Shown here: positions 1 to 64,000 of the stretch, piece by piece
Layout of the letters: each line of letters begins with the position of its first letter
Numbering within the stretch: the stretch's first letter is position 1
Source of the DNA: Microcaldota archaeon
GTDB lineage: Archaea; Micrarchaeota; Micrarchaeia; Anstonellales; Bilamarchaeaceae
NCBI GenBank assembly: GCA_018812715.1
Contig: JAHJCT010000011.1
Location: 1 to 64,000 of the forward strand
Length of the DNA stretch: 64,000 bases
Reading direction: 5' to 3'
Made by a program: the position numbers and the translations under genes
The notes under the pieces: generated by a model
What the model saw: the letters and a program-made list of their open reading frames with translations, nothing else
Database searches by the model: none
Told to the model about the DNA's origin: nothing

Positions 1-1
1 A

Positions 2-1573
2 GGTGTTGTAAACTCAACAACTACCTCAGTAAATCTCACAAACTGTGTAAACGGCACTGGTGTCCCACCAAATGGTGACAATGTCACTGCTCTAAACATC
101 TGTTCTCCAGATGTCACAGTTTACTACGCAAACATTTCTGTTGTTAAAGTAGATATGACCCCATTACCAGCTTCTCCAGGAGGGCTAGTACAATGGGAAA
201 TAAACATAAGTAATCCTGGTGAAGCTACACTTAATACAGTATTTGTTATTGACACCTTACCATCTGGCTTCCAATATGATGATTCTACTCCAGTTCCAGA
301 TTCAGTAGCAGGACAAATAATAACCTGGAACAATGTAGGACCATTGGCCCCGGGAGCAAGTACTTTGATCTTACTAAATTCAACAGCAGGATCTGTTGCA
401 AATGGTACATATTCCAACACTGTAACTGTAGTTGGTGTCCCACCAAACGGTGACAATGTCACTGCTTCTGATATCGCTTCAGTTGGTATATTCGCCGCCG
501 CGATAAATGTAGTTAAAACTGCAAATCCAACCAATCCATCATCAGGGGCTAATGTAACTTACACTGTTGTAATCTCAAATACAGGTACAGTCAATCTAAC
601 TGTTACTGTGATAGATACTCTCCCAGCAAATGTTGACTTTGAGGGCGCCACAATACCACCAACCAATATCTCAGGTCAAATTATTACATGGGAGAATCTG
701 ACTAATCTAATTTCAGGTAATTCCACAACACTTGTTTACAATGTTAGTGCAAGTTCAGCCGGTAGTTATACTAACAGTGTTCTTGCAATTGGAGTCCCAC
801 CAAACGGTGATAATGTAACCGACACCGATACTGCCTTCTTCAAAGTCTCAGGCGGAGGAGGAGGCGGAGGCGGCGGTGGCGGCGGAGGCGGCGGTGGCGG
901 AGGCGGCGGTGGCAGCAGCTCTGCCGGTGGAGCACCAAAGAGAAACTTCACTCTTCGACATATGTTTGTTCCATCTGTCGAGTGTTACGTAGATGATGAT
1001 TGTGAAGATACGCAAGCATGCTTTGATGGTATTTGCAATGATATAACTGGAGTTTGTGGATATGCAGCCAACCACACATGGCAATATTATGAATGCGGAC
1101 TTTCACGTTTCTGTCCTGTTTGTCCCAATACTTATATTTGCAAAGAGCACATGTGCGTAAAATACAACATAACAGGCCCAGAAATAATCTATGTTGGTGA
1201 AAACGCTACGATTTATGCAACAGAAAATGATGTACCATGTGCATTCTGTGATATCGAAGTAGTCGATTCCAATGGGAAACGATACTATGGAAGAACTGAT
1301 GGCATTGGAAGATTAGTATTGCCTCTTGAAATCGAAGGGCCTTACACATTCATACTTCTCAAGAGCGGTGCAGCTGTAAAAACTACTGTCGTAACTGTCA
1401 TTGCAAAAGGAGTTGAACTACCATGTTGTTTATTTGGACTTTGTGATCTTTTAGGTTTTGTAAGCTTCTATGGAATTTGCTGGTATATCTGGTTATTCAC
1501 AGCAATGCTACTCATATTGATCTTAGCTATTTGGTATAGGCATAGGAAAAAAGAGAAAGAGGAGAGAAAATGA
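2..1573 (+). CDS. Surface protein with DUF11 repeats, 5'-truncated by window edge
   Basis: The reading frame is open from base 2, so the N-terminus lies outside the window. Seen: at least two full and one partial beta-sandwich repeats of the DUF11 type (marked by NVTYTV, DTLP, GVPPNGDNVT), many N-x-S/T sequons, a 21-residue glycine tract, a cysteine-rich segment, one C-terminal membrane helix and a short basic tail (YRHRKKEKEERK). This is the layout of an exported, probably glycosylated, cell-surface or S-layer-associated protein anchored by its C-terminus. Just before the helix sits CCx4CxLxGx5GxCW, which also occurs in the next gene. The stop overlaps the start of that gene by 4 nt, so they are co-transcribed. 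DUF11 domains have no catalytic role; the exact function is unknown. Confidence 0.85.
   Translation, partial: GVVNSTTTSVNLTNCVNGTGVPPNGDNVTALNICSPDVTVYYANISVVKVDMTPLPASPGGLVQWEINISNPGEATLNTVFVIDTLPSGFQYDDSTPVPDSVAGQIITWNNVGPLAPGASTLILLNSTAGSVANGTYSNTVTVVGVPPNGDNVTASDIASVGIFAAAINVVKTANPTNPSSGANVTYTVVISNTGTVNLTVTVIDTLPANVDFEGATIPPTNISGQIITWENLTNLISGNSTTLVYNVSASSAGSYTNSVLAIGVPPNGDNVTDTDTAFFKVSGGGGGGGGGGGGGGGGGGGGGSSSAGGAPKRNFTLRHMFVPSVECYVDDDCEDTQACFDGICNDITGVCGYAANHTWQYYECGLSRFCPVCPNTYICKEHMCVKYNITGPEIIYVGENATIYATENDVPCAFCDIEVVDSNGKRYYGRTDGIGRLVLPLEIEGPYTFILLKSGAAVKTTVVTVIAKGVELPCCLFGLCDLLGFVSFYGICWYIWLFTAMLLILILAIWYRHRKKEKEERK
851..913 (+). repeat. Coding G-rich minisatellite encoding 21 consecutive Gly
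   Basis: Twenty-one successive Gly codons (GGC, GGA, GGT mixed) form a purely GGN tract inside an otherwise AT-rich gene, followed by Ser-Ser-Ser-Ala-Gly-Gly. It separates the DUF11 repeats from the Cys-rich stalk, so a flexible linker is likely. Codon mixing suggests selection on the protein rather than pure DNA slippage. The tract is expected to vary in length between strains. Confidence 0.9.
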
Positions 1574-2985
1574 AGGCAATCTGGATATTCTTAATATTGA
1601 CATTTGTTTCGTTTGCCCAGATAAACTCTACACCAATACTTACTGATCAGGAATATCCACATCCACTTTACTCATCATACTTCATAAACGGACAAGAAAA
1701 TACTACTACATATACATTTAGAGTTTACAATAATTATACTAACATCACATCTCCATTTATGTTATGGCTTGAGAGTAATTTCTCATGGTTTGATCCAGAT
1801 ACTTTCTATTATCATGTTGAGCCAGATGGTTTTGTTGGGAAGTACCATTGGCCTTATTGGGAAATCCCCTCTTTGTACCCTAATGAAACTGCTGAAATAT
1901 CATTTAGAGTAAACAGAAGTGTTGGCCTTGCAGAATCAATACTGGTTAATGGTGAAGAAATAGATAGATGGAGAAAAACCTGCGAAATACCTCCGTATAA
2001 TGGCACCGATGACAGCGCCGAAACAATATATACATTTTTAGATTCTTTAAATAAAACGCAAAACCTAAGCATTTACTATGAAACTGAAACACACTCTCTT
2101 GTTTATTTGCACACATATGGTAGCTTTGTAGTTTTTGAAATAAATGAAAGTGTCAGTGCAGTCTCTGATAAAGAGATTGTCTCTCAGATTGTCTTGGAAT
2201 ATATAGATTCTGTAACTCCTGAATCTTCAGCAAATGTTTCCAGATTATATGATATGCTAAAATACTCAAAACAACTCAAAGCAACCCCTGAAAGAGAATG
2301 TCTTATGTTAACCGGAATGGATAGATTTCCATGTGTTGACCGTGAGACATGTCTATATGCATGTTTCTCAGTACCAGTTTGTTCTTACATAGGTCAAAGT
2401 GGTTGGTCATTCATGGACACTATGCTTGATTACAAAAATAATCTTGATTTAACGAACTTTGCCTTAGATCAGGCAATCAATTCTAGTCGTACATTCTCTC
2501 AAAATCCGTCATACGAGAATGCTCAACTTGCATTTGAAGATGTTATCAATCTTAATAGAAATGAAAGCAAGATGATCCAACATCCATTATTTACTTCTTA
2601 TGGTTTCTGTGAGCCACCACAATATGGACTTGTCTATCAAATGGATGGCCGCCGTCATCTCCTGGATTATATGGAAACAAACTGTCTCTATGGAAAAGAA
2701 GAAATGATAATTAATGAAAGTATTCATTTGGCATCAAAAATCTTTTCACCACCAGAACCTATATACATACCATTACCAAACGTCACTATTGTCACTCCAA
2801 ATCAAACAATCATTTATGAAGAGCAGTCTTCAGCATGCTGCTGGACTCTCATTTGTTCCTTGGTAGGAGTAGAAAGGGTTGCAGGCTATTGCTGGGAATG
2901 GCCAGTCATTATAACTATTTTCTTTTTATCTCTTCTTTCAATAATAGTGATTGGACACCACCGCAGGAAAAATAGTAAGCTATAA
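1570..2985 (+). CDS. Membrane-anchored extracellular protein, uncharacterised
   Basis: 471 residues. It starts on the ATG that overlaps the previous stop (ATGA). Seen: an N-terminal hydrophobic signal segment ending near FAQINS, a large extracellular portion with about a dozen N-glycosylation sequons and scattered Cys pairs, then a C-terminal membrane helix and a basic tail (HHRRKNSKL). Directly before the helix, CCx4CxLxGx5GxCW aligns without gaps to the same position in the upstream DUF11 protein, although the rest of the two proteins is unrelated. The operon and shared anchor suggest both proteins are displayed, and possibly assembled or processed, together. I recognise no enzymatic domain. 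Confidence 0.8.
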   Translation: MKAIWIFLILTFVSFAQINSTPILTDQEYPHPLYSSYFINGQENTTTYTFRVYNNYTNITSPFMLWLESNFSWFDPDTFYYHVEPDGFVGKYHWPYWEIPSLYPNETAEISFRVNRSVGLAESILVNGEEIDRWRKTCEIPPYNGTDDSAETIYTFLDSLNKTQNLSIYYETETHSLVYLHTYGSFVVFEINESVSAVSDKEIVSQIVLEYIDSVTPESSANVSRLYDMLKYSKQLKATPERECLMLTGMDRFPCVDRETCLYACFSVPVCSYIGQSGWSFMDTMLDYKNNLDLTNFALDQAINSSRTFSQNPSYENAQLAFEDVINLNRNESKMIQHPLFTSYGFCEPPQYGLVYQMDGRRHLLDYMETNCLYGKEEMIINESIHLASKIFSPPEPIYIPLPNVTIVTPNQTIIYEEQSSACCWTLICSLVGVERVAGYCWEWPVIITIFFLSLLSIIVIGHHRRKNSKL

Positions 2986-3012
2986 AACGGTTAATTACTA
3001 TATGAGATCCAT

Positions 3013-5907
3013 ATGCAACAGAGGCTGGAGCTTACAGTAAGGGAGGATCTAAAGGATGTTCAAGGTAGTGATCTTACTCAACGTATAGACCATGCCTTTG
3101 GAATAAAAACAAAGTGTAATTTTGTAGACGTCTATAATTTGGGGCAGCACCTTTCTGATGATGAGATGCAGAGCCTTGCTTGTGATGTCTTTGCTGATAT
3201 ATCACATAAATATACCCTAAAAGAACCACTTTTCAAGAATTGTTGGCGTATAGAAATAGGCATGCTTCCTGGGGTCACTGATAATGTAGGTAAAACAGCA
3301 TCAGAGGCCATTCGCGACAAATTAGGAAAAGAAATTGATGTTTATTATTCTAGAATGTATGCAATTGAAGGTGCTTTGGATGTATCTATATGTGAACGCA
3401 TTGCTAGTATGCTACACAATTCGCTAGTAGAGAAGTTTATCATCCATCCCCCTGACACAGATCCAAATCCTTATTTACCAAAGGTTAATATCAACCATGA
3501 ACCCACTGCACAAAAAATCAGTTTGCACATGAGCAAAAAACGCTTTGAAGAGCTGGCAAAAGAAAAACTACTCTCTCTTTCTATTGATGAATTTATTGCC
3601 ATAAAGAAATACTTCAAACAGGAAAAAGTGATAAAACAGAGGTTAAAAGTAGGGCTTGATAAGAAAATAACTGATGTTGAATTAGAAGTTTTAGCACAAA
3701 CCTGGAGTGAACATTGTAAACACAAGATATTCAATGCCCTTATAAGCTATGAAGAAGCTGGCGAAACTCATGCCATCAATTCATTATTCAAAACTTTCAT
3801 CCGCGGTGCCACTGAACAACTGAAAAAACCGTATGTTATAAGCGTTTTCAAAGATAATGGCGGCATTATCAAATTCAATCATGAGTATGATATTGCAGTT
3901 AAGGTGGAAACACATAATGCCCCTTCTGCGTTGGATCCTTATGGCGGATCACTTACCGGCATTCTAGGAGTACAACGGGATGTCTTAGGCACTGGATTAG
4001 GGGCCAATCCAATAGCAAATTTGGATGTACTTTGCTTTGGTCAACTTGATATGCCACATGATGAGCTTCCAAAAGGAGTTCTTCATCCAAAAGTAATATA
4101 TGAAGGCGTAGTTCGTGGCATAGAACATGGTGGCAATAAGATGGGCATACCAACCGTCAATGGCTCGATAGTTTTTGAAAGAGAATATGCTTATCGCCCA
4201 TTAGTTTACTGCGGAACAATAGGACTAATGCCATCAATGATTGATAATCATAGAACGTCAGAAAAGATTGTAGAACCAGGATATCTTGCTATAATGGTTG
4301 GCGGAAGAATTGGAAAAGATGGCATTCATGGAGCTACTTTCTCGTCAATGCAAATAGATTCATCTGTTCCTCAAAGCGTCGTACAAATTGGGGATCCAAT
4401 CACTCAGAAAAAAATGCTCGATTTTCTTTTAGAGGCAAGAGATACTCTTCTATATGAAGCTATTACAGATAATGGAGCTGGAGGCCTATCTTCAAGCATT
4501 GGAGAAATGGCACAAATAAGTGGAGGATGCGAATTATACCTTGATAAATGCCCACTTAAATATCCAGGTCTAGATCCATGGGAAATACTAGTTTCAGAAT
4601 CTCAGGAACGTATGACTATTGCTATTAAACCAGAGAAATTAGACGAAATTCTTAAACTTGCTAAGATTCATGATACTGAAGCGACTGTTGTTGGTAAGTT
4701 TACTAAATCGCGTAAATTCCATGTTTTATACAAGGATGAAACAGTAGCTTATCTTGATATGGATTTTCTACATGAAGGCGTACCACAATTAAAACTCAAG
4801 GCATCCTGGAAAAGTCTTCTTTATAACGAACCAGCCATAAGAGGAACCAATTATTCTTCTACACTTCTGAAGCTCTTATCAGCACCAAACATTACAACTA
4901 AAGAAAGCGTCATAAGACGCTATGACCACGAGGTAAAAGGAACAAGTGTCATAAAACCAATAATGGCAGGGCCCGGAGATGCGGCAGTCATTCGCCCTCT
5001 TTATAATTCAGATGAAGGCTTAGTAATTTCTCATGGTATATGCCCTCGCTATGTTCATGATGGATATGCCATGGCTGCCCTTGCTTTTGATGAAGCCGTA
5101 AGAAATGCCATAGCGGCAGGAGCAAGATTTGGTTATATGGCATGTCTTGATAATTTCTGTTGGCCTGACCCAGTAAAATCAGAAAAAACCCCTGATGGAG
5201 AACAGAAACTGGGCAATCTTGTTCGTGCATGTATCGCACTTTATGATTGTGCTACTACATATGGCATTCCATTGATTTCAGGAAAAGATAGTATGAAAAA
5301 TGATTATTACTCTGGTGAACGCAAATACTCTATCCCCCCAACCCTTCTCGTTACCATGGTTGGAAAGGTGAGTTCTATTCACAAAGCAATGAGTTCTGAA
5401 TTTAAACAACCTGGTGATTTCATCTATGTTCTTGGAACTACCAAAGATGAATTGGGTGGAAGTGAGTTCTATAAGCTTTATAATGCAGTTGGTAACACTT
5501 TTCCGCAGGTAAATCTTGAAGACAATATGAAAATTTATAAAGCGCTTTCAGATGCAATAGAAGAAGATCTTGTTGCCTCTGTTCATGATATTTCAGATGG
5601 TGGTTTGGCAGTTGCATTTGCTGAATCTGCACTTGGATTTAATTTTGGAGCAGAGCTTAATCTTGATGAAATTGCTGCCGAAACAAGGAAAGATGAAGCT
5701 TTATTATTTGCTGAAAGTGCCGGCAGATTTATTGTGAGCGTTCCCCAAGATAACATTGGAAAATTTGAATATGTGATGCGCGGCACAGCTTGCAAAAGGG
5801 CCGGTAGAGTGAGGGGAGATAAACGTTTCATAATAAGAAAAACTGAGACTGCACTTATTAACGAGCCTATAGAAAAAATAAAAGACGCATATCTCAAGGG
5901 TGTTTAA
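3013..5907 (+). CDS. purL: Phosphoribosylformylglycinamidine synthase, PurS-PurL fusion
   Basis: 964 residues. It converts FGAR, ATP and an ammonia donor to FGAM in purine synthesis (cytosol). The body from about residue 200 is PurL: WSEHCKH near residue 231, then VKVETHNAPSALDPYGG with the nucleotide-binding glycines, and a second AIRS-like half ending near residue 950. Archaeal small-type PurL is usually about 720 residues; the extra 190-200 N-terminal residues look like duplicated PurS-like ferredoxin folds, so this resembles the PurSL type known from some bacteria. No PurQ glutaminase domain is attached and none is in the window. A TATA-like element (CTATAAAAC, about 2982) fits a leaderless ATG at 3013. 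The stop overlaps the argS start. Confidence 0.93.
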   Translation: MQQRLELTVREDLKDVQGSDLTQRIDHAFGIKTKCNFVDVYNLGQHLSDDEMQSLACDVFADISHKYTLKEPLFKNCWRIEIGMLPGVTDNVGKTASEAIRDKLGKEIDVYYSRMYAIEGALDVSICERIASMLHNSLVEKFIIHPPDTDPNPYLPKVNINHEPTAQKISLHMSKKRFEELAKEKLLSLSIDEFIAIKKYFKQEKVIKQRLKVGLDKKITDVELEVLAQTWSEHCKHKIFNALISYEEAGETHAINSLFKTFIRGATEQLKKPYVISVFKDNGGIIKFNHEYDIAVKVETHNAPSALDPYGGSLTGILGVQRDVLGTGLGANPIANLDVLCFGQLDMPHDELPKGVLHPKVIYEGVVRGIEHGGNKMGIPTVNGSIVFEREYAYRPLVYCGTIGLMPSMIDNHRTSEKIVEPGYLAIMVGGRIGKDGIHGATFSSMQIDSSVPQSVVQIGDPITQKKMLDFLLEARDTLLYEAITDNGAGGLSSSIGEMAQISGGCELYLDKCPLKYPGLDPWEILVSESQERMTIAIKPEKLDEILKLAKIHDTEATVVGKFTKSRKFHVLYKDETVAYLDMDFLHEGVPQLKLKASWKSLLYNEPAIRGTNYSSTLLKLLSAPNITTKESVIRRYDHEVKGTSVIKPIMAGPGDAAVIRPLYNSDEGLVISHGICPRYVHDGYAMAALAFDEAVRNAIAAGARFGYMACLDNFCWPDPVKSEKTPDGEQKLGNLVRACIALYDCATTYGIPLISGKDSMKNDYYSGERKYSIPPTLLVTMVGKVSSIHKAMSSEFKQPGDFIYVLGTTKDELGGSEFYKLYNAVGNTFPQVNLEDNMKIYKALSDAIEEDLVASVHDISDGGLAVAFAESALGFNFGAELNLDEIAAETRKDEALLFAESAGRFIVSVPQDNIGKFEYVMRGTACKRAGRVRGDKRFIIRKTETALINEPIEKIKDAYLKGV

Positions 5908-7708
5908 TGTGCTTGATGATTTGAAACATGAAATAGCAAATATGGTGGCCAATGCAACAAACACAACCCCAGAAGAAGTTTTACCCACTATCGAAGTAGG
6001 CAGATTTGGGGATCTATCAACGAAAATTGCATTCTCTCTTACTAAAGAAAACCCAGCAAAATTAGCATCTGACATAGCAAAAAAAATCAAAAAAACTAAA
6101 AACTTTGAAAAAATAGAAGTAGTTGGTCCCTACATAAATTTCTACTTTAGTGACAGTGCATATACAGTTATCCTATCCGACATCATCTCTAAAAAAGATC
6201 AGTATGGTGCTGGTAAAAAGAAAAAAGGCAAGATCATTGTAGAATTCCCCTCTGTTAATCCAAATAAACCCTGGCACATCGGTCATCTTCGAAATGCTCT
6301 TGTTGGTGATTCCGTTGCCCGTATTCTTGAGTTTGATGGTTATTATGTTGAAAGAGTAGACTATATCGATGATTTGGGCCTTCAAGTAGCTCAAAGTCTT
6401 TGGGGGTTTCTTAATTATGACATTGATCCAAAAGGCAAATTTGATCTCTGGCTTGGCGAACAGTATGTTGGTGTTGCAAAAAGATTTGAAAATGAGAAAG
6501 ACATAGTTAAGGGCGTGAGAGATGCACTTCAGGCAATGGAAGAAGGAGATAATGAAATAGCGACTGCAGCCAGAGAAATGGCAGAAAATTGCGTACGTGC
6601 CCAATATGAAACTGCATTTAATTTTGGGATTTACCATGATGTTCTTGTATTTGAAAGCGACATTATGCAGACTATCTTCCAGGAAGGTGTTGATTTTCTA
6701 AAAAATGCCGATGCTGTTGTTCTGGAAACCGAAGGAAAAAATGAAGGTTGTTGGGTTGTTAAATTTTCTCCAGATTCTGAATTTGGAAAAATGGAGAATC
6801 CAGATAAAGTTCTTATGCGGAGTGATGGCACTGCAGTTTATACTGGAAAAGATACTATTTTTCATCTTTGGAAATTTGGGAAACTTAAAAATAAATTCAA
6901 TTACAAACCTTTCACCAAACAACCAAACGGCAAAACGGCATACATGACATCTCCTGAAGGCAAATCAATGGACTTTGGCCATGCTTCAGAAGTAATAAAT
7001 GTTATAGGTGTTGAACAAAAATATCCACAGAAAGTTATTGTAGAGATTTTGAAAAGATTGAATTTCAAAGAAGCAAAACATCTGCATCATCTTTCCTATG
7101 AACACGTTGCTTTGCCTGAAGGTAAATTTTCCGGAAGAAGAGGAACATGGATTGGATATGCTGCTGATGATCTGCTCCAGGAAGCTAAAGAGTTGGTTAT
7201 GGAGAAAATAAAGTTGGATCTTCCAAAAATTGAAAAAGAAAATATTGCCAAAACTGTTGGTGTTGGTGCAATTAAATTTTCTTTTCTTAAAACAAGTGCA
7301 GACAAAAGAATTACCTTCAAATGGGAAGAAGCTTTGAGTATGGAGGGCGATTCTGGTCCTTATCTTCAGTATGCCTATGTACGCACAAAAGGAATTCTAA
7401 GAAAAACTAAAGAAAAAGCAAGCATATCCGCAATAACTTTCAATGATGATGAAAAAAAGCTTCTGAAAACAATGGCACAATTCTCTGATATTATTGCTAG
7501 ATGTTCGCGTGAGCATACTTCACATCATCTTGCACAATATGCACTTGACTTATCATCCGATTTCAGTCGTTTTTATACAACCTCTCCAGTACTCTCTATA
7601 GATGATGAAAAAATAAGAAAAACCAGACTTTCTCTAACTCTCGCTACAAGTATTGTTCTGAAAAATGCTCTGAATTTATTAGGAATAGAATGCCCAGAAC
7701 AGATGTAA
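5900..7708 (+). CDS. argS: Arginyl-tRNA synthetase
   Basis: 602 residues, class I synthetase charging tRNA-Arg. The start is GTG at 5900, overlapping the purL stop by 8 nt; this is the only start that keeps the N-terminal Arg-tRNA-synthetase additional domain. The nucleotide-binding HIGH motif (KPWHIGHLRN) is near residue 126, the degenerate KMSK loop is EGKFSGRRG near 407, and the all-helical DALR anticodon-binding domain forms the C-terminal 120 residues. Length and motif order are normal. It converges on rio1, with adjacent stop codons at 7708/7709. Confidence 0.96.
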   Translation: MFNVLDDLKHEIANMVANATNTTPEEVLPTIEVGRFGDLSTKIAFSLTKENPAKLASDIAKKIKKTKNFEKIEVVGPYINFYFSDSAYTVILSDIISKKDQYGAGKKKKGKIIVEFPSVNPNKPWHIGHLRNALVGDSVARILEFDGYYVERVDYIDDLGLQVAQSLWGFLNYDIDPKGKFDLWLGEQYVGVAKRFENEKDIVKGVRDALQAMEEGDNEIATAAREMAENCVRAQYETAFNFGIYHDVLVFESDIMQTIFQEGVDFLKNADAVVLETEGKNEGCWVVKFSPDSEFGKMENPDKVLMRSDGTAVYTGKDTIFHLWKFGKLKNKFNYKPFTKQPNGKTAYMTSPEGKSMDFGHASEVINVIGVEQKYPQKVIVEILKRLNFKEAKHLHHLSYEHVALPEGKFSGRRGTWIGYAADDLLQEAKELVMEKIKLDLPKIEKENIAKTVGVGAIKFSFLKTSADKRITFKWEEALSMEGDSGPYLQYAYVRTKGILRKTKEKASISAITFNDDEKKLLKTMAQFSDIIARCSREHTSHHLAQYALDLSSDFSRFYTTSPVLSIDDEKIRKTRLSLTLATSIVLKNALNLLGIECPEQM

Positions 7709-8434
7709 TTATTTCATTATTGATTTGATTACTTCTTCTTCATCTCTTTTTATTCCATGTTTACTAAAATATTTCAAAATTATCTTTACATCTCTTTCTA
7801 AGTACCTATTGGCGTGTGGATGCTCTTTTACGACTCCCTGCCCCCAATCTATAAAATATGGAACACTTCCGATCATAATGTTATATTCACTTACATCTGC
7901 ATGAACTAGACCTGCTTTATACATTTTTTTCATATCATTCAAAATAGAATCCAAATCTTTTTCTCCATGCAAAGGACCAACCATATCCATAGTTGGATAC
8001 GGCAATCCACCTTCTCCAAGAAATTCCATTACGATAATGTTATCCAAAAGATAGTACGGTCTTGGGGCATTAATCTTAGCCTTTTCACATATTTCCAGAT
8101 TTTTATATTCTTTTCTTGCAAATATTTTTACAATTTCTTTTTCCGTATGTTTTATCTTCTCAAATCTGGGGTCTCCTATCAAATATTCTTCTCTTTTTAG
8201 AAAAAATGCAGTTTCCACTTTATATATTTTCACTGCAATGTGCTTTCCATCAGAATTTGTTGCTCTAAAGACATTTGCCTCCTTACCAGTAGATATACAA
8301 TAATCTACTGCTGCAATTATCCCTTTTTTCAATAATTTAGAAAGTCCAAGAAGAGTGTTTTTGTCAAATACTTCGCTTTCTATCTTAAATCTTTCTTTAA
8401 GCTGATAATCTTCTTTGGAAGGTTTCTTTGTCAT
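7709..8434 (-). CDS. rio1: RIO1-family serine/threonine kinase
   Basis: 241 residues, an atypical protein kinase/ATPase acting in small-subunit maturation. The P-loop-like STGKEANVF is at about residue 45, the catalytic loop HADVSEYN at about 176 and the metal-binding FIDWGQG at about 194, all typical of RIO1 rather than RIO2 (no N-terminal winged helix). It is the last gene of a tight operon aIF2b - aIF1A - rio1, with 4 nt between the aIF1A stop and this start. That grouping with initiation factors supports a ribosome-assembly role. Confidence 0.93.
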   Translation of the reverse strand: MTKKPSKEDYQLKERFKIESEVFDKNTLLGLSKLLKKGIIAAVDYCISTGKEANVFRATNSDGKHIAVKIYKVETAFFLKREEYLIGDPRFEKIKHTEKEIVKIFARKEYKNLEICEKAKINAPRPYYLLDNIIVMEFLGEGGLPYPTMDMVGPLHGEKDLDSILNDMKKMYKAGLVHADVSEYNIMIGSVPYFIDWGQGVVKEHPHANRYLERDVKIILKYFSKHGIKRDEEEVIKSIMK

Positions 8435-8438
8435 GTAA

Positions 8439-8756
8439 TTAGACCTGGCCTTCTTCCTTTAGGATCTTTGCCTGCAATGGCCAATATCTCCAAATAATGT
8501 CTCCTTTTTTATCTCCTTCAATCTCCCAAATCTTGACTATTACTACATCCCCTTCTCTTACCCATACTCTATTTCTGAGCTTTCCTGGGATTCTACACAT
8601 TCTTTCTTTACCGTCTTTACAGGCTACTTTCATTCTTGAACCGCCCATTAATCCAAGTACAACACCGAGAACTTCCCCCTCTCTTGGCATTCTGAGACGC
8701 CTTCTTTCTTCATCTTCGCTTAGCTGAGGTTTTCCATACTTTTTTCCTGTCAACAT
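8439..8756 (-). CDS. eif1A: Translation initiation factor aIF1A
   Basis: 105 residues, OB-fold factor that binds the ribosomal A site during initiation. The N-terminus (LTGKKYGKPQLSEDEE) is basic and flexible as in the family, followed by the OB fold with MKVACKDGKERMCRIPGK and WVREGDVVIVK, and the end IIWRYW. The length matches archaeal aIF1A (about 100-110). It lies 1 nt after aIF2-beta and 4 nt before rio1 on the same strand, so the three are translationally coupled. Confidence 0.95.
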   Translation of the reverse strand: MLTGKKYGKPQLSEDEERRRLRMPREGEVLGVVLGLMGGSRMKVACKDGKERMCRIPGKLRNRVWVREGDVVIVKIWEIEGDKKGDIIWRYWPLQAKILKEEGQV

Positions 8757-8757
8757 A

Positions 8758-9165
8758 TCACCTTATTGCTGCTTGAGCACCACAACTCTCGCAGACAAGA
8801 TTACGCAATCGGTTGCCCATCTCTTCAATGTGTGTGTCCGGACGGTTGCATTGCTTACACATAACGTACTTACCTATGAACTCTTCAAGTTTTTTATTGA
8901 GTATATTCCCAGCAAGTTTTCTTTGTAATACAAGTCTCTCGCCTTGTTGTTCTGCTGGAACTGCCAATTCTTTTGTGAGGAATTTTGAAATAAATTGTGG
9001 GTCTCTTCTTATTTTTTCAGCAACAGCTTTGAAGTTTTTTACTATAGTTTTATTTCCTTCTGTGAAGTATTCGAATTTTGGTATCTCGAATCTCTCCCCC
9101 GTTGATTGCTTTTTTGGGAGATTTGAGTATATCTCATCTAATAAGTCTTCATATTCAGAACCCAT
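8758..9165 (-). CDS. eif2b: Translation initiation factor aIF2 subunit beta
   Basis: 135 residues. It is part of the aIF2 heterotrimer delivering Met-tRNAi. The core domain carries TIVKNFKAVAEKIRRDP and the C-terminal zinc ribbon has CKQC and CESC. It heads the aIF2b-aIF1A-rio1 operon. A TATA-like element on the minus strand (ATAAATATAAAG, about 9190-9200) lies roughly 28 nt before the ATG at 9165, which fits leaderless initiation. The length is normal for archaea. Confidence 0.95.
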   Translation of the reverse strand: MGSEYEDLLDEIYSNLPKKQSTGERFEIPKFEYFTEGNKTIVKNFKAVAEKIRRDPQFISKFLTKELAVPAEQQGERLVLQRKLAGNILNKKLEEFIGKYVMCKQCNRPDTHIEEMGNRLRNLVCESCGAQAAIR

Positions 9166-9194
9166 ACAGAATTAACAGAAGTAACGCTTTATAT

Positions 9195-10445
9195 TTATGT
9201 GCCTTCCTCCCAACTTGTCAAATATTCCTTCTGTTCTTTGCTTAATTCATCTTTTTTTACTCCCATTGCTGTAAGTTGCAGTTCGGCTATTTTATTATCC
9301 AGCTCCTCTGGAAGTCTTATTACTTTGGCAGAAAGTTTTCCTTTGTTTTCTACCAAATATTCGCATGCTAATGCCTGCCCAGCAAATGAGGTTGCCATTA
9401 CTTCTGATGGGTGCCCTTCAGCAGCAGCAAGGTTTACTAGTCTTCCCTCTGCACAAAGATAAATCTTTTTTCCTTTAACATCATATTCTTCTAAGAATGG
9501 TCTGATCCTTCTTTTTTTCCAAATCTTATTCATCCCAGAAACATCAATTTCATTATCAAAGTGTCCAGAATTAGCTAATAATGCCCCATCTTTCATGTTT
9601 TCTATATGCTTGGTGTTTATCACGTGTTTATCTCCTGTAACAGTTACAAATATATCTCCTATTTTTGCTGCTTCTGCGATTGGTATGACATAATATCCAT
9701 CTAATCGTGCTTTCATTGCCCTAAATGCATCTACTTCAGTTACGATAACATTTGCGCCCATCCCGGCGGCCCGCAGAGCAACCCCTTTTCCACAATCCCC
9801 ATATCCACATACAACGAAATTTTTACCTGCAATTAAAACATTCGTCGCTCTCAAAAGTCCATCTATTGTGGATTGACCTGTTCCATAATAATTGTCCAAA
9901 AGATGCTTTGTTTTATTGTCATTTACTGCGATCATTGGGTATTCTAATACTCCGTCTTTTTCCATAGCATGTAATCTTATTATCCCAGTAGTTGTTTCTT
10001 CACACCCGCCAATTACCTTCTTGAGTTTATCCTTGTGTTTTGTATGGAGTGCAGTTACTAAATCACATCCATCATCTATTGTAATCATTGGCTCTTGTTT
10101 GATGACTCTTTCTATGTAATCGTAATACTCTTCTTTGGTTTCCCCTTTCTTAGCATAAACACTAATCTCTTCTTCTGCAAGGGCAGCAGCTACATCATCC
10201 TGTGTAGAGAGTGGATTACAACTTGCAATAGCAACCGTTGCTCCACCTGCAACAAGAGTTCTTACCAACACTGCAGTTTCTTTTGTTACATGCAATGCAA
10301 GCCCTATTGTTATGCCTTTGAAAGTTTGTTTTTTCTTGAATCTTTCTCTGATTTTAAGCATTATGGGCATATTCCTTTCTGCATATTCAATATTCAATCT
10401 TCCTTGTTGTGCAAGTGCAATATCTTTTACTTTATAATCAGACAT
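9195..10445 (-). CDS. ahcY: Adenosylhomocysteinase (SAH hydrolase)
   Basis: 416 residues from the ATG at 10445 (MSDYKVKD). An upstream GTG/ATG-like extension of 6 codons is rejected because a TATA element sits at 10468-10476, about 26 nt before this ATG. The enzyme reversibly splits S-adenosylhomocysteine to homocysteine and adenosine, relieving methyltransferase inhibition. The NAD-binding glycine motif GYGDCGKG is near residue 215, and substrate-site segments around TGQSTIDGLLRATN and NSGHFDNEID are present. The short archaeal/bacterial length lacks the eukaryotic insert. A deaminase that can also use SAH is at 22.1 kb, so there may be two SAH exits. Divergent from the ABC cassette. Confidence 0.95.
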   Translation of the reverse strand: MSDYKVKDIALAQQGRLNIEYAERNMPIMLKIRERFKKKQTFKGITIGLALHVTKETAVLVRTLVAGGATVAIASCNPLSTQDDVAAALAEEEISVYAKKGETKEEYYDYIERVIKQEPMITIDDGCDLVTALHTKHKDKLKKVIGGCEETTTGIIRLHAMEKDGVLEYPMIAVNDNKTKHLLDNYYGTGQSTIDGLLRATNVLIAGKNFVVCGYGDCGKGVALRAAGMGANVIVTEVDAFRAMKARLDGYYVIPIAEAAKIGDIFVTVTGDKHVINTKHIENMKDGALLANSGHFDNEIDVSGMNKIWKKRRIRPFLEEYDVKGKKIYLCAEGRLVNLAAAEGHPSEVMATSFAGQALACEYLVENKGKLSAKVIRLPEELDNKIAELQLTAMGVKKDELSKEQKEYLTSWEEGT

Positions 10446-10467
10446 AATAAAGATAAAGATCAAATCC

Positions 10468-10479
10468 CTTATAAATATT
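10468..10479. promoter_or_regulatory. Shared TATA element for divergent ahcY and ABC ATPase
   Basis: The segment TTATAAATATT reads as a TATA box on both strands: plus-strand TTATAAAT is centred 27.5 nt before the GTG at 10500, and minus-strand TTTATAAG is centred 26.5 nt before the ATG at 10445. Only 54 bp separate the two start codons, so both mRNAs should be leaderless and compete for one TBP site. Spacing is seen; use in both directions is inferred. Confidence 0.7.
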
Positions 10480-10499
10480 CACGCAGTTTTTATCATAAG

Positions 10500-11192
10500 G
10501 TGAATCAAATAGCTAAGAAGCACGTACTTCAGTTGGAATCAGTTATCAAAACTTATCATATGGGGGAAGGGATAGAGGTTCATGCACTTCGTGGAGTAGA
10601 TTTGCAAGTTTTTCAGAATGATTTTATTTCGATAATAGGGCCAAGCGGTTCAGGGAAGTCAACCCTTTTACATATAATGGGATTGTTGGATACACCAACT
10701 TCTGGAAAAAGATATATCGATGGTATTGAAACAAGTCAAATGAATGAAGACGAACAGGCTAGTGTAAGAGGCAATAAGATTGGTTTTGTATTCCAAACAT
10801 TTAATCTTATCTCATCTCTTACTGCCCTGGAAAATGTAGAACTTCCATTATTATTACGTACTGGTGATGGAAAGAAGAGGAAAGAAAAAGCAATTCAACT
10901 TCTTGAAAGGGTTGGCCTTGGTGATAGACTAGACCATAGACCAAGCCAACTCTCTGGTGGGCAGAGACAAAGAGTTGCTATTGCCCGCGCCCTCGTCAAT
11001 GATCCTGAAATAGTGCTTGCTGATGAACCTACGGGCAACCTTGATTCAAAAACAGGCCATGAGATACTTGGGATTTTAAAAGGTCTTCATGAGGAAGGTA
11101 GAACAATAATTATAATTACTCACGATGAGTATATCGCCAAAGTAACGAAAAGAATGGTGCGATTAAAGGATGGAAAAATTGAGAAGGTGTAA
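10500..11192 (+). CDS. MacB-type ABC transporter ATP-binding protein
   Basis: 230 residues from GTG 10500 ([11 protein letters not shown]). The frame extends further upstream, but the TATA position and the beginning of the ATPase fold fix this start. Walker [10 protein letters not shown] at about residue 47, Q-loop FVFQTFNLI, signature LSGGQ at about 151, Walker B VLADEPTG and the H-loop ITHDE are all present. It belongs to the LolD/MacB class, which powers mechanotransmission through FtsX-like permeases rather than classical import. It is first in a four-gene operon with a COG1361-like exported protein and two permeases. Confidence 0.93.
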
Positions 11193-11194
11193 AA

Positions 11195-12649
11195 ATGATT
11201 AGAAATATGTTGGCAATTTTGCTTTTGATTGGATTTTGTTTTGCTGGTCTTACAGTATCAAGTTATAATGTTTCTCAGGAGAGCTTTAAACCAGGCTCTA
11301 ATGGCATTATTACACTGACTGTTGCCAGTTCTTCGACAACTGATGATCTTATCAGTGGCGTCAATATGCAAACGATAGCACCACCAGAAATTGTTATCGC
11401 CAGCAAACAGACTATTGGAGATCTTGAACCTGGTGCTTCAACCATCATTTCGCTCCCATTCCAAGTTGCTAGCGATGCCCAAAGTGAAATCTATGTTGTT
11501 AAGTTTGAAATAAGTGGGATAGCTGATGATCCGATGGGTGGCTATGATATGTTCACCAGAAGAGTATCTGTCCCAGTAACTGTATTACAACCCCCAATAC
11601 TAGGCTTTGCAACCGATAAACAAACAATAAGCAATGTTGACGAATTGAATCTTACAGTATCTAATAATGGTGGCCCGGCTACGAATATTCGCATCAGTAT
11701 CCCTGAAACATCATCAATTTCTCTTTATGGAAAAGATGAAATCTACATTGCAATGATAGAAGATGCAGTAACAACAAGTGTTATGGTTGATGCTCGTGAT
11801 GCAACAGATGGTTCAATCAACATTCCGTTTGATGTTGAATATGAAGATGAACTCGGTATCGTTCACTCTTATAGTACAAAATTAAGAATGACTGTTAGAA
11901 GTGAGCAACTTGATCTTGGGATAACACAAAAAAGTGAGATTTATACAAGAAGCGAGTCAACACTTACTCTTGAAGTATCTAATAATGGTGCTGAAACGCT
12001 TGAAGATGTTCGTCTTAACTTCCAGAATAGCAGTCTGAAGCTTAAGGAAGAGGATGAATATAAATTTGGAGATTTAGAACCAGGTGAAAGTGCATCCGTC
12101 TCTTTGCTTGTATTTACAGATTTAACTCCGGGTCTAAATCTTATTGAAGCTGAACTTGAATGGATAGAAAAAGACCTTCTAAAGAGCGAATCAAGAAATG
12201 TTCCAATTACAGTGACATCGGATGCTGATGTTGCTGTTTATCTTGAAGCAAAACCCATTCCCTTAACAAGAGGTGCCGAACACACAATCTCAGTTCTTGT
12301 TTCCAATCTGGGTTCTTATGGTATAGAAAATGTTGATGTATCCCTTTCTTCCTCTGTTTTACAACCACTTGATATATCAGAAAAACAATATATCGGTGGA
12401 TTGCAAAGGGATGATTTTTCAACAGTACAATTTCTTGTAAAAGTCAATGCTACAGAAGTTGGCAGTTACCCAACATATATAACAATCAATTATCGTGACC
12501 AATCTGGAGAATGGAAACAAAAACAGTTGATACAATCTATTTCAGTATATGATGGAGTTGTAGAAGAACAAAGTCCCTTACCTCTTATGGTTGGCATCCT
12601 GCTATTGGTGGTAATCATCTGGTACTTTAAATTCAGGAAGAAAAAATGA
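11195..12649 (+). CDS. Exported CARDB/COG1361-like protein of ABC cassette
   Basis: 484 residues, starting 2 nt after the ATPase stop. Seen: an N-terminal signal segment (MLAILLLIGFCFAGL), four or so immunoglobulin-like domains recognisable by repeated VSNNG, LEPG(A/E)S and DLTPG motifs, and a single C-terminal membrane helix with basic end (FKFRKKK). This is the COG1361/NEW3 type of extracellular domain common next to archaeal MacB-like systems. It is probably the extracellular partner of the two FtsX permeases, in the place of the bacterial MacA adaptor. The substrate is unknown. Confidence 0.82.
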   Translation: MIRNMLAILLLIGFCFAGLTVSSYNVSQESFKPGSNGIITLTVASSSTTDDLISGVNMQTIAPPEIVIASKQTIGDLEPGASTIISLPFQVASDAQSEIYVVKFEISGIADDPMGGYDMFTRRVSVPVTVLQPPILGFATDKQTISNVDELNLTVSNNGGPATNIRISIPETSSISLYGKDEIYIAMIEDAVTTSVMVDARDATDGSINIPFDVEYEDELGIVHSYSTKLRMTVRSEQLDLGITQKSEIYTRSESTLTLEVSNNGAETLEDVRLNFQNSSLKLKEEDEYKFGDLEPGESASVSLLVFTDLTPGLNLIEAELEWIEKDLLKSESRNVPITVTSDADVAVYLEAKPIPLTRGAEHTISVLVSNLGSYGIENVDVSLSSSVLQPLDISEKQYIGGLQRDDFSTVQFLVKVNATEVGSYPTYITINYRDQSGEWKQKQLIQSISVYDGVVEEQSPLPLMVGILLLVVIIWYFKFRKKK

Positions 12650-13863
12650 ACTTAAAGGAAATAGTGGAATTTAGCATCAATTCTCTTTACCACCAGAAAC
12701 TGCGCTCTTTCCTTACAGTATTGGGCATTGTAGTTGGCATTTCTTCAGTTGTTATTCTGGTTGGTCTTGTTCAGGGACTTAAGGCTGACGTGCTTGAACA
12801 ATTGGAAGATTTTGGTCCACGCACGATAATCATCACTCCCACTAGTACTGAAGGTGGGGGAGGGGGCATTGGTGCAGGTTCTAGTTTTATGCCTACCAGT
12901 GGAAAACTTTTTGAAAAAGATTATGAACGGGTAAAACGACTTCCAGAAATAAAAAGCATAACCAAAGTAATCTCAGGAAGGACTACCATAACATTCAAAG
13001 ATGAATCCATAGATGCAATTGTCTTTGGTATTGAAGCTGGTCTCTTTGATGATACTGTTCCAGTTGAACTTGAATCAGGCAGATTTCTTGAGGAAACTGA
13101 TAGTGGAGTTGCCGGTGTTGGAGCAGACATTGCAAGCGGTTTTGATGAAGATATTAAGACACAATCAAACATCTATCTAGCTGGTAAAAAATTCAAAGTA
13201 GTTGGAGTTCTAAAACCAACTGGCAATTCATTTGCACCTCTTGATAATGTTATTTTTATAGATTTTGATGATGCAAGGGATCTTTTCAATGAATCATTAG
13301 TTGAGAATGAAATTTCCTATATTAGACTTACTCTTGATGAAGGTACTGATGTGGATGCTGCAACAGAAGAAATAGAAGATATTATGATGGCCTCCCATCG
13401 TGTTACTGAAGATGAAAAAGATTTTGGCGTAATAAGTCCAACATTTATTAATGAACAATTTAGTGGGGTACTTGATCTTCTTGCTATTTTCCTTGGTTCT
13501 ATTGCTTCAATCTCCCTTATTGTTGGTGGTATTGGCATTTCTAATACAATGTTTATGAGTGCAATGGAAAGAAGAAAAGAGATAGGTACTATGAAAGCTG
13601 TTGGAGCAACTCAAAGCCAAATTCGCAATGTTTTTCTTGTGGAAAGCTCCATAATCGGCCTTTTGGGTGGAATCATGGGGCTTTTACTGGCAGCTTTGGT
13701 GGGCATTACCCTAATTTATCTTTTGGAACTAACATTCATTTTTGATCCAGTTATTACTGTTGGTGCACTAGTATTCTCTATGAGTATTGGTCTAATCTCA
13801 GGAACCTTTCCGGCAATTGAAGCTGCAAAAGTAGATCCGATGGTAGCATTGAGGTATGAGTAA
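12646..13863 (+). CDS. MacB/FtsX-like ABC permease 1
   Basis: 405 residues, overlapping the preceding stop by 4 nt (ATGA). Topology seen: one N-terminal membrane helix (about 20-42), a large extracellular MacB_PCD domain (about 45-270), then three C-terminal helices with the FtsX signature MERRKEIGTMKAVGAT linking to the ATPase. A Gly-rich loop follows the first strand (EGGGGGIGAG). It forms a heterodimer candidate with the following gene. No substrate can be deduced. Confidence 0.92.
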   Translation: MNLKEIVEFSINSLYHQKLRSFLTVLGIVVGISSVVILVGLVQGLKADVLEQLEDFGPRTIIITPTSTEGGGGGIGAGSSFMPTSGKLFEKDYERVKRLPEIKSITKVISGRTTITFKDESIDAIVFGIEAGLFDDTVPVELESGRFLEETDSGVAGVGADIASGFDEDIKTQSNIYLAGKKFKVVGVLKPTGNSFAPLDNVIFIDFDDARDLFNESLVENEISYIRLTLDEGTDVDAATEEIEDIMMASHRVTEDEKDFGVISPTFINEQFSGVLDLLAIFLGSIASISLIVGGIGISNTMFMSAMERRKEIGTMKAVGATQSQIRNVFLVESSIIGLLGGIMGLLLAALVGITLIYLLELTFIFDPVITVGALVFSMSIGLISGTFPAIEAAKVDPMVALRYE

Positions 13864-15089
13864 TGAACATTCACGAAGCATTTCTCTACGCAATAAAAAA
13901 TCTTTCCAAACGTAAGCTACGTAGCTGGCTTACTATCATTGGAATGGTCATAGGTGTTATTGCGATTGTAGTAATCCTTTCGATTAGCGAAGGCTTCAAC
14001 AAAGACATTACTGATCAAATGGCTGCATTTGGCGCTGATCAAATTCTTGTTTATCCTATAGCTTCTATGGATCAAACTTTTAGCGGTGGAAGTTTTGCAC
14101 TGCAACAAACAAGCGGCAAACTTTTCCAAGCAGATGTTGATGATATTGAGAATGTTCCTGGTGTAAAAAATGTTGCACGAGTCACATATGGCAGAGCGAG
14201 CCTTTCCTTCAAAGGAAAAAATATTACTGCAACGATTTTTCCTGCTGATGATACAATATTCGACCTCTATGGCGATTATATACAAATAGAGAGTGGACGA
14301 GTCTATCGAGAAGGTGAACGACATGTTGCATTTTTTGCAGCAGATGCAGCTACTAATTATTTTGGCAAGGATAAAGTAGAATCAGGAAGTATTGTCCAAA
14401 TTAATGGAAGAAATTATCGTGTTGTTGGTATTCAAAAAAGAATTGGAACTTCATTATCTGCTCAGGACGATACAGCCATCTATGTTCCTTTTGAAGATTC
14501 AAAAGAACTTTTTGAAGGTCAATTTCTTGATGATGAAGTTGGTTTCATTATGGTTCAGATTGATGAAGGGTTTGATGCCAATAGCATAAAAGATGCAATC
14601 GAAAGAAAACTTGCTGCCAATCACAGAGTTAGACTTGATGATAAGGATTTCACTGTAATAACTTCAGATCAAATTATGGAAATTGTGGGTACTGTACTGC
14701 TTTCTGTTCAAATAGTACTAGTTATCGTAACCTTAATTGCTTCAGTTGTTGGTGCAATAGGTATAGCTAATACAATGTTCATGAATGTTCTTGAAAGAAT
14801 TAAAGAAATCGGGATTTTAAAAGCAGTTGGAGCAACTGAGAAACATATAATCCTTCTTTTCCTTATTGAAAGTGCAGTGATCGGATTTGCAGGAGGATTA
14901 ATTGGGTTGTTACTTGGTTATGCAACATTACAACTTCTTATTGAATTCTTTGATGTTCCTGTTTTTCTCAGACTTAGAATAATTGCATTTGTTTTTATTT
15001 TCTCAATAGGTACTGGTGTCCTTGCTGGTTTGTTGCCTGCCTATCGTGCAGCAAAAATGGATCCGGTCGAAGCTCTTAGATATGAGTAA
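13863..15089 (+). CDS. MacB/FtsX-like ABC permease 2
   Basis: 408 residues; its ATG shares one base with the previous stop. It has the same 1+3 helix topology as its neighbour, with LERIKEIGILKAVGAT as the coupling signature and DPVEALRYE at the end. Paralogous with permease 1 (both end in a DPM/DPV-ALRYE motif), so the pair arose by duplication and probably makes a heterodimeric channel. Last gene of the cassette; converges on the aminotransferase with adjacent stops. Confidence 0.92.
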   Translation: MNIHEAFLYAIKNLSKRKLRSWLTIIGMVIGVIAIVVILSISEGFNKDITDQMAAFGADQILVYPIASMDQTFSGGSFALQQTSGKLFQADVDDIENVPGVKNVARVTYGRASLSFKGKNITATIFPADDTIFDLYGDYIQIESGRVYREGERHVAFFAADAATNYFGKDKVESGSIVQINGRNYRVVGIQKRIGTSLSAQDDTAIYVPFEDSKELFEGQFLDDEVGFIMVQIDEGFDANSIKDAIERKLAANHRVRLDDKDFTVITSDQIMEIVGTVLLSVQIVLVIVTLIASVVGAIGIANTMFMNVLERIKEIGILKAVGATEKHIILLFLIESAVIGFAGGLIGLLLGYATLQLLIEFFDVPVFLRLRIIAFVFIFSIGTGVLAGLLPAYRAAKMDPVEALRYE

Positions 15090-16553
15090 TCATCTTATGT
15101 CTCTTGCTGCTCTTTCTACAGTTTCAAGAAACATATTAGTCGTTCTTTCATTTGTTAATGCAGTTACTCTTATCAAAGATGGCTCTTCTGCCCATATTCT
15201 TTGAGGAAGAAATGAGGTTCCTGGAACACAATTTATTACTGGAATTCCTTGCTCCAAACTAAATTCAGCCAATCTTTGGGCCTGATTAAACCCTGATCCA
15301 TGTGTTCTTGCTAAATTATCCAGACCAAATGTCACATAAAATGAAGCCAGTGTTCTTGGATCTATATTATCAAGCTCGCCATTATGATCGTAATGCGTTG
15401 ATACATACACCCCTGGAATGCCATCTAATGCTGTTGCTATTTTCAAAAGATTAGCATTAACTTTTTCTCTCCTTTCTCTAAAGAATCTTTTATTCTGTTC
15501 CAAAATGCCACTATCACTTTCCATCTTTTTCAAATAATTAAGAAGTCCCAATTGAATATGCACTGGAACCAATCCTAATCTTGGAAGTATCAAATAATCA
15601 AGACAATTGAAATAGTCATGTCTATAATCTGGATAATGCCCTTCTGTCCAATGTAATCTTAGTGCCCCTAATCTTAAGCCACACAGACCATATCCTTTAG
15701 AGGCCGTTTCAAAAACACCTACGGGTATTTCGATACCTTCATCTATTGCGATTTCTATTGGATCAAGAGGTGCTCCATCAGGTCTAAATGCTTCATATGC
15801 AGTATCAAAAAATGCAACTATTGGTCTTTTTTCAACTTCACTTTGCTCTTTTATTACTTGCATCGTTTCCACTATTGCCTCTCTTGACATCGCAGAACCA
15901 ATTGGGTTTCCGATTGTAGTACATACAACACATTGAACCCCGCCTTTTCCATTGCTTTTTGATTCTTTCAATAGTTTGTTCAATGACTGTGGATCTGGTA
16001 CACCATCTTTTCTTAATGCAAAATCAACTAATTCTGCTTCTTCTTTGTATGCCACCCCAAGATGTATTATATAAATCCATCTATGAACAGCTAGTTTGTC
16101 TCCAGGGGCAAGCAAAAGTGGTGCCATTCCAACTTGGGCAGCTTCACTGCCTCCAGCAGTTATGACTGTTCTGACATTTTCGAATTTTTTTGGATCTTTC
16201 AAAACACTTGCAGGGTCAGAAAGGTTTGCTCTTTTCATTACTTCTAAAAGTTCAGGTACCCCAGCTGATGTTGTGTACCCACAACTAATTTTATCGTGTT
16301 CAGCACCGAGGGCTTCTCGTATAGAATCCATTAAAGTTGGATTTGGACGTAGATGACCATTATTGTCTTCTCCTGCATTTGGATTCCAGTAAGCATTTGG
16401 GTTTCCAAGAGCCATATCTACGATTGGCAATTTTCTTTTTAGTGCTTCTGCTAATACAGGTTCGAGTCCAGTTCTTCTCAAGGTCGTTGTCTTTAACCCC
16501 TTATATGGTTTCCCGTATCTATCATATCTAGTGGTCTTAAATGTTCTATCCAT
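15090..16553 (-). CDS. PLP-dependent aminotransferase, class I/II
   Basis: 487 residues from ATG 16553; a TTG two codons upstream is less likely because a TATA-like CTTAAATC lies at 16573-16580. Fold type I features: TIGNPIGSAMS (substrate/PLP loop), FFDTAYEAF with the PLP ring Asp, and the Schiff-base Lys in ETASKGYGLCGLRLG, with the phosphate-binding Arg. It is longer than typical aspartate aminotransferases (about 400), with an N-terminal extension of some 50 residues containing ALGNPNAYWNP. Substrate not determinable; an aromatic or aspartate aminotransferase is plausible. Confidence 0.85.
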   Translation of the reverse strand: MDRTFKTTRYDRYGKPYKGLKTTTLRRTGLEPVLAEALKRKLPIVDMALGNPNAYWNPNAGEDNNGHLRPNPTLMDSIREALGAEHDKISCGYTTSAGVPELLEVMKRANLSDPASVLKDPKKFENVRTVITAGGSEAAQVGMAPLLLAPGDKLAVHRWIYIIHLGVAYKEEAELVDFALRKDGVPDPQSLNKLLKESKSNGKGGVQCVVCTTIGNPIGSAMSREAIVETMQVIKEQSEVEKRPIVAFFDTAYEAFRPDGAPLDPIEIAIDEGIEIPVGVFETASKGYGLCGLRLGALRLHWTEGHYPDYRHDYFNCLDYLILPRLGLVPVHIQLGLLNYLKKMESDSGILEQNKRFFRERREKVNANLLKIATALDGIPGVYVSTHYDHNGELDNIDPRTLASFYVTFGLDNLARTHGSGFNQAQRLAEFSLEQGIPVINCVPGTSFLPQRIWAEEPSLIRVTALTNERTTNMFLETVERAARDIR

Positions 16554-16651
16554 AACCAATGCCTCTAAAATTGATTTAAGCCAGTTTTTTTAAAAATCTA
16601 CCATTTCTTCTCCATCAGATATTTATAGCTTCTCATTTTAACTCCAAACCA

Positions 16652-18694
16652 ATGGAACTCATAGTAGCAGAAAAACCGCGTGTAGCTGAAAAAATTGCCA
16701 ATGCTATTGGGGATAAGGTAGAAAAAAAAGCACATAACGGTATTTCTTATTACCAAACGTCTTACAATGGACATGAAATTGTTGTTGCTCCCGCGGTTGG
16801 CCATGTTTACACTCTCGTAGAAAAAGAAAAGAGCAGAAGCTATCCAGTTTTTGATATAGAATGGGTTCCTTCGTATGAAGTTTCCAAAGAGGCTGCATAT
16901 ACAAAGGGCTATGTCATGCTTCTACAAAAACTTGGCATGAAAGCTGATACATTCATCTCTGCCTGTGATTATGATATTGAAGGAAGTACGATAGCCTACA
17001 ATGTTTTTCGTTATGCAACTACTATAAGAGATGGCCAGAGAATGAAATTCTCTGCACTTACAAAAGCTGATCTTTTTGAGGCATATGAAAAACGCAGTGA
17101 TTTCGATTATAATAATGCTTATGCAGGAGAAACAAGGCACATCATTGACTGGTTTTATGGTATAAATCTTAGTCGGGCACTGATGAGTGCACTTCGAAGG
17201 GCCCATAAATACCGGGTACTTTCCATAGGTCGTGTTCAGGGCCCGGCGTTATCTATTTTATCACATTTAGAACGTGAGGTTAGAGCATTTGTTCCTACCC
17301 CCTATTGGGAGCTTACTACTAACATTAAGGGAATTGAATTTGTACACAAAAAAGGCCGCTTCCTTGCTGAGCCAGAAGCTGATGTTGCACTTGCAAAAAC
17401 AGATAATAACGGCCTTGTTGCATCGGTTGATAAAAAAGAGCAGCAAATTTTACCAAATCCTTGTTTTGATTTAACAAGTTTACAAGTAGAGGCGTATAGA
17501 CTTTTCAAATATACTCCCTCCCGCACTCTTGAAATAGCACAGAATCTTTATGAGGCATCTTTGATTACCTACCCAAGAACATCATCTCAAAAAATCCCCC
17601 CAACTATCAAATTAGCACCAATTATAGCCGCTCTTTCCAAAAATTCATCATATACTAAACTTGCGAACAAATTAATCGAAAATAATTGGTATAAACCGCT
17701 ACAAGGAAAGAAAGATGACCCAGCACATCCTGCCATTCACCCTACTGGCATGACTGGAAGTATAAACGGCCCTGAGAAAAATTTATATGATCTCATAGTT
17801 AGACGTTTTCTTTCAGCATTTGCACCTGCAGCTAAACGTGAGCGGGTAAGGGTTGAAGTTGATGCTGGCGGAGAAGTTTATGCAGCATCAGGTAGCAGGC
17901 TTGTTGAAAAAGGCTGGACTGAATTTTACGGCAAATATTACAAAACTGAAGACGTTCAACTTCCTGAATTTAAAGAAACAGAAAAAGTGTCCCTTTCAGA
18001 TAAAAAGAAAACAAAGAAAGAGACAAAACCACCAAAAAGATTTACCCAGGCTTCCATTGTTTCTGAACTTGAAAAACGTCATCTAGGAACTAAATCAACG
18101 CGTTCTGTAATTATTGATACATTGTTCAAGAGAGGATATGTAGAGAGCAAATCACTAGAAGTAACTGATTTTGGTCTTAAGGTTTGCGAGATTCTACAGA
18201 GATATGCACCAGAAATTCTAGATGAAAATCTTACGAAAAAAATAGAAGAAGAAATGGAAGCAATACAAGAAGGAAAACTAGAAAAAGAAAAAGTTGTAAA
18301 AGGAAGCAAAGAAGTCCTCACCCAAATACTTGATAAATGGAAATCTAATGAAGAAAAGATAGGGAAAGATTTAGTTGAAGCACTTACAAGTACATTAGAA
18401 AAAGAAAGTCTTATCGGTGACTGTGACAAATGCACTAAACAATTGCGTATCATACACATGAGGGCAGGCAAACAGTTTATTGGCTGTTACGGTTACCCGA
18501 ATTGTAAAAATGCCTACCCACTGCCAACTGGTGCTCGTGTTAATCCAACAGGTAAGAAATGTGATCAATGTGGCAAACCAACGGTAAATGTTAAAAAAGG
18601 CAGAACTGCATATACAATGTGTATAGATCCAAAGTGCCCATCAAAAGCTAGTTGGTATAAACGTGGTGAGGATGCGAAGAATAGCAAATCATAA
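16652..18694 (+). CDS. topA: DNA topoisomerase I (type IA)
   Basis: 680 residues. It relaxes negative supercoils through a 5'-phosphotyrosine. The N-terminal Toprim domain begins LIVAEKPRVAEKIANAIG, the acidic Toprim motif is SACDYDIEGS, and the catalytic Tyr is in LITYPRTSSQ near residue 306. The C-terminus carries two four-Cys zinc modules (CDKC ... GYPNC near 590; CDQC ... DPKC near 637). A TATA element (ATATTTATAG, about 16619-16628) sits 28 nt before the ATG, so the gene is probably leaderless. Its 3' end overlaps pgk. Confidence 0.95.
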   Translation: MELIVAEKPRVAEKIANAIGDKVEKKAHNGISYYQTSYNGHEIVVAPAVGHVYTLVEKEKSRSYPVFDIEWVPSYEVSKEAAYTKGYVMLLQKLGMKADTFISACDYDIEGSTIAYNVFRYATTIRDGQRMKFSALTKADLFEAYEKRSDFDYNNAYAGETRHIIDWFYGINLSRALMSALRRAHKYRVLSIGRVQGPALSILSHLEREVRAFVPTPYWELTTNIKGIEFVHKKGRFLAEPEADVALAKTDNNGLVASVDKKEQQILPNPCFDLTSLQVEAYRLFKYTPSRTLEIAQNLYEASLITYPRTSSQKIPPTIKLAPIIAALSKNSSYTKLANKLIENNWYKPLQGKKDDPAHPAIHPTGMTGSINGPEKNLYDLIVRRFLSAFAPAAKRERVRVEVDAGGEVYAASGSRLVEKGWTEFYGKYYKTEDVQLPEFKETEKVSLSDKKKTKKETKPPKRFTQASIVSELEKRHLGTKSTRSVIIDTLFKRGYVESKSLEVTDFGLKVCEILQRYAPEILDENLTKKIEEEMEAIQEGKLEKEKVVKGSKEVLTQILDKWKSNEEKIGKDLVEALTSTLEKESLIGDCDKCTKQLRIIHMRAGKQFIGCYGYPNCKNAYPLPTGARVNPTGKKCDQCGKPTVNVKKGRTAYTMCIDPKCPSKASWYKRGEDAKNSKS

Positions 18695-19901
18695 GGTGAA
18701 AGGAAAAAGAGTTCTTGTTAGAGTTGATTTTAATTGCCCTGTTGAAAATGGGCAAATAACATCTGATGTTCGTATCAGAGCTCATGCTGAAACCATAAAA
18801 GATCTAAGTGAGCGCGGTGCCCGTGTTATTGTTCTCTCCCACCAAGGAAGAAAAGGCCGCGATGATTTTCTAAATCTGGAACAACATGCAAAAAGACTCC
18901 ATGACATACTAAAAAAAGATGTTATTTTTGTCGATGATGTTGTTGGAAAGAGAGCCATTCATGCTATTGAAAAATTGGAAAACGGGCAGATACTTGTTCT
19001 TGACAATGTAAGGAATATGCATTGCGAAACAGAACACCCTGACGGTCAGGGAGAAATCGTTTACCATCTTTCTTCTCTTGCTGATTACTTTGTATTAGAT
19101 GCACTATCTGTTGCACATAGAAAACATTCTAGCATTGTTGGTTTCAAGGATAAAATCCCGTGCTTTGCTGGCAATGTTCTGGCAGCAGAAGTTGATGCAG
19201 TGGACAAGATAAAAAAAGGAACTGATGTAACGTTCATTTTTGGTGGTTCAAAAGCAAATGACTCTTTTGCCGTTATGGACAAATGGCTTTCAGAAGGACG
19301 TGCCAAGGAAATTTTGGTTGGAGGGGCTCTTTCCGTACTTCTACTTTATGCTAATGGACACAGCATTGGTGATTCAATCGACTACCTGAAAGATTCTGGT
19401 CTTGAAGAAAAAGTGCCTGCTGCAAAACAAATGCTTGAAAAATTCGATGGAAAAATAGTTCTTCCTGTTGATGTTGGGCTTTCAATAAAAAAAGAAAGAT
19501 TGGATCTGGAAAATGAAACAAGAATAGAGAGGCAGGAATGTGATGTTGAAAATGTGAAAGAAGGGCAGATTTGGGATATTGGAGAAAAGACAATTGAACG
19601 TTATAAAGAAGTGATAAATAATTCTCATTTTATTGTTTTGAACGGCCCTATTGGTGTTTATGAAGTTGATGATTTCTCAAAAGGTACAAAGGCCATTCTT
19701 GAAGCTATTGCAAATTGCGATGCATTTTCTTTACTTGGTGGTGGCCATACTCTGGCTGCATTGGAAAAATTCAATATTGATAAAAAATACTTTGGGTATG
19801 TGAGCCTTTCAGGAAAGGCATTGATAAAATATCTGTGTGGAAAAGAACTTGTTGGTCTTTTAGCATTAGAAGAAAATGAGAAGAAATTCCCTAGCATATG
19901 A
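18672..19901 (+). CDS. pgk: Phosphoglycerate kinase
   Basis: 409 residues from ATG 18672; GTG codons at 18663 and 18666 are possible alternatives. It catalyses 1,3-bisphosphoglycerate + ADP to 3-phosphoglycerate + ATP. The family signature RVLVRVDFNCPV is near residue 15, the substrate loop is VIVLSHQGRKG, and the C-terminal nucleotide loops are GPIGVYE and LLGGGHT. It overlaps the topA 3' end by 23 nt in another frame, so both probably share one transcript. Confidence 0.94.
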   Translation: MRRIANHKVKGKRVLVRVDFNCPVENGQITSDVRIRAHAETIKDLSERGARVIVLSHQGRKGRDDFLNLEQHAKRLHDILKKDVIFVDDVVGKRAIHAIEKLENGQILVLDNVRNMHCETEHPDGQGEIVYHLSSLADYFVLDALSVAHRKHSSIVGFKDKIPCFAGNVLAAEVDAVDKIKKGTDVTFIFGGSKANDSFAVMDKWLSEGRAKEILVGGALSVLLLYANGHSIGDSIDYLKDSGLEEKVPAAKQMLEKFDGKIVLPVDVGLSIKKERLDLENETRIERQECDVENVKEGQIWDIGEKTIERYKEVINNSHFIVLNGPIGVYEVDDFSKGTKAILEAIANCDAFSLLGGGHTLAALEKFNIDKKYFGYVSLSGKALIKYLCGKELVGLLALEENEKKFPSI

Positions 19902-19952
19902 TTTCACTTAGCTTTTTATACCAACAAGTCAAACATAACTGTAGGTGTGAGT

Positions 19953-21065
19953 ATGGCAATCGACCAGAAAATTCTAGAAAAGGCTAGACGCTATGATAAA
20001 GACGGGAAGGTCATACTCTCACTGGAACAGAAAGGCTTTTGTGTTGCCCTTCTTAAAAATGGAAAAACAGCTGAAAAAGAATCAAATGATCCAAAAGAAT
20101 TCCACAAACTCATAAAATCATCTTCTGTTTCTTGGGTCGATTATATAGTAGAAGATCTCAAAAGAGATGCCATCGCAACTGCGACTTCTATGGGCTTCAG
20201 TGAGACACTTGTCAGTACTCTTCTAAAAGGAGCTTCTGAGAGTGGTTATGAAGATCTTGATGTTGAAATGGGGCTGCTAGTTCCTGTCATTTATGCCAAG
20301 GGATTTGATGTTACTATCGAACATATTCTTGTTCTGTTGAAACCCAATGTGGTTGTTACGATCCACACCACTGAAATAACTAGATTCTTTAGATTAAGGC
20401 GATACGGAAAAATATTCATGCAAAAGATCAAACCTAGGGATGCAAAAGAAGATCAGGTTACAATGGTCCTCACAAGAATATTGGATGAAAATAATAGCAG
20501 AAACTTCGATGCATTGAGGCACATAGAAAAAACTGCTGATGGGGTAAGTGAAAAACTTTCCAAAATAGATACTCCAAGAGAAGAAATAGGAAGAGAAATT
20601 CATTTTATGAAACATGCCCTGATGGTCTATCTAAATGGTCTTTGGCAAACAATTGATGTGCTTAACACGTTGCGTTACGGAGACCCCGAAATACTCACTG
20701 ATGATGATAGACTGCTTGCCCGTATAGGTGCTTTGGTTATTGAGGTAAATTATCAAATACAGCTTGCAGAACATATGGGCGAAGTGCTGGCAAGCGGATT
20801 AGAGGTTATGCAGAGCATTTACAATAACCAATTGCAGATTCTGAATAATAAATTAGCATTGCTTGTGGGCTATCTTACTGTTCTCGGTACTGCTGTTTTA
20901 GTACCAAATACTGTTGCTACTATTTTCGGTGTTCCATTCTTTACTCTTGGTGAAGATTTTCTTCCTTATTATCTGCTTATTATCATAGGTTCTACTGTTT
21001 TTTCTATTCTTATCGCCTGGTGGTGGGTTAAAAGCAGCGGCCTTCTTCCCAAAAGAGTTGACTAA
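19953..21065 (+). CDS. CorA-family divalent cation transporter-like protein
   Basis: 370 residues from ATG 19953 (GTG 19947 is also possible). Layout as in CorA: a soluble N-terminal funnel domain, a long helix (EVLASGLEVMQSIYNNQLQ), then two C-terminal membrane helices and a basic tail. The hallmark GMN at the end of helix 1 is missing: the position reads ATIFGVPFF. GMN forms the selectivity filter in Mg2+ channels, so ion specificity may differ or transport may be altered. A TATA-like CTTTTTATA is at about 19912-19920. Family assignment rests on architecture. Confidence 0.8.
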   Translation: MAIDQKILEKARRYDKDGKVILSLEQKGFCVALLKNGKTAEKESNDPKEFHKLIKSSSVSWVDYIVEDLKRDAIATATSMGFSETLVSTLLKGASESGYEDLDVEMGLLVPVIYAKGFDVTIEHILVLLKPNVVVTIHTTEITRFFRLRRYGKIFMQKIKPRDAKEDQVTMVLTRILDENNSRNFDALRHIEKTADGVSEKLSKIDTPREEIGREIHFMKHALMVYLNGLWQTIDVLNTLRYGDPEILTDDDRLLARIGALVIEVNYQIQLAEHMGEVLASGLEVMQSIYNNQLQILNNKLALLVGYLTVLGTAVLVPNTVATIFGVPFFTLGEDFLPYYLLIIIGSTVFSILIAWWWVKSSGLLPKRVD

Positions 21066-21107
21066 TTTTACTTTCTGATTCTCTATACTAAAGATTATTA
21101 AATAGTT

Positions 21108-21123
21108 ATGAATATATATTCAT
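21108..21123. promoter_or_regulatory. Perfect 16-bp palindrome before UPF0251 gene (operator candidate)
   Basis: ATGAATATATATTCAT is a perfect inverted repeat ending 1 nt before the start codon at 21125. A TATA-like ATTATTAAATA lies at about 21094-21103, so the palindrome would cover the transcription start of a leaderless mRNA. The downstream gene encodes a helix-turn-helix protein, which makes autoregulation a reasonable inference. Confidence 0.6.
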
Positions 21124-21124
21124 T

Positions 21125-21424
21125 ATGGTCCGCCCAAAACGATGTAGGATGATCTATGCAGAACCAGATGTTGTTTACTTCAAACCAAGAGGAGTTCAAT
21201 TAATTGATTTGAAAGAAGTAGAACTTGCAGTAGAAGAGTTTGAAGCAATTCGTTTAGCTGATCTGCAAAATACAAAACAAATTACAGTAGCTAAACAAAT
21301 GGTCATTTCTCAACCGACACTTCATAGATTGCTAGAGTCTGCACACAAAAAAATAGCAGATGCACTTGTAAATGGCAAAGCAATCAAGATTCATGGGGGA
21401 ACCTATAGTATAAAAAAGAGGTGA
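21125..21424 (+). CDS. UPF0251 (DUF134) helix-turn-helix protein
   Basis: 99 residues. The family signature is clear: an N-terminal RPKRCR basic motif, VVYFKPRGVQL, EEFEAIRLADL, then a helix-turn-helix (ITVAKQMVISQPTLHRLLESAHKKI split by the turn at SQPT) and the GK-IHGG end. UPF0251 proteins resemble sigma-70 region 4 and are predicted DNA binders; no biochemical role is firmly known. A DUF5320-like small gene follows after 4 nt, a pairing seen in many archaea and anaerobic bacteria. Confidence 0.88.
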   Translation: MVRPKRCRMIYAEPDVVYFKPRGVQLIDLKEVELAVEEFEAIRLADLQNTKQITVAKQMVISQPTLHRLLESAHKKIADALVNGKAIKIHGGTYSIKKR

Positions 21425-21428
21425 AATT

Positions 21429-21596
21429 ATGCCACAAGGAGATGGAACTGGCCCATGGTGGGCACAAAGAAATTGTTGGAGAGGTAGAGGGCTTGGAAGA
21501 GGTCTTGGATTCGGAAGTACCAAAGAAGATCTGAAAGCATATGCCGAAGAACTAAAAGAAGAATTGGCAGTTATAGAAAAAAGGCTAAAAGAATAA
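21429..21596 (+). CDS. Small DUF5320-like protein
   Basis: 55 residues; the ATG at 21429 lies 4 nt after the UPF0251 stop. The N-terminal half is Gly/Trp/Arg-rich (MPQGDGTGPWWAQRN, GRGLGRGLGFGS) and the C-terminal half is a charged amphipathic helix (KEDLKAYAEELKEEL, IEKRLKE), probably a coiled coil. This is the layout of the DUF5320 family (MPxGDGTGPxGxGPxTGRG...), though shortened. Function unknown; the constant association with UPF0251 and redox or Fe-S genes suggests a shared process. Too short for most gene finders. Confidence 0.8.
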   Translation: MPQGDGTGPWWAQRNCWRGRGLGRGLGFGSTKEDLKAYAEELKEELAVIEKRLKE

Positions 21597-21597
21597 T

Positions 21598-22005
21598 TCA
21601 TTTCCCGTAAAGATCTTTTACTTTTCCCATAATCATATCTTCAATACCAAATTTTACATTCTTACTTGGGACCATAACCAAAGCAGGCCACTCTAATCCT
21701 TCTGCATAGGCTACCCTTATCCTTCTATGACCATCCAAAAGAATCATTTTTCCATTTTTTTCTAAAATTATTATTGGGGTACTGTAGCCTTCCCCTATTG
21801 CAGAACTTATCATCCTCATTTTTTCCTTTGCAGTAGCTTCAGCTTCTTCTCCTGCATAAGTACAATATACTTCACCGAGCTCTTTATGAGTCATTTTCTT
21901 TTCTTTTTTAGAAAATTCCAACCCTGGATAAAGTGCCCTATAATAGTCCATGAGTTTTTTGAAAATTCGTTCTTGTTCTTCAGAAGGAACCAATCCGACA
22001 ACCAT
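21598..22005 (-). CDS. ParB/sulfiredoxin-fold domain protein
   Basis: 135 residues. The C-terminal two thirds contain the ParB-N fold: TPIIILEKNGKMILLDGHRR followed by IRVAYAEGLEWPALV; the GHRR motif is the nucleotide (CTP or ATP)-binding hallmark. No helix-turn-helix domain is attached, so it is a minimal ParB-N/Srx-like protein rather than a full partition protein. Its stop lies next to the DUF5320 stop (convergent). Function unknown. Confidence 0.75.
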   Translation of the reverse strand: MVVGLVPSEEQERIFKKLMDYYRALYPGLEFSKKEKKMTHKELGEVYCTYAGEEAEATAKEKMRMISSAIGEGYSTPIIILEKNGKMILLDGHRRIRVAYAEGLEWPALVMVPSKNVKFGIEDMIMGKVKDLYGK

Positions 22006-22065
22006 GCTATCACCAAACCATCAACTCATGCTATGTTTTAATTTCTTCCATACGTTATTTTTTCA

Positions 22066-23334
22066 ATGTCTCTTTTGATAAAAAATGCCACTATCGTTAC
22101 TCAAAATGATCAGCGTGAACTAATAGATGGTGATATCCTCATTGAAGGAAATAAGATCATTCAAATTGCCAAGAATATTGATGCAAAAGCTGATATTGTA
22201 ATAGACGCAACCGGAAAAATAGCAATTCCTGGGCTGGTTAATACACATACTCATATTGCTATGACTGTATTCCGTGGCTATGGCGAAGATTTACCATTAC
22301 ATGAATGGTTGGAAAAGAAAATATGGCCTATAGAAGCAAAACAAACCCCTGAGGATGCAGGGATAGCAGCACAACTTGCTTTTTGTGAAATGATAAGAAG
22401 CGGAACAACCTCATTTGCTGAGATGTGTATTCATGATGCTAAATCCCTTTTTGAATCAGCAGAAAAAGCTGGTATCCGTGGTATAATTGCACAGGGAATC
22501 TTGGATCTTGGCGACACATCAAAAATACCTGAACTTTTGAATAAAGCCAAAACTGCTTCTGAATATCAGACTGAATTAGTGCATGCCTCTATAGCTCCAC
22601 ATGCCCCTTACACCTGCTCAGAAGAATTACTTATAAAAACAAAAGAGCTAGCAAAAAATCTAAAATACCAAATCCATGTGAGTGAGACGCGCAAAGAGGT
22701 TTTTGATATTTTGAAAAAAACAGGCAAATACCCCTATGAGTATCTGGATTCGATTGGGTTGATGGATGCAAATTCCATATTTGTACATGGAGGCTGGCTC
22801 ACAAAAAAAGAGATCCTTTTAGCTGGAAAAAGAAAAATAACTGTTTCTCATTGTCCTATCAGCAATCTTAAGCTTGCCACCGGAGGCATAGCGCAAATAA
22901 CTGAACTGGATGCTGCTGGAGCCAATGTTTCACTTGGCACTGACAGCGCTGCCAGTAACAATTCTCTGAATATGTTTGAAACTATGAAAATGGCCTCTCT
23001 TCTCCAGAAACATCATTATTGGAAGGCCGATGCCATTCCAACCCAGAAATTAGTTGATTTTGCTACTAGAAATGGTGCAAAAGCCATTGGTTTTGATAAT
23101 GGTTCTATAGAAAAAGGAAAACTTGCAGATATTGTTCTCCTCGAACGTGGTCCTAATCTGTGCCCTGAACATGATCTAATTGCTAATTTAGTCTATTCAG
23201 CAGGCCCTCAAAATGTTACTGATGTAATTATAGATGGCAAAATCGTAATGCAAAACAAGAAAATATTGACACTTGATGAAAAAGCAGCAATTGAAAAAGC
23301 TGCTGAACTTTCTACAGAGATAAAAAACAGGTAA
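22066..23334 (+). CDS. mtaD: 5-methylthioadenosine/S-adenosylhomocysteine deaminase
   Basis: 422 residues, amidohydrolase superfamily. It deaminates MTA and/or SAH (and in some archaea 5'-deoxyadenosine) to the inosine analogue. Metal ligands seen: HTH at residues 62-64, His in HVSET, His in VSHCPISN, and the Asp in GTDSAASNNSLNMFE near 293. N- and C-terminal beta segments form the composite small domain (DVIIDGKIVMQNKK). With ahcY at 9.2-10.4 kb it gives a second route for SAH removal. Substrate preference among MTA, SAH and dAdo cannot be told from sequence. Confidence 0.9.
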   Translation: MSLLIKNATIVTQNDQRELIDGDILIEGNKIIQIAKNIDAKADIVIDATGKIAIPGLVNTHTHIAMTVFRGYGEDLPLHEWLEKKIWPIEAKQTPEDAGIAAQLAFCEMIRSGTTSFAEMCIHDAKSLFESAEKAGIRGIIAQGILDLGDTSKIPELLNKAKTASEYQTELVHASIAPHAPYTCSEELLIKTKELAKNLKYQIHVSETRKEVFDILKKTGKYPYEYLDSIGLMDANSIFVHGGWLTKKEILLAGKRKITVSHCPISNLKLATGGIAQITELDAAGANVSLGTDSAASNNSLNMFETMKMASLLQKHHYWKADAIPTQKLVDFATRNGAKAIGFDNGSIEKGKLADIVLLERGPNLCPEHDLIANLVYSAGPQNVTDVIIDGKIVMQNKKILTLDEKAAIEKAAELSTEIKNR

Positions 23335-23466
23335 TTTATACTCTTTTTCTGCATTAATATACTCGCAGACTTTCAACTTTGACCACCGAAAAATTTATAA
23401 ATAGCTATGTTCATAATTCTTATACGAGTTTTTAAAAACTTTATGTTAAATTGTGGAGGTTTTCAT

Positions 23467-24381
23467 ATGGGTTCTACGGCTACTAAATGTCCAGAATGTA
23501 AGAGTAAAAGAGTTATTCGTGATTATGAAAAAGGAGAGCTTCTTTGTGCCAGCTGTGGTTTGATTATAGCTGAGAATATTCATGATATGGGTCCAGAATG
23601 GCGTGCCTTTGATGCCGAACAAAAGGAAAAGAAGGCAAGAGGCGGTGCCCCAATCAAATATATGAGGCCAAACAAGGGCCTTGTAACTGAAATTGACCAG
23701 TACAATAGAGATATTAGAGGAGGTAAAATTAGTCCAAAGAAACAGGCACAGCTTTATCGTATGAGAAAATGGCATAAACGTGTTTCTATTGCCACTTCAA
23801 TGGAAAGAAACCTGGTTATTGCCCTTGCTGAGCTTGATAGAGTTGCTTCTGCCCTTGGATTGCCAGAGAATATCAAGGAAAGTGCAGCACTTTTATACAG
23901 GCGTGCAGTCAAAGAAGAGCTTATTAGAGGAAGATTAATTGAGAGTGTTGTTTCTGCTGTAATTTATGCTATTTGTAGATTGCAAGGAATCCCAAGAACA
24001 CTGGATGAAATATCCAGAGCATCAGGCATTGAGAAGAAAGAGATCGGCCGTGCATACAGATTCCTTAAGGCAGAGTTAAAGGTTGACGTTCCTTTGACAG
24101 ATCCAGCACAATATGTTCCTAAATTTGCTACTGCTCTTAAGCTTGGCGGCGATGTGCAGAAAGAAGCTATTAAACTGATAAAAAAGGCTTTGAAAAAAGG
24201 ACTTATTTCAGGAAGAGGGCCTACTGGTGTAGCTGCTGCAGCTCTTTATATAGCAAGCGCAATGCATGGTGAAAAGAAAACACAGAAAGAAGTTGCTGAT
24301 GTAGCTGGCGTTACTGAAGTTACAATAAGAAACCGCTACAGAGAATTAAAGAAAGAGCTTGGTCTTAAGGTCAACCTTTAG
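23467..24381 (+). CDS. tfb: Transcription initiation factor TFB
   Basis: 304 residues from ATG 23467, preceded by a Shine-Dalgarno GGAGGT 6 nt upstream; in-frame codons further upstream lack support. The N-terminal zinc ribbon (CPEC ... CASC, residues 8-27), B-reader/linker (PEWRAFDAEQ) and two cyclin-fold repeats follow, each ending in a helix-turn-helix (the second: VAGVTEVTIRNRYRELKKEL). It bridges TBP and RNA polymerase and reads the BRE. The TATA element TTTATAAATA (about 23393) implies a leader of roughly 50 nt, unlike most leaderless genes here. Confidence 0.96.
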   Translation: MGSTATKCPECKSKRVIRDYEKGELLCASCGLIIAENIHDMGPEWRAFDAEQKEKKARGGAPIKYMRPNKGLVTEIDQYNRDIRGGKISPKKQAQLYRMRKWHKRVSIATSMERNLVIALAELDRVASALGLPENIKESAALLYRRAVKEELIRGRLIESVVSAVIYAICRLQGIPRTLDEISRASGIEKKEIGRAYRFLKAELKVDVPLTDPAQYVPKFATALKLGGDVQKEAIKLIKKALKKGLISGRGPTGVAAAALYIASAMHGEKKTQKEVADVAGVTEVTIRNRYRELKKELGLKVNL

Positions 24382-24710
24382 ACTAACATGGCACAGGCAA
24401 TAGCTTCTATCTCGTCCATTGTTGCAGTTCTAACTACGAACCTGCCAGAGGATGTTTCTACTATCGATTTGCCATTTCTAGGTTCTTCGCCATCTAATTC
24501 TCTAACTACTATTCCAAGTATCTCTACACTAGAATTTTGATTTGCCAATCCACTCGGACCTCTCACAACAGCTTCCAGGGTTCTTGTTCTTTGAATGCGT
24601 GCTTCGACTTCTCCAACTCTTTTCTTTGCTGCATCAAGGATTTTAGATATTGGCTGAGATCTATCAGTCTTATCTATGGGTAGTCCTCTAGCTAAGTGAT
24701 TAAATGTCAT
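24378..24710 (-). CDS. Hypothetical protein, 110 residues
   Basis: No family recognised. A soluble, mixed alpha/beta-looking protein with a basic N-terminal helix (ISKILDAAKKRVGEVEARIQ) and a C-terminal ETSSGRFVVRTATMDEIEAIA. Support for a real gene: the minus-strand TATA element TTATTTATAAAC (about 24732-24744) is centred about 28 nt before the ATG, fitting leaderless expression. The stop overlaps the tfb stop by 4 nt (convergent). Confidence 0.55.
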   Translation of the reverse strand: MTFNHLARGLPIDKTDRSQPISKILDAAKKRVGEVEARIQRTRTLEAVVRGPSGLANQNSSVEILGIVVRELDGEEPRNGKSIVETSSGRFVVRTATMDEIEAIACAMLV

Positions 24711-24782
24711 GTGTTTCTTTGTGAAGCTTAATGTTTATAAATAATATGCCTAGTGCTTTATACCCCTACTTACATAATGAAC

Positions 24783-24845
24783 TTGATGATGATTGTTCGA
24801 CAGACCGAGGAGAAATCCTGTGAAGATAACATCACGTCTGAGAAC
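24783..24845 (+). ncRNA. C/D-box sRNA, complete
   Basis: All four boxes of an archaeal methylation guide are in order: box C ATGATGA 24786-24792, 12-nt guide, box D' CCGA 24805-24808 (one mismatch), GGA-GAAA-TCC hairpin spacer, box C' GTGAAGA 24820-24826, 11-nt guide, box D CTGA 24838-24841. A TATA-like TTTATA at about 24757-24762 lies about 26 nt upstream. Guide RNAs of this type direct 2'-O-methylation of the nucleotide pairing five bases upstream of D or D'. Targets were not determined. Confidence 0.72.
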
Positions 24846-24945
24846 TTTTGCTTTTAGTCAACTGAGGGCAAAAGTTCATTAACAACAATAAACTTTGTTC
24901 ATTGTGCCCCTTGAATCTAATTCAAGCGGGAGGTCGACCGTATTA
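24843..24945 (+). repeat. Hairpin elements M1 and the GTGCCC-hairpin-CGGGA module
   Basis: Hairpin M1 has arms AACTTTTGC (24843-24851) and GCAAAAGTT (24868-24876); its 3' arm alternatively pairs with AATGAACTT at 24776-24784, enclosing the sRNA. Next comes GTGCCC, the perfect hairpin CTTGAAT-CTA-ATTCAAG and CGGGA (about 24904-24932), then the palindrome GGTCGACC. The same modules recur at 25.05-25.14, 25.26 and 25.45-25.59 kb, so this is a dispersed structural repeat rather than a terminator. Confidence 0.6.
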
Positions 24946-25025
24946 ACTAATGTTTTTTATGCATCTATAAATCCAGGCAAAATTGACAGATTGCCTTATA
25001 ATTTCTTTTCAATATACTAAAATTA

Positions 25026-25189
25026 GTGATGAGAAGCAATACCTCTGAGGAAACTTTTTAGGAACACGATTGAATGCTTTGCATTCAAGGTGCCCATTGA
25101 AACTTCGTTTCAATCGGGAAGTTTCATCAAAAACTAGTTTTGGTGGAGCTTTTACTAAAAGCTCCAATGAAGAAGATCTTGAGTTCTGA
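25026..25189 (+). ncRNA. C/D-box sRNA split by a 119-nt structured insert
   Basis: Box C GTGATGA (25026-25032), 12-nt guide, box D' CTGA (25045-25048); then, far downstream, box C' TGAAGA (25168-25173), 12-nt guide, box D CTGA (25186-25189). Both guide halves have the correct length, but D' and C' are separated by 119 nt (25049-25167) instead of a few. The insert is nothing but hairpins: TTGAATGC/GCATTCAA, ATTGAAAC/GTTTCAAT and GGAGCTTTT/AAAAGCTCC inside an outer AAACTTTTT...AAGTTT pairing. Parts match the tRNA-Glu anticodon intron. A TATA-like CTTATAATT lies at about 24995-25003. Intron versus expanded loop is unresolved. Confidence 0.6.
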
Positions 25190-25251
25190 CGAACGCAGTG
25201 AGGAAGAACTTGAGAGATTTGAACGAAGTTCAAATAGATCTTGAGTTCTGA
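25175..25251 (+). repeat. 77-bp direct repeat, copy 1
   Basis: Identical over 77 nt to 25373-25449. Each copy itself begins and ends with the 15-mer GATCTTGAGTTCTGA, so it looks like an insert (25190-25234) flanked by a duplicated D-guide plus D box. Inside are a stem CTTGAGTTCT/AGAACTTGAG (two G-U pairs) and the perfect hairpin ATTTGAAC-GAA-GTTCAAAT. Copy 1 overlaps the 3' half of the split C/D sRNA. Confidence 0.9.
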
Positions 25252-25372
25252 ACCATTACTTTTGACTTATGTCCTCTAAGGGCAAAAGTAAAGGTATTGG
25301 TCAAAAACCTTGAGGCAATCCTAAAGAAGTTTGATGAAACTTTAACCTTAGTAAATAAGGAGAAAAGTTTCT
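25252..25372 (+). other. Non-coding spacer with M1-type hairpin and box-C-like element
   Basis: Contains hairpin TACTTTTG (25257-25264)/CAAAAGTA (25283-25290), whose 5' part CTTTTGACTT is identical to the start of the tRNA-Glu D-loop intron. A box-C-like TGATGA is at 25332-25337, followed by GAAACTTT...AAAGTTTC pairing. No reading frame of note is present. Confidence 0.55.
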
Positions 25373-25449
25373 GATCTTGAGTTCTGACGAACGCAGTGAG
25401 GAAGAACTTGAGAGATTTGAACGAAGTTCAAATAGATCTTGAGTTCTGA
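25373..25449 (+). repeat. 77-bp direct repeat, copy 2
   Basis: Exact second copy of 25175-25251, 198 nt downstream, with unrelated flanks on both sides (preceded by AAGTTTCT, followed by CCCGAAACC). The identity over 77 nt with sharp ends implies recent duplication or concerted conversion within the RNA array. Confidence 0.9.
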
Positions 25450-25605
25450 CCCGAAACCTTTTAGTTTCTCAGTCAATACTTCGGTAAAAAGGTTTAGGGA
25501 TCATCCCAAAACAGGTTTTGTACGGACAGGATGTTTGATGACCGATTGAAGCAGAGCTTCAATGGTCCTTTGAAACTTTGTTTCAAACGGAAACTTTAAT
25601 CTACG
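25450..25605 (+). other. Non-coding hairpin array, 3' end
   Basis: Outer stem AAACCTTTT (about 25455-25463)/AAAAAGGTTT (about 25488-25497), then a box-C-like TTTGATGA at about 25530-25537 and a double hairpin GATTGAAGC-AGA-GCTTCAAT and TTTGAAAC-TTT-GTTTCAAA. The double hairpin has the same order and spacing as that inside the split sRNA (25071-25115). No protein gene is seen. It ends about 60 nt before the next start codon. Confidence 0.55.
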
Positions 25606-25663
25606 TATGATAAGAGAAAAGTTCATAATAAACTATTTTATATTTTTCCTAAGAAGCTCTGTT

Positions 25664-26161
25664 ATGCCAAAGAAGAAAAAAGCTGAAACAAAAAAGAAAG
25701 AACCAAAATCCAAACAGGCTGAATTAAAAGAAAAATTAGAAAAACCAAAATTAGTAGAACCTCCAGAAGCACCAACACAACCAAAAATTGAGAAACCAGA
25801 ACCAACGAAAGGAAACTGGTTTAACACCATATTCTGTTTTATAGCTTTCTTCGTCGTACTTTTCTTTGAATTGGGTTTTATTTATGAATATGTAACTAAC
25901 ATGTGGAAACCAGAAATAACTTCATATGTAGCAGTTATTCTTTTGAGTCTTTACACAGTCTTTTTCTTAGTTACACTTGCTTTTGGCTTTGCTTTCAACG
26001 TCATTTCCAAATTTGTCGGCACTCTTGAGAAACATTCACTACTCTTCAAGATAGATAAAAAACTTGATTCACTTCTATGGTGGCTCATTCCTGTATTTGC
26101 ACTTTTAGGCTTGCTTCTAAATGTAATAGTTGTCGAATGCTTCTATTACACATGCATTTAA
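25664..26161 (+). CDS. Small multi-pass membrane protein, uncharacterised
   Basis: 165 residues from ATG 25664 (MPKKKKAETKKKEPK). A TATA-like TTTTATAT at 25637-25644 is about 24 nt upstream; an in-frame start at 25607 would lie before the promoter. Seen: a 45-residue Lys/Glu/Pro-rich cytoplasmic head and then four hydrophobic helices (from FCFIAFFVVLFFELG to LLLNVIVVECF). No family recognised. It is followed after 22 nt by the PLD-like gene on the same strand. Confidence 0.75.
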   Translation: MPKKKKAETKKKEPKSKQAELKEKLEKPKLVEPPEAPTQPKIEKPEPTKGNWFNTIFCFIAFFVVLFFELGFIYEYVTNMWKPEITSYVAVILLSLYTVFFLVTLAFGFAFNVISKFVGTLEKHSLLFKIDKKLDSLLWWLIPVFALLGLLLNVIVVECFYYTCI

Positions 26162-26183
26162 ATTTTTCTGAAGTTTTACTATC

Positions 26184-26705
26184 ATGCGAAGGGGGATCGC
26201 ACTATTTGTTATAGGTTTGCTGTTCGGAGTTTTGTCTTACTACTTGTTATCCATTCCAATCATTACTCCTGTTTTTTCACCAGAAGATGGGAATGAAATC
26301 ATCGAATTCATTGATGATGCTGAAAACACAATTGATATTGAAGTGTATGTACTAACTTCAAGAGATGTTGTTGATGCATTGGCAAGAGCAAAACAACGTG
26401 GTGTCGATATAAGAATAATATTAGAACAAACTACAAACAAAGAAATCTATGAAGAACTTACATCAAAAGGTTTCAATGTAAAATATGCAAGCAATTTCTA
26501 CAAACTCACTCATTCAAAATTCATTATAATTGATAAAAAAGCAGTATTAGTAGGCTCACATAATCTGAGCAATTCTGCACTTAACAAAAATCGTGAGGCA
26601 TCAGTTATAATTTGGGATGCAAAAACTGTTGATGAATTTCTTGATGCATTTGAAACAGATTGGTTATTGGCTTCTTTGTATTACATATCTTGCATAAAGT
26701 TTTGA
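26184..26705 (+). CDS. Membrane-anchored phospholipase D-family protein (single HKD)
   Basis: 173 residues with an N-terminal membrane helix (IALFVIGLLFGVLSYYLL) and one PLD domain. The HKD motif reads H110-x-K112-x4-D117 in LTHSKFIIIDKK, followed by GSHNLSNSALNKNREASVI. Single-HKD proteins of this size are Nuc-like and act as dimers; members cut DNA or phospholipids. N-terminal anchoring suggests action at or outside the membrane. Its last 42 nt overlap the convergent ATPase gene. Confidence 0.85.
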   Translation: MRRGIALFVIGLLFGVLSYYLLSIPIITPVFSPEDGNEIIEFIDDAENTIDIEVYVLTSRDVVDALARAKQRGVDIRIILEQTTNKEIYEELTSKGFNVKYASNFYKLTHSKFIIIDKKAVLVGSHNLSNSALNKNREASVIIWDAKTVDEFLDAFETDWLLASLYYISCIKF

Positions 26706-27671
26706 GAATATCTTATATCTTCCTCTTTCAACTTTTATTATCTGTCCTCGTTCCAGAAGCCTTTTTGTCAATGCTGTAATCGGTCCCAATGGTTTCTTCA
26801 ATTCTTTTGCAACATCAGAAATATGTATTTCATCTTTTGCCAATACCCTTAAAATATCTCTCTCTGCAGCTGGCACTTCCTGATACATTCTTCCAAAAGA
26901 TTCTCTTGATAGCATACTCATGATATAAGGAAGATATGCAAGATAATGGCCCTTTGTCATGATCTTTTCATTATCTCTCAGACGGTCGTAAATAAACCTA
27001 CAAACATTTTTGAAGAGCTTTTGATTTCCCCCGGTATCTGCCATTATGGAACGAAGACATTCTTCACCAATCTTGAGTTCTTTATCCTTCAATGTTTTTT
27101 CCACATATTCTTTTGCGTCATGTTCTGAGAATGGTTTCAAAATAATATTACTTACAACCTCTGATTTAATTTGAAATTCTTTTGTAGAGGTTATTACAAA
27201 CGAGATGCTTTTTTTCTTCCATAGTATTTTTGCCACATAAACTAACTCTACAATTACCTCTTCAGCTTTTTTCATATTATCAATGTCATCTATGAGGAAA
27301 ATTATCCCGAAGTGTTGCTTATCCAATCCTACGTCCACCAATTCCTTGAAATTTATTGGTGTACGCTGTCCAAGTGGCACATTCTCTAAAACAATTATTT
27401 CATGATAAAGTTTGTCAACAAGGGTCTCAAAATTTTCTCCTTTTTCAGCTTTCACGAGAGGAGCATGTAAACCTCCCTTCTCTGCTAAATGTTTGAAATA
27501 TCTCAAAAGAGAGCTTTTTCCATACCCAGGAATTCCAGTAATATTAATAACTCCAGGCTGTTTTGAGATTGTAGCATTTACAAAAACCTTGAATAGTCTA
27601 CCCTCTTCTTTTCTTCCAAATATATTTTCTGGGTTTTCTTCCCAGAGAGCAAATGGGTTTGAACCTTCCAT
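26664..27671 (-). CDS. AAA ATPase with C-terminal winged helix (Orc1/Cdc6-like or archaeal ATPase)
   Basis: 335 residues from ATG 27671 (MEGSNPFALW); a GTG at 27680 is possible. Walker A GIPGYGKSS near residue 47, Walker B GIIFLIDDID, a sensor-1-like VITSTKE, and a winged-helix end (VLAKDEIHISDVAKELKKP ... GRYKIFSKLYARYVIQ). The opening FGRKEEGRLFKVFV resembles the helix before the P-loop of Orc1/Cdc6-type STAND/AAA proteins, but length and missing initiator motif make a regulatory archaeal ATPase equally likely. An inverted repeat lies upstream at 27697-27711. Confidence 0.75.
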   Translation of the reverse strand: MEGSNPFALWEENPENIFGRKEEGRLFKVFVNATISKQPGVINITGIPGYGKSSLLRYFKHLAEKGGLHAPLVKAEKGENFETLVDKLYHEIIVLENVPLGQRTPINFKELVDVGLDKQHFGIIFLIDDIDNMKKAEEVIVELVYVAKILWKKKSISFVITSTKEFQIKSEVVSNIILKPFSEHDAKEYVEKTLKDKELKIGEECLRSIMADTGGNQKLFKNVCRFIYDRLRDNEKIMTKGHYLAYLPYIMSMLSRESFGRMYQEVPAAERDILRVLAKDEIHISDVAKELKKPLGPITALTKRLLERGQIIKVERGRYKIFSKLYARYVIQRSQ

Positions 27672-27696
27672 TTTAATCACTTTTTATAACAATAAA

Positions 27697-27711
27697 CTAC
27701 AAACTTTGTAG
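27697..27711. promoter_or_regulatory. Palindrome CTACAAA-C-TTTGTAG with an extra half-site
   Basis: Perfect 7-bp arms around one base, followed by a third half-site TTGTAG at 27715-27720. It lies directly upstream of the minus-strand TATA region (GTTTATTG, 27690-27697) of the AAA/winged-helix gene and about 70 nt from the divergent 1565-residue gene. Position and symmetry fit an operator; the binding protein is unknown, and the winged-helix ATPase itself is one candidate. Confidence 0.5.
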
Positions 27712-27777
27712 TTTTTGTAGTTTTCATTTAGTCTATGAACCTCAATATTTAAAAAGAACCTGCGACCCGAATATACC

Positions 27778-30700
27778 ATGACATCTAAAAATGTCTTTAC
27801 ACTGTTGGCACTTCTGCTCTTTGCATCTACTGTATTCGCTGTCTTTGCATGTGATCCAAGTATGCGGGACACACAAGTTATTATAACACCGGTTAGTGAT
27901 GATGGAACTCAAATTCAGATAAGTGTGCTAGCCTTTGATCCAGCTGTAAGTACCGGTGGTACTGATATACGTTCAGTTATGCAACAAATTACAGAGGATT
28001 GTGCAGGAGAACAGACTTGTATTATGCAAAGAGGGCAGGAAATAACAGCTGCTTCCGAGTATGAGCTTAACCTGGAATCACTACAGAATGCACGTATAAC
28101 TGTAGAATATTACAATATGATAGCTGGCGATTATACGCCTATTTCATCTTGTCAAAATCTTCACACTACTATTTCAGGAGATGCAACCGTGCCTTCTGCC
28201 GAAGGCGAAGTTAGTGTTCCTTATTATTATACTGAATGTGATCTTTCTTCTGCTTTGAGCGGGCAATCAGGCAGAACAACCTTGCGTGTAAGTTATGACC
28301 CTGAACCAGGAGCGCTGATATGCCCAAGTTACAATTTATACTATTTCAATAATGTCAATGTCCCCGCTGCAACAGCATTGACTCAGAATCTTAATAATTT
28401 AATGGAAGGAATGATCCAGAGTGCAGGAGGCACACTTCCTTGTCTTGGTGTATTCCTCATACTTGGTCTTTTGCTCTCTTCATTATACTTTGCAGGAAAA
28501 TCACCGATCTCCTTACTTGATATAACTACCCCGAGGCTTCCACAACCTAAAGGTGTTGCTGCAGGCGGACAAATCCTGATGCCTTTTGGTTGGACAGAAA
28601 TGAAAAGGACAACTAGGGCAAAAATGGTTGCTGCTGCAGGTGCAGCTGCCATAAGTGCTAGACTTCTTGCAAGAGGTAGAGGTGGAGATGCAGACCTAAG
28701 AAGGCTTAGAGATAGAATAAGCGGTCTTAGAGGAACAGCTGCAGATCGTGCTGCTGGTGATGTTGAGCAAGGCAAAAAAATGGCCGATGCGCTTGTAACA
28801 GCAGGTCGTTCTATTGGTATGAAAGGTAGTGAACTAGATCATCTTGCTAGTAATCTTCCTTATCATTATGGTGATGCAGAACAAAGGACAATAGCTCAGA
28901 TATTAGAAGCATTAGAAAAAAGAGGCGGAAGAGATGCATTGTTGGGAGCAACAATGAGAGATTATTTCCTTGGACAAAGAACTTACCAAAGTTTAGAAAC
29001 AATTACAGGACATCATGCTCCAGGAGAAAGAGATACTGTTCATTATGCGGTAACAAGCCGCCTTACAAAGGCCTTTGGTGTTAATAGATACGCTGTCATT
29101 GGTGGTTTTGTACCGGGTATGTACGATTCAATCTGGAGAACCACTAAAGTTGTAGGCAGAGGAACCAAAGCTGCATTTACACAAGCACCAGAACTTGCCC
29201 GTGGAGCGGCCAGAACTACTATGGAAATGATTGGAGGCAGACGTGCTATACAAGATCTTGAAGCCAGGTCAGGAAGCTCAGCATTTGCAGCATGGGTAAC
29301 AAAGAAACACCCATCAGAAGTTGTCATAGGCCAGGCATTCCCAGTCAATGATAAGATGGCTCATCTTTACCGCACACTTCGTGATGAAACCTACCGTGAC
29401 GAAATGAGGTATGTTCTAAGACAATTCTACAAAAAATTCGGAGTCAATTTTAATCTTAGTGAACACGAACTTGCAGAACTAGGTTACAAGGATCTTGATA
29501 TCCTAAAAAGATCTGGTTACAAGGCTACTGCTGAACTTCTAGCAGCTGAACAAGAAATGAGAAGAATTCTTTCGGGTTCAATGACCTCACAGCAAAAGCT
29601 TCAGGCACTTACAACGTTTGCAGAGGCTCATGGTGCACATATAGATCATCAAATGCTTGCGTTCTCTCAAAAAGTAGCTAGTATCGATGAATCAGCTCAT
29701 GCTGAACATGTAAAAATGATATTACTACAAAAAGAACTTGAAGAACAGAATAAAGTACGCATGTCCGTCAGCACTGGTGGAATGATACATGATGATGCAT
29801 ATCAATGCCATGTTGGCGGTGATTCACTTAGACAAAGTCATATGTGGGAGACCATGGTTCTACGAACCATGGTATGGGATGCAGAAAATGGCCACCTTCA
29901 AGGAGGTCTAAAAGAAGAACTTCTTTCAGCACGACTTAATGTAGCCAATAGAATGGCATCACTTGATCCAACTACAGCAATAGGTCAACTTCCAGAACAC
30001 ATGCGCAATGAAGCACAGCTCAAGGCAGTTACTGAAAGAAACAGAAAAGATTTGATACAATTATTTACTGATGAAGGCCATGCACTTTTCCAGAAAGTGA
30101 GCAATAAAAGTATGCAAGCAGCATCAATGAATGAAATAGTTCAGTTCATGTATGGTGGTGAAACACCAAAAACATGTCACATAGATAAAAAAACAGGGAA
30201 GATGATTTGGTGGGAAGGAGATACTGAACTTTCACTTCCAAAAGGGACAACCCTCGTAGATGTAAAAAGACATTGGGTTGATAAGCTCACTGCACAGGAT
30301 AACTTTGCAATAGGGCAATGGGTGGAATCACGTTTCACAAGAAGCTATGTGCCTCCATTCAAGGCATCTATAGAAGCTGAACTAGACCGTGCACCAGGCT
30401 CAGCAAACTGGGGCGTCAAGCAGCGCACTGCAGAAGCAAAGAAGCTTTGGGTACTTGATCAGCTTCAACAAGACATGGAACAAAGATTCAATTCACAATT
30501 CGGACACAATACCTATGGCACTACTAGAGAGACCATGAAATTCTACTCAGGCGTAATGGCAGGTTTCATGGAAAAAGCCCTTCGGGACAAAGGCCTGTCA
30601 AACAATCATCCTGACGTAAGATTCCTTGAAGAAATGGATATCGCAAGTCCTGAACATCTCAGAAGACTTAATGGTCTTATGCAAACCTATGGCAAAGAAT

Positions 30701-32475
30701 ATCACGACACAATGGCCAAACCAATCACATACGATGATATAGCAAAATCCAACAAACCTGTCGTAATGTTCCATGAAGGTGGCCTTGGATACTACAAAAA
30801 GAACATGGCGCTCAGTGACATGGACCGTGTACTTGGCGGCGAAGTAGCACTCAAAGACAATACTGGTCAGCTTAGAAAATTCATTCCAGAAGATGTACCA
30901 ATAAACTTTGGTGGAAGGGACGACCTTAGCCGCGAGTATGGTAGAGTAAGCCGTTCAAAGAATCCAAATGATTGGACCAACTTCATTGAAAATGCAAGTA
31001 AATGGGCTAAAGAAGGCGGTTACAACTACGAGAAAGAAAAGGTGCTTGCAGCTACACTCTGGTCTTATGCGAATCAGACATACGATTACGAGAGATTCTG
31101 GAGAAACAGCGCTGTGAGTGTGCAGGCCCAAAGACAAGTAACACCAGCTGCACCTTCACCATTGAGATTCTTTGGTGCAGATGCGCCTAAATTCACAACA
31201 GATGTAGTGAAGCCTTTCAGGGATATGGGAATGCACTTTGGTGACTATATCTCAAAAGTAGCGCTTCAGGCCGGCGGTTCTCTTCATACAACTGCATATG
31301 ACATAACTCCAACATCAGAATATTACAAACAACATTCATGGCAGCTTGCTAGCAAAATAATGGCTAATAAGGACATGCAAAATCTTACTACAGAAGAACA
31401 AACAGCATACAGAAATGTTGCTATGCAGCACCATGCATACCACCAAGTCTGGGACTATGCAATCGACAGAAATCCCTGGAGACAATCAACATCATTCGGT
31501 ACTCACCAGGCTTGGGGATCTTTCTTCCACTTTGGTCCTTCACAGCAGTATTCAGTAAAACACAACCTCAGAGCATACTTAGACAGAGGCGAATATGCAA
31601 GCTTTATGGGCATGTACGGTTTCCCAATGGATCTTGCAGGAAAGATGATGAGACCATATACAAACATGATCAGAGGTCTCCAGATGTCTATGCAAGGTTA
31701 TGCATCCAAATGGGATTCAACTCCTGATGCTCTAAGACAATGGAACTATACCCAGCCAAGAATCCTTGAAGCAATGCAATCCATAAACCCATTCTCTTTC
31801 AGATGGTATCCAGGAAAAACATCAGAAACAATAAGTAAACTCAATAAATACGGTGGAAGCCTTGAACAACACCAACTTGCAGGCCCTGAATTCAGTGCCG
31901 GTCTGAAACAAGCACCTCAGGATATCTTCCTTCAAAGGAAGGGCGCATATGCTACTGCCAGAACTGATGCAGTCAATCCAGGTACAAGTTTTTATAATTA
32001 CAGACATGAAATGCAGTTCGACGCACCAATGGCAGAGTATCTTCTAAGAACTCATGATGCAACATACATGTATGACAAAAAAGTACAGGAAGCAGCAATG
32101 AACAATACCGTTAGAAGAACTGTATCTGCAGAGGCACTTGCAATGAGAAGAGACCAAGAACTTAGAGGATTTGGTGCAATGCAAAACCCGCTCTTTGGTT
32201 GGGCAAATCCAATTGCATTCCTGTGGCACATGCCTGTTCCATTATATCCAACAAGCCTTACACCCAGAGACATAGTATCCAACTATGTAAGACGTGCTAA
32301 ACACGGTGGCGGTGGTAGCTATGCAGATGGATTAACAGGAGTAGCTAATGATCTTGCTAAGGGCACTTCCAAATTAGTGCAGCCACATAGAATACATATG
32401 GTTGTTTACTGTCCTAAATGCAGCAGATCTGGTTACAGGGGCAGCAGGTGTGCCTGCGGACAAGTCCTTTATTAG
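27778..32475 (+). CDS. Giant membrane protein with C-terminal zinc ribbon
   Basis: 1565 residues. Seen: a signal segment (LLALLLFASTVFAVFAC), an extracellular Cys-containing domain of about 190 residues, one strong membrane helix (LGVFLILGLLLSSLYFAG, about 220-240), then some 1300 residues rich in Ala, Arg, Gln and aromatic residues with few hydrophobic stretches. The end is a small zinc-ribbon-like YCPKCSRSGYRGSRCACGQ. I recognise no domain in the bulk. The TATA-like ATATTTAAAAA (about 27748-27758) is about 26 nt before the ATG. The next gene encodes a secreted lysozyme-like lipoprotein, so the pair may form an envelope-spanning apparatus, for example secretion or cell contact; this is inference. 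Confidence 0.8.
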   Translation: MTSKNVFTLLALLLFASTVFAVFACDPSMRDTQVIITPVSDDGTQIQISVLAFDPAVSTGGTDIRSVMQQITEDCAGEQTCIMQRGQEITAASEYELNLESLQNARITVEYYNMIAGDYTPISSCQNLHTTISGDATVPSAEGEVSVPYYYTECDLSSALSGQSGRTTLRVSYDPEPGALICPSYNLYYFNNVNVPAATALTQNLNNLMEGMIQSAGGTLPCLGVFLILGLLLSSLYFAGKSPISLLDITTPRLPQPKGVAAGGQILMPFGWTEMKRTTRAKMVAAAGAAAISARLLARGRGGDADLRRLRDRISGLRGTAADRAAGDVEQGKKMADALVTAGRSIGMKGSELDHLASNLPYHYGDAEQRTIAQILEALEKRGGRDALLGATMRDYFLGQRTYQSLETITGHHAPGERDTVHYAVTSRLTKAFGVNRYAVIGGFVPGMYDSIWRTTKVVGRGTKAAFTQAPELARGAARTTMEMIGGRRAIQDLEARSGSSAFAAWVTKKHPSEVVIGQAFPVNDKMAHLYRTLRDETYRDEMRYVLRQFYKKFGVNFNLSEHELAELGYKDLDILKRSGYKATAELLAAEQEMRRILSGSMTSQQKLQALTTFAEAHGAHIDHQMLAFSQKVASIDESAHAEHVKMILLQKELEEQNKVRMSVSTGGMIHDDAYQCHVGGDSLRQSHMWETMVLRTMVWDAENGHLQGGLKEELLSARLNVANRMASLDPTTAIGQLPEHMRNEAQLKAVTERNRKDLIQLFTDEGHALFQKVSNKSMQAASMNEIVQFMYGGETPKTCHIDKKTGKMIWWEGDTELSLPKGTTLVDVKRHWVDKLTAQDNFAIGQWVESRFTRSYVPPFKASIEAELDRAPGSANWGVKQRTAEAKKLWVLDQLQQDMEQRFNSQFGHNTYGTTRETMKFYSGVMAGFMEKALRDKGLSNNHPDVRFLEEMDIASPEHLRRLNGLMQTYGKEYHDTMAKPITYDDIAKSNKPVVMFHEGGLGYYKKNMALSDMDRVLGGEVALKDNTGQLRKFIPEDVPINFGGRDDLSREYGRVSRSKNPNDWTNFIENASKWAKEGGYNYEKEKVLAATLWSYANQTYDYERFWRNSAVSVQAQRQVTPAAPSPLRFFGADAPKFTTDVVKPFRDMGMHFGDYISKVALQAGGSLHTTAYDITPTSEYYKQHSWQLASKIMANKDMQNLTTEEQTAYRNVAMQHHAYHQVWDYAIDRNPWRQSTSFGTHQAWGSFFHFGPSQQYSVKHNLRAYLDRGEYASFMGMYGFPMDLAGKMMRPYTNMIRGLQMSMQGYASKWDSTPDALRQWNYTQPRILEAMQSINPFSFRWYPGKTSETISKLNKYGGSLEQHQLAGPEFSAGLKQAPQDIFLQRKGAYATARTDAVNPGTSFYNYRHEMQFDAPMAEYLLRTHDATYMYDKKVQEAAMNNTVRRTVSAEALAMRRDQELRGFGAMQNPLFGWANPIAFLWHMPVPLYPTSLTPRDIVSNYVRRAKHGGGGSYADGLTGVANDLAKGTSKLVQPHRIHMVVYCPKCSRSGYRGSRCACGQVLY

Positions 32476-32507
32476 TTTTTATTTATTTCTGTTCTTATTT
32501 TATTCTT

Positions 32508-35021
32508 ATGAAAAAATTCTGTGCAATCCTCTTAGTGTTTCTGTTTGCCTATGGTTGTTTGAATAGTATTGGTGGAGACTCTTATACTCAGAATTATATC
32601 GATGATCTTTCACGCGTTCCTATTTCCGATCCAGCTACACTTGAAGACTGTGAAGTCGGGGATTGCTGGTGCCTTGTATGTGAGAGTGGTTTGACGATCG
32701 AGGCCATATCATTTTCAAACAATCTTGCTGGCGGACAATGCTACTGGGAAACTGAGTGTACAAGTAGTGCAGCAGCCGATCTTATGAGCGGTTCTACTCC
32801 AGATCTTAGTATAAGACAATTTATGATTGGTCAAGGCCCATCAATATCAGATTTTTCTGATGCTCAACCTTACTGCCACTATGGCTTAAGTATGGCTGTG
32901 CAATGGTTGGTTGGCAATGATGAAGAAGAATATGATCTACCAGATGCTGAGCGCGCTATTTGTCTTTTGACTATGGATGTTATACCTCTTTATGTACTTT
33001 ACAGTGATGGAGAGGATATAAGTGCTTCAAGGGCCCGTGAGATCGGTGAAATATTTGCCACTGAAGGCGATGATATAACGCTTGGCACCCTTACTGATGG
33101 TCCGGTGGGCCCGGTTATTGTTGTTACAGAAATGAATTTTGAAACAAGTGAAGCATCCCTTGTTGCAAATCAAGTGAGAGCAATAAATGATGTTTGCGAT
33201 GATTGTTTCATAGCAGTTGGCCCTAAGATTGGTGATACAGAAGCATTGGATGCATTAATGGCCCAGCCCGATATGGAAGATGAAGTTGATCTTATTGCTT
33301 ACGGAATTGATTACCGTTATGTTAGTGGTTGCAATGCAGGCGATATAAGAACTCAAGCATTGAATTTCTCTCGCTATGCCCTTTACACCTATAACAAACC
33401 AACTGTGATTCCTTACATTCTTTTTGACAGCAGTGGATCAGACGTGGATGGCACTTGCACATGGGACGAAAATAAAATGAGAGAAGCATACTCTTCTTTT
33501 TGGCCATATGGTATACAACCACTTCAGCAGGCAGGCGTGATAGGACTTGCTCCTTATTCACTTTTCTCTAGCCAGTATGGGGTTTTGAATCCATTAAATT
33601 GTACTGATTGTGATTTAGGAAAAAATAGTCAACGACTTGCAGCATGGTTTAGTGGCTGTCAAGATTATACTAATTTAACTACGCCTAGCGGTGGTTTCCA
33701 TAGAGGTGGTGCTACGCCAATCATGTTTTCAAATGGTTCCTCAGGATTTTGCAATAATGCTCAATTTGATTATCTGATGAGGCAAACACAATATGCTAGC
33801 ATCGGCGGTGGAAGCGATATTCTAAGTCCTCAGCAATCCGAAATGCGCGATCCTGCTCCAATGGTTTATCGTTGCAGTGCATGTGTTTCACAAAACATAA
33901 GCCAGTTAACTCCACCGTTTGCCTTTGAAGTGCCCACTGGCGATCCTCCTGAAGAATATTGTACACTTTACCCTGAAATAGAAACCTGGGCAGACAGGCG
34001 CAATGTTGATCCAATGCTTGTTCGTGCATTCATTCTTGGAGAAAGCGGTTTTGATCCATGTGCAGCGGCAAAAGTATGTTCAGCAGATTATCATGGTGCT
34101 GGCTGTTTCCCAAGGGTTAGTGACGGCTCAAGTGAATGTTATTACAAGGCATATGATGAAATGTACGATCCGGCAGGTAACTGTACTTTTACTAATGCAG
34201 TACCCTCAGATGAACCCGATTGGCGCTGGTGTGCATTTGGGCTTATGCAAACTGTTATTCCTCCATATACGCTTTGGCCTTCTCCACCTGCAAGTGAAAC
34301 ACAGCCATACGAAGATGTATTTCTTACTTCCGGTTTCTATGAAATGGGCAAAATTGGTCTTGATACTCTTGAAGGTACTGAATTCTGCGCTCCTCCTGAT
34401 GGTAATTTCAATCCATTCAATACAAGCCATTCTTTATGTCTTGGAACTGCAAAAATGGCCAATGATTTGCAGCAGGCACGCGGTTGGATAACTGCACACA
34501 GGACTCAGTTAAACTGGGGTGCAGATGATTATGAAAGAGACAGTGTTTTTGCTGCATATATAGCAGGCAATATATATGGTGGTTTGTGGGATAGTACAGC
34601 CAGAGATGAAACTGGAAAACCAGCAGATTTCAGATGTTCTTCTACACTTGGAAATGGTGATTGCTGGGCAGCTAATTTCCTCAAAAGCTGGACAGTTGAT
34701 GAAGAATATTGTGATGAGTATTTTGAGGAATATGAAGAATATCCATATGAATGCGATGATGATGGAGAGCCAGATAGGGATAGGTGCTATGGCTACACTG
34801 ATTTTGTCGAATTTGTTCGTGATTGTGAAGTTGAATATTTAGCAAGGCCGGCAGATGGCGGAGCAAATAAGATGGCCAGATATTATTGGCTACGCAATGG
34901 CTGCGAACAAAGTGCCTGCCCACCAGGTAAACAATTACTCCAAGCAGCATATGAAGATGATTGGGAATCTCACGTCCCTTCAAGTGGAAGTCTATATATA
35001 GTTGATGAAGAAGAAAGTTAG
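32508..35021 (+). CDS. Secreted lipoprotein with lytic-transglycosylase-like (SLT) domain
   Basis: 837 residues from ATG 32508, preceded by a TATA-like TTTTTATTTATTT about 30 nt upstream. The N-terminus is a lipoprotein-type signal (ILLVFLFAYGC, Cys 17). Residues about 130-370 look like a TIM-barrel glycoside-hydrolase-like region (VVTEMNF, LIAYGIDYRY, KPTVIPYILF). From about 495 comes an SLT/goose-lysozyme-like domain: VRAFILGESGFDPCAA, with Glu512 in the ESGFDP motif, and WCAFGLMQTVIPPYTLWP. It has many Cys, as expected for an exported disulfide protein. Archaea lack murein, so the substrate could be another glycan or bacterial walls. Confidence 0.75.
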   Translation: MKKFCAILLVFLFAYGCLNSIGGDSYTQNYIDDLSRVPISDPATLEDCEVGDCWCLVCESGLTIEAISFSNNLAGGQCYWETECTSSAAADLMSGSTPDLSIRQFMIGQGPSISDFSDAQPYCHYGLSMAVQWLVGNDEEEYDLPDAERAICLLTMDVIPLYVLYSDGEDISASRAREIGEIFATEGDDITLGTLTDGPVGPVIVVTEMNFETSEASLVANQVRAINDVCDDCFIAVGPKIGDTEALDALMAQPDMEDEVDLIAYGIDYRYVSGCNAGDIRTQALNFSRYALYTYNKPTVIPYILFDSSGSDVDGTCTWDENKMREAYSSFWPYGIQPLQQAGVIGLAPYSLFSSQYGVLNPLNCTDCDLGKNSQRLAAWFSGCQDYTNLTTPSGGFHRGGATPIMFSNGSSGFCNNAQFDYLMRQTQYASIGGGSDILSPQQSEMRDPAPMVYRCSACVSQNISQLTPPFAFEVPTGDPPEEYCTLYPEIETWADRRNVDPMLVRAFILGESGFDPCAAAKVCSADYHGAGCFPRVSDGSSECYYKAYDEMYDPAGNCTFTNAVPSDEPDWRWCAFGLMQTVIPPYTLWPSPPASETQPYEDVFLTSGFYEMGKIGLDTLEGTEFCAPPDGNFNPFNTSHSLCLGTAKMANDLQQARGWITAHRTQLNWGADDYERDSVFAAYIAGNIYGGLWDSTARDETGKPADFRCSSTLGNGDCWAANFLKSWTVDEEYCDEYFEEYEEYPYECDDDGEPDRDRCYGYTDFVEFVRDCEVEYLARPADGGANKMARYYWLRNGCEQSACPPGKQLLQAAYEDDWESHVPSSGSLYIVDEEES

Positions 35022-36112
35022 TTTAGCCATTCTTTATTATCTATTTTTTTCCTTATGTATTCTCCTACAAATGTTAATCTTTCTCCTTGCAATGCATCCT
35101 GCTCAAGTTTTTTCTTTGTTTTAAGAACAAGTTTAAGCTCTCTTACCCAATCCTTATGCCTGTTTATCCATGGGTATCCCATCATCTCTTCTGCTCTTTT
35201 TACATCAACATCTTTGGCCTTTATAGTAAGTTTTTCAAGAAATGGGAATTCTTTTATATCACTCATGGTCACGCCTAAGAATCTTGATTCAGGAACTGCA
35301 AAGTCTCTTCCTAAATATGCAAGATTCATACTTCCTGTTTTGATAGTCCAATAAATATACCATCCCCATGCATCGCAATCCATTAAACAATAAACTGGCA
35401 ATTTTTTATCAGCTAATTTTCTGAGCAATCTTCTTGTCCCTCTTGTTGATTGCCCTTTTGGTGTAACAAGAAGACAGTTTTCTTTTTTCCAGAATTTATC
35501 TTCATTCAAACGCTGCCAAAGTGCATCTTTTTCCACTACAAGAACATAATCTGCATCCAAGCTGGTTATCTCCATCCCATTGTCAACATCGCTTGGAATG
35601 CTCCATCCGCTTCTTCCCTGTTTTGCAAGGTCTATTGTTGTTTCTTCACCGCCAAATTTATCACGTATTGCCATGGCCCCAGCTACAAATCCCTTTCTAT
35701 CAGTAGTGAGATTCAGATCTTCACGTTTTATTTTCAGTGCTACTTCAAGATCTTCTATTAATTGGTTTGATTCTGTCTGTTCAGTAAAAAGGTCTTCATC
35801 AAGATCTTCACCAAGAGTAAATTTAAGCTGATAAAATAAACCTCTGATTGAAGTGTGCAAATCTTCTGTCAAAAATTGCTTTGTTTTTGCTGCAATAGCA
35901 ACTGTTTGCATGAATGTTCTTGCCTGTGCCACACTTAGAAATTTCCTTGTTTCTTTTTTATCTCCAGTTCGCAAACACCCCACTGCTTCATCATAAATAG
36001 TATTGCTTCTTGTTCTAAGTGTTGTTTCAAATGTTGGCCCGTCTCCTTTTTTGATTTCATTCACCATAACTTGGCCCAATTCCTCAAGCTTCTTCTCTGT
36101 CCTCATAATCAT
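35018..36112 (-). CDS. top6A: DNA topoisomerase VI subunit A
   Basis: 364 residues, Spo11-like catalytic subunit making double-strand breaks via 5'-phosphotyrosine. The catalytic Tyr is in SIRGLFYQLKF (5Y-CAP/winged helix), and the Toprim domain shows the Glu in VLVVEKDALW and the DxD in MDCDAWGWY. The length matches archaeal Top6A (about 360-370). It overlaps the 3' end of top6B by 29 nt, so the two are co-translated. The last 4 nt overlap the convergent lipoprotein gene. Confidence 0.94.
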   Translation of the reverse strand: MIMRTEKKLEELGQVMVNEIKKGDGPTFETTLRTRSNTIYDEAVGCLRTGDKKETRKFLSVAQARTFMQTVAIAAKTKQFLTEDLHTSIRGLFYQLKFTLGEDLDEDLFTEQTESNQLIEDLEVALKIKREDLNLTTDRKGFVAGAMAIRDKFGGEETTIDLAKQGRSGWSIPSDVDNGMEITSLDADYVLVVEKDALWQRLNEDKFWKKENCLLVTPKGQSTRGTRRLLRKLADKKLPVYCLMDCDAWGWYIYWTIKTGSMNLAYLGRDFAVPESRFLGVTMSDIKEFPFLEKLTIKAKDVDVKRAEEMMGYPWINRHKDWVRELKLVLKTKKKLEQDALQGERLTFVGEYIRKKIDNKEWLN

Positions 36113-37694
36113 TCTCCTCCTCTATTCTCTCATTTTGCTCATGCACTTCAGTTTCTTCTTCTTTTCCTCTATTATATTTTTCATCAATTAATTCCTCAAG
36201 CTTCTTCTCCACCATCTTTTCATCAGTTCCAGTTAGTTTTGCTAGATCACTTGAGAGCTGTTTGATGTAACGGCTCACAACCTTTCTCTTTGTTGCCATC
36301 TCATTTGCTTTTCTTTTCCCTGAAATATGTTTTTGTATGGCTCTAGATGCTTCCATCAGTGCGTTTCTTATCTCCATCATGACATCTTCCTCATGAGAGA
36401 TCGCCTGTTTTCCTGCACTTGTGTAAGGCACATACACACTAACAAGGTTGATTAGAACTACTATGGGTTCTTCATCAAAATTCTTGAGATTGTATCTTTT
36501 CCAATCCATATTTTTGACAGTTTCAGTAATAGCACAACCGCCAGTATCAAAAAGAAGTGGAACTTTATTGGCAAAGCGCATTACCTCCCCTCTTTTCTGT
36601 GCTTCAACAACTCCGCCACCATAGGCTATACCAACTTCAATCATAAATGGTATTCCACCCCGATAAACCCTTGGTTTTCTTTCAGCAATTACAAGCACAT
36701 CTGGTTTGAATATATTATTGAAAGAAGCCTCCACCTGTTCTTTACCAATGGGAACAAGAGCATCCATTGCAGGCGCTATCCATTTTACCTGTGAAAAGGC
36801 CTTTACTATTTCCTCTGCCTCATCCCATGTTAATTTCTCTGGATTTTTATTAAAATCAATTCCTTGAGCGAGTTCCTTTAGTTCATTCACTTTAGCAGCA
36901 CTTACTCTTGCAAAAGTGTTCTGAAGAAACGATGAGATTCTTTTATTTTCTTTACTGTGCTTTGCAAATTCTAAAAGATCATGAGGCCCTATTCCTAAAG
37001 GATGCGGCTGTATTTCAAAGGGCTTTGAAGGATTTTTTTCAATCGATCTTGGAAAAACTGTCTTCTCATCATTTGGTTCTATTAGTGTTATTGTACAATG
37101 CGGATTAGCCAAAGCAGTTCTTCGTAAATATTCATATACTCCATAATTACTTCTTTCGTACCTCACATCTTTGAATTCTGAGGTTACTTCAAGTCCTGTC
37201 TCTTCTGCTGGCCCCTCTTCAATAACAGTAATAATCGGTTTATTTTTTTTGAAATCAATTGAAATATCTGCTATAGTCCTTTTTCCATTATAACATGTTT
37301 TTGCTTTGGTTGATTGGCCAGTAGTAACATAAGAAAACATTGTACATGCAGCAGCTCCGATCCCTTGTTGCCCTCTTTGTTGTATGTAGCGATGAAATTT
37401 TGTTCCAGCAAGCATCTGCCCAAGTGCCTTGCCCAAATGCGAAAATGGTATGCCTGGCCCATTATCTTTTATAGTCATACGATAATGGTCTTTTCCTTCA
37501 AGTTCTTTCACTTCTACAAATATCTCTGGAAGTATACATGCTTCTTCACAAGCATCCAGACTATTTGTTGTAAATTCATGCACTATCATAGTGAGCGAGC
37601 GCACTTTACCAGAAAAACCAAGCATCTGCCTGTTTTTTTTGAAAAATTCTGCTACTGAGTGCTCTCTGAACTCTTTGAACATATCTTCTGCCAT
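36084..37694 (-). CDS. top6B: DNA topoisomerase VI subunit B
   Basis: 536 residues, GHKL ATPase subunit. The Bergerat fold shows HEFTTNSLDACEEA (N-box), IKDNGPGIP (G1) and GQQGIGAAACTMF (G2), followed by the helix-two-turn-helix and transducer domain with the switch Lys region. The C-terminal 35 residues are highly acidic (EEETEVHEQNERIEEEN), longer than in some homologues. Together with top6A it relaxes and decatenates DNA. First gene of the operon. Confidence 0.95.
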   Translation of the reverse strand: MAEDMFKEFREHSVAEFFKKNRQMLGFSGKVRSLTMIVHEFTTNSLDACEEACILPEIFVEVKELEGKDHYRMTIKDNGPGIPFSHLGKALGQMLAGTKFHRYIQQRGQQGIGAAACTMFSYVTTGQSTKAKTCYNGKRTIADISIDFKKNKPIITVIEEGPAEETGLEVTSEFKDVRYERSNYGVYEYLRRTALANPHCTITLIEPNDEKTVFPRSIEKNPSKPFEIQPHPLGIGPHDLLEFAKHSKENKRISSFLQNTFARVSAAKVNELKELAQGIDFNKNPEKLTWDEAEEIVKAFSQVKWIAPAMDALVPIGKEQVEASFNNIFKPDVLVIAERKPRVYRGGIPFMIEVGIAYGGGVVEAQKRGEVMRFANKVPLLFDTGGCAITETVKNMDWKRYNLKNFDEEPIVVLINLVSVYVPYTSAGKQAISHEEDVMMEIRNALMEASRAIQKHISGKRKANEMATKRKVVSRYIKQLSSDLAKLTGTDEKMVEKKLEELIDEKYNRGKEEETEVHEQNERIEEENDYEDREEA

Positions 37695-37747
37695 TTTAAG
37701 CCCTCTTTGGTCGCTTTATACTCTATTTACAAAAGGACTATTAATAT

Positions 37748-38272
37748 TTACCCTTTCAGTCGTTCTTGCATTATCCCTCGTTTAGCCTTTGCAAGATAAT
37801 TTAACACACCGGTGTGCTTAGCACCAGTAAGTAGCATATTTACGGCCTCTTTTGCATACTCCATTGTATCTATTTTTGCTATTATCCCTATTGTATTTCC
37901 ATGGATGCATAATTTTGCATCAACAGAACTTTCTATCTGTTCTCTAATCTTTCCTTTCTCTCCTATTACACGGCCCTTTAATCTTGTAAGAGTTTTATCT
38001 GAATGTGCAATCTCTTTCAAAGATATGATATACAATCCATAATCATCTTTTCGTAGAAGCAAGGCAATCCTAGGCTCAAATCCGCGTCCTATTGCCTTGA
38101 CAACATCCATTGCAAAAAACACATCTGAGGGGTCACCAGAAATTTGTACTCCACCTTCTGAATCAATATCTAATTCAACGTTACATTTTTCCTCTATTCT
38201 TTTTTTTGTTTTACCATCTCTACCTATCAGAATTTTTACTCTTTCTTCAGGTATCCTTACAATTTCGCTCAT
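37748..38272 (-). CDS. KH-domain RNA-binding protein (Pno1/Dim2-like)
   Basis: 174 residues with two KH domains. The first has GRDGKTKKRIEEKC (GxxG-type loop), the second RVIGEKGKIREQIE. Archaeal orthologues of Pno1/Dim2 help 16S rRNA 3' maturation in the pre-30S particle with RIO kinases and Nob1. Its ATG overlaps the stop of the upstream gene by 4 nt, so both are in one operon. The length is typical. Confidence 0.9.
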   Translation of the reverse strand: MSEIVRIPEERVKILIGRDGKTKKRIEEKCNVELDIDSEGGVQISGDPSDVFFAMDVVKAIGRGFEPRIALLLRKDDYGLYIISLKEIAHSDKTLTRLKGRVIGEKGKIREQIESSVDAKLCIHGNTIGIIAKIDTMEYAKEAVNMLLTGAKHTGVLNYLAKAKRGIMQERLKG

Positions 38273-39054
38273 TTTACTATCCTCTCCAGAATCTTTTTTA
38301 CTTTACCATCACTCTCATTTTTCATTCTCAATTCTGCAGCTTTTTTCACTGCATCATCCTTTATTCCTTCTAAAGCCTCTGCTGCAGCCAAGCGAGCCCC
38401 CACGTCCCAGTGTGATAATAATATTATTAATGATTTTTTTACATCTTCATCTTCTTTTATCAATGAAATTAATCGTATTGCAATCTTTTGATTTTCTCCT
38501 ATATCCCCCCTTGCAAGAATTACCAATTCTTTTTTCATTGCACGGGCAAGATCAGCATTTTTTACTTCTGCTACGTAACTCAAACCTGTTGCAACAGTAT
38601 CTCTTTTTCTGAGCATCTTCGTAAAACAATCAAATAATCTTTCTTTGTATCCTTCTTTGGTCAAGAGCTTGTCCAGAGGCTGCTTAACTTCTTCCATCAG
38701 TGATCTCTTTTCCGAACTCTTCTCAAGAAACTTAAAAAGTGCATCTTCCCATGCACCATCAACCATCATCATAATGGAATATTCTGATATAAATTTAGGG
38801 GGAAGGCCATAATGTTGAATGTGTGGGCTTGAAAGTACAGATAATGCTACCCTCATAAGAGCAAATCTGTCTTGTTGAAGCGTGGCTAGGTCTACCCCTG
38901 GCTTTTTGGTTGCTGCATAGGAAGCCATGATCTTCCAGAAAACATCTCTTATATTGGTGTCAGGTGCAAGGCCGAATTTGGAGAGATCTAATTTTTTTAT
39001 TTCCTCTCCGCCTCCACCGCCTTCATCATCGCCACCGAAGGTCTCTTTAGGCAT
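38269..39054 (-). CDS. HEAT-repeat-like helical protein, uncharacterised
   Basis: 261 residues, almost entirely helical. The C-terminal part carries degenerate HEAT-like repeats (IGENQKIAIRLISLIKEDED, HWDVGARLAAAEALEGIKDD). The N-terminus is Gly/Asp/Glu-rich and disordered. It overlaps the KH gene by 4 nt, suggesting a role linked to RNA or ribosome work, but no family was recognised. The ATG at 39054 is preceded by the minus-strand TATA ATTTTATAG (about 39078-39085). Divergent from pcm with only 33 bp between starts. Confidence 0.7.
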   Translation of the reverse strand: MPKETFGGDDEGGGGGEEIKKLDLSKFGLAPDTNIRDVFWKIMASYAATKKPGVDLATLQQDRFALMRVALSVLSSPHIQHYGLPPKFISEYSIMMMVDGAWEDALFKFLEKSSEKRSLMEEVKQPLDKLLTKEGYKERLFDCFTKMLRKRDTVATGLSYVAEVKNADLARAMKKELVILARGDIGENQKIAIRLISLIKEDEDVKKSLIILLSHWDVGARLAAAEALEGIKDDAVKKAAELRMKNESDGKVKKILERIVK

Positions 39055-39087
39055 ATATTTATCATTATCCTTTCTCTATAAAATAAT

Positions 39088-39717
39088 ATGTCTAATCAAG
39101 AGATGGTGGAAAAACTCCGTCAACGGGGCTATATTACATCAAAAAAGATCGAAGAGGCAATGCTTTCTGTTGATCGTGCCATTTTTATCAAAAATTCCTT
39201 TCCTTATGAAGATACACCTTATCCTGTTGGGATGGGCCAAACTATTTCTGCACCGAGTGTTGTGGCATTTATGCTTGAACACCTTGACGTAGAACGTGGC
39301 ATGAAAGTACTTGAAATTGGAACCGGCTCTGGTTACAATACAGTTCTTCTCTCTTATTTAGTTGGATCTGGGGGGCACGTAATATCTATCGAAAAAATAT
39401 CAGAACTCCACGGGATTGCTAAAAAAAATCTAGCTAAATATAACTTTTCTCAGAACATTGAATTATATATTGGTGATGGCAGTTGTGGTTATGAAGAACA
39501 AGCCCCCTACGATCGTATCATAGTTACAGCAGCAATGCCCAATCTTGATAAAATCCATCCATTTGTTATTCAACTAAAAGAAGATGGTAAGATTGTAGCT
39601 CCAGTAGGCAGTCGTCTATACCAGGATCTTATAGTTTACGAAAAGAAAACCAATACATCTAGAAAAATCCTGCCAGTTATGTTTGTTCCGCTCATCGGCA
39701 AATACGGTTTTCAGTGA
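39088..39717 (+). CDS. pcm: Protein-L-isoaspartate O-methyltransferase
   Basis: 209 residues. It repairs isoaspartyl damage by SAM-dependent methylation. The SAM-binding motif I is VLEIGTGSGYNTVLLSYL, the substrate region PYPVGMGQTISAPSVVAFML is characteristic of PCM, and IIVTAAMP is motif II. The TATA-like CATATATTTATC at 39050-39061 lies inside the start of the divergent gene, so the two promoters overlap. Length is normal. Confidence 0.95.
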   Translation: MSNQEMVEKLRQRGYITSKKIEEAMLSVDRAIFIKNSFPYEDTPYPVGMGQTISAPSVVAFMLEHLDVERGMKVLEIGTGSGYNTVLLSYLVGSGGHVISIEKISELHGIAKKNLAKYNFSQNIELYIGDGSCGYEEQAPYDRIIVTAAMPNLDKIHPFVIQLKEDGKIVAPVGSRLYQDLIVYEKKTNTSRKILPVMFVPLIGKYGFQ

Positions 39718-39721
39718 TTTT

Positions 39722-40720
39722 ATGTATGATGTCATAATAATTGGAGCTGGGCCAGCAGGTCTTTCTTGTGCCAGGCACCTAAAAGGATTGAAAGTTTTGG
39801 TGCTGGAAAAAAATGATTCTTTAGGAAAAAAAATCTGTTCAGGCGAAATTTCACCAAAAGTTCTTCCTGATGAACAATTTGATCGCGGCCATCCATGGAA
39901 AAGCATTACTATTGGTACTGAAACTGGTAAAAAAACAGTATATTTTGAAAATCCTTTTTTGTGGACTGTTGGACGTTACGAGTTTGAAAATTACCTCATG
40001 AAAAGCTGTGATGCAGAAATCCATTTCTCAGAAACAGTTAAGCACATAACCCCGACATATGTAGAAACTTCAAAAGGAAAATATTACTATAAACATCTTG
40101 TTGGTGCAGACGGCTCTTTTTCAATAGTCAGAAATTACCTAAAGCTTCCAATGAAACACATAACTGGTTGGGCATATCACTATGTTTTGGATGTTCCGTG
40201 TTCAGAATTCTCTCTTTGTTGGCTACCTAAAACTTTTCCAAAATCTTATGGATATGTGATGTCAAAAAGCCGCAAACAAACAATGCTTGGCCTTGCCTGG
40301 ACTGGTGAATTTGATCAGGCTATTGCAGCAAAAGCAAAAGATTGGGCCATGAAAGAGTTTTCCATCAAGAATTATATTAAATTAGAGGCCATGAAAGGTA
40401 ATGCTGATTACAGGGGCTGGAAATTTGGCAATATCTATCTTGCTGGTGATGCTGGCGGTTTTCTTAATCCCCTAACAACCGAAGGCATCTATTATGCAAT
40501 TACAAGTGGAGAGGGCATTGCAAAACATATCCTAAGAAAGCCAGAGGGAGAAAAAATAATGAAATCTCTTGAATCTGCCCACAGATGGCAGGTATTGATG
40601 TTTGATTTAGCGACAAAATCTCCTTTCTGCTGGATTATCAACTGGATACTTGAAGATCCTCGAAAAGGCATAAGACGAAAAATATTCAATTGGGTTCTTT
40701 GGAAATTTATGAAGGGCTGA
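39722..40720 (+). CDS. Geranylgeranyl-reductase-family FAD oxidoreductase
   Basis: 332 residues from ATG 39722 (MYDVIIIGAGPAGLSCARH), immediately after the pcm stop. The FAD dinucleotide motif is GxGxxG at residue 8, the second FAD motif is YLAGDAGGFLNPLTTEGI near 240, and GADGS is present. Members of this family saturate the geranylgeranyl chains of archaeal membrane lipids. It is shorter than the 390-400 residues of well-studied archaeal GGRs, so a related prenyl-chain or quinone substrate is possible. Confidence 0.85.
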   Translation: MYDVIIIGAGPAGLSCARHLKGLKVLVLEKNDSLGKKICSGEISPKVLPDEQFDRGHPWKSITIGTETGKKTVYFENPFLWTVGRYEFENYLMKSCDAEIHFSETVKHITPTYVETSKGKYYYKHLVGADGSFSIVRNYLKLPMKHITGWAYHYVLDVPCSEFSLCWLPKTFPKSYGYVMSKSRKQTMLGLAWTGEFDQAIAAKAKDWAMKEFSIKNYIKLEAMKGNADYRGWKFGNIYLAGDAGGFLNPLTTEGIYYAITSGEGIAKHILRKPEGEKIMKSLESAHRWQVLMFDLATKSPFCWIINWILEDPRKGIRRKIFNWVLWKFMKG

Positions 40721-40758
40721 CACTACAATTTTATATGTGTATCCTACCTATTTGATAT

Positions 40759-41037
40759 ATGGTCGTTATCATAAAGAGAAGAGGAAAGAAAGAAAAATTT
40801 GATGAAAGAAAAGTTTATGCTTCTATTTATGCTGCTTGTATGGATTGTGACCTACCCCCAACCAAAGCCGAATTAATAGCTGAAAATGTTACTAAAGAAG
40901 TCAATAAATTTATCAAAGGTAAGAAAAAAGTAAATTCAACTGAAATCTTTGGTTTTGTAATCCAAAAACTTGCTAGAGAACACGAAGCAGTAGCATTTAT
41001 GTATGAAACACATAGGGAAGTAGCAATAAATAATTAG
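40759..41037 (+). CDS. Stand-alone ATP-cone domain protein
   Basis: 92 residues that are nothing but an ATP-cone: IIKRRGKKEKFDERKVYASI at the start, VNSTEIFGFVIQKLAREH and AVAFMYETHRE later. ATP-cones sense ATP/dATP in ribonucleotide reductases and in NrdR; here there is no reductase or zinc finger attached. It may regulate a reductase encoded elsewhere, or bind nucleotides independently. It converges on purB (4-nt overlap of stops). Confidence 0.85.
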   Translation: MVVIIKRRGKKEKFDERKVYASIYAACMDCDLPPTKAELIAENVTKEVNKFIKGKKKVNSTEIFGFVIQKLAREHEAVAFMYETHREVAINN

Positions 41038-42452
41038 AGAATATCCGTTGGTTCATATAACGCTTCTTTTTTGTATCTTTTCAGCATTTCTTTTGTTTTT
41101 GATTTTACAGCATTTATCTGTTTCTCTGCATTTCCAACTTTTCTTTCTTTCAATACCACCTCAATTTTATCCATGGAAATACCTACTTTTTTGAATTCTT
41201 GATCTTCTCCCAATCTATGTGCAAGGTTTGGTGGTTTCCCTTCTTTCATATCGAGAGCGGCGGCTATAGCATGTTTTTTGATAATCGCATGTGCTCTTTC
41301 TCTCCCAATCCCTGCTTTCACTGCAATTGTTAGTATTTCGGTAGTTGCTAAGAATGGTGAATATCTCTCAATTTCTTTTTCAATCATTTTTCCATAGGCA
41401 CCCATATTATTCAGTACAGTCAACGTTGTTTCACATATCCCATCTGCAGCATAGAATGAATCTGGGACTATCACTCTTCTTACAACAGAACATGAAACAT
41501 CCCCCTCTTCCCATTGATCTCCAGATATCCTTGATGCACCATCAGCATACATTTTCAACAATTCTGCAAAAGCGCATATTCTTTCAGAACTTCTTGTATT
41601 CATCTTATGCGGCATTGCACTTGAACCTACCTGCCCTTTGTTGAATCCTTCTGTAACCAATTCATAGCCAGCCATGAGGCGAATTCCCTTTGCAAAATTT
41701 TCACATGCTGAACCTAGTAATGATAATTTTGATAAAACTGAATAATCCAAAGAACGGGGGTAAATCTGTCCTGTTGAATCTAATATTTTTGTAAATCCCA
41801 ACTGTTTGGCAACTTTTCTCTCTAATTCATCCACTTTTTTTCCACTGCCCAGCAATGTAAGCATGTCAAACTGTGTTCCAACTGGGCCTTTGATGCCACG
41901 TAAAGGATAATTATCTAAGAATCGCTCAAAATCAACCATGTGTTGATGCAATTCTTCTGCCCACATAGCCATTCTTCGTCCTAATAGCGTCGGTTGGGCA
42001 GGCTGATGATGTGTTCTTGCAGTTAGCACAATTCCTTGATATTTATCTGCTTTCTCTAACATGTGCCTTAGAACTGATATATATTTTCCAAATATCACTC
42101 TTGATGCTTTTCTTATCTGCATCTGCTCTACATTATCACTAAGATCCCTACTTGTCATTCCTTTGTGAATATGCTCATCTGCACCAGCAGCTTCTACATA
42201 TGCTTCTATTTTTGCCTTAATATCGTGCTTTGTTTTTCTTTCAATCTCTTTTATTTTCTCTAAATCTATCTTTTCCTTTGCTTTTTCATATCTCTCTATT
42301 TCTTTTTGTGGAATGTCAAGTCCTATTTCTCTCTGAGCTTTCATTACTGCTATCCACAGTTCTCTTTCAGCAATAATCTTTCCTTTCTCAGAAAAAATTT
42401 CGTTAACAACATCTGTAGTATATCTTTGTGATAAGATATTTGGATTTGCCAT
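41034..42452 (-). CDS. purB: Adenylosuccinate lyase
   Basis: 472 residues, fumarase/aspartase superfamily. It cleaves SAICAR and adenylosuccinate in purine synthesis. The superfamily signature GSSAMPHKMNTRSSER is near residue 287, and GMTSRDLSDN and RTHHQPAQPT mark the other two conserved regions. With purL at 3 kb it shows de novo purine synthesis. The ATG at 42452 lies 23.5 nt from the centre of a symmetric TATA shared with ggt. Confidence 0.95.
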   Translation of the reverse strand: MANPNILSQRYTTDVVNEIFSEKGKIIAERELWIAVMKAQREIGLDIPQKEIERYEKAKEKIDLEKIKEIERKTKHDIKAKIEAYVEAAGADEHIHKGMTSRDLSDNVEQMQIRKASRVIFGKYISVLRHMLEKADKYQGIVLTARTHHQPAQPTLLGRRMAMWAEELHQHMVDFERFLDNYPLRGIKGPVGTQFDMLTLLGSGKKVDELERKVAKQLGFTKILDSTGQIYPRSLDYSVLSKLSLLGSACENFAKGIRLMAGYELVTEGFNKGQVGSSAMPHKMNTRSSERICAFAELLKMYADGASRISGDQWEEGDVSCSVVRRVIVPDSFYAADGICETTLTVLNNMGAYGKMIEKEIERYSPFLATTEILTIAVKAGIGRERAHAIIKKHAIAAALDMKEGKPPNLAHRLGEDQEFKKVGISMDKIEVVLKERKVGNAEKQINAVKSKTKEMLKRYKKEALYEPTDIL

Positions 42453-42470
42453 AATTAAAAATTGCAGTTA

Positions 42471-42480
42471 ATTTATAAAT
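42471..42480. promoter_or_regulatory. Palindromic TATA shared by divergent purB and ggt
   Basis: ATTTATAAAT is a perfect 10-bp palindrome and a strong TATA box on both strands, centred 27.5 nt before ggt ATG 42503 and 23.5 nt before purB ATG 42452. Only 50 bp separate the starts and no other TATA-like run is in between. Confidence 0.72.
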
Positions 42481-42502
42481 CTCTTTGCATATTTTGCTCG
42501 TG

Positions 42503-43969
42503 ATGAAAGAGGTTGTAGCGTGTGGCCATACACTTACCGCCAAAGCAGCTGTTGAGGCATTAAATAATGGCGGCAATGCATTCGATGCTGCACTAGCTGC
42601 ATGTTTTGCAAGCACGACTACAGAACCAATGTTAACTTCTCTTGCTGGCGCTGGTGTTGGGCTTTTACATTCCGGCCATGAAACCACATGTGTTGATTTT
42701 CTTGCCAATTTTCCAAAGAAAGGCCATACTAGTGATGTTAAACCTATCAAGAAAATTGTCAGTTTTGGCGATGAAACTCAGGTTTTCTATCTAGGTTATG
42801 GTTCTATTGGCGTCCCAGGAAATCTTGAGGGTTTTTTACATATTCACAAAAATTATTGTTCTCTTGAATTAGATCAGCTCCTCTTACCTGCAATAAAATA
42901 TGCCAAAGGCCACAGGCTCAATAAACTACAGGCCTTTGTAAATGTCATCCTTGAACCCTTTTGCCTCTACACAAAAGAATCAAGAGAAATTTTTGCCCCC
43001 AATGAAAAACTGCTTAAAGAAGGAGACATAATCAGAAATCTCAAATTTGCCAATTTTTTGGAGTTATTAGCAAGTGATGAAAAAGCTGCAATGAAATTAT
43101 ACTTACGAACTTTAACAAAACAATTGAAGACTAAAAAAACCACTCTTTCGGTCGATGACATAACATCATATAAAGTGAAAGAGCGTGAACCTCTAGAAAT
43201 TACTTATCGCCGCCATCAACTCTCTCTTACGCCTCCGCCCTCTGCTGGTGGGCTTCTCATCGCCAGTGGTCTGAAGCATATTGAACCAGTCGCTCTCAAA
43301 AATCATAATTCTATTGAACATGTTGATTTTCTTGCACAAACTATGCAATATTGTGATTCAGAAAGAACTGCTGCTTTCTTCAAAAGGCTTCTTTATGAAA
43401 AAGGATTTTGGAAAAAATTCCTGAAAAAGCCAGAACGTTTGGGTGGCACTACCCACATAAGTATTATAGATAAAGAGGGAAATGCAGCAGGTATAACAAG
43501 TAGCAATGGACAAGGTACTGGAGTAATGATAGGGGATACCGGCATTATGCACAATAATTTTGCTGCAGAGCCTGATCTTATGCAGTACAAAAAACTTTAT
43601 CGGCCCGGAGAAAGAATAACTACCATGATGTGCCCGACGATAATCCACAAAAATGGCAAATTAAAAGCAATTCTTGGAAGTGGAGGTAGTAATAGAATAA
43701 GGAGTGCTATCATGCAGGTTATCTCAAATTTAATCGACTTTTCCATGTCACCTCAAAAAGCATCAAATGCAAGTCGGGTCCATTATGAAGCAGGTGTTTT
43801 ACAACTTGAATATGGAATAAAGAAAAGAGTAATGGATAGTTTAAGTAAGAAATACAAAGTGAATAAATGGACAGAGAAAAATCTCTTCTTTGGTGGTGTG
43901 CACATTGCTACTTCCAATGGTGGTGGCGGAGATAAAAGAAGGGGCGGCACTGTGATTGTTATGCCCTAA
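42503..43969 (+). CDS. ggt: Gamma-glutamyltransferase family protein
   Basis: 488 residues from ATG 42503 (MKEVVACGHTLTAKAA). Ntn-hydrolase that self-cleaves before a Thr; the processing site is in LGGTTHISIIDKEGN, catalytic Thr near 315. Later signatures are MCPTIIHKNGKLKAILGSGG and the Gly-rich NGGGGDKRRGGT end. The start lacks a signal peptide, so it acts inside the cell, unlike bacterial periplasmic GGT; glutathione is not expected in archaea, so the gamma-glutamyl substrate is unclear. GGT-like acylases are an alternative. Confidence 0.85.
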   Translation: MKEVVACGHTLTAKAAVEALNNGGNAFDAALAACFASTTTEPMLTSLAGAGVGLLHSGHETTCVDFLANFPKKGHTSDVKPIKKIVSFGDETQVFYLGYGSIGVPGNLEGFLHIHKNYCSLELDQLLLPAIKYAKGHRLNKLQAFVNVILEPFCLYTKESREIFAPNEKLLKEGDIIRNLKFANFLELLASDEKAAMKLYLRTLTKQLKTKKTTLSVDDITSYKVKEREPLEITYRRHQLSLTPPPSAGGLLIASGLKHIEPVALKNHNSIEHVDFLAQTMQYCDSERTAAFFKRLLYEKGFWKKFLKKPERLGGTTHISIIDKEGNAAGITSSNGQGTGVMIGDTGIMHNNFAAEPDLMQYKKLYRPGERITTMMCPTIIHKNGKLKAILGSGGSNRIRSAIMQVISNLIDFSMSPQKASNASRVHYEAGVLQLEYGIKKRVMDSLSKKYKVNKWTEKNLFFGGVHIATSNGGGGDKRRGGTVIVMP

Positions 43970-44813
43970 GTATGTTCACTTCCTTTGTTTTAATCAAAAA
44001 TAGATATACCACACCAAAACTTAGCAACATGCCAAAAAGTCCAGCAACCAGTTCTGAACCAAACATCATATATTCTGCAAATGGTGCTTCGTATACACTT
44101 ATTGCATTTTTATAAAAACCCAAATTAATTGCAACTTTCTCCATGCCATCTGGATGAGATGATGCAAACGGCAGTGTTAATGCCAGCAGAACAAAACTCA
44201 GACCAATTGTAAGGCTTGTATATGAAGGCATTTTGAATTTATCGAGGTATAAAACCATTCCAAAAGTAATGAAGGCCTCACCCATTCCAATAATTGCATG
44301 GGTAGAAACCATTGCAACAAATATTTCAGTAACTGATGCTAAACCGCTTAATGCAAGAAAAACAGAAGCTGAGACAGATGCTAGTAAAACACTTACCCAA
44401 GACGCCATTAATATTCCCAGTGAATTTTCGAATTTCTTATAAACAAAATAAGCACTGTAAGAAGCAACAATTCCCATATTGAAAATATTTACTCCAAGAG
44501 CAAGCAGACCACCATCTCCAAATACAATACACTGGAGAAGTAAAACTGCTGCCAATACAACAACTGTTGCGTGTGGTCCAAGTATTATAGCAACCAATGC
44601 AGCACCAATTAAGTGGCCACTTGTTCCAGATGCTATTGGGAAATTAAGCATCTGAGCTGCAAAAATTATCAATCCAAGCAAAGACATCTGAATAATCTTT
44701 TCTTTGGTTAAATGCTTTCTCAAATTCAATACAGCATATGAAAGAAAACTTAACGAAACTAAAAGCATTACAATACAAATCCAACCTGTTATGAAACCAT
44801 CCGGCGTGTGCAT
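43959..44813 (-). CDS. cbiM: CbiM/NikM-type cobalt/nickel ECF transporter S component with PDGLE-like tail
   Basis: 284 residues from ATG 44813, preceded by an AGAGGT Shine-Dalgarno. The N-terminal MHTPDGF matches the MHxPDG metal-binding start that makes this start certain: the amino group and His2 coordinate Co/Ni. Six or so membrane helices follow (with ASGTSGHLIGAALVAIILGP). The end carries SSHPDGMEKVAINLGF and another helix, resembling the CbiN/NikN PDGLE domain, so this looks like a fused NikMN. No ATPase or T component is nearby. Downstream of a tiny Cys4 protein in the same direction. Confidence 0.88.
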   Translation of the reverse strand: MHTPDGFITGWICIVMLLVSLSFLSYAVLNLRKHLTKEKIIQMSLLGLIIFAAQMLNFPIASGTSGHLIGAALVAIILGPHATVVVLAAVLLLQCIVFGDGGLLALGVNIFNMGIVASYSAYFVYKKFENSLGILMASWVSVLLASVSASVFLALSGLASVTEIFVAMVSTHAIIGMGEAFITFGMVLYLDKFKMPSYTSLTIGLSFVLLALTLPFASSHPDGMEKVAINLGFYKNAISVYEAPFAEYMMFGSELVAGLFGMLLSFGVVYLFLIKTKEVNILRA

Positions 44814-44860
44814 TTTTTTACCTCTAACTTTTTGCATTATTGCATCATATTCATGAAATT

Positions 44861-44992
44861 TCAGTTATCCCCAGTTTCTATTTTATAAAACTTGAGAACA
44901 CAGTCGAAACAGAGGCTTGCAAATCCTCTTGCTCCTCCCATGAACACATTTCTTGTTTCATCATTTTCTCCACAAAGAAAACATTTTGCCAT
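44861..44992 (-). CDS. 43-residue C4 zinc-finger protein
   Basis: Begins MAKCFLCGENDET and ends FDCVLKFYKIETGDN. The Cys pairs CFLC and CFDC with a Gly-rich middle (VFMGGARGFASL) look like the ClpX-type or treble-clef zinc-binding domain standing alone. It lies 47 nt upstream of cbiM in the same direction and is probably co-transcribed. A possible metal-linked regulator or chaperone for metal uptake; this is inference. It overlaps no other plausible gene. Confidence 0.7.
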   Translation of the reverse strand: MAKCFLCGENDETRNVFMGGARGFASLCFDCVLKFYKIETGDN

Positions 44993-45120
44993 GCTCAGCT
45001 ATCACATACCATCTTTTTAGTTTTTCATACGCAAGAGAAATGCATAGGTTTAAATATTCTGAATGTTATAGTATCTACAATTTAGTGTACTAATTAGTGT
45101 AATATTCTGTGTGATCATTA

Positions 45121-46251
45121 ATGAAATTTAAAGACATGAACCTCAGGGAACAAACATTGGTTGCCCTGACAAAAATGGGTTATGAAAGCCCAACCGATGT
45201 ACAGGAAAAAGTTATCCCCTTGATAATTAAGGGCGGAAATGTTGTTGCTAGAAGTAAAACTGGCACCGGCAAAACCGCTGCTTTTGGTGTTGGGATTATA
45301 GAACGACTAGCAAGCAATACGACTGAAAAGGCATTAGTTCTTGCACCTACGAGAGAACTTGTTTTACAAGTATCTGATGAACTCAAAAAAATTGCTGCCA
45401 ATTATCCGATTAAGGTAGTTGCTGTTTATGGTGGCTATAGCATCAATCCACAAATAAGTGCTTTGAGAAAAGGAGTTAATATTCTAGTTGCTACTCCAGG
45501 AAGACTGTTAGACCATACTGAACGTCGTACTGTGAATCTTTCCCAATTTAATATTGTAGTATTAGATGAAGCCGATCGAATGCTTGACATGGGTTTCAAG
45601 GATGAAATGGACCGCGTAATGGCCCAAATTCCAGCTAATCGCACTGTTCTACTACTTTCAGCTACAGTTGATGAAGCGATCATGAGTGCCGCTTCGAGAT
45701 ACATGGGAAAACCTGAAATTGTTGAGATTGGTGAGAAAGAGACCCCTAAAATGATCAAAGAGGAATTCATCGAAGCTACAAAAGCAGAGAAATTTTCTAA
45801 ATTAAAAATCATTCTAAAGCAACATAAAAATGATAAGGCAATTGTATTTACTTCTACTAAGATGTTTGCCAATCGCCTTGCCGATAGACTATTACAAAAT
45901 GGTTTCAAGGCTGATAGGCTACATGGTGACATGTCTCAGGCAGCCCGAGAAAATGTGTTGAAAAAATTCCACAAGGATTTGATACATATACTTGTTGCAA
46001 CTGATGTGGCAGCACGTGGCCTACACATAGAAGATGTTGGTCTTATCGTCAATTATGATCAGGCAAAAGACAGTGATACCCATCTTCATCGCGTTGGAAG
46101 AACTGGTAGGATGGGAGCTGAGGGTAAGGCGATTACTTTTGCAGAACGTCAAGAAACCAAGGAAGAACGTTTTAGAGATGATCATCCTGATTTTGCCTGG
46201 ATGAAAGGTGGTCCACAACCTCCGAAAAGACGAAGATCTCACAGGAAGTAA
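45121..46251 (+). CDS. DEAD-box RNA helicase
   Basis: 376 residues, a minimal DEAD-box core. Q motif region MGYESPTDVQEKVIP, motif I SKTGTGKTAAF, Ia PTRELVLQ, Ib TPGRLLDH, II LDEADRML, III SAT, V ATDVAARGLH, VI HRVGRTGRMG; the short basic tail (QPPKRRRSHRK) may bind RNA. It unwinds short RNA duplexes with ATP. A second, similar helicase begins at 63515. The ATG at 45121 follows a promoter-like AT-rich region, and the stop touches that of the PPIase gene. Confidence 0.95.
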   Translation: MKFKDMNLREQTLVALTKMGYESPTDVQEKVIPLIIKGGNVVARSKTGTGKTAAFGVGIIERLASNTTEKALVLAPTRELVLQVSDELKKIAANYPIKVVAVYGGYSINPQISALRKGVNILVATPGRLLDHTERRTVNLSQFNIVVLDEADRMLDMGFKDEMDRVMAQIPANRTVLLLSATVDEAIMSAASRYMGKPEIVEIGEKETPKMIKEEFIEATKAEKFSKLKIILKQHKNDKAIVFTSTKMFANRLADRLLQNGFKADRLHGDMSQAARENVLKKFHKDLIHILVATDVAARGLHIEDVGLIVNYDQAKDSDTHLHRVGRTGRMGAEGKAITFAERQETKEERFRDDHPDFAWMKGGPQPPKRRRSHRK

Positions 46252-46527
46252 TTATTTTTTTCCAGTTACTTTGATTATATGATAACCAAATTCTGTTTTT
46301 ATTGGATTTGATATTTTGTTAACATCCAGTGAGAATGCTGCATCTTCAAATTCTTTTACCATTTGTCCCTTTGAAAAAAATCCAAGATCCCCGCCGTTTG
46401 CAGAGCTGGGACAAGAAGAATATTTTTTTGCCATATCTTCGAATTTCTTGCCTTTATTTAGTTCTGAAATTACAGTTTTTGCTTCCTCTAGTGTGCTCAC
46501 TAGAATATGACTTGCTCTAACCTTCAT
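46252..46527 (-). CDS. Parvulin-type peptidyl-prolyl isomerase
   Basis: 91 residues, a single parvulin domain without signal peptide, as in small archaeal/bacterial Par10-like proteins. Signature: [37 protein letters not shown], and [12 protein letters not shown] at the end. It catalyses cis-trans isomerisation of prolyl bonds in the cytosol. Convergent with the helicase. Confidence 0.93.
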
Positions 46528-46535
46528 TTTGGCAC

Positions 46536-46691
46536 CTACTCTTCTTCGGCAAATTTCTTTATTGCTTCAAAATTCTCTACAATTAATTTTGCCTTAGCCT
46601 TTCCAAAACTGAATGGATATCTGTCGTTCTCGTCTCTTTTCAAGACGATGATTTTGTTTCCTCTGTATTCATTGTAATCTACTACTGACAT
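46536..46691 (-). CDS. Small conserved-looking protein, 51 residues
   Basis: Begins [19 protein letters not shown], then [20 protein letters not shown] and AIKKFAEEE. Preceded by AGGGTGA (Shine-Dalgarno-like) and a TATA-like ATATTATAAG at about 46707-46717. Composition and codon use are those of a real gene; it ends 9 nt upstream of the PPIase start in the same direction, so the two are probably co-transcribed. No known function. Confidence 0.65.
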
Positions 46692-46734
46692 TATATTCAC
46701 CCTTTTTCTTATAATATTAGTTAAGTCTTTAATT

Positions 46735-47049
46735 TTAACTATAAAATAAGGTTCCTATAACTATTAATATATCTAATACTACCCAGACACTATTTATCAC
46801 AATAAGTGGCTTTTCCCCATGTGCTATTCCATATGTTAGCCAGAATGAGGCTGTAATGCCGTAAGCTGCCCAAGAAACAGCAGAAACGCCTGCAGCATTA
46901 TTATCTATCCATATATTGAATAGTTGAGGAATGGTCATTAAAATTCCAAAAAACGCAACTACGTAGATTAACCTGTCAATAAGATTTTTCCATTTCTCAG
47001 GATGCGGATAATTCTTTCTTTTTCTTATATGATGTAATACCTCATGCAT
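46735..47049 (-). CDS. SemiSWEET/PQ-loop sugar transporter
   Basis: 104 residues with three membrane helices and the PQ-loop in FGILMTIPQLFNIWI, the size and layout of bacterial/archaeal SemiSWEET, which dimerise to move sugars down a gradient. The N-terminus is a basic, His-rich extension (MHEVLHHIRKRKNYPHPEKW). It is downstream of the antiporter gene on the same strand. Confidence 0.85.
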   Translation of the reverse strand: MHEVLHHIRKRKNYPHPEKWKNLIDRLIYVVAFFGILMTIPQLFNIWIDNNAAGVSAVSWAAYGITASFWLTYGIAHGEKPLIVINSVWVVLDILIVIGTLFYS

Positions 47050-47107
47050 GTTATATTGGTGTGATATAAGATTTTTATTTGCAATGAATTTGCTCCAATA
47101 ACAGCTT

Positions 47108-48379
47108 CTATTGAAGCTTCTTTATCGCATATCCAAGCAAAGGAGGAACTATTATCGTCGTTACAAGTGCAACTGCTGCAATCACAGAATATTGAATTGT
47201 TGTTAGCACTTTGGTGGTGAGGCCTATGGATGCTACAATCAATGCAACTTCTCCACGTGGTATCATTCCTATACCTATTATCAAACCTTCTCTTAAGTTG
47301 AGTTTTGAAACGAATGTGGCTATCAAACATGGCACTACCTTACTTATTACGGCTATAAGAGAAATAATTAAAATTGGTATAGAGAAAAGTGACAGCGCAC
47401 TCACATCGAAAAATACGCCGAGGCTTATGAAGAAAATTGGCATAAATACAAGTTCTAATCCATATGTTTTTTCTTCAATCTCTTTGTTATGTTTACTTCT
47501 ATTAAGAATTACCCCTGAGACAAATGCACCAACAATTGCTGAGAGTTTGATGAATTCTGCGATATATGAATAAAAGAGCATAAACGAAAGAACAAGAAGA
47601 AATATTTGTGTTGTAAATTCGTTTCTATCAATGTATTTGATAAAGTACCTCCCAGCAATAATTCCACCTGCAATGAAAATAATTGCTGTAAATATCGTAT
47701 ATGCAAGTGGAAGCAATGAATCTACTCCAGATGTAATGTTTATTACTAATGACAATACAAGAAGGCTCAGAATGTCATCTATGATGGCAGCACCAACTAT
47801 TATTTGTGAAAAGCGTTGCTCAAGAAGTCCGAACTCCTTCAAAACTGCAACGGTAACTCCAACACTGGTAGCTGTTAAAGCTGCCCCAAGAAACATTGAA
47901 TAAGCGAAGTTTTCACCAGTAACATTTGCGTACAAAAATCCTGCTAAAAAAGGAAAAACAATTCCAAGAAAAGCTACTATCATGTTTTCTCTTTCAAATA
48001 TCTTTTCAATTTTATTATGCAATCCTACTTTGAATAATAAAATTACTGCTCCAAGCTGAGCAAATACGTGGAGTATGTCTTCCATTCTTAGAATGTCAGG
48101 AACTTCTTTTGAAATTGGAAATATCTGGGCAAGTGGTTCCCAAAGCATTGTCATGAAACTATGGCTCATCAATACTCCGAGCAACATCAAAATCATTACT
48201 GATGGCTGCTTCAGATGGATGACTGCCATCTCTCCAACAACTGCCAAAAGCAAAAGAAATACAATCTCAAAGTAGATGTGTTTTTCCTCTTCAACATGAT
48301 CAAAAATACTTGCCCTAATTATCGTTAGAACTAGAATGATAAAAATACCAAGAATAAAATAAAGAGCCAGTTTTTTCAT
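47108..48379 (-). CDS. CPA2-type Na+/H+ (or K+/H+) antiporter
   Basis: 423 residues with about 12-13 membrane helices. Characteristic CPA2 stretches are FLGAALTATSVGVTVAVLKE (ion-binding helix region), GAAIIDDILSLLVLSL with the paired Asp, and IGIGMIPRGEVALIVASIG. No C-terminal TrkA-N domain, so it is a NapA/GerN-like rather than a Kef-like protein. The ATG lies directly beside the stop of the small zinc protein, so the two are coupled. Confidence 0.92.
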   Translation of the reverse strand: MKKLALYFILGIFIILVLTIIRASIFDHVEEEKHIYFEIVFLLLLAVVGEMAVIHLKQPSVMILMLLGVLMSHSFMTMLWEPLAQIFPISKEVPDILRMEDILHVFAQLGAVILLFKVGLHNKIEKIFERENMIVAFLGIVFPFLAGFLYANVTGENFAYSMFLGAALTATSVGVTVAVLKEFGLLEQRFSQIIVGAAIIDDILSLLVLSLVINITSGVDSLLPLAYTIFTAIIFIAGGIIAGRYFIKYIDRNEFTTQIFLLVLSFMLFYSYIAEFIKLSAIVGAFVSGVILNRSKHNKEIEEKTYGLELVFMPIFFISLGVFFDVSALSLFSIPILIISLIAVISKVVPCLIATFVSKLNLREGLIIGIGMIPRGEVALIVASIGLTTKVLTTIQYSVIAAVALVTTIIVPPLLGYAIKKLQ

Positions 48380-48553
48380 TTATCTCTTCTCTTCAGTTTC
48401 ATGAAGCATCTTTTTAATCTGCTCTTTTTTTGTTGAAAAGCAGGAACTACAGAATACATAGGTGCGTCCACTAAGGCTACGACCATATTTTCTTTGATTG
48501 TCATTGATATCTTTATTGCAAATATTGCAGTTTTTATTTCCGTCGAACATCAT
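48380..48553 (-). CDS. 57-residue zinc-ribbon protein upstream of antiporter
   Basis: Begins MMFDGNKNCNICNKDIND; the Cys pairs CNIC and CSSC with an intervening beta-hairpin (YGRSLSGRTYVF) form a C4 zinc ribbon or treble clef, followed by a charged helix (KKEQIKKMLHETEEKR). AGGTGAT lies 5 nt before the ATG. The stop codon is directly adjacent to the antiporter start, so translation is coupled. Possibly a regulator; function unknown. Confidence 0.7.
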   Translation of the reverse strand: MMFDGNKNCNICNKDINDNQRKYGRSLSGRTYVFCSSCFSTKKEQIKKMLHETEEKR

Positions 48554-48887
48554 ATCACCTTTTTGAGGAAAAATAAAAAAGAAAAATGAATTTTAATAAT
48601 CTAGTTGATTATTCTTGTGGTTTTGGCTTCGGTTTCTTACCCATGACGCACACCTCCGGTACACGCCTCAATGCTACCAACCATTTTTGCAAATAGCATA
48701 TCTTAAGATAGGTAATTTAAACCAGATTTTTTACGTCGGAGGGAAAATATCGCCGTATTTTCGAGGCTAATATTTTGTGTGGTAATATACCAATTGATGT
48801 GATAAATCTATTAGTAAATGTGAATGAAGATGATCTAGTATAACCACAGACAAATATATTTAAACACTTTATAACAATGTTGTACAG
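48554..48887. other. 334-nt intergenic region with a micro-ORF transcription unit
   Basis: Holds a minus-strand TATA-like TTTAAATTA (about 48713-48721), a strong Shine-Dalgarno GGAGGTG (48650-48656 on the minus strand) and an 11-codon ORF at 48609-48644, then T-rich minus-strand sequence. Further right is the hairpin AAAATA-TCGCCG-TATTTT (about 48747-48764). The plus-strand promoter of the next gene (ATATATTTAAAC, about 48855-48866) ends it. No larger gene seen. Confidence 0.5.
48609..48644 (-). CDS. Putative 11-residue micro-ORF (MGKKPKPKPQE)
   Basis: ATG 7 nt after a perfect GGAGGTG, the strongest ribosome-binding site in this part of the window, followed by only 11 codons rich in Lys and Pro. 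An overlapping upstream frame (MLFAKMVGSIEACTGG...) ends on the TAA that overlaps this start. It may be a leader peptide for the zinc-ribbon/antiporter operon or part of an sRNA. Low confidence as a protein gene. Confidence 0.3.
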   Translation of the reverse strand: MGKKPKPKPQE

Positions 48888-49844
48888 ATGAGAGAACTCA
48901 AACTCAGGCGGCTTGCTAAACCACTCAAAGAAGCAAGATGCAATCCTAAGGTAGATACGGCAGCAGTCTTTGTAGAGCGTTTATTCGGCAGACCAATGCA
49001 AAGCAATGCAGACTTGATATTGGTTAGCGATGAAAACAGAGAAACTTATCTTAGATGCGTAGATGAAGATTTTCCCCGGCGCTCTATAGTTTTTAGCCCA
49101 TTGTCATTTTTGTTAGATGATCGACAGACACTTCATACTGCTCCGGAAGGTGCGGAATTGTTTGGCTTTGAGGATTTGTTAAGACCCATAAGAACCTACC
49201 GTAGATATACTAAATTAACAGCAGAGACTTCTGCAAGATGTTCTTTAATGGAAGTTGGACGTCCAGCAGATCAGTTGCACGGCGTTTTTATGAAATGGAC
49301 CCATCCAGCTTATGGGCTTTATATCTATGAATATGACCTTGTTGTTTCTCCAAGCCATGATGTTGGTACGTTGGTTCATGAATTGATACATGCTGAGGAT
49401 CGTGTTCTATTGGGCATTCCAAGAACGTTATTGGATCATGCCTTAACAGAAGGCCGCGCATCATTTGGTGGTGAATTATTTAGAACAAGTCCAGAAGATC
49501 ATCCTTCTTATCGTCTTCAATTAGATTCTTTGATCTTCGTGATTAAAGGGCTTATTCAAAAAGGACCAGAGGTGTTTCAGAAAATAGCGCGTGATAAGGG
49601 GATACCATTTGCAGTAAAAGACTTTGTACGTTTTCTTGGCTCACTTAAAGAAAATTCAGTTGAAAAAACCTCAGTTCATTATCAACTTCTTTATCTTCCA
49701 TATGCAATTATGCTCCTGGAGCTGTCTCAAATAATTGGCGATCCATATGCGGCATTCCAAATTTCAACAGAAAAACATCCAAGTAGCTGGAGGCATATCT
49801 TTTCAGGAAGAAATTTCTATGCAAATGAGTTTAGCACTCAGTGA
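48888..49844 (+). CDS. Putative zinc metallopeptidase-like protein (HELIH)
   Basis: 318 residues. A HExxH-like motif reads LVHELIHAED with His at residues 164 and 168 and Glu 165, followed about 20 residues later by LTEGRASFGGELF, whose Glu could be the third zinc ligand (gluzincin-like). The N-terminal 40 residues are basic. The rest has no recognised family. The TATA-like ATATATTTAAAC is centred about 27 nt before the ATG, so it is leaderless. No signal peptide, so it acts inside the cell. Overlaps the convergent HTH gene by 14 nt. Confidence 0.65.
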   Translation: MRELKLRRLAKPLKEARCNPKVDTAAVFVERLFGRPMQSNADLILVSDENRETYLRCVDEDFPRRSIVFSPLSFLLDDRQTLHTAPEGAELFGFEDLLRPIRTYRRYTKLTAETSARCSLMEVGRPADQLHGVFMKWTHPAYGLYIYEYDLVVSPSHDVGTLVHELIHAEDRVLLGIPRTLLDHALTEGRASFGGELFRTSPEDHPSYRLQLDSLIFVIKGLIQKGPEVFQKIARDKGIPFAVKDFVRFLGSLKENSVEKTSVHYQLLYLPYAIMLLELSQIIGDPYAAFQISTEKHPSSWRHIFSGRNFYANEFSTQ

Positions 49845-50622
49845 GTAATTCTTTTTTGACTTCCTTGCAAATTCTACCAATTGTATTTACATGCACATTA
49901 AATTCTTCAGCCAATGATCTTTGTGTCTCACCATCAGCATATCTCTTCTTTATCTCAGCATCTCTTTGTTCATTTGGTTTAATTCCTTTACAAATATTGC
50001 TAACACTAGCATAATGCAAACCAAATTTCTTACCTAATGATCTTTGCGTCTCACCATCAGCATACCTCTTTCTTATCCTTTCATTCCTTTTCTCTTTCTT
50101 ATGTTTTCTGTGGTCCTCTACTTTCTGTTTAATCCCCCTACAGATTTGATTAATCCTACCTTTGCTAAGATTAAATTCCCCAGCCAATGATTCTCTTCTC
50201 TCACCATCAGCATACCTTTTCCTTATTTTCTTATCTCTTTTCTGTTTCTTATGTTTTCTAGAGAGGTTTACTTTCTGTTTAATCCCATTACAAATTCTAC
50301 CAATTGTATTTACATGCAAACCAAATTCTTCAGCCAATGATCTTTGTGTCTCACCATCAGCATATCTCTTCTTTATCTCAGCATCTCTTTGTTCATTTGG
50401 TTTAATTCCTTTACAAATATTGCTAACACTAGCATAATGCAAACCAAATTCTTCAGCCAATGATCTTTGCGTTTCACCATCAGCATACCTTTCTCTTATC
50501 TCCTCATTTCTTTGTTTTAATCCTCTAATTGTTTCATTTTCTGGAAGGCCACTTTTAAAGGCTGAAGCGGGTGGTTTGTCTGTAGCATTTTTCTTCAAAG
50601 AGAGATGGACTACTCTAGACAT
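49831..50622 (-). CDS. Protein of five tandem helix-turn-helix repeats
   Basis: 263 residues from ATG 50622 (MSRVVHLSLKK). After about 35 residues come five repeats of the pattern I-x2-RYADGE-x2-SLAxEF-x13-IC-x-G/E-I/V-K, each a resolvase/HTH_23-like helix-turn-helix. Repeats 1-2 and 4-5 are nearly identical also at DNA level (about 200 nt, offset 423 nt), differing mainly in the first recognition helix segment (LHYASVSNIC versus VHVNTIGRIC); repeat 3 (LSKGRINQIC) is diverged. Linkers are Lys/Arg/His-rich. A multi-site DNA-binding protein is likely. Codon use matches neighbours. Confidence 0.8.
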   Translation of the reverse strand: MSRVVHLSLKKNATDKPPASAFKSGLPENETIRGLKQRNEEIRERYADGETQRSLAEEFGLHYASVSNICKGIKPNEQRDAEIKKRYADGETQRSLAEEFGLHVNTIGRICNGIKQKVNLSRKHKKQKRDKKIRKRYADGERRESLAGEFNLSKGRINQICRGIKQKVEDHRKHKKEKRNERIRKRYADGETQRSLGKKFGLHYASVSNICKGIKPNEQRDAEIKKRYADGETQRSLAEEFNVHVNTIGRICKEVKKELLTEC

Positions 50623-50812
50623 ATTTATCACTAATAATCTACTGATAAATCTTTAAAAAGCCATTGATTACAACATTTACTTCTTTTTGCGGATTAATTT
50701 GTTGCTATTATCAAAAATATAAAAAGAGAAATTTGCATGCTCCCTTTTTTACGCCGTAAATTGTGTATCTATTTGTTATAAAAATAGTAAAAAGAACGTC
50801 CCTGGAAGGATT

Positions 50813-50851
50813 ATGAGTTTTGACTGGAATCACTTTCAATACTTTTCCTAA
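50813..50851 (+). pseudogene. Possible gene remnant: promoter, RBS and 12 codons
   Basis: A TATA-like GTTATAAAAATAG (about 50776-50788), a GGAAGGA ribosome site and an ATG are followed by only 12 codons (MSFDWNHFQYFS) before TAA. The opening MSFDW resembles the N-terminus of small archaeal HEPN-type proteins, so this may be a decayed gene truncated against the convergent DsrE gene. Weak evidence. Confidence 0.2.
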
Positions 50852-51171
50852 CCAAAAGTTAAAACCCGGTCGGATTCCTCAACCAATTCAAGCAAGTCCT
50901 TCATGGTCGAGATAGGACAAACATTACTGCCCTCTTTCTGCCTTGATCTCAAGCAGGTTCCACAAGCCAATATCTCCCCCTTATTCTCAATGAAAGAGTC
51001 AGTCTGTTTCTTTACATCGTATTTCTCGTTTTTGATTTCTCCTACTTCCACACCTTTGTTTATCAGGAAGACTTTCGCTTCATGACCTGCTTTCAATGAT
51101 GTAACGCCAAACCTAAAAGCATTCCAGACAATTTCCGGTTCATTTGTGCTTATTACGATCCCAATTTTCAT
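50848..51171 (-). CDS. DsrE/DsrF-like family protein
   Basis: 107 residues from ATG 51171 (MKIGIVISTNEPEIVWNAF). Rossmann-like DsrE fold with FGVTSLKAGHEAKVFLINKGV, and Cys residues in ACGTCLRSR and NVCPIS at the positions used for sulfur transfer in related proteins. Often such proteins handle persulfides or respond to redox state. It is downstream of the nitroreductase gene with a 32-nt gap on the same strand. Confidence 0.82.
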   Translation of the reverse strand: MKIGIVISTNEPEIVWNAFRFGVTSLKAGHEAKVFLINKGVEVGEIKNEKYDVKKQTDSFIENKGEILACGTCLRSRQKEGSNVCPISTMKDLLELVEESDRVLTFG

Positions 51172-51203
51172 TTTTATCACTTTATAATTAAGAGATATTT
51201 TGT

Positions 51204-51734
51204 TTATATCCTCTGTTCTTCTTCATACAAAACAATATCACGCAATGGTTTTCTGTTGTTTTTACTTTGCTGCAGCGCCGCATTCTTCGGATAGCCAATA
51301 GCAAGTCCGCCTAAAATTCTCTGTTCCTTTCCAATTGCCAGTATCCTTTTTGTTGATCTGTCATCTAAACTCACCCAACAACATCCTAACCCAAGATCCC
51401 AAGCAGCAAGCCACATATTCTGCATCGCACATACCCCGCTATATGTATGTTGATCATGCTCGGCTAACCATTCATCCACCTTTGCTTTTATATCAACGGT
51501 AACAACAATAAGTGTGTCTGCTTGAGATAAAAATTTTGCATGCTTGGACCTAATGACAAGCCTGTCAAATGTTTTTTTATTCCGGATTACAATGAAATGC
51601 CAAGGTTGGGAATTAAGGGGACTCGGAGCGAACCGTCCTGCTTCTAAAATCTGGATAAGCTTTTTTTTCGGAATCCTTTTATCCAGCCATTCACGAACAG
51701 AACGCCTAGTTAATATGGCTTCTATAGTTTTCAT
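51204..51734 (-). CDS. Nitroreductase-family FMN oxidoreductase
   Basis: 176 residues. TRRSVREWLDKRIP at the start binds FMN phosphate, APSPLNSQPWHFIVI is the family core, and LGCCWVSLDD plus GGLAIGYPKN are the C-terminal motifs. It reduces flavin-accessible electron acceptors using NAD(P)H; the physiological substrate is unknown. Together with the DsrE gene downstream it forms a possible redox pair. Confidence 0.9.
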   Translation of the reverse strand: MKTIEAILTRRSVREWLDKRIPKKKLIQILEAGRFAPSPLNSQPWHFIVIRNKKTFDRLVIRSKHAKFLSQADTLIVVTVDIKAKVDEWLAEHDQHTYSGVCAMQNMWLAAWDLGLGCCWVSLDDRSTKRILAIGKEQRILGGLAIGYPKNAALQQSKNNRKPLRDIVLYEEEQRI

Positions 51735-51919
51735 TCAACAAACACCGTGCTACAATGAACTTAAAAATATAAAAAAGAATCTAAAGAAAGTGCTTGCTAA
51801 GATTAGCCTATTAACTATCTGAACTCTTACTAATTAGAGAAAAGTAGAGCATCCACCGACGTTAACATCAACTAAATACAGATCGCCCCGGGAAGGACTC
51901 GAACCTTCGGCCTGCTGAT

Positions 51920-51973
51920 TTGCGCTTTTTAAGAAAAAGCACCCAAAAACGGGGTCTCGTTTTTCCAAAAAAC
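51920..51973 (-). other. tRNA-Asn intron 37/38
   Basis: 54 nt between A37 and position 38, the canonical archaeal site. It contains AAAAACGAGA, GTTTTTGGGTGC and the stem GCTTTTT-CTT-AAAAAGC. The flanking pairing for a bulge-helix-bulge is imperfect, so ends may shift by a base or two. Its sequence is related to the D-loop intron of the same tRNA. Confidence 0.75.
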
Positions 51974-51996
51974 TAACAGTCAGCCGCTCTACCAAG

Positions 51997-52072
51997 TTGC
52001 CCTGCACCTTTTAGTAAAAGGCGCCCCAAAACCAATTCTCGTTTTTAGGACATCTTTTTTCAAAAAGCGCGT
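51997..52072 (-). other. tRNA-Asn D-loop intron
   Basis: About 76 nt inserted between AG and CTTGGTA of the D-loop. A relaxed bulge-helix-bulge can form: exon GCTC pairs with intron GGGC, with bulges AGA and AAC. It contains AAAAACGAGA, GTTTTGGGGCGC and CTTTTACTAAAAG, in the same order as the 37/38 intron. The exact cut sites are predicted, not certain. Confidence 0.65.
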
Positions 52073-52124
52073 CTGAGCTACCGAGGCATTAGATTACAAT
52101 TGTTTAAGGATAGCAGTTTTAATA

Positions 52125-52253
52125 TTATGCCTCCTCGCAAGAACTCCAACCGCAGGAGTCACATTCCATGCAACCCTCTTTGTGGTGTAGTTTATTCTTG
52201 CATAATGGACATATTCCACTAACCACCAATTCTTTTATTTCGTCCTCTGTCAT
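52125..52253 (-). CDS. 42-residue zinc-ribbon protein
   Basis: Begins MTEDEIKELVVSGICPLCKN; Cys pairs CPLC and CDSCGWSSC with GCMEC form a zinc ribbon resembling the C-terminal knuckle of some vitamin-B12-dependent ribonucleotide reductases and other redox proteins, but stand-alone. The start overlaps the previous stop (ATGA), so it is translated with the 130-residue gene upstream. Ends 38 nt from the tRNA-Asn 5' end. Confidence 0.7.
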   Translation of the reverse strand: MTEDEIKELVVSGICPLCKNKLHHKEGCMECDSCGWSSCEEA

Positions 52254-52642
52254 TTTGCTCCCATTATGGACTTCAGGCCTTTGATAATGCCTTCAGATTT
52301 AGCCTTCCATCCTGCTAGGAATCCCTGAAGACCATCCATTCCGCCTAGCATACTGAGCACTTCATCTGCTGAATCAAGTACTGCTTTATCTGAATCATAA
52401 CTTCCAAAAAGGGCACGAAGAAGTGCAGATATCCCTCTTTTTGTATAAAGTGGCCCATCTCCCCTTTTCTTTCCTGCCCATTTTTTTATAAAATTCTTGG
52501 CTTTCAGTGTTCCTAAAAAATCGTCTGCATTGGCTGATTTTGTTGCTCCTGAAGGCTTCTGAGTCGTCTCTGGTTCTTCTCTCTCCTCGTCTCCCATCAT
52601 CTTCTGTCTAAACTGGCCAAGAAACATGTCAGTACCACTCAT
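52250..52642 (-). CDS. Hypothetical protein, 130 residues
   Basis: No family recognised. Acidic, disordered N-terminal 45 residues (MMGDEEREEPETTQKPSG), then a helical C-terminal part (TKRGISALLRALFGSYDSDK, VLSMLGGMDGLQGFLAGW). It lies 20 nt after the cytidylyltransferase gene on the same strand and overlaps the zinc-ribbon gene by 4 nt, so a three-gene operon is likely. Confidence 0.6.
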   Translation of the reverse strand: MSGTDMFLGQFRQKMMGDEEREEPETTQKPSGATKSANADDFLGTLKAKNFIKKWAGKKRGDGPLYTKRGISALLRALFGSYDSDKAVLDSADEVLSMLGGMDGLQGFLAGWKAKSEGIIKGLKSIMGAK

Positions 52643-52662
52643 AAAAGTTTTATAAATTTACC

Positions 52663-53187
52663 CTAAATTCCGAGCCTGTCTAGGATTTTACCTGTCTTGA
52701 AAATAGAATCGTCTATCTTTTTTTCTAGTTTTATTATCTCTACTCCTTCCGGCTTCAGGAATTCAGACTGGTCATACCCATAAACTATTACATTTGGTTG
52801 GACAAATTCCAGCATTTTTTTTGGATCATCAAATCCTTCTAAAGCTATATCAACTGCTTTTAATGATTCTACCATGATTTTTCTATACTCCTGCGAATGT
52901 ACTGGTTCTCTTCCTTTTTTTCTTATGTGCTCATCTTTTGCTACTGCCACAACAAGCACGTCACCATATTCTTTTGCTTCATTTAACGTTACTACATGGC
53001 CTATGTGCAATACGTCATATACTCCCCCAGTTAGAACTACCTTTATTTTCTTTCTTTCCTCTGGCTTCAAAAAGAATCTTCCTTCTTTCTCAATAAGTAA
53101 TTCTCTTTCATGCTCAGGAAGAAAATGATATGCATCTTCTGGTATTCCTGCATATTTGAGTTGCATCACAAAGAGCTTTTTTCGCAT
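52663..53187 (-). CDS. Cytidylyltransferase-like nucleotidyltransferase (FAD synthetase-type)
   Basis: 174 residues. The core is VVLTGGVYDVLHIGHVVTL, with HIGH, the typical archaeal FAD synthetase/glycerol-3-phosphate cytidylyltransferase start, then VVAVAKDEHIRKKGREP and the ISSTxxR-equivalent region. A 45-residue N-terminal extension (MRKKLFVMQLKYAGIPEDAYHF) precedes the fold; archaeal RibL lacks it, so this may be a different subfamily. It transfers AMP or CMP to FMN or a similar acceptor. Divergent from the Mth938 gene, sharing a TATA element. Confidence 0.82.
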   Translation of the reverse strand: MRKKLFVMQLKYAGIPEDAYHFLPEHERELLIEKEGRFFLKPEERKKIKVVLTGGVYDVLHIGHVVTLNEAKEYGDVLVVAVAKDEHIRKKGREPVHSQEYRKIMVESLKAVDIALEGFDDPKKMLEFVQPNVIVYGYDQSEFLKPEGVEIIKLEKKIDDSIFKTGKILDRLGI

Positions 53188-53209
53188 GTTTATCTCTTAT
53201 TTGTCGATG

Positions 53210-53218
53210 TTTTTAAAC
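53210..53218. promoter_or_regulatory. Shared TATA for divergent cytidylyltransferase and Mth938 genes
   Basis: TTTTTAAAC: plus-strand TTTTTAAA is centred 25.5 nt before ATG 53239, minus-strand GTTTAAAA 27.5 nt before ATG 53187. Starts are 51 bp apart. Third example of this layout in the window. Confidence 0.68.
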
Positions 53219-53238
53219 AATACTGCGGAAGCCTATAC

Positions 53239-53574
53239 ATGATAGATGGGTATTCATTTGGTCGTATTGTAGTAAATGGAAAAACCTATACAAATGATAT
53301 CAAAATTTTCAACAATATCATAAAACCAGATTGGTGGCGTAAAGAAGGCCACAAACTCTACTTAGAAGATATGCGGGATGTTCTTGCAGAAAAACCAAAA
53401 ATAATAATCATAGGTTGTGGGCATGATGGTGTTATGAAAGTTATGCCAGAAGTTCATGAGTACTGTCAAAAGAATAAAATAGAATTAATCGAACTTTGGA
53501 CTACTGAAGCAGTAAAAAAATTCAATGAATTAGCTGGGCCAGGAGTTATCGGTCTTTTCCATCTAACTTGCTAA
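53239..53574 (+). CDS. Mth938-domain protein (DUF498)
   Basis: 111 residues from ATG 53239 (MIDGYSFGRIVVNGKTYTND); the frame extends further upstream, but the shared TATA at 53210-53217 makes this ATG the leaderless start. The family core is PDWWRKEGHKLYLEDMRDVL, IIIIGCGHDGVMKVMPE and LAGPGVIGLFHLTC. Function of the Mth938/NDUFAF3-like fold is unknown; in some organisms it helps respiratory-complex assembly. Confidence 0.87.
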   Translation: MIDGYSFGRIVVNGKTYTNDIKIFNNIIKPDWWRKEGHKLYLEDMRDVLAEKPKIIIIGCGHDGVMKVMPEVHEYCQKNKIELIELWTTEAVKKFNELAGPGVIGLFHLTC

Positions 53575-55019
53575 TCAATTTGTGCCTTTTGCAATTTTCC
53601 TGAATAATCTACATACACTGTTTTGAGATATGAAAATTCATCTATTCCTGTAATTCCTGCTTCTCTTGTATGGCCTGTTCCTTTTATCCCACCAAATGGT
53701 AAATGCACTTCAGATCCTATCGTGCTGGAATTAATGTATGTTAAACCAGCCTCAATTTTCTGTACTGCTCTAAATCCATTACTAACATCCTTGGTGTAAA
53801 TAGAAGAACTAAGGCCATACTCAATATCATTTGCCATTTCTATAGCATCATCTAATCTATCAAATTCTAAAACAGAAAGAATTGGTCCAAATATCTCTTC
53901 TTGGGCTATGTGCATATCATTTGTTACTGATGTGAAAATTGTTGGCTGGTGGAAAAATCCCCTTCCAAATGCTTTTTTCCCTCCACAAAGCATTTTTGCC
54001 CCTTCCTTTTTTCCTATTTCAACATATCTCGCTGTTTTTTCCTGAGCTTTTTTGTTGATCAGTGGCCCAACATCAGTTGTTTTCAAAAGCGGATTCCCTA
54101 ATCTCAGTTTTTTTGTTCTTTGCACAAGAGCTGCCAACAATTTTTCTTTTACTTTTTTGTGTACTATAACTCTGCTTGCAGCAGTGCATCGCTGTCCTGC
54201 TGTTCCAAATGCGCCCCAAAGTATTCCATCTACAGCAAGAGAAAGATCAGCATCGTCCATTACAATAATCGGATTTTTTCCTCCCAACTCCAACCCTACT
54301 TTCTTTAGTCCTGCATTTTTGACAATCCATTCCCCAGTAAATTTCGATCCTGTAAAAGACAAACCATGGATTTTTGGGTGTTTTACTATTGCTTCTCCAA
54401 CATCTGAGGCTGATCCAGTAACAAAGTTTACAACGCCAGGAGGAACACCCGCTTTTTCTAATATTTTTACAAGTTCATAAGCGCAAAGCGGCGTATCAGA
54501 GCTTGGCTTGAATACCACAGTATTCCCGCATACAAGTGCGGGAGCAATTTTCCATGCTGGTATTGCTATTGGGAAGTTCCAAGGGCTTATCAATCCCATA
54601 ATCCCAACCGGCATTCGTATTGTCATAGAGAATTTATTTCTCAGTTCACTTGTTGTTGTATGACCAAAAAGTCTCCTTCCTTCACCTGCCATATATTCAA
54701 AAACATCTATCGCTTCTTGTACATCACCAAGTGCTTCTGGCAAAACTTTTCCCATCTCAGTAGATACAAGTCTTCCTAATCTTTGCTTATCCTTTCTCAG
54801 TAAATCGGCTATATTTTGTAATAATCTTCCACGTGTTGGCGGAGGAGTTTCAGACCATTTTTTGTAGGCATCTTCAGCAGCACCTACTGCCATTTTTACG
54901 TGCTTGTCTTTTCCTTTTGGGAATTTTGCAATTATTTTTTCTGTCGTTGGATTTATTGTTTCAAAAGTTTCGTCAGCACCAATCCATTTCCCATCAATGT
55001 ACATCTTATAAACAGGCAT
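53571..55019 (-). CDS. NAD(P)-dependent aldehyde dehydrogenase
   Basis: 482 residues, ALDH superfamily. Catalytic Cys in AFGTAGQRCTAASRV near residue 275, general-base Glu in GLELGGKNP near 245, Rossmann strand FTGSKFTGEW, and NPWNFP oxyanion region as SPWNFPIAIP. Substrate could be succinate semialdehyde, glyceraldehyde 3-phosphate (GAPN-type) or another aldehyde; sequence alone cannot tell. A 51-bp gap with a shared TATA separates it from dcd. Its stop overlaps the Mth938 stop by 4 nt. Confidence 0.93.
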   Translation of the reverse strand: MPVYKMYIDGKWIGADETFETINPTTEKIIAKFPKGKDKHVKMAVGAAEDAYKKWSETPPPTRGRLLQNIADLLRKDKQRLGRLVSTEMGKVLPEALGDVQEAIDVFEYMAGEGRRLFGHTTTSELRNKFSMTIRMPVGIMGLISPWNFPIAIPAWKIAPALVCGNTVVFKPSSDTPLCAYELVKILEKAGVPPGVVNFVTGSASDVGEAIVKHPKIHGLSFTGSKFTGEWIVKNAGLKKVGLELGGKNPIIVMDDADLSLAVDGILWGAFGTAGQRCTAASRVIVHKKVKEKLLAALVQRTKKLRLGNPLLKTTDVGPLINKKAQEKTARYVEIGKKEGAKMLCGGKKAFGRGFFHQPTIFTSVTNDMHIAQEEIFGPILSVLEFDRLDDAIEMANDIEYGLSSSIYTKDVSNGFRAVQKIEAGLTYINSSTIGSEVHLPFGGIKGTGHTREAGITGIDEFSYLKTVYVDYSGKLQKAQID

Positions 55020-55041
55020 AGTTTAGCGTCTTCTCCAAACA

Positions 55042-55049
55042 TTATAAAC
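55042..55049. promoter_or_regulatory. Shared TATA for divergent ALDH and dcd
   Basis: TTATAAAC (plus) / GTTTATAA (minus), centred 25.5 nt before ATG 55071 and 26.5 nt before ATG 55019. Both starts would be leaderless, 51 bp apart. Fourth example of one TATA between divergent starts in this window. Confidence 0.7.
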
Positions 55050-55070
55050 TTTTGTTGAGTACAATAAAGT

Positions 55071-55556
55071 ATGATTCTACCAAAACAACATCTTGAGAAA
55101 GGCAACATTATCGATGGCTTACATGACAGCCAATACCAACCATGTGGCATAGACATAACTTTGAAAGAAGTCTATGGTTTCAAATCATCTGGTTTGATAG
55201 ATTTTGATAATTCTGAAAGAAAGATTAGTGAGGTTGAACCTTTAGCTTTTGAAAATGATAAAGTCACACTAAAACCTGGTGCGTATAAAGTAATATTCAA
55301 CGAATATGTTCGCATACCTTCTGATGTAGCAGCAATGTGTCTTCCGCGTTCTTCCCTTCTTCGTTGTGGTGTAACACTTGAGTGTGCTTTATGGGATCCT
55401 GGCTATGAAGGAAGAAGCGAGGCACTTTTGTTAGTAAAAAATGACCACGGAATTACATTCAAAAGAAATGCAAAAATAGGGCAAATGGTTTTTGTCAAAC
55501 TTCCAGAAGATGCCAAATCTGTTTATGAAGGCCAATACAAAGGAGAAAACAAATAA
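55071..55556 (+). CDS. dcd: dCTP deaminase/dUTPase family protein
   Basis: 161 residues, trimeric dUTPase fold. CGIDITLKEVYGF opens the fold, PRSSLLRCGVTLECALWDPG carries the Ser-Ser-Leu-Arg and the Asp-Pro-Gly of the deaminase subfamily. The segment usually carrying the deaminase Glu (TLE) reads SEALLLV here, so whether it deaminates dCTP, hydrolyses dUTP or both is open. It feeds dUMP for thymidylate synthesis. Convergent with cpgS. Confidence 0.87.
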   Translation: MILPKQHLEKGNIIDGLHDSQYQPCGIDITLKEVYGFKSSGLIDFDNSERKISEVEPLAFENDKVTLKPGAYKVIFNEYVRIPSDVAAMCLPRSSLLRCGVTLECALWDPGYEGRSEALLLVKNDHGITFKRNAKIGQMVFVKLPEDAKSVYEGQYKGENK

Positions 55557-56880
55557 TTATTTCAATATCTCATCAACTAATTCTGTAAGACTTCCTTTTC
55601 TCTCTTTAATACTGTAATTAATGTGCAAAACAGGAATATCTACTTTCAGAATTTTTGTTAAGTCTACAGGAGTTCCTGAAATCACAACATCTGCTCCACT
55701 TTTGTTTATTGTTTCTGCAAGATCTTCAATTTGCGTGCCATAATATCCCATTGCAGGTACTACCTTTTCCAGGTGTGGATACTTTTCATAAGTTTCTTTT
55801 ATGCTCCCAACTGCATGAGGCCTTGGATCTATAATTTCAGCTCCATTCTTGCGTGCATATTCAAATCCTGCACCAAAAGTCATGCCACCATGCGTAACAG
55901 TTGGGCCATCCTCAACAACAATTGCTTTTTTCCCGTTTATATCCATCTTCTTATCTGCTGTAAGCTCCAAATCTGTTTCCAGAACCTTTGCATTAGGATT
56001 AGCCTTCTCCACATTCTTCATTATTCTCTTTACATCAGCAGGGTTTTCTTCGACTTTGTTTATCACTATTACATCAGCTGATCGGAAATTTGTCTCTCCT
56101 GGATAATAGTACATTTCATGTCCAGGCCTTAATGCATCAGCAACTACGAAATAAAGATCTGATTTAATGAATGGCATATCATTATTTCCCCCATCCCATA
56201 TTACAACATCTGCTTCTTTCTCTGCTTCTTTAAGTATCTCAGCATAATCTATTCCAGCATAAACAACAATTCCATTTTTGATGTGTGGTTCATATTCTTC
56301 TCTTTCTTCTATGGTGCACTCGTGCTTGTCAAGATCTTCCATAGTTGCAAATCTTTGTATTTTTTGCTTTGCCAAATTCCCATACGGCATAGGGTGTCTT
56401 ATAACTACAGTCTTTATTCCTCTTTCTTTCAGTATTTTTGTAAGCGTACGGGTAAGCGGACTTTTTCCACACCCAGTTCTTACAGCTGTTACTGCTATGG
56501 TTTTCTTTTCACTTTTAAGCATCGTTTCTCTGGGACCTAAAAGAACAAAACTTGCTCCACTTGCTTGCGTACGGGAAGCAAGATGCATAACATATTCATG
56601 AGACACATCAGAGTATGAAAAGTATACTTCATCTACCGAATGCTCTTTGATTAGTTTTTCCATATCTTTCTCATCATAAATTGCTATGCCTTCAGGGTAA
56701 AGCTTTCCTGCTAATTCTGGCGGATATTTCCTGCCTGCAATTTTTGGTATCTGGGTTGCAGTAAACCCAACTACTTGATAAGCAGCATTACTTCGAAAAA
56801 ACATATTGAAGTTATGGAATTCGCGAACCTTCTGGCTAATCACGTCCTGCTGCACCGAGTATCAAAACCTTCTTTTTCAT
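55557..56880 (-). CDS. cpgS: Cyclic 2,3-diphosphoglycerate synthetase, interrupted by a 19-nt BHB intron
   Basis: The gene starts at ATG 56880: MKKKVLILGAAGRD (exon 1, 56839-56880) and then TAG. In another frame from 56819 to 55557 (420 codons) it continues FHNFNMFFRSNAAYQ...; joining the two gives a 434-residue enzyme whose start matches the family pattern GAAGRDFHNFN. Walker A AVRTGCGKS and YPPELAG, SYSDVSHEYVMHLASR follow. The product cyclises 2,3-DPG using ATP, or in non-methanogens an uncharacterised relative. The minus-strand TATA TTATTAAAAT (56901-56910) sits 25.5 nt before the ATG, inside the LAGLIDADG ORF. An unspliced protein from GTG 56855 would lack the Rossmann glycines. Confidence 0.87.
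56820..56838 (-). other. Predicted 19-nt bulge-helix-bulge intron in cpgS mRNA
   Basis: In the RNA sense: outer helix GGA/TCC, central 4-bp helix CGTG/CGCG (one G-U), bulges ATT and AAT, inner helix AGCC/GGTT (one G-U), loop AGAA. Cleavage after the second base of each bulge releases TAGCCAGAAGGTTCGCGAA and joins GGACGTGAT to TTCCATAAC, restoring frame and GRDFH. All elements of the strict hBHBh' motif recognised by archaeal tRNA-splicing endonuclease are present. RNA evidence is needed for proof. Confidence 0.82.
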
Positions 56881-57916
56881 GCTCTCTACTCTCATTTAGC
56901 ATTTTAATAAGTTCCTCTCCTCTTTTTGAAAGTGAATAAAATTTGAAATATGGTGCATCACTTCCGGTTACACGTTTTTTTATGACTTTTGTCAAACCAA
57001 AATAAGTATCTTTTCCTAATGCATCTCTAACTGACCAATGAGAACGATTTGTTTTATCTGCAATCTCATTTATCAAAAGAGGTGGGCTGTCCATTAAAAT
57101 AGACCAATATCTCATATGTGAACGCGTGTATTGTTTTCTCAGATAACATTTTATCAATTTAGTCCATTGTCTTTTGGATGAACTAAAATGCCCATCAAGA
57201 ATTAAATTTGTCATATTATGTACGCCAGTAATGCTTATCTCAAATGAGCCTTTTGTATATCGTATACGTGGTACTGTATCATACAATTCTTTGAAACAAT
57301 CATAAAGGAAATCTTTCATATCTCCATCTTTGACAGTTATGCAGATTCCATACAAGTATCCATTTCTCTGAAGGATGGAGCCATCACCAACTTCATACCC
57401 ATCTAAGAAACTTTTTGTAAGATCTTTATTGTTTTTTATTATCTGAAGTGATTTTTTTACAATCTTATTGAAAATAATTGCAAAAATGGTATTGTGTATT
57501 CGTAAGTCAACAATATCCTGTCTCGCTTTTTTGGTATTATTCGCTTTAATGTGCTCTATATCTAATTTCTTTTTCCACAATTTTTCAATTTTATTTAAAT
57601 TCTTTCTATCCATCGGAGTTTTGATATATGCTCTCCACATCTTACTATTGACACCAAATTCCTTTTCTATTGCCCTCTTGAATTTTTCTATCAATTCTAT
57701 TTCACGATTTGCTATTCCAATACCAGAGTACATTTGTTTAGATCCCTCAGCAATAAAAAATCCGATTAACCAAGCTACCTCTTTGTTTATACTGATGTAT
57801 CGTGCCATCTCAATTTTTGTTCTTTTTGAGGCACTAACTAAAACTAATTTTTCATTATTCTTACTATAGATTGTTTCGTTACTAATAAGGTTTTCTATGT
57901 CTAATTTTTCTATCAT
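56840..57916 (-). CDS. LAGLIDADG homing-endonuclease-like protein
   Basis: 358 residues. Two LAGLIDADG motifs: WLIGFFIAEGSKQ near residue 50 and FLDGYEVGDGS near 175, i.e. a monomeric double-motif enzyme. The C-terminal 100 residues include a winged-helix-like stretch (LLINEIADKTNRSHWSVRDA ... FYSLSKRGEELIKML), not usual for plain endonucleases. It has its own TATA-like TTTATTAATT (about 57936-57946). The 3' end runs through cpgS exon 1 in another frame and stops (TGA 56840-56842) one base before the intron splice site. Catalytic Asp/Glu are retained, so it may be active; a transcription-factor role (WhiA/LAGLIDADG-HTH type) is the alternative. Confidence 0.8.
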   Translation of the reverse strand: MIEKLDIENLISNETIYSKNNEKLVLVSASKRTKIEMARYISINKEVAWLIGFFIAEGSKQMYSGIGIANREIELIEKFKRAIEKEFGVNSKMWRAYIKTPMDRKNLNKIEKLWKKKLDIEHIKANNTKKARQDIVDLRIHNTIFAIIFNKIVKKSLQIIKNNKDLTKSFLDGYEVGDGSILQRNGYLYGICITVKDGDMKDFLYDCFKELYDTVPRIRYTKGSFEISITGVHNMTNLILDGHFSSSKRQWTKLIKCYLRKQYTRSHMRYWSILMDSPPLLINEIADKTNRSHWSVRDALGKDTYFGLTKVIKKRVTGSDAPYFKFYSLSKRGEELIKMLNESREHEKEGFDTRCSRT

Positions 57917-58004
57917 TATCTAATTTACTTTTCCCTAATTAATAAATAAACAGAGACCTCATTTCCGCAGAAACTCTCTTAAATTTAGACAATAAAAATC
58001 CTTT

Positions 58005-58883
58005 ATGCGTATTGTAATAGCATTGGGAGGAAATGCTCTCTTACCTAAAGGGGCAAAAGGCACTGCAGGCGAGCAATTAGATGCTGCAAAAAAAGCAATA
58101 ACAGAAATCGAAGATGTTCTTAAAAAAAATCAAGTTGTTTTGACACACGGAAATGGTCCGCAGGTTGGTAATCTCTTGCTTCAGCAATCTGGTACAAAGG
58201 AAGTAGCAGAAATGCCCTTAGATGTTCTTGATGCAATGACTCAAGGGCAGATAGGTTATTTTATCGCCAGTGCAATTTCTTTAACTGGCCTTCACTCAGC
58301 AACTCTTATTACTAGAGTTGTTGTTGATCCTGAAGACAAGGCATTTGAGAATCCAACAAAACCAGTAGGGCCTTTTTATGAAAAACAAATAAAGCCAGGA
58401 ATGAAAATGGATGCAGGGCGTGGATATAGGCTTGTTGTTCCTTCGCCTACGCCACTCAAGATAAGGGAACACGATGCTATTAGTGCCCTTTTAGAAAGAA
58501 ATTTCGTAGTCATTGCAGTTGGGGGTGGGGGAATACCAATAAAAAATAATGGTGAAGGGCTTGAAGCAGTAATTGATAAAGATAAAGCCACCTCTCTTCT
58601 TGCAACACAGATAAATGCAGATCTCCTTGTTTTTGTTACTTCTGTTGATTGTGTTTATCTTAATTTTGGCAAGCCTAATCCGTCTAAACTTTCAAAAACA
58701 AGTATTTCAATTGCCAAAAAATATATGGCAGAAGGGCACTTTGCTGAGGGCAGTATGAAACCTAAAGTTGAATCTGTAATAAAGTTCTTGGAAAATGGGG
58801 GCAAGAAAGCAATCATTTGTTCTATAAATAATATTCGTTTAGCATTACAGGAAAAAGCAGGAACAATAATCTCAAACGTCTAA
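58005..58883 (+). CDS. arcC: Carbamate kinase
   Basis: 292 residues, amino-acid-kinase fold. MRIVIALGGNALLPKGA begins the fold, LTHGNGPQVGNLLLQQ binds carbamate, PSPTPLKIREHDAISALLE is the regulatory/PK subdomain and VIAVGGGGIPI and VTSVDCVYLNFG complete the active site. It interconverts carbamoyl phosphate + ADP with carbamate + ATP, giving ATP from arginine/agmatine or purine catabolism. A TATA-like CTTAAATTTAG lies about 25 nt before the ATG. The last 12 nt overlap the convergent archease gene. Confidence 0.94.
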   Translation: MRIVIALGGNALLPKGAKGTAGEQLDAAKKAITEIEDVLKKNQVVLTHGNGPQVGNLLLQQSGTKEVAEMPLDVLDAMTQGQIGYFIASAISLTGLHSATLITRVVVDPEDKAFENPTKPVGPFYEKQIKPGMKMDAGRGYRLVVPSPTPLKIREHDAISALLERNFVVIAVGGGGIPIKNNGEGLEAVIDKDKATSLLATQINADLLVFVTSVDCVYLNFGKPNPSKLSKTSISIAKKYMAEGHFAEGSMKPKVESVIKFLENGGKKAIICSINNIRLALQEKAGTIISNV

Positions 58884-59300
58884 GATTGCAAATGCCTTCC
58901 ATGCATCTGTTTTTTCTACTTTATACATATGCCAGCTGACTGCTTTAACATCAACAATCATATGGTGTTTTTTGTTGTCAATTTTTTCACCTTTCAATGA
59001 TGCTTCAAGTATTATTTCTTCTCTTTTTTTGGAAAATTTAAGTTCATATTTGCTAAAAATAAGCATCTCAGCATCTTTGTAGAATACAATCTCAGAAAGA
59101 AAATTATGGAGAAGCTTTTCTTCAGTGGTTGATTTCAGGCAAAATGTTACTGTTTCCTTTGCTTCTATTTTTTCAGGATTTTCTATCATTGAATTTGTTA
59201 AAGCTCTTCCTGCACTTTCAAAAAGTTCTTCCAGTGTTTTTCCTGTGGCTTCAAATGCCACATCAGCCATTGCAACTCCTTCAACAAATTTGTACGGCAT
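58872..59300 (-). CDS. Archease (RtcB activator)
   Basis: 142 residues, the archease fold: DVAFEATGKTLEELFESAGRA at the N-terminus and VSWHMYKVEKTD ... FAILDV at the end. Archease speeds up RtcB guanylation and widens its use of cofactors. It lies 1 nt downstream of rtcB on the same strand, so the two form an operon for tRNA and other RNA ligation. The acidic Asp used in metal binding is at position 13 (MADVAFEA). Confidence 0.93.
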   Translation of the reverse strand: MPYKFVEGVAMADVAFEATGKTLEELFESAGRALTNSMIENPEKIEAKETVTFCLKSTTEEKLLHNFLSEIVFYKDAEMLIFSKYELKFSKKREEIILEASLKGEKIDNKKHHMIVDVKAVSWHMYKVEKTDAWKAFAILDV

Positions 59301-59301
59301 C

Positions 59302-60759
59302 CTATCCCTTTACATTACCCAAAGGCAGAAGTTTTACGACCTTCTTTGATATACCTGCATTATGTGTTGATTCTATTACTTCATCTATTGGCTTATATGC
59401 TCCACCTGCTTCTTCAGCAAGACCAGCAAACGATACAGTTTTGATATAAATTCCTTTTTTCTCTAATTCTTTTTGCAATGTGTCTCCTCTGTATTTGCGT
59501 TTTGCTTCTGCCCTGCTCATAACCCGTCCTGAACCATGTGCTGTAGTAAACCATGTTTCTTTTGCACTTTCCTGCCCTACAAGAAGCCAGGAACCAGTTT
59601 CCATGCTTCCGCCTATTAGTATTGGCTGGCCATCGTCTCTGTAAAACGGTGGGATCTCTTCGCGTCCTGGTCCAAATGCTGCGGTGGCACCTTTTCTATG
59701 TACTATAAGCTCACGCATTTGTCCATCAACTTCATGTTTTTCAACAGATGCTCTGTTATGACAGATATCATAGATCTGATGCATTCCAAGATCTTCTGCA
59801 CTTTGCCCAAATATTTTTGCAAAGCTTTCTCTTATTCTATGTGCTATTGTCTGTCTGTTAGCAAAACCCATATTCACAGCACAACTCATTGCAGCAAAAT
59901 AATCCTGTCCTTCTGGAGAATTGAAAGGTGCCGAAGCAAGTTCCTTATCAAGTATTTTGATCTTATATTTGCTCTCCATCACATTTAGGAAAAGATCCAG
60001 GTAATCACTTGCTACTTGATGGCCAAAACCCCTACTACCACAATGAAACATAACTACTATTTGATCAGGAAAGATGCCCCATTTCTTTGCAAGTTTTTCA
60101 TCTACAATGTTTTCTTCTTTAACATGTTGAATTTCCAGATAATGATTTCCAGAACCCAATGTTCCGACCTGATTAAGTCCTCTTTTTATTGCTTTTTTGC
60201 TTACCTTACTTGAATCTGCTTCTTTGACTCCACCATACATCTCGGTTCTTTCTAAATCCTCTTTCCATCCATATCCTTTTTCTACACACCATTTAGCTCC
60301 GGTATCCACTAATTCATTGAATTCGTTTGGATTCAATTTCAAAATACCAGAGCTTCCTACGCCGGCAGGAACGTCTTTGTAAAGAGTGTCAACCAATTGA
60401 TGAAGTTTCGGTTTTACATCGTTGATAGTAAGATTTGTTCTAATTAATCTCATTCCACAATTAATGTCAAAACCAATTCCACCCGGGCTTATCACTCCTT
60501 CATTTACATCCATCGCTGCCACTCCACCTATGGGGAATCCGTATCCCGAGTGGCCGTCAGCCATACAAAATGCATATTTTTGGATTCCAGGAAGTGTTGC
60601 TACATTGCTTATTTGATCATAAACATGCAGGTCCATTTGATCAAGCAGGTTCTTACTGGCGTATATTCTTGCCGGAACTCTCATTCCTTCTTTATAGTCG
60701 GTTCCTATTTCCCAAATATAATCACTAATCTTTTTGAAATTCGGTTTTTTAAATTCCAT
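59302..60759 (-). CDS. rtcB: RNA ligase RtcB (tRNA-splicing ligase)
   Basis: 485 residues without an intein (archaeal rtcB often carries one). It joins 2',3'-cyclic phosphate to 5'-OH ends after splicing-endonuclease cleavage, using GTP and Mn2+. Signatures: the Mn ligand region GGIGFDINCGMRLIRT, MFHCGSRGFGHQVASDYL, ATAAFGPGREEIPP, and the guanylated His segment TTAHGSGRVMSRAEAKR. Together with archease it supplies the ligation step for the intron-rich tRNAs and the predicted cpgS intron in this window. Confidence 0.96.
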   Translation of the reverse strand: MEFKKPNFKKISDYIWEIGTDYKEGMRVPARIYASKNLLDQMDLHVYDQISNVATLPGIQKYAFCMADGHSGYGFPIGGVAAMDVNEGVISPGGIGFDINCGMRLIRTNLTINDVKPKLHQLVDTLYKDVPAGVGSSGILKLNPNEFNELVDTGAKWCVEKGYGWKEDLERTEMYGGVKEADSSKVSKKAIKRGLNQVGTLGSGNHYLEIQHVKEENIVDEKLAKKWGIFPDQIVVMFHCGSRGFGHQVASDYLDLFLNVMESKYKIKILDKELASAPFNSPEGQDYFAAMSCAVNMGFANRQTIAHRIRESFAKIFGQSAEDLGMHQIYDICHNRASVEKHEVDGQMRELIVHRKGATAAFGPGREEIPPFYRDDGQPILIGGSMETGSWLLVGQESAKETWFTTAHGSGRVMSRAEAKRKYRGDTLQKELEKKGIYIKTVSFAGLAEEAGGAYKPIDEVIESTHNAGISKKVVKLLPLGNVKG

Positions 60760-60830
60760 ATTTTCACCTAAAAAAATATTGTTTTTGTGAGCGATACATA
60801 AATTAAACCTAATGGGTATAATATGTTTCT

Positions 60831-61562
60831 ATGTCTTCTAAGGAAATATGGCTCAAGGCAGGTAAAATAGCCAAAAGCGGTAAGACAACTTACGAAGTAT
60901 GGACAGAATTGAAATCATGGGCTATTAAGGCCAATGATCCACTTGCTATGAAAGCGGCAGTATTTGAATTTCTTGCTGTTCATGGCACAAGGCCAGAAGC
61001 AGCCCCTCTTCTTCCTGAAATAATGCGTGATGCTGCTCACATCTCTCCTACATTGCCTGAAGAAGAGAAGAAAAGACTTATTGAACTTACAAATAATGTA
61101 TCATTAGCACTCAAAGCTCCTCCAACTTTAATGCTTGAACCAATTAAACCCACTCTCCCAGTTGCTGGTAATAGGCCTGCTCCAATTCTTTCTTTCAATC
61201 TAAATCAAGAAAATATCCTCACTCCATTAACTCCAGCAACAGATATTGATGGCCTTATCAAAGCCCGAGATACATTACTCAAAGTTAATGAAAATGTACT
61301 TACTATGAATGTTCCTCAAAAACATGCAATGAACGCTTCAATGGCTAGTGATAAAGGAGAAGAGCTCATACAATCTCTTATTGAAAAATTACAAAGCCAC
61401 AGTGCTAATGAAATGCAATCATATTCTATTCAAAAATCAGAAGAACCAAAAAAAGCCAAGAAAAAACCAAAAAAGAAAATCACTCCAAAGAAGAAGGTCA
61501 AGAAAAAAACAAAACCTAAAAAAGCCAAGAAAAAATCTGCAAAAAAGAAGAAAAAACGATAA
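60831..61562 (+). CDS. Protein with helical N-terminus and histone-H1-like Lys tail
   Basis: 243 residues. The N-terminal ~100 residues are helical (EIWLKAGKIAKSGKTTYEVW, LTNNVSLAL); a Pro-rich middle follows, and the last 40 residues are nearly all Lys, Ala and Pro (KKAKKKPKKKITPKKKVKKK), like linker-histone tails or other nucleic-acid-binding tails. No family is recognised for the front part. An architectural DNA- or RNA-binding protein is possible. Next to tRNA-Glu on the same strand. Confidence 0.65.
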   Translation: MSSKEIWLKAGKIAKSGKTTYEVWTELKSWAIKANDPLAMKAAVFEFLAVHGTRPEAAPLLPEIMRDAAHISPTLPEEEKKRLIELTNNVSLALKAPPTLMLEPIKPTLPVAGNRPAPILSFNLNQENILTPLTPATDIDGLIKARDTLLKVNENVLTMNVPQKHAMNASMASDKGEELIQSLIEKLQSHSANEMQSYSIQKSEEPKKAKKKPKKKITPKKKVKKKTKPKKAKKKSAKKKKKR

Positions 61563-61620
61563 ATCTAATTTTATAAACTCTTAGTATAAAAGAAGAAACT
61601 AGCTCCTGTAGTCTAGTGGC

Positions 61621-61700
61621 CTTTTGACTTCTGCATTTCTTAGGACAAAACCCCAGGGAAAAGTCCTGAGGTAGACTAAGTCAAAGGTTGGATATTCCGG
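61621..61700 (+). other. tRNA-Glu D-loop intron
   Basis: 80-nt insert between AGTGG and TCAAGGAT. It is highly structured: outer helix CTTTTGACTT/AAGTCAAAGG (61621-61630 with 61677-61686) and inner helix AGGAC/GTCCT. Because GG ends both exon 1 and the insert, the cut could lie 0-2 nt earlier. I could not draw a strict BHB at these ends, so the motif is relaxed or splicing has two steps. Confidence 0.65.
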
Positions 61701-61720
61701 TCAAGGATATCAGACTCTCA

Positions 61721-61775
61721 GAAACTTTTTAGGAAAAAGTTTCATCAAAAACTGGTTCTTGATAAGTTTGGAGTT
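61721..61775 (+). other. tRNA-Glu intron 37/38 with strict BHB
   Basis: Exon CTCT pairs with intron GGAG (one G-U) as the 4-bp central helix; bulges CAG and TTC; outer helix is the anticodon stem TCAGA/TCTGA; inner helix AAAC/GTTT. Cutting after the second bulge base gives loop CTCTCAC. Inside are the hairpins GAAACTTTTT-AGG-AAAAAGTTTC and ATCAA...TTGAT. Its first 14 nt, and a later 17 nt, recur in the split C/D sRNA at 25.05-25.14 kb. Confidence 0.82.
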
Positions 61776-61853
61776 CTCTGAGGACCCGGGTTCGAATCCC
61801 GGCGGGAGCAATCAATACAAATATTTTTAATGATCAGATACATACTGCTACGT

Positions 61854-62114
61854 ATGACCTTTGAAATAAGTCTGCTGAATTTCATCTTGAATGTGGCAAT
61901 AATAGTTGTTGGTTTTTTAGCTTACCAAAAGAGCAAGAATTTTGTTCCACTCTATCTAGCCGGAGCATTTGTACTCTTCTCAATAACGCATCTTCTTACT
62001 TTGCTTGGCATGGCTGAAACACTGCTTTATCCTATCCTGGTGATAAGAACTGTAGCCTATCTGACAATCATCTTCACACTCTATAAACTCCTGACCACGT
62101 CAAAGAAGAAGTGA
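61854..62114 (+). CDS. Small membrane protein, three helices
   Basis: 86 residues from ATG 61854 (MTFEISLLNFILNVAII); an upstream in-frame ATG at 61830 lies inside the likely promoter (AATATTTTTAATG, about 61819-61831). Three hydrophobic helices (VAIIVVGFLAYQK, YLAGAFVLFSITHLLTLLGM, PILVIRTVAYLTIIFTLYKLL) with Lys-rich end. Similar small helical proteins accompany archaeal membrane operons, but I recognise no named family. A short Cys/His-ending ORF (62117-62164, MAGAIISGGCQHHHL) follows. Confidence 0.6.
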   Translation: MTFEISLLNFILNVAIIVVGFLAYQKSKNFVPLYLAGAFVLFSITHLLTLLGMAETLLYPILVIRTVAYLTIIFTLYKLLTTSKKK

Positions 62115-62173
62115 CAATGGCTGGAGCAATTATATCTGGAGGATGCCAGCATCACCATCTTTAATCTTTTTTC

Positions 62174-62542
62174 ATGGTAAATAACTTTATGTTGGATAAA
62201 AAAACTCTCATGCCCAGAGTACTTAAGGCTGCTCTCTTCACCACACTAACAATAGTTTTAGTTCTGGCAATTGATTTTCCGATCTATTACGCTATTATAC
62301 TTATTGCATTTTTTTGGATAAGAGTATTCCCATTCACAAAATTCATCGATAAAAAGCTGTCAGAGTCGCATTCAATCTACAGAACTTCACACCCATTAAT
62401 GAGAAAAGCAGTTCCATATGTTATTTATATTGCATTCATAATTATCCTGAAAATACTTGTTATTGATATCATCATGCCAGAAATTCTCCATATCCCAGTT
62501 AGAGACCAACTATATGAATTTCTGAACATTCCGCAGTCTTGA
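62174..62542 (+). CDS. Small membrane protein, uncharacterised
   Basis: 122 residues. Two N-terminal membrane helices (AALFTTLTIVLVLAIDFPIYY, AIILIAFFWIRVFPF) and a third near the end (VPYVIYIAFIIILKILVIDII), then a short amphipathic tail. No family recognised. It follows the three-helix protein on the same strand, so they may be co-transcribed; otherwise the context is uninformative. Confidence 0.6.
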   Translation: MVNNFMLDKKTLMPRVLKAALFTTLTIVLVLAIDFPIYYAIILIAFFWIRVFPFTKFIDKKLSESHSIYRTSHPLMRKAVPYVIYIAFIIILKILVIDIIMPEILHIPVRDQLYEFLNIPQS

Positions 62543-62594
62543 TATGTCGTTGCAGGGCTCGAGCATATATTTTTTACTGGCAAATTTCGCAGAA

Positions 62595-63020
62595 TTACAA
62601 TTCCTTGAAATAAAGCATACGATATGGTCTGAATCCATATTTTTCATAAAGTGAAGCTGCTCTGTCATTATCTAGATCAGCTGTGAGCGAAACATTCCTG
62701 TAACCATTTTCTTTTAATGCTGCAAGGGATTTTTCCATCAACTTTCTTCCAACTCCTTTTCCTTGCCATTCTTTTTTCACAAAAAATGACACTACATATG
62801 CTGCGTTTTTAAGGAATGTTACTTTCTTTTTTACAATAATCGCACCTAAAATCTGCTGGCTTTCTTCAGCAACTAAACATGCCCCATTTATTCTTCTTCC
62901 CCATGCATTCTTGAATATTTTTAAAGTCTGTGCTTCTGTTGTGTCCATGAATATTTCTACATTTAATGCAGCCAAACCCTTCAAATCATTCTCTTCAATT
63001 TTTCTTATTAGCATACCCAT
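62595..63020 (-). CDS. GNAT-family N-acetyltransferase
   Basis: 141 residues from ATG 63020, placed about 26 nt after a minus-strand TATA-like ATTAATAACC (63041-63050). The acetyl-CoA loop is VKKEWQGKGVGRKLMEKSL (Q-x-x-G-x-G/A pattern), followed by VSLTADLDNDRAASLYEKYG, the usual GNAT end. The substrate could be a protein N-terminus or a small amine; RimI-like proteins differ in detail. Confidence 0.88.
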   Translation of the reverse strand: MGMLIRKIEENDLKGLAALNVEIFMDTTEAQTLKIFKNAWGRRINGACLVAEESQQILGAIIVKKKVTFLKNAAYVVSFFVKKEWQGKGVGRKLMEKSLAALKENGYRNVSLTADLDNDRAASLYEKYGFRPYRMLYFKEL

Positions 63021-63208
63021 CACACAACTTATGTTATTTTGGTTATTAATAGTTGCTTTTGATAAATTTTCAAATCAAAATTATTCTAACTTCACATCAG
63101 AATCTGGGAGGCAGCACATTATACTTGAAATCACAACTTGTTATGGTTCGTTAATAAACGTGGTACTTAATAAACATTGCCTGCTATAATATATACAGGT
63201 GTTTATTC

Positions 63209-63391
63209 ATGAAGTTTGGAAGAAGTGTAAAATTTATAGTAGAGAATGACGAGCTAAATGCGTTTAATATTAGTAATGATATTAATCAGCTTAGCGAATT
63301 GTTGGATAGAATCAATACTAAGTCAAATGTAGTATTCCTTTCTGGCTTATTGTCTAATATAAAATTATCTTTGGAGTCTAATCAGGCCTAA
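63209..63391 (+). CDS. Small hypothetical protein, 60 residues
   Basis: MKFGRSVKFIVENDELNAFN..., acidic/polar, probably alpha/beta; no family recognised. A TATA-like CTATAATATATAC at about 63183-63195 is about 22 nt before the ATG, which supports a real gene. Followed by a 37-codon ORF and the helicase on the same strand. Confidence 0.5.
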   Translation: MKFGRSVKFIVENDELNAFNISNDINQLSELLDRINTKSNVVFLSGLLSNIKLSLESNQA

Positions 63392-63395
63392 TTTT

Positions 63396-63509
63396 ATGAT
63401 TGGGCATTCTCCACTTCAAGCAGCTTTATATAATGGAGACCACAATATTATGATATTATCCTATGCAGAATTTTTTCTGACAAACTCAGGACTACTTCTG
63501 AAAAAGTGA
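63396..63509 (+). CDS. Possible 37-residue ORF before helicase
   Basis: MIGHSPLQAALYNGDHNIM...LTNSGLLLKK, starting 4 nt after the previous stop and ending 5 nt before the helicase ATG, so it could be translated in a small operon. However, a TATA-like CTTTATATAATG (about 63431-63442) lies inside it and could be the helicase promoter. Hence low confidence. Confidence 0.3.
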   Translation: MIGHSPLQAALYNGDHNIMILSYAEFFLTNSGLLLKK

Positions 63510-63514
63510 AACAA

Positions 63515-64000
63515 ATGAAATTCGTAGAGTTAAAACTAGATGGAAAAACTGTAAAATCCATAAATAATTATGGATATATGGAAGCAACTGAGGTACAGGA
63601 AAAAACAATACCTCAAATAATTGCAGGCAATAATCTTATTGTCAGAAGCCAAACCGGAACAGGTAAAACTGCCGCATTTGGCATTGGACTTATGGAACGC
63701 ATTACATCAGGATCAACTGATAAAGCACTCATACTTGTACCAACGCGAGAACTTGCAGTACAAGTATGTACCGAGCTTAGAGGGCTATGCCACGTCCAGC
63801 AACTAAAAATCTGCTCAGTTTATGGTGGACAAAGTATGGGCATCCAAATCAGGGATCTAGAGAAAAGATATGAAATCCTGGTTGCGACACCAGGAAGATT
63901 ACTGGATCTCTATAGACGTAGAAAGGTTGATCTTTCAAAATTCAATGCTATTGTTCTTGATGAAGCAGATCATATGCTTGATCTTGGTTTCCAAACTGAT
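63515..64000 (+). CDS. DEAD-box RNA helicase, 3'-truncated by window edge
   Basis: The first 162 residues from ATG 63515 are visible. Q-motif region NYGYMEATEVQEKTIPQI, motif I SQTGTGKTAAF, Ia PTRELAVQ, Ib TPGRLLDLYR, II LDEADHML near residue 153. It is clearly paralogous to the helicase at 45121 (both end the Walker A with TGTGKTAAFG and keep YGG(Y/Q)S). Full length and the RecA2 half lie beyond the window. Confidence 0.92.
   Translation, partial: MKFVELKLDGKTVKSINNYGYMEATEVQEKTIPQIIAGNNLIVRSQTGTGKTAAFGIGLMERITSGSTDKALILVPTRELAVQVCTELRGLCHVQQLKICSVYGGQSMGIQIRDLEKRYEILVATPGRLLDLYRRRKVDLSKFNAIVLDEADHMLDLGFQTD

Follow-up and report, generated by a model that had tools for sequence, protein, structure and literature searches.

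The locus at 25026-25189 raises the question of how a box C/D guide sRNA can carry a long insert between its D' and C' boxes, and whether such an insert is removed as an intron or kept in the mature RNA. The window analysed here is the stretch of 64,000 nt with which contig C36 begins, and the genome scanned was 1.27 Mb. Direct reading of the forward (+) strand gave box C (GTGATGA, 25026-25032), a 12-nt D' guide (GAAGCAATACCT, 25033-25044), box D' (CTGA, 25045-25048), the D'-C' spacer (25049-25166), box C' (ATGAAGA, 25167-25173), a 12-nt D guide (AGATCTTGAGTT, 25174-25185) and box D (CTGA, 25186-25189). An earlier note on this DNA had described the four boxes and both 12-nt guides as intact, which was confirmed by direct reading and by comparison with 16 distinct orthologues in which these boxes are conserved; its spacer length of 119 nt is corrected here to 118 nt. 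The note had also placed a second C/D sRNA with an 11-nt D'-C' spacer at 24786-24841 (+), and this neighbour was borne out, the spacer consisting of GGAGAAATCC and a T.

Sequence comparison indicates that 25026-25189 is a real, conserved dual-guide C/D sRNA. The boxes were close to RUGAUGA and CUGA and the guides fell in the 10-12 nt range, as in archaeal box C/D sRNAs, whereas the length of 164 nt lay outside the size of ~50-70 nt that is typical of these RNAs but does not define them. The total length of the five insert-bearing orthologues was about 110-164 nt. A genome-wide scan for the pattern C-guide-D'-stem-C'-guide-D returned three matches in 1.27 Mb, two of which were the sRNAs of the window; the third, at C7:1257, is probably a chance match, and the same architecture scan of the reversed genome gave none. 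When the window was searched with the Rfam covariance models, nothing reached the gathering score, and a relaxed threshold yielded weak sub-gathering matches only. Both sRNAs lay downstream of a TFB gene (23407-24381), which places the organism in a Micrarchaeota lineage. This order recurred in many relatives, with synteny across one Micrarchaeota genus and its family, and the TFB of same-genus and same-family Micrarchaeota genomes was up to 96% identical.

The 16 distinct orthologues, the window included, had a common architecture of C, D', C' and D boxes with both guides, while their spacers measured 9, 11, 13, 13, 13, 13, 17, 20, 21, 21, 22, 64, 70, 73, 115 and 118 nt. When the spacer interior was left out and guide 1 was trimmed to 12 nt, every orthologue was 55 nt long. 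In 15 of the 16, with short and long spacers alike, the ends of the spacer paired (at least 3 bp) in a stem that was flush with D' and stopped exactly one nucleotide before C'. Permuting the spacer ends among species gave this one-nucleotide register in 4.6 orthologues on average and in 11 at most. The basal pairs of the window insert join 25049-25051 to 25163-25165, leaving the single nucleotide 25166 ahead of C'. Moreover, the four basal pairs showed 22 two-sided changes and a covariation score of 0.82, as compared with 0.20 in shuffles (0/500), both figures including alignment cells that are related by descent, and shifting the register of the basal stem lowered the score.

In the standard numbering of kink-turns, stem I begins right after D', and one extra base, designated L1, stands ahead of the C box. 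On that reading, the short and the long spacer forms would alike be internal kink-turns; the fold, the register and the covariation suggest that the insert (25049-25165) is an expanded stem I and that 25166 is L1. Whether the archaeal C'/D' motif is an internal k-turn or a k-loop depends on whether it is flanked by a stem I or by a loop (PMC8413462), and a covarying, predicted stem I with a one-nucleotide L1 was found here at the sequence level.

The TFB gene tree robustly paired L063, which has a 73-nt spacer, with L068, which has a 13-nt spacer. Since the two are well-supported sisters, the spacer must have changed recently in at least one lineage; the number of insert gains is uncountable because the tree is weak at the position of the window itself. 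The orthologue spacers of the neighbouring sRNA ranged from 9 to 61 nt. Seven distinct orthologues, counting the window, had 9-13 nt; the others had 24, 29, 50, 55 and 61 nt, made of different, unrelated hairpins. The D'-C' stem expansion is thus recurrent in the lineage.

The spacer of the window had a predicted folding energy of -42.1 kcal/mol (z = -6.1; 0/200 shuffles as low). Hairpin 1 has a 5' arm, GAAACTTTTT (25050-25059), and a 3' arm, GAAGTTTC (25118-25125), that are common to tRNA and rRNA introns. Its loop holds a nested two-hairpin module (25060-25117). A related module occurs in L069, and an interrupted tRNA gene (C17:24329-24395) holds a copy with 94% identity over 67 nt. Hairpin 1 is followed by a central inverted repeat, ATCAAAAAC-TA-GTTTTGGT (25126-25144), recognized from the orthologues and the fold, and by hairpin 2, GGAGCTTTT-ACT-AAAAGCTCC (25145-25165), recognized by sequence comparison; all of these lie on the + strand. 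Without its nested parts, the insert consists of a hairpin, ATCAAAAAC...GTTTTGGT and a hairpin, and is nearly its own reverse complement. The long spacers proved to be one near-palindromic element that occupies the same site in either orientation, one way in the window, L069 and L098 and the other way in L063 and L079. Between the orientation classes, 58-64 of 62-69 aligned bases were identical after reverse-complementing, and clearly fewer otherwise. The window and L069 have the additional nested hairpin pair, while the 22-nt spacer of L070 has only the outer arms and looks like a collapsed element. The idea of a group I intron, prompted by PMC6125680, was dropped; no Rfam family was matched at the gathering score and the inserts were simple hairpin chains.

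These observations are best accounted for if a functional dual-guide sRNA keeps the insert as an enlarged kink-turn stem I and the insert is not an intron, which is probably the case. The internal D'/C' motif would be a kink-turn rather than a kink-loop, and its stem I may have grown from a hairpin of ~10 nt to a branched stem of 117 nt by way of the near-palindromic repeat and a nested second module. Because the element folds back on itself, D' and C' would remain juxtaposed with the one-nucleotide register normal, and the two 12-nt guides would retain their geometry despite the insert. With the geometry preserved, the insert is therefore predicted to remain in a mature RNA of ~165 nt as an expansion stem. 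We infer that the locus is transcribed, that the RNA keeps its insert and assembles with L7Ae, Nop5 and fibrillarin, and that the particle methylates its targets.

Complementarity to rRNA or tRNA that places a candidate methylation site at the fifth nucleotide from D or D' was found for both guides, in helix 34 of 16S rRNA and at C34 of tRNA-Leu(CAA). The D' guide paired over 9 bp with AGGTATTGC of the organism's own 16S rRNA (gene fragment at C17:39-47), and the D' guide common among the orthologues, GAATGCAATACCT, paired with 16S rRNA over 11 bp. By the fifth-base rule, the D' guide would direct methylation of the A of AGGTA, which we take to be near position 1053 of the E. coli sequence, in helix 34. 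The D guide paired with ACTCAAGATCT, a sequence that arises in the anticodon arm of tRNA-Leu(CAA) on splicing. The match with the organism's own tRNA-Leu(CAA) was 11 bp (ACTCAAG|ATCT) and was present only across the spliced junction, a long intron separating CTCAAG from ATCTGC in the gene (about C7:250173, minus strand). The relatives L228-L231 had the same tRNA-Leu(CAA) anticodon arm. The base five from box D is C34, the wobble base, which would be the methylated position; since the target exists only after the tRNA has been spliced, splicing should precede methylation there. Pyrococcus is known to have sRNAs that guide modification of the first anticodon base in tRNA-Leu(CAA) (PMC7994747). 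The intron of this tRNA gene (C7, about 250000-250210, minus strand) was very long and rich in repeats.

The earlier note was also right that the insert has sequence in common with a tRNA intron. The pair GAAACTTTTTAGG...AAGTTTCATCAAAAACT was found in the tRNA-Glu(CTC) gene (61602-61810, +), where a bulge-helix-bulge (BHB) splice motif accompanies the shared element in the canonical 37/38 intron (61721-61775), and in many further tRNA and rRNA genes. This tRNA gene apparently has an intron in the D arm as well as the one after the anticodon. The 16-base core of the element occurred in 23 of 59 related genomes, as compared with a single match across all of them for a reversed-pattern control. 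Many of its contexts were 16S and 23S rRNA genes and tRNA genes, in the latter the anticodon loop and the D arm, and some were intergenic or 3'-flanking. The rRNA introns built of the same repeat carry BHB motifs and, by the BHB model, measure 57 nt in the 16S gene (C17:1-200) and 46 nt in the 23S gene (C36, near 219040-219080). The 23S exon join, CCAGTAC|AGGTGCTC, matched the relative L234 exactly, and the 16S join, GTGGTGTGA|ACTGTCC, was plausible.

A BHB motif was present in many of the tRNA and rRNA copies. The BHB score, which covers the motif with its outer helices, was 13-17 for the better tRNA and rRNA copies and 5-9 for the sRNA copies. A control in which the downstream flanks were exchanged reached at least 12 in 4.7%. 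Several tRNA copies scored from zero to ten, and the strict BHB test therefore has limited sensitivity. Without introns, ARAGORN detected almost no tRNAs; after splicing of the candidate BHBs, a procedure that was too strict, it gave few solutions, of which tRNA-Glu(TTC) was clear. Interruptions, in several cases more than one per gene, seem to affect most tRNA genes of this genome, and standard tRNA finders miss these genes for that reason.

The strongest alternative is that the insert is an intron, cut out by an endonuclease and closed by a ligase to leave a standard C/D sRNA of ~55-65 nt. The repeat belongs to the same family as the BHB-bearing introns of tRNA, 16S and 23S genes, most of its other copies lie in RNA segments that get spliced out, and orthologues with and without the insert coexist. 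The orthologue series would also fit splicing within the stem that left the basal pairs in place. Moreover, the genome encodes two endonucleases, one of 394 aa with two tRNA_int_endo matches and one of 160 aa. By domain count and length, the 394-aa protein appears to be three-unit-like and to resemble the epsilon2 type of ARMAN-2, an enzyme of relaxed specificity that accepts relaxed motifs (PMC12397907). Because the endonuclease has such relatives, the absence of a strict BHB is no proof of retention.

Several observations nevertheless make excision unlikely, 1) strict BHB motifs (two 3-nt bulges flanking a 4-bp helix) were absent from matching positions among the insert-bearing orthologues, 2) the long-stem folds of L079 and L063 had no pair of 3-nt bulges, 3) the kink-turn geometry is already correct in the unspliced form, and 4) the element can sit at this site in either orientation, which is ill-suited to directional splice signals. 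Splicing of the sRNA insert at a strict BHB is not supported by these comparisons. Weak BHB-like candidates lay at a different place in each orthologue; relaxed motifs such as BHL, which an epsilon2-type enzyme may cleave, are hard to separate from chance by sequence, and splicing at one of them keeps some probability. The earlier note had offered a choice between an intron and a tolerated large loop; the second option is the better supported once it is refined to a retained extension of kink-turn stem I, while the first keeps some basis in the repeat family but is opposed by the lack of a consistent BHB in the sRNA copies. A broader scheme, in which short palindromic repeats colonise the structured-RNA genes of one archaeal lineage and are rendered harmless by splicing from tRNA and rRNA at BHB motifs and by excision from the guide sRNA by a relaxed-specificity endonuclease, is doubtful to a similar degree. 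If true, such an intron would, to our knowledge, be without precedent among C/D guide sRNAs. Two tandem related repeats (AAGTTTGATRAAACTTTAACC..., C7:171399-171497, L007) directly follow the stop codon of the 394-aa endonuclease, an arrangement that may be autoregulatory.

It is improbable that the insertion inactivated the sRNA and that the locus is a decaying pseudogene accumulating repeats. Repeats do lie in intergenic and 3'-flanking positions, with more of them just downstream of the sRNA, and the D' guide of the window pairs over 9 bp with its target as against 11 in the orthologues, but each of the five insert-bearing lineages preserves its boxes, both guides and the register of the stem. 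The possibility, raised in the earlier note, that C' and D are part of a different RNA beginning downstream, the two-part sRNA being a coincidence, is scarcely credible even though the D guide and D box sequence recurs three more times downstream, as it is contradicted by eleven short-spacer orthologues with the same boxes and guides contiguous in about 55-70 nt and by the empty control scan.

The sRNA shares with known archaeal box C/D guide sRNAs, which combine a k-turn and a k-loop in ~50-70 nt (PMC7994747), the C, D', C' and D boxes, the 12-nt guides and the predicted rRNA and tRNA-wobble targets, but differs in its 164 nt and in a probable internal k-turn whose 117-nt branched stem I consists of repeats. 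The 5S rRNA of Halococcus morrhuae, in which a large insertion is kept and forms a four-way junction (PMC7530397), is the nearest precedent found for a small archaeal RNA that keeps a large insert. The Halococcus insert branches from a junction and leaves the core undisturbed, as is predicted here; however, the host of the present insert is a guide RNA, inserts occur in several lineages and the repeat forms introns elsewhere. The same repeat makes up intron bodies in tRNA, 16S and 23S genes, as in archaeal BHB introns, including the noncanonical introns of ARMAN (PMC12397907, PMC4090602), whereas the sRNA copy lacks exon-complementary BHB strands. No description of such guide RNAs was found in the limited set of literature searched. 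The palindromic elements of Rickettsia are short palindromes that lodge in genes and are kept in the product; the present element may resemble them but differs in being archaeal and biased to RNA genes.

Within one family, the length of the D'/C' kink-turn stem would range from 9 to 118 nt at a fixed guide geometry, and the series offers a natural experiment on the amount of additional RNA that the C/D particle tolerates. It also bears on a possible preference of RNAs with a true internal k-turn for mono- over di-particles. In addition, the guide RNAs are linked to the repeat family that makes up the tRNA and rRNA introns of the same cells, so that the flanks appear to decide whether one and the same sequence is spliced out or retained.

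A 110-aa ORF (24378-24710, minus strand) with no match in Pfam lies between the TFB gene and the sRNAs. A 77-nt repeat (25175-25251, +) consists of the D guide and D box, a hairpin with an antisense arm and a second D guide and D box, and a second copy lies at 25373-25449 (+). The extra D guide and D box, GATCTTGAGTTCTGA, form the 3' arm of the hairpin, and the 5' arm is complementary to the guide. One or two units of this type were present past the D box in L061, L064, L070, L071 and L075, and the arrangement is therefore conserved; it may act as a decoy or a processing signal, or be the scar of a duplication. A second repeat family, hairpins of the type ACTTTTGACTT...GGGCAAAAGT, was found at 24842-24877, at 25252-25300 and in tRNA introns, among them those of tRNA-Ser(GCT) and tRNA-Pro(CGG).

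Follow-up and report, generated by a model that had tools for sequence, protein, structure and literature searches.

Candidate bulge-helix-bulge micro-introns in conserved protein genes of DPANN-type archaea and their association with freestanding LAGLIDADG endonuclease genes

How can a conserved protein be made from a reading frame that meets a stop codon after 14 codons? The question is raised by a locus in an archaeal metagenome-assembled genome (MAG) of 1.27 Mb and 90% completeness. The 64,000-nt stretch analysed here, referred to as the window, is part of a 244-kb contig of this MAG. On the minus strand, a single-copy gene starts with ATG AAA AAG AAG GTT TTG ATA CTC GGT GCA GCA GGA CGT GAT (exon 1, 56839-56880, 14 codons), and this N-terminus is conserved in relatives. 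A 19-nt insert follows, TAGCCAGAAGGTTCGCGAA (56820-56838, minus strand), which opens with TAG and shifts the frame. The gene then continues with TTC CAT AAC TTC, the beginning of exon 2 (55557-56819, minus strand), which encodes FHNFN and runs through the stop codon. Removal of the insert gives a single uninterrupted protein of 434 aa, which starts with MKKKVLILGAAGRDFHNFN and contains the restored motif GAAGRDFHNFN. The original prediction for this locus had described the TAG after GGA CGT GAT and the resumption at TTC CAT AAC in another frame 19 nt on, with which the sequence agrees. It had also proposed that excision of the 19 nt restores frame and motif, and this is borne out by the 434-aa reading frame.

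The name cpgS, proposed at the same time, is only remotely supported. Solved cyclic 2,3-diphosphoglycerate synthetases give a weak and partial match (PDB 9sxb, E 3e-7, residues 207-319 only), and no Pfam family matched the protein. The gene is called cpgS-like here. Its exon 2 is intact and shares 73-76% identity with most members of the genus. Comparison with related genomes had been suggested as a check, with either the same insert or a clean GRDFHNF as the expected outcome. A total of 109 relative loci were inspected, 29 from whole-genome searches and 80 from public contigs, partly of the same genomes. The insert is missing from all 109, which carry an uninterrupted GGN-(CGN/AGR)-GAY-TTY-CAY and encode GAAGRDFHNFN or a close variant without a break. 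The micro-intron is known from one cpgS only.

The insert and its flanks can be folded into a strict bulge-helix-bulge (BHB) structure. It consists of a 3-bp outer helix (GGA/TCC), a central helix of 4 bp with one G-U pair (CGTG/CGCG), two bulges of 3 nt each (ATT and AAT), a 4-bp inner helix with one G-U pair (AGCC/GGTT) and the loop AGAA. Re-analysis found the same helices, bulges and loop that had been predicted. Among the cut offsets tested, a strict BHB occurs at one only, and this is the offset that restores the frame, a coincidence that had likewise been claimed. For random 19-mers placed in the same slot, the chance that the correct cut coincides with a strict BHB is p = 0.0018, and p = 0.0005 for one of the observed strength. 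Shuffling the actual 19 nt also gave p = 0.0005. The stability of the hairpin itself is unremarkable (z +0.57). According to ViennaRNA, the naked RNA favours by 1.3 kcal/mol (-8.2 vs -6.9 kcal/mol for the strict one) a shifted register that joins the closing U of the inner helix to the first bulge A and moves one bulge by one base. In this model, the strict register is therefore a minor conformer of the naked cpgS-junction RNA. In the genome of the window (labelled G000), the 99 genes with homologs in the reference set contain 775 candidates for a strict BHB, 16-60 nt in length. Their in silico removal improved the match to homologs for one candidate, the cpgS insert (+52 BLOSUM units). A frameshift scan against relatives from the genus, covering approximately 300 kb of G000 and blind to first exons as short as that of cpgS, revealed no further clear case.

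The machinery for BHB splicing is encoded in the same genome. The closest solved match of its splicing endonuclease is the epsilon2 endonuclease of ARMAN-2 (4fz2, E 4e-135), a type that has been linked to relaxed substrate recognition (PMC12397907). RtcB, the RNA ligase that joins exons in archaeal splicing (59302-60759, minus strand, PF01139, E 5e-165), and its cofactor archease (58872-59300, minus strand, PF01951, E 4e-35) are encoded within the window, 2.5 kb upstream of the cpgS-like gene. Several intron-bearing tRNA genes were predicted by ARAGORN, some of them interrupted over a long stretch or more than once. Long or non-canonically placed introns occur, for instance, in the tRNA genes at C7:147846-148009, C15:31784-31859 and C21:73616-73675. 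Only 14 tRNA matches were obtained at E 0.001, suggesting that further tRNA genes are hidden by introns. Besides the epsilon2 endonuclease, a second tRNA_int_endo-like protein of 160 aa is encoded at G000:C7:255843-256088 (L033). Its catalytic residues are seemingly absent by eye, and it is perhaps an accessory subunit.

The cpgS-like gene also has an unusual neighbour. While its micro-intron reading of the locus held, the original prediction overlooked a freestanding LAGLIDADG homing-endonuclease-like gene (56840-57916, minus strand, 358 aa, PF14528, E 1.3e-9) that overlaps exon 1. The motifs LIGFFIAEG and FLDGYEVGDG of this ORF are intact. Its 3' end covers all of exon 1 except the last base, and its TGA (56842-56840) stops one base short of the 5' splice site. 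Further upstream lies a divergent carbamate kinase gene (58005-58883, plus strand). In most genomes of the genus, the order archease, carbamate kinase (divergent), cpgS, dCTP deaminase-like is kept, and carbamate kinase adjoins cpgS with no ORF in the gap between them. No endonuclease was found in the examined flanks of the 109 intronless cpgS loci. In 99 relatives, no close homolog of the window endonuclease was detected, only weak matches. Matches to PF14528 were mostly inteins and were set aside. The neighbourhoods of the weak matches revealed a second micro-intron case.

In total, 16 further BHB micro-introns of 14-33 nt were found in archaeal rnhB, rtcB, tyrS and carB genes, which gives 17 in five genes together with cpgS. 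All 17 interrupt codons of conserved motifs, including the catalytic motifs of RNase HII and RtcB. The rnhB and rtcB introns were collected from 375 genomes with a pattern of two exon motifs separated by a gap, a search that is blind to endonucleases. The reversed pattern, used as a control in the same genomes, gave 0 matches. In rnhB, six genomes have an intron at the identical site, with a length of 14 nt in G000, 29 nt in G001 and 21 nt in each of G012, G017, G022 and G040. The window's own genome thus has a second micro-intron, TTATACAGCTGTAA, at DEAGRG^S (C7:166999-167012; L290/L269), with no endonuclease adjoining. G017 and G040 belong to the same family but to other genera; in both, an endonuclease ORF reaches the rnhB start and DEAGRG^S is split by 21 nt. 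The central helix is kept in both inserts (GCAG with CTGT or CTGC). The sequences of their inner helices differ, but the pairing persists (GGTA/TACC vs TTTGT/ACAAA). Each rnhB intron has a single cut that restores the motif, and this is the BHB cut.

The rtcB introns (27-33 nt) occupy two sites in eight genomes; in G153, for instance, MPDGHEGY^GFPIGG is interrupted by 32 nt. Two of the eight genomes (L295 in G322 and L302 in G357) lie outside the class of the window and show the same anatomy. The phenomenon is therefore not limited to one class. In tyrS of G062, a 19-nt intron is found at IGFEISG^YAHLGSG. The carB gene of G139 has a 32-nt intron at GQAAE^FDYSGTQ with an inner helix of 11 bp, and the endonuclease ORF of this locus continues into exon 1 of carB in the same reading frame. 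When each of the 17 introns was shuffled within its own exons, p values of 0.00025-0.027 were obtained. The combined value (~6e-31) is overstated since homologs at the same site are not independent; with only the strongest intron per gene considered, p is ~0.001 or less in all five genes. The weakest structures are those of the 14-nt and 29-nt rnhB introns and of the three rtcB introns in which 3 of the 4 central-helix pairs form.

A freestanding LAGLIDADG gene lies directly upstream of 8 of the 17 intron genes and often overlaps or abuts its host gene. These are cpgS, rnhB of G017 and G040, rtcB of G153, G119 and G019, tyrS of G062 and carB of G139. The G019 copy is shortened and decayed. The share is inflated, as the tyrS and carB introns were found via their endonuclease; among the 14 rnhB and rtcB introns from the endonuclease-blind pattern, five have one. 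The other nine of the 17 introns have no endonuclease in the DNA examined, some of them lying near contig ends. Endonucleases also occur upstream of genes with no visible intron, namely topA, a ychF-like gene, hisS and two rtcB genes. Because some introns have no nearby endonuclease and some endonucleases no intron, the pairing is common without being obligatory. No micro-intron was found in the genes beside endonucleases at thrS, pcna, infB, topA, hisS and the ychF-like locus. Endonucleases that share a target gene are mutual closest relatives across genera, with identities of 67% for rtcB, 61% for thrS, 54% for rnhB and 49-62% for loci around pcna.

Several further observations were made around these endonucleases. 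In two rtcB genes that have the endonuclease upstream but are intronless (L241 in G172 and L255 in G244), GYSFPIGG replaces GYGFPIGG, possibly a change of the target site that would give immunity without an intron. LAGLIDADG ORFs are also located directly 5' of intron-containing tRNA genes in various genomes, often overlapping the 5' end (L242, L246, L248, L259, L260 and L264), and this layout with an outside endonuclease is that of the protein genes. Many more copies are located in rRNA introns or immediately before tRNA genes, most of which have introns and some of which are overlapped at the 5' end. A possible truncated Nre-like gene was seen beside the endonuclease of L230. In G017, two different endonuclease genes have a near-identical leader in common (CAACCTCCAGCCTCTGCT...GTAAAAGTAAGGCGGCATAGGCATGGAGGT; L053:1300-1435, and L170 on the minus strand just upstream of the endonuclease start), a possible expression or mobility signal.

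How the 19 nt in the cpgS-like gene should be read can be weighed against these results. The insert could be a disabling mutation in a pseudogene, or translation could start at the internal GTG at 56855, an in-frame codon that opens a 432-aa ORF running through the insert (MQQDVISQKVREFHNFN...). Such a protein would be devoid of the first beta strand and of GAAGRD, a motif kept in 109 of 109 inspected loci. Both variants are improbable: exon 2 is intact, with the high identity to genus members given above, and neither explains the BHB at the exact frame-restoring cut or the recurrence of this anatomy in rnhB, rtcB, tyrS and carB, where the interrupted sites include catalytic motifs of RNase HII and RtcB. 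An assembly or sequencing error is more improbable still. The cpgS insert does rest on a single assembly of a MAG, in which population heterogeneity or a local error is conceivable. A unique 19-nt insert is, nonetheless, atypical of errors, and this one forms a strict BHB. Equivalent inserts are found in 16 other genes, nearly all in other assemblies, with six of differing lengths at one rnhB site. As an explanation for the whole class error is implausible, because the 17 cases come mostly from independent assemblies.

Programmed translational bypassing, in which the ribosome would skip the 19 nt that follow GAT, has a similarly slight chance of being correct. The short gap and the TAG right after the take-off codon would suit it. 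Matched codons, however, are missing, and bypassing accounts neither for bulges at exactly the right places nor for the presence of tRNA introns and EndA/RtcB. Unlike in the T4 gene 60 type, the take-off codon is GAT and the codon before the landing point GAA. The features by which BHB introns are recognised were found together: a junction BHB with cuts in the bulges (with the naked-RNA optimum shifted by one base on one side), a restored protein, and EndA, RtcB and intron-bearing tRNAs. Very probably, therefore, the 19 nt are a BHB-type intron that would be spliced from the cpgS-like mRNA by EndA and RtcB. This reading is favoured because it alone explains the frame, the motif, the fold, the machinery and the recurrence in rnhB, rtcB, tyrS and carB.

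From the insert, frame, fold, machinery genes and recurrence seen at the sequence level, we infer actual splicing and co-transcription as follows. The transcript would probably start upstream of the LAGLIDADG gene and run into cpgS. The junction RNA would fold into the BHB, the epsilon2-type endonuclease would cut within each 3-nt bulge, and RtcB and archease would join the exons, restoring GRDFHNF. Alongside endonuclease adjacency and the clustering of endonucleases by target, which are likewise sequence-level findings, we infer endonuclease specificity and mobility. At least some BHB micro-introns of DPANN-type archaea may well, though with considerable uncertainty, be mobile by collaborative homing with an outside, upstream LAGLIDADG endonuclease. 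The LAGLIDADG endonuclease would cut the intronless motif, and donor-templated repair would bring in the intron along with the short exon 1 and the endonuclease gene. Interrupted by the intron, the recognition site would be lost and the donor immune, while splicing would keep the protein. As collaborative homing would have it, endonuclease and intron are both missing from the unoccupied alleles (the examined flanks of 109 intronless cpgS loci, and the conserved gene order in most genomes of the genus), freestanding endonucleases adjoin intron genes, and their lineages cluster by target gene. A homing endonuclease is usually lost once the element is fixed, and the endonuclease-less introns and the decayed G019 copy hence fit homing. 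The conserved-motif insertion sites fit it as well, since conserved gene parts are the usual sites of homing elements and targets of their endonucleases (PMC2814812).

Alternatively, the intron may be real and spliced but unrelated to the endonuclease, having arisen and persisted passively, with the endonuclease an ordinary intronless-homing gene that lies upstream by chance. This is possible but on the unlikely side. Several micro-introns do lack a nearby endonuclease, several upstream endonucleases lack an intron, and the cbf5 introns are without one (PMC2738675). Chance adjacency is, in contrast, less easily reconciled with an endonuclease directly upstream of 8 of 17 intron genes, even as an inflated share, against 0 in the examined flanks of the 109 intronless cpgS loci, or with the 5 of 14 from the endonuclease-blind pattern. 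It also leaves aside that endonucleases cluster by target gene and that the introns sit in conserved motifs.

The nearest known system is the cbf5 gene of Crenarchaeota, whose pre-mRNA introns of 16-44 bp are cut by the tRNA splicing endonuclease EndA (Watanabe 2002; Yokobori 2009; PMC2738675). This range contradicts the original prediction that known archaeal pre-mRNA introns are longer than 19 nt. The 14-nt rnhB intron would undercut every cbf5 intron (minimum 16 nt). For the cbf5 introns, a passive origin and persistence has been proposed. As of 2009, splicing was confirmed in no other archaeal protein gene, and introns were predicted in others (PMC2738675). The present cases differ in the genes (cpgS-like, rnhB, rtcB, tyrS, carB), the hosts (DPANN-type archaea) and the enzyme (an epsilon2 endonuclease instead of the hetero-tetrameric crenarchaeal one). 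Moreover, they mostly have a strict BHB, include one intron of 14 nt, lie at motif codons and are often adjoined by a LAGLIDADG gene, of which cbf5 has none. A precedent for collaborative homing is F-CphI and the psbA group I intron of cyanophage S-PM2 (Zeng, Bonocora and Shub 2009; PMC6083498). There, too, a freestanding homing endonuclease gene lies beside the intron gene, and the intron would block self-cleavage. In contrast, that system consists of a ribozyme intron and an Endo VII-type enzyme in phages, with cleavage shown, whereas here micro-introns of the protein-spliced BHB type in archaeal chromosomes are combined with LAGLIDADG proteins and cleavage is presumed from sequence. Archaeal rRNA BHB introns carry LAGLIDADG genes inside a long intron. 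They share BHB splicing and the LAGLIDADG homing endonuclease with the present cases, in which the endonuclease gene instead precedes the host gene, outside an intron that has no room for a coding sequence. Putative splicing of 12-bp elements in rudivirus SIRV1 was reportedly described by Peng in 2004 (cited in PMC2738675). Like the micro-introns, these elements are predicted and very short, lie in archaeal protein genes and may be spliced, but they are viral.

In the open-access literature searched, no description was found of archaeal rtcB or rnhB introns or of a cpgS-type case with an outside endonuclease. As far as this literature shows, the novelty lies in the genes affected, their lineage, the interruption of catalytic or otherwise conserved motifs and an endonuclease encoded outside the intron. 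The 19-nt length itself is within the known range.

In the literature searched, cbf5 alone among archaeal protein genes has a BHB intron that is confirmed. Given the 17 candidates in five other genes, which targeted searches yielded in one lineage and a little outside it, the tRNA machinery would be a recurrent splicer of mRNAs in archaea with small genomes. Gene callers would overlook such elements, since all that remains to be called is an ORF lacking its N-terminal part. If true, the finding would account for conserved genes that look broken in MAGs. The gene of the exon-joining ligase RtcB hosts such introns in eight genomes, and the rtcB mRNA would therefore depend on its own product. If the proposal holds, a mobile element of two parts, one of them an extremely small intron, recurs in archaeal protein genes, and BHB introns of mRNAs would have a concrete origin, with a homing endonuclease encoded outside rather than within the intron.
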